Below, piece by piece: positions 1 to 37,197 of a stretch of 37,197 nucleotides of DNA. The stretch comes from Clostridiaceae bacterium. GTDB lineage: Bacteria; Bacillota; Clostridia; Saccharofermentanales; Saccharofermentanaceae. Both the position numbers and the translations under genes were made by a program. Location: contig DUPM01000099.1 in assembly GCA_012838315.1 (NCBI GenBank), positions 1-37,197 of the forward strand, in the 5' to 3' direction. How positions within the stretch are numbered: the stretch's first letter is position 1; each line of letters opens with the position of its first letter. Below the pieces are notes generated by a model. That model did no database searches and had not been told where the DNA came from. It saw nothing but the letters and a program-made list of their open reading frames with translations.

Positions 1-1
1 C

Positions 2-358
2 AGTGATGCGTATCGTACAGTTGCGAACGTTGCGCTGGATTGGGCGTGGTTTGGAGCGGATGCTCGATTCAAGACGATTGCAGCGAATCATCAACGATTT
101 TTTTGCGAGACAGTCGCGGATCATCCATACGGTATCTATGCCATTGACGGTACGATTATCGAGGGAGAGGCGCTACACCCAGTCGCGATGATTGCTGTGA
201 ATGCGCAGGCGTCCCTGGCTTCAGAGAATCAGTATGCGCGCGAATGTGTGCAAAAGTTCTGGGACACGCCGCTACGAGAGGGAGACCGTCGATATTATGA
301 TAACTGTCTTTATCTGTTTGCGATGCTTGCATTAAGTGGGAACTATCGGATTTACTGA
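2..358 (+). CDS. Glycoside hydrolase family 8, C-terminal part (5' end outside window)
   Basis: The open frame enters at base 2 and ends at the TGA at 356-358, giving about 118 residues of a C-terminus. Recognisable GH8 pieces are an N-terminal SDAYRTVANVALDWAWFGAD stretch, then EALHPVAMIA, and a final block with FWDTPLREGDRRYYDN and LALSGNYRIY. These resemble the last helices of the (alpha/alpha)6 barrel of reducing-end xylose-releasing exo-oligoxylanases rather than classic endoglucanases. By family, the enzyme would release xylose from the reducing end of xylo-oligosaccharides, probably in the cytoplasm. The catalytic residues lie upstream and cannot be seen. The stop overlaps the stop of the convergent DnaJ-like gene by 7 bases. 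Family is fairly sure; substrate specificity is inferred. Confidence 0.8.
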   Translation, partial: SDAYRTVANVALDWAWFGADARFKTIAANHQRFFCETVADHPYGIYAIDGTIIEGEALHPVAMIAVNAQASLASENQYARECVQKFWDTPLREGDRRYYDNCLYLFAMLALSGNYRIY

Positions 359-1131
359 GATCCCATTCGTTTGTAGCGTGCGATATTATCCTCGTTGAGG
401 AATTCATAAGCTTCACTAATCTCTTGAAAGCGTCGCGTGGCATCCGGCGCTTTATTCACGTCCGGATGATATTGCTTTGCCATTTTTCGATAGGCAAGCT
501 TAATTCGACTGGGGTCAGTGGTTGTGACGATACCTAATGCCTTACAACTATTTTCGTATTTGTTCTTAAATTCTTCGTAGGGATTAGCGTAAGTTGAACC
601 GGATGACTGACCGCCGTAACCCGAAGAATATCCGTATCCGCCCGAAAAGCCTTGCCACTGGCGGAAGCGTTCCTCCCACATGCGCTGTTGCGCATCTCTT
701 CGTTCTTGCGCTCTTCTGGCTTGGTCGGCTTTCTCTTGTTGCCGCTTATTCTTGAAAAACTTATATTTCTGATACTGATGATGTTCCGGGTCTAGTAATG
801 ATGCAGAGAGGTTCTCAAGATAGGCGACACTGATGATTTTGTATTCGTTGAGATATGACACAGACACGGCACCGAGTATCGGAAAAATGACGATGAGAAA
901 AAGGATGAGCAAAATAATCGGATGAGAGAAGAGTAGTTCACCCAAGGGCCCGAGTAATAGAATAAAAAACAAGCAGCCGCCGATGCCGAGAATAAAAAGG
1001 CATCCCTTGATGAAGCTTTTCGACAAGAGGACACCCGTTTCGATTATGTAAATCAGTCCGTCCAGAACGGCACGGTGGAATTTTGTGAAGGAACGTATGA
1101 ACTTACCGAGTATTTTATTAATGAGTCGCAT
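352..1131 (-). CDS. Membrane-anchored J-domain (DnaJ-like) protein
   Basis: A 259-residue protein. The N-terminus (about residues 35-110) holds two or three hydrophobic membrane segments. A charged, coiled-coil-like Lys/Arg/Gln stretch (about 120-160) and a Gly/Ser/Tyr-rich linker follow, and a J domain occupies about 190-255 with the diagnostic HPD in QYHPDVN. J domains stimulate the ATPase of DnaK-type chaperones through HPD. Here the J domain is C-terminal and would face the cytoplasm, suggesting recruitment of Hsp70 to the membrane. It lacks the zinc-finger and substrate-binding domains of true DnaJ, so it is not the housekeeping co-chaperone. The ATG is preceded on the minus strand by AGGAAA. 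It is convergent with the GH8 gene, overlapping by 7 bases. Client unknown. Confidence 0.85.
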   Translation of the reverse strand: MRLINKILGKFIRSFTKFHRAVLDGLIYIIETGVLLSKSFIKGCLFILGIGGCLFFILLLGPLGELLFSHPIILLILFLIVIFPILGAVSVSYLNEYKIISVAYLENLSASLLDPEHHQYQKYKFFKNKRQQEKADQARRAQERRDAQQRMWEERFRQWQGFSGGYGYSSGYGGQSSGSTYANPYEEFKNKYENSCKALGIVTTTDPSRIKLAYRKMAKQYHPDVNKAPDATRRFQEISEAYEFLNEDNIARYKRMGSQ

Positions 1132-1159
1132 TTGTGTTTCCTATCGTTTGATGTATTGA

Positions 1160-1190
1160 ATTATATGTTATTTTGGAAGACACCGCACAA
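1160..1190 (-). promoter_or_regulatory. Possible promoter of the DnaJ-like gene
   Basis: On the minus strand TATAAT (1160-1165) lies 29 bases before the start codon. The only -35-like hexamer is TTGTGC (1185-1190), with a long 19-base spacer. The -10 is perfect but the -35 and spacing are weak, so this is tentative. Confidence 0.3.
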
Positions 1191-1291
1191 TAACGCAACG
1201 ATAATCCTATAGTATTCACAAAAAATTGAATAGTCGCTTTTGATACGTGCATCCGATAACGGCAGTGCTTTATTGCAAATTCATCTGAACG

Positions 1292-1325
1292 AAAAAACCG
1301 AGCCTCGAAAAAATCGGTGCTCGGT
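1292..1325 (-). terminator. Rho-independent terminator of tRNA-Ser
   Basis: ACCGAGC (1297-1303) and GCTCGGT (1319-1325) form a perfect 7-bp stem. Read on the minus strand, it is followed directly by a run of T (A-run at 1292-1297 on plus). It lies just after the 3' end of the tRNA gene. Confidence 0.8.
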
Positions 1326-1331
1326 CCTATG

Positions 1332-1423
1332 TGGCGGAGAGAGAGGGATTCGAACCCTCGGATGGGTATTAGCCATCACACGATTTCCAGTCGTGCGCCT
1401 TAGACCAGCTCAGCCATCTCTCC
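1332..1423 (-). tRNA. tRNA-Ser(GGA), CCA encoded
   Basis: The reverse complement folds as a class II tRNA of 92 bases including an encoded CCA (1332-1334). The acceptor stem is GGAGAGA/TCTCTCC with discriminator G (1335). The anticodon stem CACGA/TCGTG carries loop CTGGAAA, so the anticodon is GGA (1386-1388), reading UCC and UCU serine codons. A long variable arm with stem GATGG/CCATC is typical of serine tRNAs. The T arm GAGGG-TTCGAAT-CCCTC is canonical. It has its own promoter and terminator and is transcribed opposite to uraA. Confidence 0.97.
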
Positions 1424-1466
1424 AAATTGCCTTACCGTAATGAGTCAAAGCATGACCCGCCATGCA

Positions 1467-1495
1467 ATTGTACAGATTAAGGGGTATGTTGTCAA
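1467..1495 (-). promoter_or_regulatory. Strong housekeeping-sigma promoter for tRNA-Ser
   Basis: On the minus strand there is a consensus TTGACA (1490-1495), exactly 17 bases of spacer, then TACAAT (1467-1472). The -10 lies about 44 bases before the tRNA 5' end, leaving a short leader to be removed by processing. This is the best sigma-A-type promoter in the window. Confidence 0.8.
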
Positions 1496-1706
1496 TTGTT
1501 ATGCGCGCGTTTTTTTTGCATTTTTTTTGCAAGACAGAGTCGAAAAAATCGAATTTGTTTCATCACCGCTCGTTGAATAATGGTGCTCGTAACTGATTAA
1601 TGCACAGGGCAAGATTTATTGCTTGGGCAACTTGAACATATAGAGTAAAAAATGCCTGATTTTCGTCTTCGAATTTAAAAAAACTAGAAAATTTGTGTCT
1701 AAAAAC

Positions 1707-1735
1707 GCCTGATTTCGTTGCATCATCGGGCTTTT
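1707..1735 (+). promoter_or_regulatory. Possible attenuator hairpin in the uraA leader
   Basis: GCCTGAT (1707-1713) pairs with ATCGGGC (1725-1731, one G-U), followed by TTTT. The same GCCTGAT occurs about 50 bases upstream (1654-1660), so ATCGGGC has two possible partners and alternative folds are possible. I see no PyrR-binding loop or purine riboswitch core. The rest of the 1496-1815 gap is AT-rich with long T tracts and no credible ORF. The U-run is only four bases, so the terminator function is tentative. Confidence 0.3.
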
Positions 1736-1815
1736 ATCGTTAAAATTTATCTAGTGGTCAAGAGGATTTGGCACGGGGCTGAATCAATCGGCTAAAAGAG
1801 TATCAGGGGGGACGT

Positions 1816-3207
1816 ATGGCAGAACAAAATAATCTCATCATTGACATCAGAGAGAAGCCTGGCATCGGAAAGGGAGTCATTCTCAGTTTCCAACACGTTT
1901 TTGCAATGTTTGGTGCAACCGTATTGGTGCCGTTTTTAACCGGACTACCGGTCAACACGGCCTTGTTGGCATCCGGAATCGGCACGTTGATCTATATCTT
2001 ATTCACAAAGGCACAGGTTCCTGTGTATCTCGGCAGCTCCTTTGCATACATTACGGCGATCGTTTCTGCGTTGGCTATTGAGACGACCAGCGGGCGGCCG
2101 AATTTCGCGGCTGCGGCTACGGGCTTGATGGGTATTGGCTTGGTATATATAGTGATTGCTATCATCGTCACTTTTGTTGGCAAGTCATGGCTGACCGTGA
2201 TTCTGCCTCCCATCGTTGTCGGTCCGATGATTGCGGTTATTGGACTTGGACTTGCAGGGACTGCAGTCGGAATGGCCGGATTGGCGCCGTCGGAGGGCGG
2301 GATGAACCCGCAGCATGTGGTTGTTGCGCTCATTTCGATGCTATCGACCGCACTGATTGCGGTTCACGCTAAGAAATTTTTCAAAATTGTTCCCATCATC
2401 ACAGGGATTGGTATTGGATTTGCCTCGGCGATTGTTATTGACTTAATATTCAACATGGGCGCCGGCGAGCAGACGATGGTCCTTGATAATTTGATTGCCA
2501 TCGGAAAGGATATCTCCAAGGGACATATTTTCGAAGTCCCGAAAATCATGCTGCCGTTTGGTTCGACAGATGCCAAAGAGGTCGGTCCATTTACACTCTA
2601 TGCGCTTGATTTTTCTGCAACGCTTGCTATATTGCCCATCGCGTTTGTGACCATTGCGGAGCACATCGGTGATCACACTGTCCTCGGTAAAATTTGCAAT
2701 CGCGATTTTCTACAGAAGCCGGGTCTCAATCGCACGCTTTTGGGTGACGGTGTCGCGACGTTCTTCGCCGGTATGATTGGTGGTCCTGCCAATACGACAT
2801 ATGGTGAAAATACCGGCGTTGTCGGATTGACCAAGGTCGGATCGGTTTATGTTACAGGCGGTGCGGCGATCATCGCGATATTAATGTCTTTCCTTAAGCC
2901 GATTAAAGACCTCATTGCAGCGATTCCGCAACCGGTCATGGGCGGTATCAGCATTATTCTTTTTGGATTTATTGCTGCAAACGGTCTTCGTGTTATTGCA
3001 GAGGCCAAGATTGACTTTAATCAGACGCGTAATATTATCATTCCGGCGGTCATGTTGGTACTAGGACTCGGCGGCGCCGTTTTCCAAGTGACCGAGTTGA
3101 CCGCAATCTCCGGAATGGCTCTCGCGGCCCTGTCCGGTATTATTTTGAATTTGATTTTGCCCGCACAGAAAGAAAAAGAGACACAGGATAAGAAAACAAA
3201 AGCATAA
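1816..3207 (+). CDS. uraA: Uracil/xanthine permease family (NCS2) transporter, uraA-like
   Basis: A 463-residue, highly hydrophobic protein of the NCS2 (nucleobase-ascorbate) family, predicted to import a nucleobase with protons. Hallmarks are QHVFAMFGATVLVP (about 26-39), the GSSFAYI segment (73-79), the TM8 motif AEHIGDH (281-287) with the substrate-binding Glu282, and GGPANTTYGENTG (322-334) with the second conserved Glu331. E. coli UraA has His at the position four after the first Glu; here it is Asp286, as in purine carriers, so uracil versus xanthine is not settled. The ATG is set by a strong G-rich site at 1805-1812. It is monocistronic, ended by the hairpin at 3229-3261. The leader may carry an attenuator. 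Confidence 0.88.
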   Translation: MAEQNNLIIDIREKPGIGKGVILSFQHVFAMFGATVLVPFLTGLPVNTALLASGIGTLIYILFTKAQVPVYLGSSFAYITAIVSALAIETTSGRPNFAAAATGLMGIGLVYIVIAIIVTFVGKSWLTVILPPIVVGPMIAVIGLGLAGTAVGMAGLAPSEGGMNPQHVVVALISMLSTALIAVHAKKFFKIVPIITGIGIGFASAIVIDLIFNMGAGEQTMVLDNLIAIGKDISKGHIFEVPKIMLPFGSTDAKEVGPFTLYALDFSATLAILPIAFVTIAEHIGDHTVLGKICNRDFLQKPGLNRTLLGDGVATFFAGMIGGPANTTYGENTGVVGLTKVGSVYVTGGAAIIAILMSFLKPIKDLIAAIPQPVMGGISIILFGFIAANGLRVIAEAKIDFNQTRNIIIPAVMLVLGLGGAVFQVTELTAISGMALAALSGIILNLILPAQKEKETQDKKTKA

Positions 3208-3228
3208 ATATCTCTAAATCATAGGATT

Positions 3229-3261
3229 AAAGCGTCGGATAGTCTATATCCGACGCTTTTT
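3229..3261 (+). terminator. Rho-independent terminator after uraA
   Basis: AAAGCGTCGGATA and TATCCGACGCTTT form a perfect 13-bp stem around a 5-base loop. The 3' arm runs straight into a T tract. Confidence 0.95.
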
Positions 3262-3351
3262 GTATGAAATGTATCCGATGGTACAACTTATTCTCCAAAA
3301 GACTTATATTATAAATGTGTGCAAATACAATTCTACGATGAGGTGATATCA

Positions 3352-5607
3352 GTGAATGATAAAAGATATAAAATTTCCGGAATGACCTGTGCGGGATGTG
3401 CTGCGTATGTTGATAAGACTTGTAAGGCGTTGGAAGGCGTTGAGTCCTGTGAAGTCAATCTTGCGACAGAAATGTTGCAGGTTCGGTTTGATGAGGCTGT
3501 TATTACCGGAGATGAAATAAAAAGACGCATTGATTCGACTGGATATATGCTGACGGATGTGACCGAAGGCGGTGCACGGACGTTGACCCCTGAACTCGAT
3601 AAAGAGGCAAAGGGAATCAGAAAGCGGCTTGTTGTGGCGATTCTGTTTACTGTGCCTCTTTTCTATTTAGCTATGTCGCACATGCTTCCGTTCGGTGGGT
3701 TACCGATTCCTCCATTTTTGGACATGCACGACCACCCGTTACGGTTTGCGTTGGTTCAATTATTTCTTTCCGTTCCGGTATTAATAGCGGGGCATCGATT
3801 TTATACTCGGGGATTCAAGCTCTTGATTAAAAGATCACCGAACATGGATTCGCTGATTGCGATCGGTACGTCAGCCGCATTTCTATATGGGGTCTATGCA
3901 GTTGTGAAAATCATTGCAGGGGATTACATGATGGTTCATCAACTTTATTTTGAATCTGCCGCAGTGGTGGTCACATTAGTTATGCTTGGGAAATATTTGG
4001 AGGCTGGAAGCAAAAGTAAGACGTCCGATGCAATTCAGAAGCTTATGAGTCTGACACCTAAAACCGCCGAAAGATTGCAGGGAGATGACGTGCAAACCGT
4101 CGATGTTTCGGTACTTTCTGTAGGTGACTATGTCCTTATACGCCCCGGCGCATCGGTTCCTGCGGACGGTGTGGTCCAAGAGGGGATATCTTCTGTGGAT
4201 GAGGCTTTAGTGACCGGAGAAAGCATGCCGGTCAGAAAGGAACCCGAGAGTCCATTGATTGGAGGCAGTGTCAATGTTGACGGGCGCATTGTTATGCGTG
4301 TTACTCGCGTCGGAGAAGACACGATGGTGTCTCAAATCATTCAGCTCGTCATGGATGCACAAGCTCAAAAAGCACCCATTTCGCGCCTGGCCGATCGTAT
4401 TTCGCTTTTCTTCGTTCCTGTAGTGCTTGGGATTGCGGTCCTTTCCGGATTAGCTTGGCTAGTGTCCAATCAAACGGTTGATTTTGCGCTCAAAGTTTTT
4501 GTCAGCGTCTTGGTCATTTCTTGTCCGTGTGCACTGGGGCTTGCTACGCCGACGGCAATTATGGTCGCATCCGGAAAAGGAGCGTCGCTTGGTGTTTTAT
4601 TTAAAGGTGGAGAGGCACTCGAGACGACGGGAAAAATTAAGGCCATTGTATTTGACAAGACAGGTACCGTGACTGAAGGACGCCCGATAATGACGGATTT
4701 TGTCTTTATCGAAAATGCGAATATAAATAATATCGATGAACGAGGCGTATTTCGAATGGTTGCGATTGCGGAAAGTGCTTCAGAACACCCTATCAGCGGC
4801 GCTGTTGTTTCTGCTGCCGTAAAAAAGGGAATTGCGATTTCTCAGCCCGAGGAATTCACAGCTGTTCCCGGGAGAGGCATTCGGGCTAAAGTTGACGGAC
4901 ACGAGATTTTGGTTGGGAATGAGGCTTTTCTCGCCGAAAGAAGTATTGATACGACTGCTTCAGAATCGTATGTGACGGCGTTCGCAGAGTCCGGTAAAAC
5001 CACATTGCTAGCCGCTATAGACGGTTATGTAGTCGGTGCGTTTGCGGTATCGGATGAGATCAAAAATGGAGCGGCAGAGGCCGTTCAGGCGCTTCGAAAA
5101 ATGGGCATACATACCGTTTTACTTACCGGTGATAACAAGAAAACGGCAACAGCGGTTGCAGCACAAATTGGTGTGGACGAGACCCTCTCCGAAGTGATGC
5201 CACAAGACAAGGCGGATAAAATAAAGTCATTACAGGAAGGCGGCCGACTCGTGGCGATGGTCGGGGACGGTATCAATGATGCGCCGGCCTTAGCGGTTGC
5301 GGATGTTGGTATGGCCATCGGTACCGGCACGGATATTGCTGCACTGTCTTCGGATGTCATCGCGATGAAAGGTGACCCGAACGAGATCGTCGTTGCCGTC
5401 GCGCTCAGTAAGGCAACTATCAGAAATATTAAGCAGAATCTGTTCTGGGCGTTTATTTTCAATACGGTCGGCATACCCGTTGCTGCAGGCGTGTTGTATC
5501 TTTTTGGAGGACCGCTTCTTGATCCGATGTTCGCCGGATTTGCGATGGCCATGAGCTCTATTTTGGTGGTCAGTAATGCGTTGCGATTGCGTGGATTCAA
5601 AGTTTAA
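3352..5607 (+). CDS. copA: Copper-translocating P1B-type ATPase
   Basis: A Cu(+)-exporting P-type ATPase of about 751 residues. It has one N-terminal heavy-metal-associated domain with GMTCAGC (10-16), eight predicted membrane helices, and the TM6 metal site CPC (391-393). The phosphorylation site DKTGT starts at Asp435, followed by the HP motif (SEHPIS) and the hinge GDGINDAP. CPC plus the TM8 Met/Ser pattern indicate a copper/silver rather than zinc pump. The TM7 motif, normally YN, reads FN (703-704). GTG at 3352 is preferred because GAGGTGA at 3340-3346 sits 5 bases upstream; a GTG at 3319 in the same frame has no such site. It stands alone, without copZ or csoR nearby, and ends in a strong terminator. 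Confidence 0.95.
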   Translation: MNDKRYKISGMTCAGCAAYVDKTCKALEGVESCEVNLATEMLQVRFDEAVITGDEIKRRIDSTGYMLTDVTEGGARTLTPELDKEAKGIRKRLVVAILFTVPLFYLAMSHMLPFGGLPIPPFLDMHDHPLRFALVQLFLSVPVLIAGHRFYTRGFKLLIKRSPNMDSLIAIGTSAAFLYGVYAVVKIIAGDYMMVHQLYFESAAVVVTLVMLGKYLEAGSKSKTSDAIQKLMSLTPKTAERLQGDDVQTVDVSVLSVGDYVLIRPGASVPADGVVQEGISSVDEALVTGESMPVRKEPESPLIGGSVNVDGRIVMRVTRVGEDTMVSQIIQLVMDAQAQKAPISRLADRISLFFVPVVLGIAVLSGLAWLVSNQTVDFALKVFVSVLVISCPCALGLATPTAIMVASGKGASLGVLFKGGEALETTGKIKAIVFDKTGTVTEGRPIMTDFVFIENANINNIDERGVFRMVAIAESASEHPISGAVVSAAVKKGIAISQPEEFTAVPGRGIRAKVDGHEILVGNEAFLAERSIDTTASESYVTAFAESGKTTLLAAIDGYVVGAFAVSDEIKNGAAEAVQALRKMGIHTVLLTGDNKKTATAVAAQIGVDETLSEVMPQDKADKIKSLQEGGRLVAMVGDGINDAPALAVADVGMAIGTGTDIAALSSDVIAMKGDPNEIVVAVALSKATIRNIKQNLFWAFIFNTVGIPVAAGVLYLFGGPLLDPMFAGFAMAMSSILVVSNALRLRGFKV

Positions 5608-5633
5608 ACGACGAGATTTGTTAGACAAAGCGG

Positions 5634-5688
5634 CGATGCGGTTGTAAAGTGTAATTATACAATTGCATCGTTTCTTTTTGCTTTTTTT
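5634..5688 (+). terminator. Rho-independent terminator after copA
   Basis: The arms at 5634-5646 and 5658-5670 form a 13-bp stem with two G-U pairs. It is followed by an interrupted but long T-rich tract. Confidence 0.85.
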
Positions 5689-5720
5689 ATATAAATAGCG
5701 AGGGAAGTAGGGGAGATAAT

Positions 5721-7550
5721 ATGAGCCGCGGCGGTCTAAACTTTATCAGGAGTCAATCGAAAAGCTTGCTCGATACGGTATCAAGAAATCCGATGTATGT
5801 TTTATCGGTGTTTGTTTTGTCAATCCTGTTTACTGCACAAATATATGGGAGAGACATATGGATGGGGCTTATTCTGACGTGCGTTGCTTCGGCGATAGTG
5901 TCGCTCATTTTGCCGTTGCTGTCTTTAAAAACAAATCGAGTCGCCATTCAGAGGTTGCTCATCTACGTCGGAGCACCGGTTTTCGGCATCGGATATTTCT
6001 TTTTTCTAAAACTGTATGAGCGTTTGCGAGGGGTTGATATTGATCAATCCGAAGCGTTCATAACGTATTTTATTCTTTTTGTTTTATTGCTTTTTATCAT
6101 GTATATGTGTCTTCAAACACTTCTTTTCAAAAAGCCTTTTGAAGATGTATTCATGTCTGTACTCAAAGCATTGTTTTTTACACTGTTTTTTTCGGGCGTT
6201 TTGTGGGGCGGCATTTCGCTGATTTTGCTTGCGATTAATTTTCTTTTAGTGGTGATTGATCCTAAAGTATACGGCTATCTTGCAGCATGGGTCTTTTCGT
6301 TCATCGCCCCAATCATTTTCGCTTCTAATCAATTCTCTTTTCGTAGTGGAGAAGGCGCAGATATTGAAAATGAAAACAGGAAGTCGTCAATCCCTTCTTT
6401 CTTTCGAGTCGTATTACTCTATGTCATGGTGCCTCTGACAGCCATATATGGTCTGGTTCTCATTCTTTATCTTATTCGCTCGCCATTTCAAGCGCCGGGC
6501 GGGGGGAACTTCCATGGTATTGTCCTGATATTCTCTGTGGCGGTGCTGTTCGTGTATTTTTCAATTCAAAACGTCGAAGGAAAAGTATCGCAGTTATTCT
6601 CTCTCATATTCCCGAAGTGGGCCGGTGTCTTGTCTCTTTACCACTTGATTATCGAACTTCGAGAAGTCTACGATCTCGGTATCGGTTACGCGGACTATTT
6701 TTTGATTGTGTTTTGCGCATATGTAATTTTGTTTGCCATTGTTACTTCTTTCGTTAAGCGCGAAAAACTCGTCGTAGCACCATTAGTATTGGCGGGTGTG
6801 TTATTCGTGTCCATTTTGCCGGGGGTCGGTTTTTATCCGGTCACGATGAAAAGCCAGAGCCGGTTGCTCATCAAAGTACTTGAGAGAAACGATATGTGGG
6901 AGGACCAAAAAATGATTCCGGGCGCGCCTGCGACTCAGCAGGATCGTTTTATTATCAGCACCACATTAGCGACACTATCAACCGAAGGGGAACTTCAGAA
7001 AGTCATAAATGACAATTTTGATGTATACGACAATACCGTTTTTCAGAATAGAACGGGCTTCAATGCGATATTTTGGTATGAGCCGAATGACCCGGGAAGA
7101 GATCCGGTTTCCGGGCGACCCGAATATTATGAGTGGTATGGTCCGCAGTCCGAGGTTTGGAAGGTGGATGGAGCGGATTATGTTATTCCGCATCTCTACT
7201 TCGATTTTCAAATGTCAGAAAAATACGACGGTCGAGAACAAAAATATTCGCTCGAAGACTCATCCGGAGCGACGCACTTCGCAGAAATTATGTATGTCGA
7301 GGCAGATACCCTTGTTCGGCTGACTCGTGAAGACGGGCAGGAATTGTTGGTTGTGTCGATGAATGAATTCATTGCGAACAAGGTCACCGATGTTACGAAG
7401 ATTTCGCTTCTCACGGAAGATGAAATGCGACTGACCACGCTTTTTGATGGCGGCTCGGTTACTGTTGTTTTCCAAAGATTAAGCGCATCAGTCACGGATG
7501 AATCGGTAACGTATTCTGCAGAGGTTTATCTTTTGATTGATTTTTCGTAA
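5721..7550 (+). CDS. DUF4153 family polytopic membrane protein
   Basis: A 609-residue protein. The first roughly 380 residues form about 10-11 hydrophobic membrane segments, and the remainder is a soluble, acidic, beta-rich domain. The segment around residues 230-245 (VVLLYVMVPLTAIYGLVLIL) is characteristic of the DUF4153 family. Function is unknown; no catalytic motif is visible. In Bacillota such proteins are sometimes linked to envelope or regulatory roles, but nothing here confirms that. GGGGAG lies 7 bases before the ATG at 5721. No terminator is seen before tcdA 64 bases downstream, so co-transcription is possible. Confidence 0.7.
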   Translation: MSRGGLNFIRSQSKSLLDTVSRNPMYVLSVFVLSILFTAQIYGRDIWMGLILTCVASAIVSLILPLLSLKTNRVAIQRLLIYVGAPVFGIGYFFFLKLYERLRGVDIDQSEAFITYFILFVLLLFIMYMCLQTLLFKKPFEDVFMSVLKALFFTLFFSGVLWGGISLILLAINFLLVVIDPKVYGYLAAWVFSFIAPIIFASNQFSFRSGEGADIENENRKSSIPSFFRVVLLYVMVPLTAIYGLVLILYLIRSPFQAPGGGNFHGIVLIFSVAVLFVYFSIQNVEGKVSQLFSLIFPKWAGVLSLYHLIIELREVYDLGIGYADYFLIVFCAYVILFAIVTSFVKREKLVVAPLVLAGVLFVSILPGVGFYPVTMKSQSRLLIKVLERNDMWEDQKMIPGAPATQQDRFIISTTLATLSTEGELQKVINDNFDVYDNTVFQNRTGFNAIFWYEPNDPGRDPVSGRPEYYEWYGPQSEVWKVDGADYVIPHLYFDFQMSEKYDGREQKYSLEDSSGATHFAEIMYVEADTLVRLTREDGQELLVVSMNEFIANKVTDVTKISLLTEDEMRLTTLFDGGSVTVVFQRLSASVTDESVTYSAEVYLLIDFS

Positions 7551-7614
7551 GATATGTAAGTGACTTTTTCATATAGCGAAGAGGTCTGATTATTAATGTT
7601 GTAAAGGCGGATTT

Positions 7615-8391
7615 ATGAGTACAATGGACCCCGATTGGTTCGATCGCACAAGACTGTTGCTCGGAGATAAAGCCATTCAGACAATAAATACCAAATCTGT
7701 TGCGATATTCGGCATCGGGGGTGTGGGCTCATTCGCTGCTGAGGCTTTGGCTCGATGCGGTGTCGGTATAATCCATTTAATTGATAAGGATGTCGTTGAC
7801 AAGACAAACATCAACCGACAGCTTCTTGCACTGCATTCCACGGTCGGGTTACTCAAGACGGATGTCATGAGGGCGCGGATTCTTGATATTAATCCCAATG
7901 CGAAGGTTATCACTTATCCGATATTTTTCGCTGAAGACAGTAAAGAAGCTTTCGACTTTTCGCAGGTCGATTATGTCGTCGATGCAATTGATACCATCGA
8001 CAGTAAAGTGTTCCTTATTTCCGAGGCGTACCGATTCAATGTGCCGATTATTTCTGCTATGGGCGCCGGCAACAAATTGGACCCCACCGGTTTTCGAATC
8101 GATGATTTGTCAAAGACTAGTGTGTGCCCATTGGCGAAAATCATGCGCCGCCGACTCAAGGCAATCGGTATCACGCATATTCCGGTGGTATATTCAAAAG
8201 AAATGCCGTCAACGAATGAGTTCGACGTAGACGCAGACGAATCTGAAGTTAAGCGAACCGGAAAGGTGAAACGCCCGGTCGGAAGTATTGCATTCGTACC
8301 ATCGGTGGTTGGACTCATTATGGCCGGATATGTTGTGAATCAATTCATTGATGAAGTAAATAATGCATCAACGCTATCGACTATCGAATAA
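7615..8391 (+). CDS. tcdA: tRNA threonylcarbamoyladenosine dehydratase (E1/ThiF fold)
   Basis: A 258-residue ThiF/MoeB-like protein. TcdA (CsdL) uses ATP to cyclise N6-threonylcarbamoyladenosine at position 37 of ANN-reading tRNAs to the hydantoin form ct6A. Visible features are the N-terminal FDRTRLLLG block typical of TcdA, the nucleotide-binding GIGGVG (33-38), the acidic residue after the second strand (Asp57), NRQ (67-69), and the DAIDTIDSK region. The CxxC zinc pairs of MoeB are absent, supporting TcdA. The start follows AAAGGCGG; an ATG three codons later is also possible. It acts on tRNA, like trmB downstream, but the two are in different transcription units. Confidence 0.9.
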   Translation: MSTMDPDWFDRTRLLLGDKAIQTINTKSVAIFGIGGVGSFAAEALARCGVGIIHLIDKDVVDKTNINRQLLALHSTVGLLKTDVMRARILDINPNAKVITYPIFFAEDSKEAFDFSQVDYVVDAIDTIDSKVFLISEAYRFNVPIISAMGAGNKLDPTGFRIDDLSKTSVCPLAKIMRRRLKAIGITHIPVVYSKEMPSTNEFDVDADESEVKRTGKVKRPVGSIAFVPSVVGLIMAGYVVNQFIDEVNNASTLSTIE

Positions 8392-8405
8392 TTGACGAAT
8401 TAAGT

Positions 8406-8450
8406 CTTGAGTTTAGTGAGTAACAGTGTTACAAACTATTTATTTTCAAG
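8406..8450 (+). terminator. Nested dyad after tcdA, possible terminator or operator
   Basis: A perfect inverted repeat GTAACA-G-TGTTAC (8420-8432) is flanked by GTTT/AAAC and CTTGA/TCAAG arms. The downstream arm overlaps a T-rich stretch (TATTTATTTT). It could end tcdA transcription or be a protein-binding dyad. The rest of the 281-base gap up to 8672 holds a second inverted repeat (GCAGTTCA at 8450-8457 with TGAACTGC at 8487-8494) and AT-rich promoter-like DNA. I see no SAM or cobalamin riboswitch core. Confidence 0.35.
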
Positions 8451-8586
8451 CAGTTCAAGAGTTGCGGAGATATATTATTTGGGGTCTGAACTGCATGGTA
8501 AAAGTGATAGATTATCCATGATGTGCATCACATATTGGGCATATTATCTTGTTTAGATCGTAAAAATGATAATATAAACCATTTTA

Positions 8587-8615
8587 TTGTATTTCTTCTC
8601 TATAATTATTATGAT
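8587..8615 (+). promoter_or_regulatory. Candidate promoter of the metH operon
   Basis: TTGTAT (8587-8592), a 17-base spacer and TATGAT (8610-8615) lie 57 bases before the first gene of the operon. The region is very AT-rich, so other matches (for example around TTGTTT near 8550) are possible. Confidence 0.4.
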
Positions 8616-8672
8616 ATTTATATTGACGTTTTTCACAGTATCAATGTTTGACTTTTCGTTAAGGAGATATAG

Positions 8673-9323
8673 ATGAGCATCAAAAGCGAAGCGTTGCGCT
8701 ATCTTGGTCATAGCGGTCAAAGTATCCCTGAGGATCAGATGCAACTGGTGGACGCAGTAATTGAAGAAACGATTGCAGTAGCTGAGCCCAAGACGGTTCA
8801 TCGTATTTTTTCAATTGAGCGACGGGATGATTCGATATATATTCCCGCTGAGATTGATTTGAACACGAAGGATATCAAGCATCTCCTTGCTCAGAGTCGC
8901 GATGTGATGCTCATCGGTGCGACTCTGGGACTTTCCATTGATCGTAAATTGCGTTACTATTCTAAGACCGACGCGACACGTATGATTATTATGGATGCCG
9001 TAGCCAGTGCGCTCATCGAGGATGTTTGTGATACATTACAAGCGAGCTTGCCTTTTGAGCACTATACCTTCCGTTTCAGCCCCGGTTATGGTGATGTGCC
9101 ACTGACCATGCAGAAAGACTTGTTACGGGTGTTAGAAGCGGGGAAGCGCATCGGGTTGTCACTGACTTCTTCACTATTGATGGTGCCTCAAAAGTCCATC
9201 ACAGGCATTGTCGGTATTGGAGAAAAGGATATGCAACTCAAGCGTTCTTGTGACGGATGTAAGTTAATGGATCACTGCGAATACAGAAAGAAGGGGACCG
9301 TATGTTACAAGATCACATCATAA
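8673..9323 (+). CDS. Stand-alone methionine synthase reactivation-domain protein
   Basis: A 216-residue protein matching the C-terminal activation domain of cobalamin-dependent methionine synthase, which binds AdoMet and supports reductive methylation of oxidised cob(II)alamin. The AdoMet-binding signature is FRFSPGYGDVPLTMQ with Arg134, Gly138 and Tyr139 (the RxxxGY motif). The C-terminus carries four cysteines at 193, 196, 202 and 211 (C-x2-C-x5-C-x9-C), which suggest a metal or Fe-S site not present in E. coli MetH. AAGGAGAT precedes the ATG. The 3' end overlaps metH by 22 bases, implying translational coupling and a working complex with the truncated MetH downstream. Confidence 0.88.
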   Translation: MSIKSEALRYLGHSGQSIPEDQMQLVDAVIEETIAVAEPKTVHRIFSIERRDDSIYIPAEIDLNTKDIKHLLAQSRDVMLIGATLGLSIDRKLRYYSKTDATRMIIMDAVASALIEDVCDTLQASLPFEHYTFRFSPGYGDVPLTMQKDLLRVLEAGKRIGLSLTSSLLMVPQKSITGIVGIGEKDMQLKRSCDGCKLMDHCEYRKKGTVCYKITS

Positions 9324-11773
9324 AAAGAAGAGCGCAACTTCGCGAGACTCTCGGCAAGGAACTGTTGGTGTTTGACGGTGCGATGGGCTCTCAACTCCAT
9401 ATAAAGGGTATACGGCCCGGAGAACGACCTGAGGATGCAAACATTGATCATGCGGAATGGATTGTTGACATTCATTCGGAATACCTTGAAAGTGGCGCAA
9501 ACTGTATACTGACAAATACTCTGGGTGCCAATCGTTACCATCTTGAGGATAGCTCATACTCAGTTAAAGAGGTGATAGATGCAGCAATCAGCAATGCGCA
9601 TAAAGCGATCGAGATTGAAAAAGCGCGCTGTAATCGTCTTGGAATACATAGAAATACGTATATGTTTTATAATATTGGACCTATCGGACAACTTTTGCAG
9701 CCGATGGGGACGCTGTCATTTGATGAGGCTTACTCACTTTTCAAGGATCAGGTCTTAATTGCCAAAGACCAAGCAGATGCAGTTCTGATCGAGACGATGA
9801 GCGACACGCTGGAAATCAAGGCGGCGATTCTGGCGATCAAAGAAAACAGCGATTTGCCTATATTTGCATCGATGACATTCGATGAGAACCAGAGGACGCT
9901 GACCGGCGCTTCGCCGCTGACAGCGGTCACCATCCTTGAAGGTTTAGGGGTGGATTGTCTGGGTGTCAATTGCTCTCTCGGGCCCAAGGAACTTGAGCCG
10001 ATCGTCATGGAAATTTTGTCGATTGCCACGATTCCTGTCATCGTCGAACCCAATGCCGGTCTTCCGGTCTATGCGAACAATCAGACGACATACAATGTGT
10101 CGATGGAGGAGTTTGCAAAATACATCAAGCGTTTTGTCGATGCCGGTGTCAGTTGCTTTGGCGGCTGTTGCGGAACGACGCCGGAGTACATTCGTCAGTG
10201 TCTCTCGCTTATTGAGGACCGTACGGTCGCTCGTCGGTCCGTTCGGAAAAAAACCAGAGTTGCGAGCGGCATTGATTGTGTAACGCTTGGCGAGAAAACC
10301 ATCGTTTGCGGTGAACGGTTGAATCCGACCGGCAAGAAGAAATTGAAGGAGGCCTTGCTTGCTCAGCGCATCGATGCTGTCCTGCAAGAAGGCCTGTCTC
10401 AAGTTAAAGCCGGCGCACATATTCTGGATGTTAACGTGGGTGTGCCCGGTATTGACGAAGCGGTTACGATGAAAAAAGTCGTCTATGCATTGCAAGAGGT
10501 TCTTTCGGTACCGCTTCAAATTGACAGTTCCAGTCCGCTTGTTCTGGAACAAGCGTGTCGGCAATATAACGGAAAGCCACTAATCAATTCTGTTAACGGC
10601 AAAGTTGCAGTCATGGATGAAGTATTTCCGATTGTTAAAAAATACGGTGGCGTAGTTATCGGATTGACACTGGACGAAGATGGCATCCCAGAAACCACAG
10701 AAAAACGCATTGAGATTGCGAAGCGTATCGTGGATTGTGCAGAAAAATATGGCATTGACCGATCAGACATAGTTATTGATTGCTTGTGTCTTACGGTTTC
10801 TGCACAACAGGATGCGGCGGATAAGACTCTTGAGGCCATAACATACATGACTCGGGAAATGGGTCTTTGTACTGTTCTGGGGTTGAGTAATATTTCTTTT
10901 GGTTTGCCGAATCGATTGCTCATCAACCAAGCATATTTGTTGATGGCTCTACAAGCAGGGTTGTCCATGCCAATCATGAATCCGCTTGAAAAACCATTAA
11001 TGGACAGTATTGATGCATTTGAGGTGCTCTCAGGACACGATGTTGCCAGCTCGGTTTATGTAGATAAACATGCGGCAGATCAGGTCCATATCGCTGGATC
11101 ACAGCATATTGCAAAAACTTCAATTGAGTTGGAAGCTCGAATTGACGACGAAGACAGCTCTTTGACTCAGATTATCGTTGCCGGTCGTAAGGGCGCCGCG
11201 GTGGATCGGGTTAGGTTTGAATTGGTGAAATCCGATCCTATGCAGATTATTAATGAGCAAATTATTCCCGCACTCGGCGAGGTCGGTAATCGATATGAAA
11301 AGGGTACTATTTTTCTCCCACAGTTGATTTCGTCTGCCGAGACGGCCAAACTGGCGTTTGTCGAGATCAATAATGAAATTGCAAAGAGTAGCACCGGTCC
11401 GAAACGTGGCCCTGTTGTCATTGCTACGGTTGAGGGCGACGTGCATGACATCGGGAAAAATATCGTGAAGGTGGTATTAGAGAGTTATGGATTTGATGTC
11501 GTTGATCTTGGAAAAGATGTTCCGGTTCAGCGCGTCGTTGAAGCTTTCAAGACCTATCATCCTAAGCTTATTGGCCTTTCTGCGCTAATGACGACGACTG
11601 TTGTTTATATGGATGCCACAATCAAAGCACTTAAGAAGGAGGGCTGTGATTGTCCAATCATGGTCGGCGGTGCCGTGCTCACGGCGGATGTTGCTAGAGA
11701 TGTCGGCGCAGACTATTATGCCAAAGATGCGATGGAATCGGCTGCAATTGCGACACGGATTATTCCCGAGTAA
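9302..11773 (+). CDS. metH: Cobalamin-dependent methionine synthase lacking the activation domain
   Basis: An 823-residue 5-methyltetrahydrofolate-homocysteine methyltransferase. Domains in order are: homocysteine-binding barrel (about 15-305) with zinc ligands Cys224, Cys289 and Cys290 (GGCCGTTP); pterin-binding barrel (about 330-595); helical cap (about 615-695); and B12-binding Rossmann domain with DxHxxG at Asp713, His715 and Gly718, where His715 is the lower axial cobalt ligand. It methylates homocysteine to methionine. Compared with about 1,227 residues in E. coli, the C-terminal reactivation domain is missing and is supplied by the gene just upstream, which overlaps it. This split form is common in Clostridia. 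The ATG at 9302 is preceded by AAGAAGGGG. Confidence 0.96.
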   Translation: MLQDHIIKRRAQLRETLGKELLVFDGAMGSQLHIKGIRPGERPEDANIDHAEWIVDIHSEYLESGANCILTNTLGANRYHLEDSSYSVKEVIDAAISNAHKAIEIEKARCNRLGIHRNTYMFYNIGPIGQLLQPMGTLSFDEAYSLFKDQVLIAKDQADAVLIETMSDTLEIKAAILAIKENSDLPIFASMTFDENQRTLTGASPLTAVTILEGLGVDCLGVNCSLGPKELEPIVMEILSIATIPVIVEPNAGLPVYANNQTTYNVSMEEFAKYIKRFVDAGVSCFGGCCGTTPEYIRQCLSLIEDRTVARRSVRKKTRVASGIDCVTLGEKTIVCGERLNPTGKKKLKEALLAQRIDAVLQEGLSQVKAGAHILDVNVGVPGIDEAVTMKKVVYALQEVLSVPLQIDSSSPLVLEQACRQYNGKPLINSVNGKVAVMDEVFPIVKKYGGVVIGLTLDEDGIPETTEKRIEIAKRIVDCAEKYGIDRSDIVIDCLCLTVSAQQDAADKTLEAITYMTREMGLCTVLGLSNISFGLPNRLLINQAYLLMALQAGLSMPIMNPLEKPLMDSIDAFEVLSGHDVASSVYVDKHAADQVHIAGSQHIAKTSIELEARIDDEDSSLTQIIVAGRKGAAVDRVRFELVKSDPMQIINEQIIPALGEVGNRYEKGTIFLPQLISSAETAKLAFVEINNEIAKSSTGPKRGPVVIATVEGDVHDIGKNIVKVVLESYGFDVVDLGKDVPVQRVVEAFKTYHPKLIGLSALMTTTVVYMDATIKALKKEGCDCPIMVGGAVLTADVARDVGADYYAKDAMESAAIATRIIPE

Positions 11774-11806
11774 GCTTGACGTTCTTTGAACGGAGTGTAT
11801 GAAGAA

Positions 11807-12541
11807 GTGGACCTTTATCAATCACCAAAAAACAAAATACGGTATCCGGCGTCAAAGACCTTCGGCACAGCCTTTCTGTTGACAGGGTTACTCTTGGCTT
11901 TCGTGCTATGGCTTATTGAAGATCGCTTGTTGTTTCCTATGCTTGTTGCTTGTGTTGCAGTGGTTGGAGTGACTCTGGCGTCGAGTTTATGGATGATTAT
12001 ACGCGGATTCTATCTCGATACATCAATGTTGCACGCATTTGTGATTCGTTCATATTCTAACGGGTCACAGGCTTCGACATCAAGACAAGACTCTGACTCG
12101 GAACAGGCGCCGTTGGATACGAAACGTGAGGAGACAATTCTTTATTTGACATTGTCGATACCTGAAAGAGAGGTCCGTTTTTCTCGATTTCCCAATAATC
12201 TGGGATTTGATGCCATTCGAGATGTGACGTCCGGAAATGCAGATAGCGCTGCAAAAAGAATTGAGTATTACAGTTCAAGTCAATTTCAGCGGGATATCGA
12301 AGCTCTTTTATCCGAAGGCAGGTCGGAAAGATCAAATTCAAACGGACTAACGGTTCACTTTATTGATGAGGTTATCTCACTGGATACGAGATTATTTGGT
12401 TGTGATTTCAGATACAGAAATTCGGAGGATCGGGTTATTCGCAAAGGGAAACTATACAAACACCTCAAAGGATATGATAAAATCCAGAACTGTTTGATAA
12501 ATAAATATGTAAACCGGGAGAATAAGACATGCCCAGAATGA
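11807..12541 (+). CDS. Hypothetical two-helix membrane protein between metH and trmB
   Basis: About 244 residues, not recognised. Two hydrophobic helices near the N-terminus (about residues 18-40 and 43-68) form a hairpin. A serine/aspartate-rich linker and a roughly 130-residue soluble C-terminal domain with beta and amphipathic segments follow. GTG at 11807 is chosen because CGGAG at 11791-11795 is suitably placed; earlier in-frame TTG (11786) and GTG (11795) have no upstream site. The gene begins 33 bases after metH and overlaps trmB by 13 bases, so it belongs to the same operon. No motif suggests a link to methionine or tRNA methylation. Confidence 0.65.
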   Translation: MDLYQSPKNKIRYPASKTFGTAFLLTGLLLAFVLWLIEDRLLFPMLVACVAVVGVTLASSLWMIIRGFYLDTSMLHAFVIRSYSNGSQASTSRQDSDSEQAPLDTKREETILYLTLSIPEREVRFSRFPNNLGFDAIRDVTSGNADSAAKRIEYYSSSQFQRDIEALLSEGRSERSNSNGLTVHFIDEVISLDTRLFGCDFRYRNSEDRVIRKGKLYKHLKGYDKIQNCLINKYVNRENKTCPE

Positions 12542-13185
12542 GAAAAAAGAAGAATATGGATCGGCGGATGGAGGCGTGCCGGTCGATATATTTTGACGAG
12601 CCTATGATAAATCGAGGTCGCTGGCGACAAGTTTGTGGTTATGAAAAAAGTACGAAGCTCATGCTTGAGCTGGGTTGCGGCAAGGGGGATTTTGTCGTCG
12701 GACAAGCTAAGCGTCATCCGAATCGACTATTTGTCGCATTTGAAAAAGAACCGACGGTGATTTTGCTGGCGATGGAAAATGCGCTGCGAAACGAGTGCAG
12801 AAATATTTATTTCGTGTGTGCGGATGTTGTTGGGTTGTCCGAGTATTTTAAGCCTGGTGAAGCGGAAGTCATTTTCATTAATTTCTGCGATCCCTGGACA
12901 CGTCAAAACAAGCCGAAGAGAAGATTGACGCATCGCAACTGTCTTGAGATTTACAAGTCCATTTTAAGGGACGATGGTGAGGTGTTTTTTAAAACAGATA
13001 GCGAGATGCTTTTTGATTTTTCGCTTGAAGAACTTTCGGTGTCAGGTTTTCAAGTCCTGGAGCAGACAAGAGACTTGCATCAGTCGCCATTTAATGTGTC
13101 GAACATTCGCACTGAGTTCGAAGAAAAATATGCGGCCGAGAAGATACCTATCAAGTGGCTTCATGCGTCTCCGAAAATGGTTTGA
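12529..13185 (+). CDS. trmB: tRNA (guanine-N7)-methyltransferase
   Basis: A 218-residue class I methyltransferase that makes m7G46 in the tRNA variable loop. It has the SAM-binding motif ELGCGKGDFV (about 45-54), an acidic second-strand end (FEKE), and the family signature NFCDPWTRQNKPKRRLTH, usually NFSDPWPKxRHxKRRLT, containing the substrate-binding and catalytic Asp. The C-terminal FExK-like segment (EFEEKY) is also present. GGGAGAATAAGAC precedes the ATG, which overlaps the previous gene. It is the last gene of the metH operon. SAM-dependence gives it a loose metabolic link to methionine supply, an inference from position only. Confidence 0.93.
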   Translation: MPRMRKKKNMDRRMEACRSIYFDEPMINRGRWRQVCGYEKSTKLMLELGCGKGDFVVGQAKRHPNRLFVAFEKEPTVILLAMENALRNECRNIYFVCADVVGLSEYFKPGEAEVIFINFCDPWTRQNKPKRRLTHRNCLEIYKSILRDDGEVFFKTDSEMLFDFSLEELSVSGFQVLEQTRDLHQSPFNVSNIRTEFEEKYAAEKIPIKWLHASPKMV

Positions 13186-13216
13186 TTTTCATTTGGCGAT
13201 TACTTTGTGAATCAAT

Positions 13217-13240
13217 ACAAAATTTGCTTGTTTTGTGCTT
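13217..13240 (+). terminator. Weak hairpin after trmB, possible terminator
   Basis: ACAAAA (13217-13222) and TTTTGT (13231-13236) could pair around an 8-base loop, followed by GCTTTT. The stem is short and has only one G-C pair, so termination here is uncertain. Confidence 0.25.
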
Positions 13241-13257
13241 TTCGTCTTTCGGATTGG

Positions 13258-13286
13258 TTGTAATCAAGGCGTGTTTGAGGTAAAAT
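13258..13286 (+). promoter_or_regulatory. Promoter of gap
   Basis: TTGTAA (13258-13263), a 17-base spacer and TAAAAT (13281-13286). The implied start site near 13293 gives a leader of about 60 bases. Strong expression fits the biased codon use of gap. Confidence 0.6.
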
Positions 13287-13316
13287 CTTTCTGGTGCAAA
13301 GCGCCATTACGTAGGA

Positions 13317-13340
13317 ATTACCCTGTCTGACAGGGAATGA
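13317..13340 (+). promoter_or_regulatory. Hairpin in the gap leader next to the ribosome binding site
   Basis: CCCTGT-CTG-ACAGGG (13321-13335) is a perfect 6-bp stem, extendable by flanking AAT/ATT pairs. It ends about 8 bases before AGGAGG (13343-13348). It may stabilise the mRNA, tune initiation, or be an operator dyad. Confidence 0.4.
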
Positions 13341-14366
<1,026 letters not shown>

Positions 14367-14390
14367 TTCGATTTTATTCGATAATGCTAA

Positions 14391-14422
14391 GGCTCTCTGC
14401 ATTTATTTGCAGAGAGCTTTTC
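14391..14422 (+). terminator. Rho-independent terminator after gap
   Basis: GCTCTCTGCA (14392-14401) and TGCAGAGAGC (14408-14417) form a perfect 10-bp stem with a 6-base loop, followed by TTTT. Confidence 0.93.
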
Positions 14423-14446
14423 ATATTTTACTATCGTTTCACGTAT

Positions 14447-14474
14447 TTGTGTTTTCTACCAATCAGGTTATAAT
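14447..14474 (+). promoter_or_regulatory. Promoter of the zinc-ribbon gene
   Basis: TTGTGT (14447-14452), a 16-base spacer and TATAAT (14469-14474), 48 bases before the start codon. It lies directly after the gap terminator. Confidence 0.5.
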
Positions 14475-14522
14475 ATAATAAAGAAGTATTTCGGTTGCGA
14501 CACGTGAATGGAGGAGTATCAA

Positions 14523-14945
14523 ATGGCACTTTTTGATCCAAAGACCAAGACCATCGCTCAACTTCAGAAGAGCATTGATGATAAAAATGCATCCATAGTT
14601 AGTTATTTTGATGAAATTGGACGACTCTACTATGGTCAGTACAAAGACCCGGCAGCGGACGTTTCTAAAGACATTAATGCAAGATGCGACGCTATTTCGA
14701 AGCTCTATATCGATATTGAGGCACAAAAACTGAAGATTCTTTTTGAAAAAGGACTGAAGCTTTGCGTGAACTGTAAGAAAGAAAATCCTTTGGAGCATGC
14801 GTTTTGCGCTTCTTGCGGTAATAAATTTCCTGAAGGATCCGATAAGCATGTGGACATTCCTAATGCAGAATGTACAAATTGCCCGGATGGCACAAACGGA
14901 CCGGAAGTTGAAGCGGTTCCCGAAGAAACAGCTAAGACAGAATAA
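14523..14945 (+). CDS. Small zinc-ribbon protein of unknown function
   Basis: A 140-residue protein. Residues 1-80 are predicted helical and probably coiled-coil, from the Lys/Asp/Gln pattern. A zinc ribbon follows with Cys81, Cys84, Cys95 and Cys98 (CVNC...CASCG), then an acidic, Pro/Glu-rich tail with another pair of cysteines. ATG at 14523 is chosen because GGAGGAG lies just upstream; the in-frame ATG at 14508 falls before that site. The gene is a single unit between clear terminators. Similar helical-plus-ribbon proteins are common in Clostridia, but I know no assigned function and none is offered. Confidence 0.75.
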   Translation: MALFDPKTKTIAQLQKSIDDKNASIVSYFDEIGRLYYGQYKDPAADVSKDINARCDAISKLYIDIEAQKLKILFEKGLKLCVNCKKENPLEHAFCASCGNKFPEGSDKHVDIPNAECTNCPDGTNGPEVEAVPEETAKTE

Positions 14946-14965
14946 ATGCAATTCGATTATTAAGA

Positions 14966-15001
14966 AGTGCCGATGGTCTATAGACCACCGGCGCTTTTTT
15001 T
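14966..15001 (+). terminator. Rho-independent terminator after the zinc-ribbon gene
   Basis: A stem of about 13 bp with a G-U pair, GTGCCGATGGTCT (from 14967) with AGACCACCGGCGC, sits around a short TA-rich loop and runs into seven T residues. Confidence 0.93.
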
Positions 15002-15080
15002 ATTATAGCATAAATTGTTTTTTTTCGCGTTCGACTTTGTTACAAGTTTTTTCATATCCTTCAGATATAATTGATTTAAC

Positions 15081-15195
15081 AAAGAGCCAATTGAGTGATC
15101 GGAAGGCCACTTGAAAGACCTCCTCGAGTACCATCCGAGACACTCAAAAGACTCTTTAGAAATGAATTTCTGACATTGTTACCTATGGGTAATGT
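15081..15195 (+). ncRNA. Structured RNA leader upstream of hpf, candidate raiA RNA motif
   Basis: This 250-base gap before hpf has no ORF but several nested complementary segments. AAAGAG (15081-15086) pairs with CTCTTT (15152-15157), TTGAGTG (15091-15097) with CACTCAA (15141-15147), and TCGGA (15099-15103) with TCCGA (15134-15138). These make one long arm of 18 bp with small internal loops and an apical AGG/CCT hairpin. Two more hairpins follow: AGAAAT/ATTTCT (15158-15171) and an arm at 15173-15195. A TATAAT at 15066-15071 could start the transcript, though no good -35 is visible. The raiA RNA motif is a known structured RNA found upstream of raiA/hpf in Bacillota. Position and structure fit, but I cannot verify the consensus by eye. 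Confidence 0.5.
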
Positions 15196-15243
15196 ATCGG
15201 AGATAGCATTTCGAAAGAACTAAAGCTGGAAGGATGTGATTCT

Positions 15244-15792
15244 ATGAAGATCACGACTCAGGGAAATGGTATCCAAATTGGAAACAGACTCGAAGAGAAG
15301 ATCGAATCCAAGCTTGCGAAGTTTGAAAAGCATTTTGGGGAAGAGGGTTCGTTCAATATCAAGATTCACCCAGAGCGAGAGCTGAAAAAGGTTGAGCTCA
15401 CACTCAAAATTCAGAACAGAGTCTACAGGGCTGAGGCGCGTGACGAAGAAATCTTAAACGCCGTCGATCGAACGATTGATAAGCTCGAGTCTCAGATTCG
15501 TCGCCAGAAGACACGAATCGAAAAGCAGAAGAAGGATTACTCTTTTGTTAGGGACTACCTTCGAGATGTTTTACCCGAGTCGGATGACATCGATGATGCC
15601 GAATATGAAGAGAAGAAAATCATCAAGAGAAAAAGCTTTGAGCTTATCCCCATGGAGACTGATGATGCCATCTTGCAAATGGAAATGCTCGGACACAGCT
15701 TTTTGGTGTATCTCAATGCCGAAACCGGAAATGTCTGTGTCATCTATAAGCGCAAAGACGGACATTACGGTCTGATAGAGCCAACCTACTGA
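15244..15792 (+). CDS. hpf: Long-form ribosome hibernation promoting factor
   Basis: A 182-residue HPF/RaiA. The N-terminal domain (1 to about 100) has the beta-alpha-beta-beta-beta-alpha pattern that binds the 30S decoding region and blocks mRNA and tRNA. A charged linker follows, and a C-terminal dimerisation domain (about 125-182) starts near IKRKSFELIPM and ends with MLGHSFLVYLNAETG and VIYKRKDGHYGLIEP. Long HPF forms 100S ribosome dimers in stationary phase without RMF. GGAAGGATGTG precedes the ATG. The gene stands alone, with the structured leader above and a terminator below, implying growth-phase control through transcription or the leader. Confidence 0.96.
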   Translation: MKITTQGNGIQIGNRLEEKIESKLAKFEKHFGEEGSFNIKIHPERELKKVELTLKIQNRVYRAEARDEEILNAVDRTIDKLESQIRRQKTRIEKQKKDYSFVRDYLRDVLPESDDIDDAEYEEKKIIKRKSFELIPMETDDAILQMEMLGHSFLVYLNAETGNVCVIYKRKDGHYGLIEPTY

Positions 15793-15822
15793 TTTTCAAA
15801 TTTTGTTCCGTCTTTTGTGCGA

Positions 15823-15855
15823 AGAGGCTGTCCGTTCGGATAGCCTCTTGTTTTT
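15823..15855 (+). terminator. Rho-independent terminator after hpf
   Basis: AGAGGCTGTCCG (15823-15834) and CGGATAGCCTCT (15837-15848) form a 12-bp stem with one G-U pair and a two-base apical gap, so the top pair probably opens. The 3' arm is followed by TGTTTTT. Confidence 0.88.
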
Positions 15856-15952
15856 GTTCTGAAATCCATCTGTTCATTTTGTCCCATCATATGAGCCAAG
15901 GATACCATGGGCTCAATTATACTGGCTGTCGGAGACGATACGCGACTTTCGG

Positions 15953-18514
15953 ATGAGCATATTGAGCCAGAATAGTGTCCCTATAGCGGTATTGCTCCTC
16001 ATGTATCCGATTGATATAATGAACACCACTTCACAAACAAACCGACAGAAATATGAATGGAGCAGGATTTTGGATAATACAGATTGTAACGAAAGCGGTG
16101 CGAATTTTACTAGTTCTGAGACTCTTTTGGCGGGCTTGAATCCCGAACAGGCAGAGGCGGTTGCCCATCACTTGGGACCTTTACTAATTTTGGCGGGTGC
16201 AGGATCAGGCAAGACGAGGGTCATCACTTACCGTATTGCACATTTGATTCGTAATCTGGGCGTTCGTCCGTCTTCAATTCTGGCAATTACGTTTACAAAC
16301 AAGGCTGCTGCTGAGATGAAAGAACGTATTCGCAAAATTATCGGTAGCACGGCGGATTACATGTGGGTGGGTACATTTCACTCAATGTTTGCCCGCATTT
16401 TGCGTCGGCATGCTGAGCTTATTGGATACACCGGCCGATATTCAATTATTGATTCAGACGACCAAGTTAAGATCGTCAAAGAAGCAATCAAAGAGATGGA
16501 TTTGAATGACAAAGTTTTCGTGCCGAGGAATGTATTGGGAGAAATCAGCAGGTCCAAGAATGATTTGATATCTGTTGAGGAGTATACAAAGCAAGCCGGC
16601 TCAGACTATAGACTTCAAAAAATCGCTTCTGTTTACCGGCTTTACGCTGAAAAACTCAGGCGAAGTGATTGCATGGATTTTGATGATATCCTCTACTATG
16701 CGGTTGAATTACTGACTAAGCATCCCGATGTTTTGACCTATTATCAAGAGCAGTTTAAGTATATTCTGGTTGATGAGTATCAAGATACCAATCATGCACA
16801 GTACAAGCTCATTTTGATGCTGGCGAAGCGCTACCGGAATCTTTGTGTTGTGGGTGACGATGATCAATCAATATATGCTTTTCGCGGTGCGAATATTCGA
16901 AATATATTGGATTTTGAAAAAGATTTTAAGGATACCAAGGTCATTAAGCTTGAGACAAATTATCGCTCGACACACACTATTCTTCAAGCAGCAAACAGTG
17001 TGATTGCCAATAATACAAAGCGAAAGAGCAAGACGCTTCGTTCAAAGATAGAAAAGGGTGACCAACTGGTTCATTATTCTGCGGAGCATCATGGTGCCGA
17101 AGCTTACTATGTTGTCAATGAGATATCGCGTCTGGTTCGCTCAGGTTACTGCTCTTATGGAGATATTGCCATTCTATATCGTATGAATGCCTTATCGCGT
17201 ACGATTGAGTCGGCTCTCAGGGAGCAAGGCATTCCGTATCGCGTTTATGGCGGGCAGCGTTTTTACGAGCGTAAAGAAATAAAGGACATCATGGCGTACC
17301 TGAGATTAACGCTGACGCCATCCGATGAGTATGCATTTCTGCGTATCATAAATGTGCCGAAGAGGGGAATCGGAGATACCACGGTTGAACGAATTCGGGC
17401 TTTGGCCGCGGAGAACAATACATCGTGTTATGACATTTGCTACAACGTCTTTCGGTATCCCGAACTATCGCGATCGTCTGATCGTTTATTGAGCTTTGTT
17501 GGAATCATTGATGATTTTCGAGAGAGATTGTCGGAGAATGAAATGTCTTTTGCAGATTTCATCGATTATGTTCAGGACAAGTCCGGATTGATTCAGGAGA
17601 TCGTAGATGCCAAGGAGAAGAAAGGTGAGACCGTTGATCGAGTCGAAAATTTGAGAGAGCTTCTGTCGGAAGCAGTCGAATTTGAGCAACGTCGGAAAAA
17701 CATGCCGGATATTCCGCCTGAAGGCGAAGATGCACTTGCGGAAAGCGGTCTTCTCGAGCAACCGCAAGACCCGGTGTATGCCAAGGATCTCCAAGGAATT
17801 CTTCAAGCGTACTTAGAAAACGCAGCATTATATTCTCAAGGGGATGAAAATGACCCGTCCGAGGATTATGTGCGATTGATGACCATACATAGCGCTAAGG
17901 GGTTGGAATTCAGCGTAGTATTCCTTGTCGGCGCTGAAGATGGCATTTTCCCGAGCTTGCGTTCCATGGAGCGTATGGACGACTTGGAAGAGGAGCGGCG
18001 GCTCATGTATGTCGCGATTACGCGAGCCAAGAAGCGGTTTTCTATCGTAACAGCGAATAGCAGGATGTTGTTCGGACAGACGCAAGCGCTTAAGCCGTCG
18101 AGATTTATTAAAGAAATCGATAAGGCCTGTTTGTCTTGTGTCGGAAACGCACGTCAAGTGTATCAGACACCGTTCTCTTCGTTTGGGTCCGCATCGTCAA
18201 GCGGTTTCACCGGCGGGCAAGGCGGCGGATTCGTTGCCTCTGCCAAGAGCGGCGAGGCGACGAATTCAAAGACCTATTTGGGATCCGTCGTGGCGAGCGC
18301 CACTGAAGCCAAGGCCGCGAAGAATTCTGAAGCTTTTTTGCGTCCGGATGAAGTATCAAGTGGTATGGCTGTCGTTCATCCGAGATTCGGTCGCGGAGTT
18401 GTTCGTCGAATCGAAAGAGTAGCGGGAGACGCTCTGGTTAGCATTGAATTCGGCCAGGGGACGACAAAAAACATGCTTCTAAAGCAGGCACGTTTGCAAA
18501 AACCTAAGCAATAG
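15953..18514 (+). CDS. pcrA: UvrD/PcrA-type superfamily 1 DNA helicase
   Basis: Up to 853 residues of an ATP-dependent 3'-5' helicase for repair and replication-fork processing. Motifs in order are: Q motif GLNPEQ (about 61-66), Walker A GAGSGKT (82-88), DEYQDTN (274-280), GDDDQSIYAFRGA, TNYRST, IHSAKGLEF and YVAITRAKK. A Gly/Ser-rich linker and a C-terminal Tudor-like domain (VHPRFGRGVV onward) complete it, as in PcrA, which uses it to bind RNA polymerase. The start is uncertain: ATG at 15953 and 16019 have poor ribosome sites, whereas TTG at 16070 follows GGAG by 7 bases and would give 814 residues, closer to the family norm. It ends with TAG, the only TAG stop among complete genes here. 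Confidence 0.93.
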   Translation: MSILSQNSVPIAVLLLMYPIDIMNTTSQTNRQKYEWSRILDNTDCNESGANFTSSETLLAGLNPEQAEAVAHHLGPLLILAGAGSGKTRVITYRIAHLIRNLGVRPSSILAITFTNKAAAEMKERIRKIIGSTADYMWVGTFHSMFARILRRHAELIGYTGRYSIIDSDDQVKIVKEAIKEMDLNDKVFVPRNVLGEISRSKNDLISVEEYTKQAGSDYRLQKIASVYRLYAEKLRRSDCMDFDDILYYAVELLTKHPDVLTYYQEQFKYILVDEYQDTNHAQYKLILMLAKRYRNLCVVGDDDQSIYAFRGANIRNILDFEKDFKDTKVIKLETNYRSTHTILQAANSVIANNTKRKSKTLRSKIEKGDQLVHYSAEHHGAEAYYVVNEISRLVRSGYCSYGDIAILYRMNALSRTIESALREQGIPYRVYGGQRFYERKEIKDIMAYLRLTLTPSDEYAFLRIINVPKRGIGDTTVERIRALAAENNTSCYDICYNVFRYPELSRSSDRLLSFVGIIDDFRERLSENEMSFADFIDYVQDKSGLIQEIVDAKEKKGETVDRVENLRELLSEAVEFEQRRKNMPDIPPEGEDALAESGLLEQPQDPVYAKDLQGILQAYLENAALYSQGDENDPSEDYVRLMTIHSAKGLEFSVVFLVGAEDGIFPSLRSMERMDDLEEERRLMYVAITRAKKRFSIVTANSRMLFGQTQALKPSRFIKEIDKACLSCVGNARQVYQTPFSSFGSASSSGFTGGQGGGFVASAKSGEATNSKTYLGSVVASATEAKAAKNSEAFLRPDEVSSGMAVVHPRFGRGVVRRIERVAGDALVSIEFGQGTTKNMLLKQARLQKPKQ

Positions 18515-18527
18515 AGCGTGGCCGAAG

Positions 18528-18536
18528 TGGTATAAT
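18528..18536 (+). promoter_or_regulatory. Possible extended -10 promoter before the dGTPase gene
   Basis: TGGTATAAT gives an extended -10 (TGn plus perfect TATAAT at 18531-18536) with no clear -35. It lies 22 bases before the start codon, so a very short leader would result. It would allow the downstream operon to be expressed apart from pcrA. Confidence 0.35.
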
Positions 18537-18558
18537 CTGTCTATTGGAGGTGATCTTG

Positions 18559-19788
18559 GTGAATTCGACAACGCCGGAGCCAAATTTTTTCTCCGAATAC
18601 GAGCGCCAAATCGGTCCGACAAAGACCGATTACATCGACAATCCAAGAGACCGAGAGCTCTTGACTATGCTTCGCGATGAGCGTGAAAGCAATCTTTCTC
18701 CGTATGCTTTTAAAAGCAAATGTAGCCAAGGGCGTTTGGCAGGTGAAGAAAATTGTCTTATAAGGTCGCCATATGAGCGAGATACGGGTCGTATCATATA
18801 TTCACAAGCGTTTCGTCGGCTGAGGCACAAGACACAGGTCTTTTTTAATCCGAAAAATGACCATATCTGTTCGCGAATTGAGCATGTCATTTATGTCAAT
18901 TATATAGCAACTACCATTGCGAGGGCACTGAATCTAAATATTGACTTGGTTCAGGCGATTTCGCTCGGACATGACATTGGACATTCGCCGTTTGGTCATT
19001 CTGGAGAGAGAGCGCTCAATCAATGCGCCAAAAAATATGATTCATCTTTATTCTTTCATCATGAGATGCAGAGTTTGCGTGTAGCGGATTATTTGGCCGG
19101 CCGAAATAAGGGCTATAAGAATGGTTTGAATCTGACGTTCGAAGTCCGAGATGGCATTGTTTCGCATTGCGGAGAGACTTATAGCGAATATAAACTGACT
19201 CCTAATCGAGATAAGAAGATTGAACAACTGATGTTGTATACACAGCCGGCGGATACTACACCAGCAACATTGGAGGGTTGTGTCGTGCGTATCGCGGACA
19301 AGATTGCATACGTCGGAAGAGATATTGAAGATGCTGCGCGTGCGGGCATTCTTGAGTTTGAGGACATTCCACCGGCGATTCGATCGCGCCTTGGCCAGAA
19401 CAATTCTCAAATTATCAACACCCTTGTAGCAGATATTGTCCATCATAGTCTCAATAAGGATGAGATTATTATGTCTGAGGATGCCGGGGAAGCGATGCAA
19501 GAGCTTCTTAAAGAAAATGTGAATCGAATCTATCGTTCGGAGAAGATTAAGAGATACGAGCAAAGTGTCACCAACACGGTAGAGGCACTTTTTGATGCGC
19601 TGATGGCATCCATCGTGGATCCCGATAAAGCCGAGAAATCCGACAACAGCGTATACAAAGAACTGATTGATTTTGCTCGAATTTTTAAAGATGAAGGGCA
19701 AAGTGACGCACGGATCGTCATGGATTATATTGCAGGCATGACGGATTCTTTTGCGACCAGATGTTATGAGAAAATATATTGGGTATGA
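18559..19788 (+). CDS. dgt: dGTP triphosphohydrolase-like HD-domain protein
   Basis: About 409 residues of the dGTPase-like HD family, which cleaves dNTPs to deoxynucleoside and inorganic triphosphate. Visible are the N-terminal SPYERDTGRIIYSQAFRRL block typical of the family, the RRLRHKTQVF segment, His of RIEHV, the metal-binding His-Asp pair 138-139 in GHDIGHSPFGHSGE, and a later VVRIADKIAY with the fourth metal ligand. GTG at 18559 is chosen because GGAGGTGATC sits 8 bases upstream. Its stop overlaps or abuts the next gene, another HD nucleotidase. The pair suggests deoxynucleotide pool cleansing. True specificity (dGTP or broad dNTP) cannot be read from sequence. Confidence 0.88.
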   Translation: MNSTTPEPNFFSEYERQIGPTKTDYIDNPRDRELLTMLRDERESNLSPYAFKSKCSQGRLAGEENCLIRSPYERDTGRIIYSQAFRRLRHKTQVFFNPKNDHICSRIEHVIYVNYIATTIARALNLNIDLVQAISLGHDIGHSPFGHSGERALNQCAKKYDSSLFFHHEMQSLRVADYLAGRNKGYKNGLNLTFEVRDGIVSHCGETYSEYKLTPNRDKKIEQLMLYTQPADTTPATLEGCVVRIADKIAYVGRDIEDAARAGILEFEDIPPAIRSRLGQNNSQIINTLVADIVHHSLNKDEIIMSEDAGEAMQELLKENVNRIYRSEKIKRYEQSVTNTVEALFDALMASIVDPDKAEKSDNSVYKELIDFARIFKDEGQSDARIVMDYIAGMTDSFATRCYEKIYWV

Positions 19789-19796
19789 GGTCAAAT

Positions 19797-20444
19797 ATGG
19801 ACGTTCAGGACAATAAATCAGCATATGATAAGCAACATTCATTTTTTGCCATGATTGATCGCATGCAATATATCAATCGATGGGGATTAATGCGCAACAA
19901 TCGCACCGAAAATCTCAAAGAGCACAGTATGGATGTTGCGGTTGTCGCGCATGCTTTAGCGACGATTCGAAAGACTTATTTTCCCAAGCAACAGCCGTAC
20001 ATTGATCCATTACAGGTGATGGGTATCGCACTATTTCATGATGCTTCAGAAATTATCACCGGGGATCTTCCGACGCCGATTAAATATCGAAATGAAGAAA
20101 TCCGAGAGGCATATAAAAAAGTAGAGAACCAGGCCTCTCTCACGTTATTGGGATTACTTCCGGAACCGATGCGAAAAGAATACGCTTCATTTTTTTGTAA
20201 CGAGCAAGATGATTGCATAAATATTGAGACACATAAAATCGTTAAAGCGGCAGATCGAATCTGCGCATACATAAAGTGTATCTCTGAAGAGATGACGGGG
20301 AACAAGGAATTTTTATCGGCAAAAGAAACGGTCATTCAATCAATTGAACGCATTGAACTTCCTGAAGTTGCCTATTTTATGAAGCACTTTTTACCTGCTT
20401 ACGGAAAATCTTTGGATGATATTACGGATGTGAGCAATGATTAA
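19797..20444 (+). CDS. YfbR-like HD-domain 5'-deoxynucleotidase
   Basis: A 215-residue HD hydrolase resembling E. coli YfbR, which dephosphorylates deoxynucleoside 5'-monophosphates. Visible: RWGLMRNNRTENLKEHSMDV, with the Arg and His43 metal ligand; FHDASEIITGDLPTPIKY, with the His81-Asp82 pair and the Glu/Asp/Thr-Pro stretch specific to this family; and KAADRICAYIK, with the last metal-binding Asp. ATG at 19797 follows GAGG by 6 bases; an ATG at 19785 overlaps the previous stop but lacks a site. It overlaps the following gene by 8 bases. With the upstream dGTPase-like enzyme it could clear both tri- and monophosphates, an inference from adjacency. Confidence 0.87.
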   Translation: MDVQDNKSAYDKQHSFFAMIDRMQYINRWGLMRNNRTENLKEHSMDVAVVAHALATIRKTYFPKQQPYIDPLQVMGIALFHDASEIITGDLPTPIKYRNEEIREAYKKVENQASLTLLGLLPEPMRKEYASFFCNEQDDCINIETHKIVKAADRICAYIKCISEEMTGNKEFLSAKETVIQSIERIELPEVAYFMKHFLPAYGKSLDDITDVSND

Positions 20445-22998
20445 GACGAAGCGTGGAAACAAGCGATATCTCTATATTGCTGTCTTTATTGCGGTGATTG
20501 GGCTGGCTTTGTTATTGCTCGAAGCGGTTATGCTGTTTAGACCAACAAAATCAACAGAAGTGACTGAAGAAGTCAGACAAATTGTTGAAAGAACCGAGTA
20601 TGTTTTAGGCATGGACGGGACGGCGGGTGTCTTTTTGAGTGAGCTTTCAGACGGTACACTCTCTGTGTCTGATTTTGTGCGAATGCAATTGACGTCATCG
20701 TCATACCTCTTGAAAAACCGAGATGATGATGCCTTTTCAAGGGATCTCTCGTATATAGCATATGGTCAAATTGATAGCGCGCCGAGTATCGAGGCAAAAC
20801 TTTTGGGGACGTCTCGCAATCTTGTAATTGAGCAAGTAATCACTAAATTAAAGCCTCGATACATACCGCAAAAGGGCTTTTCGGAAGAGAAAGCGACCTT
20901 TTTGAAAGACTATGAAGTCACATCGCCGCTTCAGAACGAAGAGGGTTTTGCGTTCGGCATTCGTCGTGTTTCGGGAACAATTACAATGACTGGTGATCAA
21001 GCCAGAACAGACTTTTATGTCGATAATACGCTTCGAGTCGGTGCACTGGAGATAGAAAGCGATAAAGACGGCAACCAATCTTTTACGATGACTTGGGATG
21101 CCAGGGAAGAGATTCCGGGGCAGCATAATGTGAAAGTTTTGTTCCGTACCTCTGATGGCCGCGGTGTCGTTGTTACGGGCGGTGAATTAATTGTTCCTGA
21201 TTTCCTGGGTGTGCCCAATCGCTCGGTACGTACAGGTGCGATTTTTGAGGGAGCGGATCGCGCATGGTTTGAGATGGATGCCGGTGATACGAATGCATAT
21301 ATCAATTTTGTTGCGATGTCTGACGATATCAAAGTAACGCTTTATGATATATACGGCAATAAAATCGGATCCAACGATGCACACAATTCGCCTTACGAGA
21401 CACTGAGAGGCGTTCGGCAATCGGTTGCCGTAGAGCAACTGCTTGGCACTGTTATCGACCCGAGAAACACATTTTACTTTTGTGTCGAACGTAGCCCGGA
21501 TGTTCAAACTGCTTTAGTGGACATTGGATTCACAATAATCACGTCTCGAGATGTTGCAGTCAATGCGGCTGGAGAATATTTGGCTGTGCTTGATGATGTT
21601 GGACAGGTGCCGGTGAATCCATACGCGGATATTACACAGATTCCGCCTGAAGAAGTGGCTTGCAAAGATGCGTTGGATCAAGAACTCAAATTTTTGTATC
21701 AGGACTTGAGATTTTTACCAATTAATGGCTTTTTGGCCGAGATGACTCTCGTCGATCCAAAGAATAATACTAACATACCAATTTATCCGATATTTGACTC
21801 GGCAACCAGAGATTATGCATATGTGTCTTCCGGGGACATAGAAGAGATTCAGCCAATGGTGACAACAGTGGAGGGTTACGCTTCGGAATATAGAATTATT
21901 AATCTCGGAAGCGGCCTCCCTAAGCCCATGGAAAACGACATGTTACAGCTTAACACGTCCCGCAATGTCGTTGTTGTTTCGATTGAAGATTTTGACGGAA
22001 GAACAAGTGAATATCGTATCTTTATTTTATGCGGTGAGGATATAGAGGGTTACGATCGAGAAGTGCTTAATCTGTTTCCGTCATCCTATAGAGACGGGAT
22101 TTGGTTGCTTCATAATTTGCGCCCTTCATATCATTTCGTTCCGTTTCGCCCGGAATTGGATTGGGCGATATTGGTAGATAATCAAGACAAAAAGGATAGG
22201 AGTCTTGCAAGCAGTTATTCGCACCCTCAGTGGGTGAAGCCGGACAGTCCGGTTTATGACGGATCGTCATGGAAAGCGGCTAAGCGTGAGGTGGTCACAT
22301 TTTTTCTTGATCCGAGGAATTTCCTTAATCCGATGAATGTGTTTCAATTTGAAAAGTTATCTTTTGATTCTTCGATTCATTCGGTTGACGGAATCGGGGA
22401 GATGGTGCGTGATTCGTTTTTGGAAAGTGATTCTTTGGATTACGCTTCAATTCTTTACGAAGCCGGTAAGAATGCCAATGTGTCGCCCTATTTTTTAGCG
22501 AGCCGTATTTTACAAGAAATGGGGCGGAACGGTGAATCGAAACTGGCGCATGGTACGCTTCAAGGTTACGAAGGGTATTATAATTTCTACAATATCGGAT
22601 CGACTCCGGACCCAACTGTCCCGGATGGTGCTCTGATCAACGGTGCGAAGTATGCTCAATGGGGAAGGAGACCTGACGAAAAAGAGTTGACGGACGAAGA
22701 ACTTGCGCTATTACTTCCCTGGACATCACCGGAGCTTGCCATCAGGGGGGGCGCGCTTTGGATTGCGTCCGGGTATATTAATTTTGGTCAAGACACGGTA
22801 TATTTTCAGAAGTTTGATGTTATTGATAACGAAGACGGTCTTTATTTGCACCAGTATGCGCAGAATATATCGATGCCATTTACAGAGAGTCAGCGATATT
22901 TTAAGGCATATCAGTCTCAAAACATGCTAGATTCAAAATTTGTTTTTATTATTCCTATTTATGAGAATATGCCGCAAAATTATGGCACGTTGCCATAA
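20437..22998 (+). CDS. Membrane-anchored glucosaminidase-like cell-wall protein with cadherin-like domain
   Basis: An 853-residue protein with a short basic N-terminus and one membrane helix (about 11-34), so most of it is extracellular. Residues about 40-410 are beta-rich and unrecognised, with GVVVTGGELIVPDF-type strands. About 430-545 resembles a cadherin-like beta-sandwich. The C-terminal 190 residues match the endo-beta-N-acetylglucosaminidase fold (GH73/LytD-like): ASRILQEMG with probable catalytic Glu694, GYEGYYNFYNIG, PWTSPELAIRGGA and YINFGQDTVYFQKF. It would cleave the glycan strand of peptidoglycan during growth or division. It overlaps yfbR by 8 bases. No dockerin, SLH or sortase signal is seen. 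Domain calls are by eye; catalysis is inferred. Confidence 0.8.
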   Translation: MIKTKRGNKRYLYIAVFIAVIGLALLLLEAVMLFRPTKSTEVTEEVRQIVERTEYVLGMDGTAGVFLSELSDGTLSVSDFVRMQLTSSSYLLKNRDDDAFSRDLSYIAYGQIDSAPSIEAKLLGTSRNLVIEQVITKLKPRYIPQKGFSEEKATFLKDYEVTSPLQNEEGFAFGIRRVSGTITMTGDQARTDFYVDNTLRVGALEIESDKDGNQSFTMTWDAREEIPGQHNVKVLFRTSDGRGVVVTGGELIVPDFLGVPNRSVRTGAIFEGADRAWFEMDAGDTNAYINFVAMSDDIKVTLYDIYGNKIGSNDAHNSPYETLRGVRQSVAVEQLLGTVIDPRNTFYFCVERSPDVQTALVDIGFTIITSRDVAVNAAGEYLAVLDDVGQVPVNPYADITQIPPEEVACKDALDQELKFLYQDLRFLPINGFLAEMTLVDPKNNTNIPIYPIFDSATRDYAYVSSGDIEEIQPMVTTVEGYASEYRIINLGSGLPKPMENDMLQLNTSRNVVVVSIEDFDGRTSEYRIFILCGEDIEGYDREVLNLFPSSYRDGIWLLHNLRPSYHFVPFRPELDWAILVDNQDKKDRSLASSYSHPQWVKPDSPVYDGSSWKAAKREVVTFFLDPRNFLNPMNVFQFEKLSFDSSIHSVDGIGEMVRDSFLESDSLDYASILYEAGKNANVSPYFLASRILQEMGRNGESKLAHGTLQGYEGYYNFYNIGSTPDPTVPDGALINGAKYAQWGRRPDEKELTDEELALLLPWTSPELAIRGGALWIASGYINFGQDTVYFQKFDVIDNEDGLYLHQYAQNISMPFTESQRYFKAYQSQNMLDSKFVFIIPIYENMPQNYGTLP

Positions 22999-23002
22999 TG
23001 GA

Positions 23003-23032
23003 TTGAATAACGCACTTCTTGACGTGTATAAT
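23003..23032 (+). promoter_or_regulatory. Possible promoter of the cohesin-like gene
   Basis: TTGAAT (23003-23008), an 18-base spacer and TATAAT (23027-23032), 34 bases before the ATG. A perfect 9-bp hairpin (22979-22999) that includes the previous stop codon lies just upstream, without a T-run. Confidence 0.45.
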
Positions 23033-23066
23033 TGTTGGGTGAATCTGAGTTTGAAAGGAGCAAGGC

Positions 23067-24557
23067 ATGAGCAGTAATCGTCGCATTCATATATTTATAG
23101 CGCTACTCGCTTGTGTCATCGCTATTATTCCGTTCTCGTTTCGATCGACTGTTAGCGCAGATGATTCTTTAACCATCAATTTATCGTCCGGAGCGTCACA
23201 AGTGAAACCCGGAGATTCGATTTCAATTGATGTTTCTTTTGATAAATTCCCTCGCTTAACGCGCTTTGGCCCCATAGAAATTCAATTTGATACCAGCAGT
23301 GTCTCTTACACCGGCATGACAATTTCCGCTTCATTACCTTCGACGTTTACGGTGCAAAGTAGCGAAACGTCCGGGGTGGTTGTAGTGTCCGGTATCGATA
23401 ACGATGTTGAAGCACTTATTCAAGCAAACAAGCAGTTGCCGACTACCGACGAAGAGGGACAGCCGATTGAACCGCCCGAAGATCCTTCGATGATGAGCTC
23501 TGAAGCGGTGGCTGTTTGCACACTTAGTTTTGTAGTACTAGATACTGCGAAATCCGAGGCCCGCTTTTGGCTCAGTAATGCATCGGGGTTCAAAAATAGT
23601 TCTGACTTGGCGGTGACGACAACACTTGGAAGTTTTGTCGCCGTGTCAGTTGATACACCCGACTCATCAGATGCGTCGTTGGCGTCTCTTGATCTTGACA
23701 CCGGAAGTTTGGAGCCGCAATTTTCACCGACAACATACGATTACCGTGTTTCGGTGCCTCGGAGCATTACGAACGTCGTCGTATCGGCAGTGCCATACGA
23801 CAACAAGTCTGAAGTCATCGTAAGTGGCGAAAATAATCTTATTGTAGGCGAGAATCAAATCAGAATTACCGTCGTGGCACAAAATGTCGTTTCGACCCAA
23901 GAGTACCGCATTACGGTGGTCAGAGAAGAGAGTTATATTCCGCAAGGTGCGTCAATAAATGATCCGGATGGGCAGACATATTTATTCGCGGACATTCCGG
24001 ATACACTGGTTATTCCATCGGAGTTTTACCCTGATACCATTCGAATCGGTCAGTATGAACTCCCTGCTTTTTATATGGAAGGTCTTAGGGAAGTCTTGCT
24101 ATATTTGCAACACCCAGAAGGAGCAGTTGGCTTGTATGCGTATTCACCGAATACCGGCACGTTGACTGCATTTGATCCACAGAAATCATTTTTCAGGGCC
24201 TCAATGTTGTTTTCGATACAGACGGTTACGGATGCAAGCATAGTTCCGGACGGATTTGTGCCGGTAAATTTCAATTTCAATGGTAGAAGCGTTCAAGGCT
24301 ATGAATCAGAAGATGGTAAGACGCGAATACTCTATTTATCAGACGATGCCGGTAGCAACCGATTCTACGTCGTCGTTGCAAAGACGAGCGAGATATATCC
24401 TTATATTGCTCGCCCTGAACCGCCGACCAGTGTCTACTTAATCCTATTTGTCGTTTTTCTATGTTTGTCGATTGTTGAAGCGGCGATGATTGCGATTATT
24501 ATTTTCCAACTACGGAGAAGACGAGCCATTGTTACACCCAGAGTTCGCCGCGTGTAA
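23067..24557 (+). CDS. Cohesin-like and cadherin-like extracellular membrane protein
   Basis: A 496-residue surface protein. A signal peptide (1 to about 31, cleavage after VSA) is followed by a domain at about 34-190 resembling cohesin or the related carbohydrate-binding fold (VKPGDSISIDVSFD, then IEIQFDTSSVSYTG). A cadherin-like beta-sandwich spans about 200-290 (ASLASLDLDTGSLEPQFSP, then EYRITVVRE). About 160 unrecognised residues, a C-terminal membrane helix (about 454-478) and a short arginine-rich cytoplasmic tail complete it. Cohesins usually bind dockerins on glycoside hydrolases, but no dockerin is present here, so the partner is unknown. AAAGGAGCAAGGC precedes the ATG. Its neighbour upstream has the same cadherin-like fold, suggesting joint work at the cell surface. 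Confidence 0.78.
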   Translation: MSSNRRIHIFIALLACVIAIIPFSFRSTVSADDSLTINLSSGASQVKPGDSISIDVSFDKFPRLTRFGPIEIQFDTSSVSYTGMTISASLPSTFTVQSSETSGVVVVSGIDNDVEALIQANKQLPTTDEEGQPIEPPEDPSMMSSEAVAVCTLSFVVLDTAKSEARFWLSNASGFKNSSDLAVTTTLGSFVAVSVDTPDSSDASLASLDLDTGSLEPQFSPTTYDYRVSVPRSITNVVVSAVPYDNKSEVIVSGENNLIVGENQIRITVVAQNVVSTQEYRITVVREESYIPQGASINDPDGQTYLFADIPDTLVIPSEFYPDTIRIGQYELPAFYMEGLREVLLYLQHPEGAVGLYAYSPNTGTLTAFDPQKSFFRASMLFSIQTVTDASIVPDGFVPVNFNFNGRSVQGYESEDGKTRILYLSDDAGSNRFYVVVAKTSEIYPYIARPEPPTSVYLILFVVFLCLSIVEAAMIAIIIFQLRRRRAIVTPRVRRV

Positions 24558-24590
24558 CATATATCACAAATATATTCAGAGGAGTTTGCA

Positions 24591-25166
24591 ATGACAAAAA
24601 ATGGTTCGCTGACCCAATCCGGCAATAGTGAGAATCCGCACTCACGTATTCGAGAGATCATTCTTTATATCTTCTTTGGTGGTTTGACGACACTTGTCAA
24701 TTTAATTACGTATCGATCATTAAGTTATATAGCCGGAGGACCGGCTATGGCCATCTCCATATTTGTTGTTATTAATGTAATTTCGTGGACAGTGGCAGTG
24801 ACTTTTGCCTACATCGTGAATCGAGTTTTTGTGTTCAAGTCCTCCGGTAATCCATTTCGCGAATTGGTATCATTCGTTGCTGCGAGAATAGTCACTCTTA
24901 TTGCTTTTGAAATCGGATTATCGGTGCTAATGGTTGTCATTTTGGAACGTGGCTTTGATATTCCCAAGCAGACTGAATTACTGAATTTTTTCGGCTTTAG
25001 TATATCGTGGGTCGATCTAATAAAAATAGGTGTACAAGTCTGCGTCGTTATCGCTAATTATTTATTCAGTAAAATATTCATTTTCAAGAAAGTCGCTGTC
25101 TCAGATACGAGCAGTGAAGTGATTGATACACAGAAGGAGGCCGATTCGATTGGCGCTTCAAAATAA
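24591..25166 (+). CDS. GtrA family membrane protein
   Basis: A 191-residue protein with four predicted helices (about 22-42, 52-78, 94-117 and 141-162), the standard GtrA topology. Typical motifs are YIFFGGLTTLVNLITY at the start of the first helix, FAYIVNRVFVFKS after the second, and NYLFSKIFIFKK after the fourth. GtrA proteins help move undecaprenyl-phosphate-linked sugars across the membrane or assist wall polysaccharide glycosylation. Position next to two envelope proteins fits that. A 20-residue polar N-terminus precedes the first helix. GAGGAG sits before the ATG. The last 17 bases overlap folC. Confidence 0.88.
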   Translation: MTKNGSLTQSGNSENPHSRIREIILYIFFGGLTTLVNLITYRSLSYIAGGPAMAISIFVVINVISWTVAVTFAYIVNRVFVFKSSGNPFRELVSFVAARIVTLIAFEIGLSVLMVVILERGFDIPKQTELLNFFGFSISWVDLIKIGVQVCVVIANYLFSKIFIFKKVAVSDTSSEVIDTQKEADSIGASK

Positions 25167-26598
25167 CGCGGTTCCGTCTTTTCTCATTCAGGCAGAACGC
25201 TTTGGAATCATGCTTGGCCTAGATAGAATGCAAGCATTAATGAAACTTCTCGGACATCCTGAATCAGAACTAAAATGTATTCATGTGGCCGGCACGAACG
25301 GAAAAGGCTCAGTGGTTTCCTATATTGCTAATATTTTAGCGGCTGCGGGATACAAGGTTGGCGTCTATACATCGCCTTTTTTAGAGCGTTTTTCGGAGCG
25401 CATTCGAATTCTGGATGGGATGCACGGACTTGAAAAATCGATTGAGGATGAGCGTTACGGAGAAATCCCGACTGACACGTTATTTGAATTGACCGAAGAG
25501 GTTCGTTTTGCAGTCGATATCATGATTTCTTCTCAAATGGAGCACCCCACGGCATTTGAACTCGTCACTGCAGTAGCTTTTTTGTATTTTATGCGTGAGG
25601 AATGCGACTACATTATTCTTGAAACTGGTTTGGGTGGGCGATTGGATGCGACCAATATTATCGCATCGCCGGTGTGTTCAGTAATTACTGCAATAGGATA
25701 TGATCACATGGAACAATTAGGCGATACCATTGATCAAATCGCAGCGGAGAAAGCGGCGATTATTAAGCCCGGATGTTCCGTATATTTATTAGATCCTATT
25801 TTTGGTCGATTGAATCAAGAAGAATCTCAGAAAGTGCTTCAGGTTGTCACGAATAAAGCCATTGAGATGCACGCGAGTCAACATGTATTTTCCGAAAATG
25901 ATATCGAGATTATTGATCGGGGTGGACTCAGGCAATTTTTTCGATGGAAAGATTCTTCAGATGTTTTCGAAATACAAATGATTGGCGGACACCAGGTTGA
26001 GAATGCAGCGCTGGCAGTCAGTGTGCTCCGAAATTGGATTGACATAGATGCAATTAAAACCGGATTGCGATATACACGGTGGAAGGGGCGGAATGAACTC
26101 CTTTGTGATTCCCCTCCGGTGATGCTTGATGGTGCGCATAATCCACAAGGAATGATGGCCTTGTGCGATACTTTGAATTCAATTTATGGCAAAGAAAAAT
26201 GTTTCTCAAGGCCGATGTCATTTATCATGGGCATGATGCGGGACAAGGATGTTGCCAAGACCATTGAGGTATTTATGAGGCATCTTAAAGTGCCGATTCA
26301 TTCGATATTTCTGGTTTCGGTGGATAACGAAAGAACCTTGAAAGCGGAAGAGTTTAAGGCGCAATGGCATGCTTTCTGCGAGAACATCGAGAATAAAGCA
26401 TTGTTTTACAACGATAATCCGAGTATGTATAATGTTCAAGGCAAGATCAGTACATATGATTGTGCAGAAGATGCATGTCATAAGGCTTTCGGTGTTGCAT
26501 CCGAAGAGGGAATACCGCTCATCTGTGTCGGCTCTCTTTTTCTGGTCGGTCAGATTCGGCCTATATTGATCGCAGACATTAAGGAGAACATAAAATGA
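25150..26598 (+). CDS. folC: Folylpolyglutamate synthase / dihydrofolate synthase
   Basis: About 482 residues of the Mur-ligase family. FolC adds glutamate to dihydropteroate and/or tetrahydrofolates using ATP. Motifs: P-loop GTNGKGS (48-54), YTSPFLERFSERI after it, the ETGLGGRLDATN block, GYDHMEQLGDTIDQIA, KAAIIKPG, and MLDGAHNPQGM in the C-terminal domain. TTG at 25150 is chosen because AAGGAGG (25134-25140) lies 9 bases upstream; the longer frame from 25123 would begin before that site. It overlaps gtrA and shares an ATGA with the next gene, so it is tightly coupled. MetH, which uses methyl-tetrahydrofolate, is in the same window but a different operon. Confidence 0.95.
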   Translation: MALQNNAVPSFLIQAERFGIMLGLDRMQALMKLLGHPESELKCIHVAGTNGKGSVVSYIANILAAAGYKVGVYTSPFLERFSERIRILDGMHGLEKSIEDERYGEIPTDTLFELTEEVRFAVDIMISSQMEHPTAFELVTAVAFLYFMREECDYIILETGLGGRLDATNIIASPVCSVITAIGYDHMEQLGDTIDQIAAEKAAIIKPGCSVYLLDPIFGRLNQEESQKVLQVVTNKAIEMHASQHVFSENDIEIIDRGGLRQFFRWKDSSDVFEIQMIGGHQVENAALAVSVLRNWIDIDAIKTGLRYTRWKGRNELLCDSPPVMLDGAHNPQGMMALCDTLNSIYGKEKCFSRPMSFIMGMMRDKDVAKTIEVFMRHLKVPIHSIFLVSVDNERTLKAEEFKAQWHAFCENIENKALFYNDNPSMYNVQGKISTYDCAEDACHKAFGVASEEGIPLICVGSLFLVGQIRPILIADIKENIK

Positions 26599-27650
26599 AT
26601 TGGCTATCCGCTGCGGCGGCTTTTCCGGAGCAGACCCCTCAAGACATCCGGCGCTTCAAGTTAAGCGAAGAGGAACAGGAGTCGTTGTTATCACAGTTTA
26701 ATCGCGCGCTTTCCAATACGAAGACGGATAGTGCCGACATGGCTTTAATTACGCTTAAAAAGTTATTGACGCGCTTTCCGGACTGGTCTGAAGCCGCATT
26801 GCTCTACGGTATAAGCATGGCTGCTGATGGCAATTTTAAACGTGCACTGGCGGCTTTCGAGCACGCATTGTCAATTGGCTTTTCAACGGAAGCTATGAAT
26901 AATTTAGCGACAGCGTGTCATCGTTCGGCGGTAGAGGAGATAAATAATAAAGTCCATTTGAAAGAAGATCGGCCGGCGAAAAATGTTATAGCATCGATGT
27001 TACCGCACGCCAATCCGTTGGTTCAGGGAGATGGAGAAATCCGTCCGAGGAATCACGTGCAGGCTCCAATCTTGATGAAGGCGGCTCGCAATCCCGGTAA
27101 GGCAAAGTTGGCTTCAGACCGCGAGCGTCGCGAGTTGTTGATGAAAGCGACGTCATCAAATGGAGAAATTCCGGATGATGAAATTGATGTATCTATTCCC
27201 AAGACACCCGCAGAGCGACTCCGATTCACGCTTCTTGTCGCAACGATTATCGCGGTGACAACGGGTATTGTTTTACTTTCAATTTTCGTGATTCTACCTT
27301 ATATTAGAGAAAGGTCGAAAATCAAGGATGCGCAAGGAAGACTTGAATTTGTGACTTCGAAGCTTCACGAGTTCGAGAACGATCCGGAAGTTTCTGAGAT
27401 TATTCGACAATATGACGAAGCGTTTATGTCAGATTCTGCCGCAAGCAGTGATGAGACGACTTCGGATATGGAGACAACAATCAATACGCCGGATGAGATT
27501 TTTGTCGAAGGCGATGTTTCTGAGAATACGGATCATATCGACTCTTCGGATACGTCGGCCTTGAATACAGATGTAACGGCCGATGTTTCAGAATCGGACG
27601 TTACAGATGCTTCAGACGAGACCACCCCTGCGGTGACAGAAGCCGCATAA
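26595..27650 (+). CDS. TPR-containing single-pass membrane protein with acidic tail
   Basis: A 351-residue protein not assigned to a named family. Residues about 20-115 form helical repeats of TPR type (ALITLKKLLTRFPDWSEAAL, then GNFKRALAAFEHALSIGF). A basic linker (about 125-205), one membrane helix (about 212-238), a short coiled-coil-like stretch, and a roughly 75-residue Asp/Ser/Thr/Glu-rich disordered C-terminus follow. The basic linker before the helix suggests the TPR part is cytoplasmic and the acidic tail is outside. It starts on the ATGA overlapping folC and precedes thrC by 71 bases. A scaffolding role is plausible from the TPR but nothing more specific can be said. Confidence 0.7.
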   Translation: MNWLSAAAAFPEQTPQDIRRFKLSEEEQESLLSQFNRALSNTKTDSADMALITLKKLLTRFPDWSEAALLYGISMAADGNFKRALAAFEHALSIGFSTEAMNNLATACHRSAVEEINNKVHLKEDRPAKNVIASMLPHANPLVQGDGEIRPRNHVQAPILMKAARNPGKAKLASDRERRELLMKATSSNGEIPDDEIDVSIPKTPAERLRFTLLVATIIAVTTGIVLLSIFVILPYIRERSKIKDAQGRLEFVTSKLHEFENDPEVSEIIRQYDEAFMSDSAASSDETTSDMETTINTPDEIFVEGDVSENTDHIDSSDTSALNTDVTADVSESDVTDASDETTPAVTEAA

Positions 27651-27721
27651 CATACAACAATACTGACCAACTAGCAACGGATAACACGACGCAAGACGTG
27701 TCCGAATAACGGAGGCATAAT

Positions 27722-29233
27722 ATGAAATTTATCAGCACGAGAGGATATTCGGAAAAATTCGATTCCGCTCAAGTGATTAAGATGGGCATTGCCCCGGACG
27801 GAGGACTTTTCGTCCCTGAATCCATTCCTGTTATAACTCAAGATGATATCAACGAGATGATGTTGATGACCTACCCGCAATTGGCAGCTAAGGTCATTTC
27901 GATGTACCTGACAGATTATACAAAGCAAGAACTTCAAGAGTATTGTGATTTGGCATATTCGGAAGAGAAGTTTGGAGAAGACCCACTTCCTCTTGTTTTA
28001 CTCAACAAATACAATCCGAGAGAGTATATTCTGGAGCTGTGGCACGGCCCGACATGCGCGTTTAAGGATGTCGCATTGCAATTGTTACCGTACTTGATGA
28101 CTGCTGCCGTTCGAAAAACGGGAGAAAACAGAAAAGTGGTCATACTCACAGCAACATCCGGTGATACCGGAAAAGCGGCTCTCGAAGGATTCAAGGATGT
28201 TCCAGGTACAGAGGTCATCGTATTTTATCCGGTCGACGGTGTATCCGATGCGCAGAGGCTTCAGATGGTAACCACAGAAGGAGACAATGTGCATGTCGTC
28301 GCTGTTGATGGCTGTTTTGATGATGCGCAAACGGGTGTCAAGAGCATTTTCTCAGATGAAGATTTGAATCAGGAACTTCACAATCAGGGGGTCATGCTTT
28401 CGTCTGCAAACTCCATTAATTGGGGAAGATTGGTGCCACAGATTGCGTATTATGTATATTCATATGTTTCTCTTTTAAAAAACGAGGCCATCGAGCCCGG
28501 CGAGAAGGTTAATTTTGTTGTTCCTACAGGCAATTTCGGCAATATTTTAGCAGCTTGGTTTGCTAAAGAGATGGGCATACCGGTTCATAAGCTGATATGT
28601 GCGTCCAACAAAAATAAAGTATTGTCCGATTTTTTCAGATCGGGTACATATGACCGTAACCGTCCATTTTATAAAACCAATTCGCCTTCGATGGATATAT
28701 TAATTTCTTCAAATCTCGAAAGACTTTTATTTAAAGTTTCCGGGGGGCAGGCAGAACGCCTGCTGGATTGGATGAAGGAACTTACCGAGACTGGTAAATA
28801 TGCCGTAGACAACCAGACCCTCCGAATCCTTCAAAGCGCATTTGTTGGTGGTTTCGCAGACGAAATTGGCATAAACAAAACAATTAGAGATGTGTACGAT
28901 CGTTGTGATCATGTGGTCGATACGCATACGGCCGTCGGGTTTAATGTTTACAGCAGGTACTACCAGAGGTCCGGCGATGAGACAAAGACAATATTTGTCT
29001 CAACAGCGAGCCCATACAAATTTACAGCATCAGTAAGCGACGCACTATTCGGCGCGGGATACAGTAAGGGTCGATCTCATGACGTTCTGATGCGAGAGCT
29101 TAGCGAAGAGAGCGGGATGCCGATTCCCGAGAGCATCTCAAACTTGTCCGCAAAAGCTGTGTTGCATGACAAAACTGTTGCAAAAGATCAAATGAAATCC
29201 GCCGTCATGTCGATTATTGCGGGTGACTCTTGA
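27722..29233 (+). CDS. thrC: Threonine synthase
   Basis: A 503-residue PLP enzyme converting O-phosphohomoserine to threonine. It is the long, class I (E. coli/yeast-like) form: the N-terminus STRGY, then GIAPDGGLFVPE; the PLP lysine Lys115 in ELWHGPTCAFKDVALQ; the phosphate-binding TATSGDTGKAAL; and NSINWGRLVPQIAYY. CGGAGG lies 7 bases before the ATG. No thrB or hom is adjacent. The stop region overlaps the convergent padR gene by 20 bases, with no separate hairpin visible. It is the last gene of a long plus-strand run. Confidence 0.96.
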   Translation: MKFISTRGYSEKFDSAQVIKMGIAPDGGLFVPESIPVITQDDINEMMLMTYPQLAAKVISMYLTDYTKQELQEYCDLAYSEEKFGEDPLPLVLLNKYNPREYILELWHGPTCAFKDVALQLLPYLMTAAVRKTGENRKVVILTATSGDTGKAALEGFKDVPGTEVIVFYPVDGVSDAQRLQMVTTEGDNVHVVAVDGCFDDAQTGVKSIFSDEDLNQELHNQGVMLSSANSINWGRLVPQIAYYVYSYVSLLKNEAIEPGEKVNFVVPTGNFGNILAAWFAKEMGIPVHKLICASNKNKVLSDFFRSGTYDRNRPFYKTNSPSMDILISSNLERLLFKVSGGQAERLLDWMKELTETGKYAVDNQTLRILQSAFVGGFADEIGINKTIRDVYDRCDHVVDTHTAVGFNVYSRYYQRSGDETKTIFVSTASPYKFTASVSDALFGAGYSKGRSHDVLMRELSEESGMPIPESISNLSAKAVLHDKTVAKDQMKSAVMSIIAGDS

Positions 29234-29579
29234 GGATGCTTTGCACGCCTTTACTCAGGTGGTTGTAATCATCCTTCAGCGCTTTTAAGTAGACGTGCCC
29301 GGCATCGGTAATTCGGTAATAACGACGAAGCCGGTTGTCTTCGGAGACCTTTTTGTCGTGTTCTTCGATATATCCGAATTTCTGAAGACGATAAATGGCC
29401 GGGTAAAGCGTTGCTACTTTGTAGTGCCCTTTGCTGAGGATCTCGATGTCCTGAATCATTTGATAGACGTACATGGTTTTTTCAGACAAGAGATGCAAAA
29501 TAAGCATTTCGACAGTTGCCTTTTTGAAATTGTCTCTCATGCCCTCGGCTGTGCCGCTTTTTGGATTCGTCTGATTCAT
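29214..29579 (-). CDS. PadR family transcriptional regulator
   Basis: A 121-residue winged-helix regulator. The N-terminal domain reads MLILHLLSEKTMYVYQMIQDI, then the recognition-helix region HYKVATLYPAIYRLQKFGYI and the wing RLRRYYRITDAG, followed by a C-terminal dimerisation helix. The start at 29579 follows GGGAGG; the frame extends 5 codons further but that would bypass the site. PadR proteins usually repress a membrane or efflux gene next to them. Here the neighbours are convergent thrC and same-strand prfC, so no obvious target is adjacent. The gap to prfC holds dyads such as TAATAG-N8-CTATTA (29681-29700), which could be its operator or end prfC transcription. Confidence 0.9.
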   Translation of the reverse strand: MNQTNPKSGTAEGMRDNFKKATVEMLILHLLSEKTMYVYQMIQDIEILSKGHYKVATLYPAIYRLQKFGYIEEHDKKVSEDNRLRRYYRITDAGHVYLKALKDDYNHLSKGVQSILKSHPQ

Positions 29580-29731
29580 AACTATACCTCCCACTATATG
29601 TGTTGGACGGTATTCAGAGGCATCTTCATTGTAGCAAGAATGTTTTGCAAAAATATGTATAAGTGTTTACCAAATAAGTGTAATAGGAATATATCTATTA
29701 ATACCTATAAATTTTTGCTGAAAAGTATCAA

Positions 29732-31336
29732 TTATCTATCGTGTATTTCTTCGAAGCGAAGACCGGGATTGCGATCGAGGACCCAATGAATCGCCCAATC
29801 GGATTCAAAAAGAACAACCGGAGAATCATCGCGGTCAAGGACAATCATTGAAGTTGAAGTCAAAGTGAGTTTTTTTAGATCAAGAGGTTGCTCCGGATCT
29901 TTGGATTCTGCCCAACGTGCGTAACGATAATTGAGGTTTTGACGAATAATCACAACACCGTACTCATTAAGCAATCGATGTTCAAGCACTTCAAACTGGA
30001 GAACACCGACCACCCCCATGATATAGGTCTCCGTACCGATCTCGGGTTGTTTGTATAGCTGAACGGCGCCCTCTTCAGATAATTGCTCGATGCCTTTAAG
30101 GAATTGCTTGCGCTTCATGGAGTCCTTGGACATGACTCGAGCAAAATGCTCTGGCGGAAATACGGGAATGCTTTCGAACTTAAAGTCTTCAGGAAAAGTG
30201 GAAAGTGTATCTCCGATACGGAAGTGACCGGGATCAAATATTCCGATAATATCCCCGGCGTATGCGGATTCCACGACATTGCGGTCCTGTGCCATAAACT
30301 GTTGCGGCTGAGCTAATGTGATTTTTCTGCCTAGACGCGCATGTTTAACAGACATATTTTTTTCATATTCCCCCGAGCAAATCCTCAAGAACGCCATGCG
30401 GTCGCGATGGTTGGGATCCATGTTCGCCTGGACTTTGAAAATGAAGCCGGAAAAATGCTCGGAATAAGGTGAAATCTCGCCGGTCGACGACTGCCTTGGT
30501 AACGGCGGCGGAGCGATCTCGAGAAATGATTTAAGAAAAGGCTCAACGCCGAAATTGGTAATCGCTGAGCCGAAATATACCGGAGTCAACTTGCCTGACA
30601 ATATTTTATCGGTATCGAACGGATCCCCGGCCAAATCGAGAAGCTCAATATCGTTGTTGAGATCGTCATAATAACTCTTTCCGATTGCGTTCGCGAGTTC
30701 TGGGTCATTAGCGGAAGCCTGCAACATTTTTACCTTGCTGGTACCGTGATCCTTGATGCCGGGATTATAGAATAGCACCTGCTCGGCATGACGGTCGTAA
30801 ACGCCTTTGAAATCACCATCGGTGCCAATTGGCCAGTTCATCGGGGTTGAACGTATGCCCAAAACTTTTTCTAACTCATCCATTAGGTCGAACGGGCTTT
30901 TAGCCGCACGATCCATCTTGTTGACGAAAGTAAAAATTGGGATGCCTCGCATGCGACAGACCGCAAAAAGCTTTATGGTCTGCGGCTCAACACCCTTTGC
31001 GGCATCAAGCAACATGACCGCGGCGTCTGCTGCGCAAAGTGTGCGATAGGTATCCTCTGAAAAGTCCTGGTGTCCGGGTGTGTCAAGAATGTTAATGCAA
31101 AAATTGTCGTATTCAAACTGCATAACCGAGGATGTTACCGAAATGCCTCTTTGCTTCTCAATATCCATCCAGTCGGATGTAGCGTGTTTGCTGGCTTTTC
31201 GAGCCTTGACAGAACCTGCGGAATGAATCGCGCCGCCGTATAGCAACAACTTCTCGGTCATTGTGGTTTTACCGGCGTCGGGGTGCGAGATTATCGCGAA
31301 AGTTCTTCTTCGATTTATTTCGGTCTTTCTGTCCAT
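29732..31336 (-). CDS. prfC: Peptide chain release factor 3
   Basis: A 534-residue translational GTPase. RF3 recycles RF1 and RF2 from the ribosome after termination. Its G1 motif is SHPDAGKTT (17-25). The family-specific ARKASKHATSDWMDIEKQ and the switch-I RGISVTSSVMQF, the G3 DTPGHQDFSEDT and G4 NKMDR all match RF3 rather than EF-G. Domains II and III follow (FIFKVQANMDPNHRDR, then VGVLQFEVLEHRL). Length is as in E. coli (529). The start codon has a distant GAGG, so initiation may be weak. It is divergent from the NYN operon, across a 182-base gap. Confidence 0.96.
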   Translation of the reverse strand: MDRKTEINRRRTFAIISHPDAGKTTMTEKLLLYGGAIHSAGSVKARKASKHATSDWMDIEKQRGISVTSSVMQFEYDNFCINILDTPGHQDFSEDTYRTLCAADAAVMLLDAAKGVEPQTIKLFAVCRMRGIPIFTFVNKMDRAAKSPFDLMDELEKVLGIRSTPMNWPIGTDGDFKGVYDRHAEQVLFYNPGIKDHGTSKVKMLQASANDPELANAIGKSYYDDLNNDIELLDLAGDPFDTDKILSGKLTPVYFGSAITNFGVEPFLKSFLEIAPPPLPRQSSTGEISPYSEHFSGFIFKVQANMDPNHRDRMAFLRICSGEYEKNMSVKHARLGRKITLAQPQQFMAQDRNVVESAYAGDIIGIFDPGHFRIGDTLSTFPEDFKFESIPVFPPEHFARVMSKDSMKRKQFLKGIEQLSEEGAVQLYKQPEIGTETYIMGVVGVLQFEVLEHRLLNEYGVVIIRQNLNYRYARWAESKDPEQPLDLKKLTLTSTSMIVLDRDDSPVVLFESDWAIHWVLDRNPGLRFEEIHDR

Positions 31337-31388
31337 TCTGCTAAAATACCTCTTTTGAAAAAATGCGCGAGCAGGAAATTATATATGT

Positions 31389-31418
31389 TTGTGATTGGAT
31401 GACATAATACGATATAAT
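31389..31418 (+). promoter_or_regulatory. Candidate promoter of the NYN-malQ-glpK-AEC operon
   Basis: TTGTGA (31389-31394), an 18-base spacer and TATAAT (31413-31418). The leader would be about 95 bases. The same gap must also hold the minus-strand prfC promoter, which I could not place convincingly. Confidence 0.45.
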
Positions 31419-31518
31419 CGATGCATCATAGTGTTTTACCGATAGCAGCGTCCTACGAACAACCGATACATTATATCAGTGAATCCGTAGCGGTTGCAAG
31501 AAATTTACGAGGTGCCAC

Positions 31519-32322
31519 ATGTCAGAGAGAGTTGATAACAAACTCGCGGTCTTGATTGATGCCGACAATATATCAGCAAGTTACATTAAACCAATGATTG
31601 AAGAGCTAGCACGTTACGGAAATCCGACAATCAAAAGGATTTACGGAGATTGGACAAAACCGAATCTGGGTGCGTGGAAAAATCTGCTCTTGGATTACGC
31701 ATTCCAACCTGTGCAACAGTTCGGTTATACCACCGGAAAGAACGCGACGGACTCTGCCATGATTATCGATGCGATGGATATTTTGTACTCCGAGAAAGTC
31801 GACGGTTTTTGCATCGTGTCTAGTGATAGCGACTTTACAAGGCTTGCGACCAGACTTCGTGAAGCGGGAAAGACCGTTTACGGCATCGGAGAAAAGAAAA
31901 CGCCGACTCCTTTTATCGCTGCTTGTGACCGATTTATTTATTTGGAAATTCTGGGGGTACATGCGCCGGTTGATTCCAAGCCGGACAAAAGGGCTTCTGC
32001 GAAGGGCTCTCAAAGCCAGGCAAAGCCGGGCAAAAAATCATTGGATTCTCCGAGGCCCCTCAACGGAGTAGATAATGAAACCAAGAAATTGGTGCTCACA
32101 TCCATCCAGGATCTTGCGGATGATTCGGGATGGGCATTTTTGGGAGAGGTTGGCGCGCTGATTATTAAAAAGATGCCGTCTTTTGATTCCAGAAACTATG
32201 GATTTTCGAAGCTCTCGACAATGATAAGAGCCATGGAAGAAATTGAAATTCAGGAACGTATCAATGAAAAAAACCCGGCTGTGACGCTCATATATATTCG
32301 CGTTAAGGGGGATGAGTCTTAA
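31519..32322 (+). CDS. NYN-domain nuclease-like protein with C-terminal OST-HTH/LOTUS domain
   Basis: A 267-residue protein. The N-terminal NYN (PIN-like, LabA/DUF88) domain has the acidic set expected for Mg-dependent RNA cleavage: Asp14 and Asp16 in LIDADN, Asp78 in NATDSAMIIDAMD, and Asp103/Asp105 in VSSDSDFT. A basic, Lys/Ser-rich linker (about 155-180) leads to an OST-HTH/LOTUS-type winged helix (about 190-267; SIQDLADDSGWAFLGEVGAL, YGFSKLSTMI). LOTUS domains bind RNA, including G-rich RNA, so an RNA-processing or decay role is likely, but the target is unknown. ACGAGGTG precedes the ATG. The stop shares one base with malQ (TAATG). Confidence 0.88.
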   Translation: MSERVDNKLAVLIDADNISASYIKPMIEELARYGNPTIKRIYGDWTKPNLGAWKNLLLDYAFQPVQQFGYTTGKNATDSAMIIDAMDILYSEKVDGFCIVSSDSDFTRLATRLREAGKTVYGIGEKKTPTPFIAACDRFIYLEILGVHAPVDSKPDKRASAKGSQSQAKPGKKSLDSPRPLNGVDNETKKLVLTSIQDLADDSGWAFLGEVGALIIKKMPSFDSRNYGFSKLSTMIRAMEEIEIQERINEKNPAVTLIYIRVKGDES

Positions 32323-33848
32323 TGGATCAGCGCGCAAGCGGTGTTTTATTACATATTTCATCTTTGCCGGGTCCGTTTTCGGTCGGTGGTTTTGGCCCGG
32401 AGGCTCGTGCATTCGGGCAATCTTTATCTGAGGCAGGATTTAGGTATTGGCAAGTGCTGCCATTTACCATTCCCGGAGTGGGTAATTCACCGTATCTTAG
32501 CCGATCAGCATTTGCGGGCAACCCGCTTTTTATCGACTTACGGGAGCTCATCCAGCGTGGTTGGTTGACCGAGGCGTCGCTCTCGGAGGCAAAGACAGAT
32601 ATATTGAAAACGGTCGATTATGAATATGCGGAGCGGACCCATCGGAAGGTCCTTCGTATCGCATTTTCCTCCTTATCGGAAAAAGATAAGAATGATTTTC
32701 GACGATTTGCAAGGCATCGATCTTGGCTTTCTGATTATGCCGCATTTTCTGTGGCGTTGGATTTGTATGAAGGCATAACATGGCGCGAATGGCCGGATTT
32801 GGATTTAAGGTCTCATAATGAAGAGTTTATTAATGAATTTATCTTGGATCATCAAGATGATTATGACTATTATTGCTTTGAACAGTTTCTGTTTCATGAG
32901 CAGTGGCAGGCGCTAAAACGCGATTTGAATGATATGGGCATCCTGATTATCGGTGATATCCCGATATATGTATCTGAAAACAGTGCGGATGTGTGGGGGC
33001 ATCGATCATTGTTTCAAATAGATGAGGATTTTAAACTCAAGGCTGTTGCAGGCGTGCCGCCTGATTATTTTTCGAGCGAAGGTCAACTCTGGGGCAATCC
33101 CCTATATGACTGGGGTGCGCATGAGTCCGAAGACTTCAAGTGGTGGACCGAAAGGCTTTCGTGGCAGTTTGAACTGTACGATTTGATTCGGATTGATCAT
33201 TTTCGAGCATTCAGCAGCTATTGGAGTGTCCCTCCGGATCAGAAAACAGCGGTTATGGGACATTGGGTGAATGGTCCTGGGCTCAAGTTTTTTCAGAGAA
33301 TGAGAAAGAAGTTCGATCGTTTCCCGATTTTTGCTGAGGATTTGGGTGAAGAGACCCAAGATTTGCATCAGTTCCTTGAGGACGTTGGTTTTCCCGGGAT
33401 GCGTGTCGTACAGTTTGCCTTTGATGCAGAATTGGATAATAAGCATCGTCCGCATAACTATCCCTCGGACTGTGTTGTCTATTCAGGCACACATGATAAT
33501 GACACTCTAGCGGGTTGGTATGATAAACTCAGTGACCATTCAAAAAAACTTCTTCGTGATTATTCTCTGCCGGGTAACGTTGCCGCAGAGTTTCAGAATC
33601 CTGAGAAGTTGGCTGAAAATGTGACGGAAGCGTTGCTGGCTATTCTATGGCGTTGCCATGCGAATTTATTGGTGGTTCCTGTTCAGGATTTGCTTCGTAT
33701 GGGCTCCGAACGTCGCATGAATATTCCAGGAACACCTTCCGGAAATTGGAAGGTGCGATTTTCGCAAACAGAACTCGCTTCACTGGACATCGAAAAACTA
33801 TCGCTTTGGAACGCTTGTTTTGCGCGAGTCGGGAGGTCATCACTCTGA
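32322..33848 (+). CDS. malQ: 4-alpha-glucanotransferase (amylomaltase, GH77)
   Basis: A 508-residue GH77 enzyme that transfers alpha-1,4-glucan segments between maltodextrins in glycogen or maltose metabolism. The N-terminus RASGVLLHISSLPGP is typical. The catalytic residues fall at Asp292 (IRIDHFRA), Glu339 (AEDLG) and Asp392 (GTHDNDT), nearly the same numbering as in Thermus amylomaltase. The C-terminal PVQDLL, then NIPGTPSGNWKVRF are also conserved. It is full length. It starts on TAATG after the NYN gene and its TGA overlaps the ATG of glpK. No maltose transporter or glycogen phosphorylase is nearby. Confidence 0.97.
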   Translation: MDQRASGVLLHISSLPGPFSVGGFGPEARAFGQSLSEAGFRYWQVLPFTIPGVGNSPYLSRSAFAGNPLFIDLRELIQRGWLTEASLSEAKTDILKTVDYEYAERTHRKVLRIAFSSLSEKDKNDFRRFARHRSWLSDYAAFSVALDLYEGITWREWPDLDLRSHNEEFINEFILDHQDDYDYYCFEQFLFHEQWQALKRDLNDMGILIIGDIPIYVSENSADVWGHRSLFQIDEDFKLKAVAGVPPDYFSSEGQLWGNPLYDWGAHESEDFKWWTERLSWQFELYDLIRIDHFRAFSSYWSVPPDQKTAVMGHWVNGPGLKFFQRMRKKFDRFPIFAEDLGEETQDLHQFLEDVGFPGMRVVQFAFDAELDNKHRPHNYPSDCVVYSGTHDNDTLAGWYDKLSDHSKKLLRDYSLPGNVAAEFQNPEKLAENVTEALLAILWRCHANLLVVPVQDLLRMGSERRMNIPGTPSGNWKVRFSQTELASLDIEKLSLWNACFARVGRSSL

Positions 33849-35368
33849 TGAAGAAATATGTATTATCCATCGATCAAGGGACAACAAGTTCAAGATGCAT
33901 GATTTTTCGCCTTGACGGACAGTGCGTCGGCGTTGGCCAAAAAGCTTTTGAACAATACTATCCGGAGCCGGGATGGGTTTCTCACGATCCGGAAGAGATT
34001 TATGCGTCGGTATTGGATGCGATTTCTTTGGCTCTTCGCAATGCCTCGATACCGGCAGGTCAGATAGCGGCAATCGGTATTACCAATCAGCGTGAGACTA
34101 CCATTGTGTGGGAGCGAGAGTCGGGCAGAGCCATAGCGCCAGCCATAGTCTGGCAATGTCGAAGAACCGCATCGATATGTGAAGAATGGAAAAATAACGG
34201 ATGGGAATCGTTGATTCATCGGAAGACCGGCCTCATTGTTGACGCGTACTTTTCTGCGACGAAGATACGCTATATTTTGGACCGAGAAGGAAAAGAATAT
34301 TCAGATCCCGGTCGTGAACTGATGTTCGGTACGGTGGATACTTGGCTGATATATAAGTTGACGGGGCATAAGGCTCATTTGACAGACGAGTCTAATGCGT
34401 CTCGAACGATGCTTTTCAACACAGAGGGCCGTTTTTGGGATGATGAATTGTGTCGGATGTTTGGTATACCGATAGGCATGCTTCCGGAGGTTCGTTCTTC
34501 TTTTTCGGATTTTGGTATTGTCGATATCGAGAGGCCATGCGAGCTAAATGGCATACCGATTACCGGGGTTGCGGGAGATCAGGCCGCTGCACTTTTTGGC
34601 CAACTCTGCCTCTCTGAGGGCGATGTTAAGAATACTTACGGAACCGGGTGCTTTACATTGATGAATACCGGGAGTCGTCGTGTACTGTCGGATAATGGTT
34701 TGTTGAGTTCGATTGCCTGGACGTATAATGGGAAGACTTCATATGCCTTGGAAGGAAGTGTCTTCCACGCCGGTTCGATTATCTCATGGTTGCAAGAATC
34801 TATGGGGATTATTACATCGCCCAAAGAGTGCGATTCATTGGCCGAGAGTGTCGAAGATTCCGGAGGGGTGGTGTTGGTGCCTGCTTTTTCGGGATTGGGT
34901 GCTCCTTACTGGGATATGTATGCTCGAGCATTGATTATCGGATTAACTCGCGGCTCCAATCGAGCGCACATTGCAAAGGCCGCGCTAGAGTGCATTGCCT
35001 TTCAGGTGTTTGATTTAATTGATTTGATGCAAAAGGATTCTGGGTTTGAAATTCGGGTGCTACGCGTAGACGGCGGTGTTAGCGTGAGTAAACCACTTCT
35101 CAAATTTCAGGCTGACCTACTTCGAGTTCCTGTAGATCGACCGATACAAAGAGAAACGACGTCACTTGGAGTTGCTTTTATGGCGGGACTTCAAGTCGGA
35201 TTTTGGACGAATCTTTCTGAAATCGCTTCATTGAGAGATAGCGACCTCCTTGTCGTGCCATCCCTTCCTGAAGAGTCGCTTTTGGCCGATATTCGTCGAT
35301 GGCATGATGCTGTAAGTCGATCGATGCACTGGATAGATGAGGATGAAATAAAGGGGATTACCCAATGA
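33848..35368 (+). CDS. glpK: Glycerol kinase
   Basis: A 506-residue FGGY kinase that phosphorylates glycerol to glycerol-3-phosphate. Motifs: SIDQGTTSSR at the N-terminus, GITNQRETTIVWERE with the glycerol-binding Arg-Glu pair, GVAGDQAAALFGQ with the catalytic Asp, NTYGTGCF and the C-terminal VDGGVSVSKPLLKFQAD. ATG at 33848 overlaps the malQ stop (TGATG). An in-frame extension to 33647 lies wholly inside malQ and is not real. The loop before GVAGDQ, which in many Bacillota carries the histidine phosphorylated by HPr, has no histidine here. No glpF or glpO is adjacent. Its stop shares ATGA with the AEC gene. Confidence 0.96.
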   Translation: MKKYVLSIDQGTTSSRCMIFRLDGQCVGVGQKAFEQYYPEPGWVSHDPEEIYASVLDAISLALRNASIPAGQIAAIGITNQRETTIVWERESGRAIAPAIVWQCRRTASICEEWKNNGWESLIHRKTGLIVDAYFSATKIRYILDREGKEYSDPGRELMFGTVDTWLIYKLTGHKAHLTDESNASRTMLFNTEGRFWDDELCRMFGIPIGMLPEVRSSFSDFGIVDIERPCELNGIPITGVAGDQAAALFGQLCLSEGDVKNTYGTGCFTLMNTGSRRVLSDNGLLSSIAWTYNGKTSYALEGSVFHAGSIISWLQESMGIITSPKECDSLAESVEDSGGVVLVPAFSGLGAPYWDMYARALIIGLTRGSNRAHIAKAALECIAFQVFDLIDLMQKDSGFEIRVLRVDGGVSVSKPLLKFQADLLRVPVDRPIQRETTSLGVAFMAGLQVGFWTNLSEIASLRDSDLLVVPSLPEESLLADIRRWHDAVSRSMHWIDEDEIKGITQ

Positions 35369-36288
35369 TCGTATTGCTGGAAGTATCTGTGCGCATTTTG
35401 ATTATGATTGCGCTGGGTTTTACTTTACGGAAGCTAAAAATAATCGACGAGCATATTCAGAAAGGCCTATCCAATGTTTTGCTTTATGCGGCTTTGCCGA
35501 TGAGCATCTTGGCTTCGTCAGGTTACGAGAGAACTCAGGACTTGACGCAAGCGATGCTTTTGATGGCAGGTATTTCCATTGTATATTATGCGATTTCATT
35601 GATTACAATGTACTTCATCTCAAAGAAACTCACATTTAATGACAAAAAACGCCGCGTTTTCGTTACGATGAGTGTTTTTGCGAATACGGGTTTCCTCGGC
35701 TTTCCACTGATGGAAGCTTTATACGGCCAAAAGGGCCTATTGTTGGCGGTTGTCTATAATATGGCTTATAACATTTTTATGTATTCATTCGGAGTTCATA
35801 TGCTGAGTGGAGAAGTCGGTGATTTTAAGAAAATGATTCTTAATCCCGTGTCATTAGCCTCGGTCGTTGCAATTATCATTTTCATATCGCCGTTTAAAAT
35901 ACCGATTATTGTTGAAACTCCTATCAAAGATATCGGTGCGTTGACGGTTCCGTTATCGATGATCATAGTGGGATCCGGTCTTGCTCCGATTCCGATTCGC
36001 CGCATTCTCAGTGATTATAGCGCATATTTAGTGTCGTTTTTTCGTTTATTATTTTGGCCGGCTTTGATGATTGTCGGCATGCTTTTTTTGCCGATAGATC
36101 CTCAAACAAAAGCAATCGCGGTATTGATGACGGCTTTGCCTTGCGGCTCAATGAATGTTATTTTTTCGGAAAAATACGATTGCGAGCCGGAGTTTGCCGC
36201 GAGAACGGTGGTTCAAAGTATGGTCCTGATGAGCATCTCGTTGCCGCTGATGATATTAGTATGCCATTTTATTTGTAAAGCGAGCTGA
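35365..36288 (+). CDS. AEC family transporter (auxin efflux carrier-like permease)
   Basis: A 307-residue protein with about ten membrane helices in two five-helix halves. It has the central FANTGFLGFPLMEALYG block typical of the AEC family and the late VLMTALPCGSMNVIFSEKY motif. Bacterial members include malate and other organic-acid permeases; the substrate cannot be told from sequence. It starts on the ATGA overlapping glpK, so it is the last gene of the NYN-malQ-glpK operon. A hairpin followed by seven T residues comes 17 bases after its stop. A carboxylate or small polyol export role alongside glycerol metabolism is only a guess. Confidence 0.87.
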   Translation: MIVLLEVSVRILIMIALGFTLRKLKIIDEHIQKGLSNVLLYAALPMSILASSGYERTQDLTQAMLLMAGISIVYYAISLITMYFISKKLTFNDKKRRVFVTMSVFANTGFLGFPLMEALYGQKGLLLAVVYNMAYNIFMYSFGVHMLSGEVGDFKKMILNPVSLASVVAIIIFISPFKIPIIVETPIKDIGALTVPLSMIIVGSGLAPIPIRRILSDYSAYLVSFFRLLFWPALMIVGMLFLPIDPQTKAIAVLMTALPCGSMNVIFSEKYDCEPEFAARTVVQSMVLMSISLPLMILVCHFICKAS

Positions 36289-36304
36289 ATCAAATTTGAC
36301 GTAT

Positions 36305-36339
36305 AAGTATGTACTTAATTATTGTACATACTTTTTTTG
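36305..36339 (+). terminator. Hairpin after the AEC gene; terminator and possible PadR operator
   Basis: AAGTATGTAC (36305-36314) and GTACATACTT (36324-36333) form a perfect 10-bp stem with a 9-base loop, followed by a T-run. This can end the operon. The core ATGTAC-N9-GTACAT also looks like a PadR operator (ATGT...ACAT dyads). A related AGTATATAC lies 11 bases downstream, next to the padR promoter. Confidence 0.7.
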
Positions 36340-36349
36340 AGTATATACC

Positions 36350-36378
36350 TTGACAGACATAGTAACTCGAAATTGAAT
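36350..36378 (+). promoter_or_regulatory. Promoter of the padR-HAAS pair
   Basis: A consensus TTGACA (36350-36355), a 17-base spacer and TTGAAT (36373-36378), 39 bases before the padR ATG. It sits beside the ATGTAC/GTACAT dyad, which suggests autoregulation. Confidence 0.6.
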
Positions 36379-36417
36379 GTAACTAGAAAAACTAAGTACA
36401 ACGGAAAGGAGAAACAT

Positions 36418-36753
36418 ATGTCTATTACGTCTGACTTGCTTCGAGGACACACGGATACGATTATTCTCAGGCGCTTGATGCACCAGGACAGTTACGGCTA
36501 TGAGATTAACAAATATATACAAGAAAAGACCAATGGCGAGTATGAGCTTAAAGAGGCTACTTTGTATTCGGCTTTTCGAAGATTAGAAGAAATCGGGTGG
36601 ATATCGTCATATTGGGGTGATGAGACTACCGGCGCTAGACGACGATATTACACGGTCACTTCTACGGGAAGAAAAGCATATGAGCAGAACATGAAGGACT
36701 GGGAACAGGCAAAGTATTTAATTGATGCACTGATTAAGGAGGGTGGAGAATGA
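36418..36753 (+). CDS. PadR family transcriptional regulator (HAAS-associated)
   Basis: A 111-residue winged-helix protein: DTIILRRLMHQDSYGYEINKY, then recognition helix region ELKEATLYSAFRRLEEIGWI and wing GARRRYYTVTSTGRKAY, with a short C-terminal helix. The start at 36418 follows AAAGGAG; the frame is open back to 36322 but that part covers the promoter. Its stop overlaps the start of the next gene (ATGA), the standard arrangement of PadR with a HAAS/DUF1700-type membrane partner, whose expression it normally controls. Differs clearly in sequence from the PadR at 29.2-29.6 kb. Confidence 0.92.
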   Translation: MSITSDLLRGHTDTIILRRLMHQDSYGYEINKYIQEKTNGEYELKEATLYSAFRRLEEIGWISSYWGDETTGARRRYYTVTSTGRKAYEQNMKDWEQAKYLIDALIKEGGE

Positions 36754-37197
36754 AAGAGAAAGTAATAAATCATGTAGAGAGCATCTTTGAGGATGCGCCG
36801 AAAACGAAAGCGGCCTATGAGCTAAAGGAAGAACTATTATCGAATAGTCTGTGTAAGTATGAAGATTTAATTGGTAGCGGAGAAAATCCATAGGCCGCCT
36901 ATAAAACGGTAATCGCCGGAATCGGCGATGTTTCCGGTCTCATTGAGCAATTGAACAAGAAAAGCGAAGTGGATCCGCAACTAATAGAGAAAGGTAAAAT
37001 GAGAAGTGCAATTCTTGTCGCTTCAGCAGTCATGCTGTTCATTCTCTCGCTTGTCCCGATCATCATTATCTCTGAACATCCGGGATTGGAGACGATGGGT
37101 CTGATTGGCATGTTGCTCATGGTCTCAATTGGTGTAGCGCTGTTGGTTTTCAACAGCATGACCAAGCCGGAGTATTTAAAAAAGGAAGAAACGGTCG
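36750..37197 (+). pseudogene. HAAS/DUF1700-type membrane protein with in-frame TAG (3' end outside window)
   Basis: ATG at 36750, after GGAGGGTGGAGA, opens a 47-codon frame (MKEKVINHVESIFEDAP, then ELKEELLSN and KYEDLIGSGENP) that stops at TAG 36891-36893. The same frame then continues without a stop to the window end: AAYKTVIAGIGDVSGLIEQL, a 16-residue linker, and two membrane helices. The two halves together make one normal HAAS domain (typically YxDLIxxGxxPEEAYxxVIxxIGD) followed by membrane helices. The TAG stands where Glu or a similar residue usually occurs, one base from GAG. No frameshift is needed. Most simply this is a recent nonsense mutation or sequence error. Readthrough is possible but unproven. 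Confidence 0.75.

Follow-up and report, generated by a model that had tools for sequence, protein, structure and literature searches.

The window analyzed here, a stretch of 37,197 nucleotides, lies on a contig of the draft genome G000 (2.1 Mb, 163 contigs). It carries on its plus strand hpf (15244-15792), which encodes a long-form hibernation promoting factor (HPF) of 182 amino acids with matches to the Pfam families PF02482 (E 6e-17) and PF16321 (E 7e-26). A terminator scan located an intrinsic terminator of 12 pairs plus a T-rich tail 3' of the gene (15822-15849, plus strand), so hpf is probably transcribed as a single gene. Between gapA and hpf, a small protein encoded at 14508-14945 has a double-zinc-ribbon match slightly under the Pfam cut-off. 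Elsewhere in the window, a protein encoded at 31519-32322 combines a NYN nuclease domain with an OST-HTH/LOTUS domain and likely acts on RNA, and two PadR-family regulators are encoded at 29214-29594 (minus strand) and 36322-36753 (plus strand).

The predicted hpf promoter (15038-15071, plus strand) consists of a TGTTAC box (15038-15043) and, exactly 22 bases further on, a TATAAT -10 box (15066-15071); a promoter scan found neither a consensus -35 nor a consensus sigma-70 pair at this site. The element GTTAC recurs at the same 22-base spacing from the -10 box in 31 of the 83 family hpf leaders described below, and at a 21-base spacing in the hpf promoters of two relatives from another family. 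Counting seven bases from TATAAT places the predicted +1 near 15078 and predicts a 5' leader of 166 nt (15078-15243, plus strand) up to the ATG.

This leader is folded. The stretch 15078-15195 has a minimum free energy of -35.4 kcal/mol against a mean of -21.5 for the 200 dinucleotide shuffles that served as the null (z -4.1), none of which was as stable, and the entire leader plus start (15078-15260) likewise gives a z of -4.1. The structure comprises two arms on the plus strand. In the 5' arm, P1 (15081-15157; z -5.3 folded alone), the helices AAAGAG (15081-15086)/CTCTTT (15152-15157), TTGAGTG/CACTCAA, and TCGGA/TCCGA are stacked, and the 6-, 7-, and 5-bp helices that the sequence-only reading had described as one arm are thus present. 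The second arm, P2 (15159-15212; z -3.6 alone), has a closing stem GAAATG/CATTTC followed by ATTTCTGA/TCGGAGAT and an apical hairpin. Two further hairpins had been described here; their pairing holds, but in the full leader both belong to the longer arm P2. An end at 15195, as first drawn, cuts P2, whose 3' strand reaches 15212, and the leader probably spans about 15078 to 15243.

Several other identities of the leader were considered. A scan of the plus strand from 15000 to 15243 found no terminator-like site, and a transcription attenuator or a riboswitch with a terminator was rejected, as no terminator hairpin plus T run lies between the leader and hpf. A frame of 105 codons (14797-15114) extends into the folded stretch, but it overlaps another gene and does not count as a sign of coding. 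A leader peptide was also discarded: the TTG-started frame of 20 codons seen by eye behind GGAAGG in P1 is missing from the congener. Nor is the leader a dispersed element, being present only once in its genome.

The position of the leader upstream of hpf/raiA had led to the proposal that it is a candidate raiA RNA, a motif that certain Clostridia carry upstream of hpf/raiA. The Rfam covariance model RF03072 (209 positions; membership cut-off, 101.3 bits) matches nothing in the window at the gathering threshold and nothing at E<=10 around the leader, and it gave 0 matches in 29 genomes, namely, the window's own plus related ones from the same family and order. As a positive control, the same model detects raiA in 25 of 148 Clostridia genomes. 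It scores 140 to 186 bits at three control loci retrieved through hpf, where raiA was confirmed near hpf, and raiA and hpf lie about 2 kb or less apart in several raiA-positive Clostridia genomes. Moreover, the raiA RNA motif has eight helices and two pseudoknots (PMC11751092) and, in Clostridium acetobutylicum, acts in trans (as cited in PMC11477304), whereas the secondary structure predicted for our leader with a pseudoknot-free model is limited to two simple arms that reach up to the Shine-Dalgarno (SD) site, unlike the 209-position fold. Since RF03072 gave no match while its positive controls worked, we reject the raiA reading at the hpf locus, and membership of the leader in this family can practically be dismissed. 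The raiA RNA, common elsewhere in Clostridia, was found in no searched genome of the window's family and order. Other Rfam families gave only chance matches, far under cut-off and mostly at the upstream terminator, and no Rfam family matched the relatives' hpf leaders.

The comparison with these relatives, Clostridia MAGs labeled Saccharofermentans, Mageeibacillus, and similar, proved more informative. The hpf gene is present in 58/58 genomes searched, to which we added 80 loci from a second collection that overlaps the first in some of its genomes; removal of duplicates left 83 distinct hpf leaders with a recognizable -10 box from the family, which is Saccharofermentanaceae judging by these labels. 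All but two of them are 42 to 63 nt long, the exceptions being those of the window (166 nt) and of its congener G001 (157 nt). In nearly all of the 83, a hairpin starts at the predicted +1 to +3, and it is built from about 34 different stem sequences, among them GTGGAC..GTCCAC, GTGAAC..GTTCAC, GTAGAC..GTCTAC, ATGAAC..GTTCAT, AAAGGT..GCCTTT, AAGGGA..TCCCTT, and AGGATG..AATCCT. A hairpin of at least 5 bp at +1/+2 was found for 29 of 35 distinct hpf stems versus 10 of 54 control leaders (Fisher p 3e-9), the controls being few: similarly processed leaders of genes other than hpf, taken from two genomes with about 20 contigs sampled in each. When the first 30 nt were shuffled, with one count per stem, the combined p was 4e-15 (Fisher's method), a value that is over-optimistic because the family leaders are related by descent. 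Many of the hairpins in g2 are small and weak (-2.5 to -4 kcal/mol). Among other Clostridia outside the order, 6 of 20 hpf leaders have such a hairpin, which is not above background, and we therefore do not regard it as a class-wide hpf feature. Within the family, the 5' hairpin is well supported as a conserved RNA feature of hpf mRNAs.

Covariation in related genomes, proposed earlier as a check on the leader's structure, was obtained for the 5' hairpin of the genus g4. The 15 distinct g4 leaders could be aligned with MAFFT nearly without gaps, and 98.9% of the cells in the stem are paired, compared with 91.0% after shuffling. Three of the six pairs have changed on both sides (GC to AU, CG to UA), and the covariation score of 0.389 (0.219 when shuffled) was reached by 0 of 500 shuffles. 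Taken alone, the count of doubly changed pairs was matched by 45 of 500 shuffles, so we place more weight on controls in which the partner was slid by 1 to 3 columns, which gave zero double changes, and on the fact that other genera have many stems of unrelated sequence. U-G wobbles are tolerated in the g4 stem, as expected of RNA. Judging from this alignment, compensatory change is clear in one genus, g4. The same data bear on the idea that the inverted repeat serves as an operator in the DNA for a transcription factor and forms no RNA hairpin. Its location at the predicted start point and the second conserved box, TGTTAC, 22 bases upstream of the -10 box, would suit an operator, but some 34 half-site sequences in one family, with both sides changing together, and G-U pairs, which are not symmetric in DNA, make this explanation very unlikely.

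Among the genomes compared, the long leader, of about 160 nt, occurs in only two, those of the window and of the one congener included, G001. The two agree almost completely in the promoter, in AACAAAGAG, in CTCTTT(A/G)GAAATGAATTTCTGACAT, and in the final 30 bases. The base of P1, AAAGAG/CTCTTT, is identical in both genomes, so the covariation found in g4 does not extend to P1 itself, and the interior of the arm (about 62 to 65 nt) gives no confident alignment. In G001, the whole P1 arm has a z of -1.9, and its interior alone (z +0.6) folds no better than shuffles. As for P2, its first 18 bases (GAAATGAATTTCTGACAT) are identical in both congeners, and in G001 the arm (z -3.4) has a 3' strand that has diverged yet still pairs. 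Given that P2 lies at the position of the relatives' only leader hairpin, beside the conserved AAGAAC.AAAGCYGGAAGG, it is likely, on these positional grounds, the counterpart of the family hairpin, with P1 as a genus-specific addition. P1 could be neutral, either newly inserted or a rapidly evolving spacer, devoid of its own function and added to the functional hairpin P2; its restriction to the genus, an interior that cannot be aligned between the two members, and the poor folding of the congener's interior would agree with this. That the AAAGAG/CTCTTT stem at the base has been kept, as has the distance to the -10 box, despite the changed interior, together with the z of -5.3 of the window's arm, renders neutrality improbable, and we infer that P1 is functional.

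Directly before the ATG of hpf lies an extended SD site, GGAAGGATGTGATT (15228-15241, plus strand), which is complementary to the usual 16S 3' tail over almost its full length. We assume that this usual tail, which may differ from the genome's own, applies here, and the predicted duplex then reaches -19.2 kcal/mol. With the assumed tail, the median duplex energy is -17.3 kcal/mol for the family hpf leaders versus -9.5 for the 54 control leaders, and 83/83 family leaders but 5.6% of the controls have a duplex of -14 kcal/mol or below. The coding start of hpf contains GATCAC (within 15228-15255), a copy of the 16S tail sequence that could pair with GTGAT. A hairpin GUGAU/AUCAC at the start codon, nearly invariant in the family by eye, is not kept in other families and is more simply regarded as part of the extended SD. 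We also discarded an anti-SD loop: P1 has ACCUCC in its apical loop, but pairing between the arm and the SD does not exceed that of shuffled arms, and the motif is missing in the congener.

It is possible, albeit unlikely, that the leader acts through translational control, the hairpin and the SD competing for pairing so that HPF output is set by leader folding. Many of the g2 leaders have a hairpin whose 3' strand can pair with the leader's own SD (CCUUUU with GGAAGG, or AUCCUU with AAGGAU), and the minimum-energy fold selects this hairpin-strand/SD pairing; the leader of lrtA, discussed below, is in addition described as hampering translation (PMC4956104). In the window and its congener, however, an SD-masking switch finds no support, the arm-SD duplex being no stronger than with shuffled arms (p 0.45 and 0.89, respectively), and the predicted fold leaves the window's SD about 67% unpaired. 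Furthermore, the g4, g5, and g3 leaders have, by eye, no anti-SD strand in their hairpin. At the g2 loci, including L029, L123, and L025, the complementarity between hairpin and SD may represent a translational switch particular to g2.

A large and stable structure on the gene for a ribosome factor could also be a regulatory RNA whose P1/P2 arms sense a protein or ligand (e.g., HPF or idle 30S subunits) in autogenous control, and the identity of the first 18 bases of P2 in the two congeners would fit a sensor. We consider it improbable all the same, as no loop or bulge sequence is conserved across relatives, the interior of P1 is wholly different in the one congener compared, and neither a terminator-like nor an SD-masking expression platform was detected. 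A broader and equally speculative version, to which we give little credence, is that the family's 5'-end package (start-point hairpin, SD duplex of 13 to 14 bp, and promoter box) enables HPF synthesis at ribosome shutdown, the enlarged two-arm leader sensing the state of ribosomes or HPF.

The explanation we favor, at a probability of roughly 0.5, is that a sequence-independent 5'-terminal hairpin stabilizes the hpf mRNA and that this leader has been enlarged in the window's genus. The hpf transcript of the family would begin with a stem-loop at, or at most about 3 nt from, its predicted 5' end. Closed into a helix, that end would be poorly accessible to RppH-type pyrophosphohydrolases and to 5' end-dependent nucleases (RNase J, perhaps RNase Y), and the hpf message could outlast the fall in transcription when growth stops, while its unusually strong and mostly open SD would keep it translated. 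The window's genus would have gained an extra 5' arm, P1, ahead of P2, bringing the leader to about 160 nt. For 5' end-dependent decay to be blocked physically, the 5' end has to stay paired and in place but is free to vary in sequence, and this is the pattern seen in the roughly 34 stems and in the compensatory changes of g4, P1 excepted; the helices would start within a few nucleotides of the transcript 5' end if the start predicted from TATAAT is right. The sequence-only reading had offered, next to raiA, a separate kind of leader controlling the synthesis of the hibernation factor. The leader is indeed distinct, with a hairpin found family-wide at the predicted 5' end and compensatory changes, and control of HPF synthesis, through protection from decay and a benefit in stationary phase, is what we infer from it. 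The timing of hibernation-factor synthesis while translation closes down is poorly known in Clostridia, and a start hairpin kept by pairing rather than by sequence suggests that hpf is controlled through mRNA lifetime.

There are precedents for parts of this proposal. In Bacillus subtilis, mRNA is stabilized by a hairpin located at its 5' end or close to it, and RppH favors single-stranded 5' ends (PMC3997798); the hpf hairpin resembles these elements as a sequence-independent helix at or near the 5' end that would guard against 5' end-dependent decay, but differs in that its role is deduced from comparison only, in that it recurs on one gene family-wide, and in its expansion to two arms in one genus. 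The leader of the hpf homolog lrtA in Synechocystis (312 nt) stabilizes its transcript in the dark and is described as hampering translation (PMC4956104). Compared by description and not by sequence, both are long structured 5' leaders on an HPF-family gene, whereas the lrtA leader is longer and dark-dependent and restrains translation, and the SD of the window is largely open. Decay of the mRNA also partly sets hpf expression in Staphylococcus aureus, yet the main transcript there has a leader of only 38 nt, and the nuclease shown, YhaM, works 3' to 5' (PMC11347170). Finally, long 5'-terminal arms that are unrelated in sequence also occur in the hpf leaders L048 and L049 (about -25 kcal/mol) and L050 (-30.8 kcal/mol), from other families of the order, so the lengthening of the leader may have occurred more than once.
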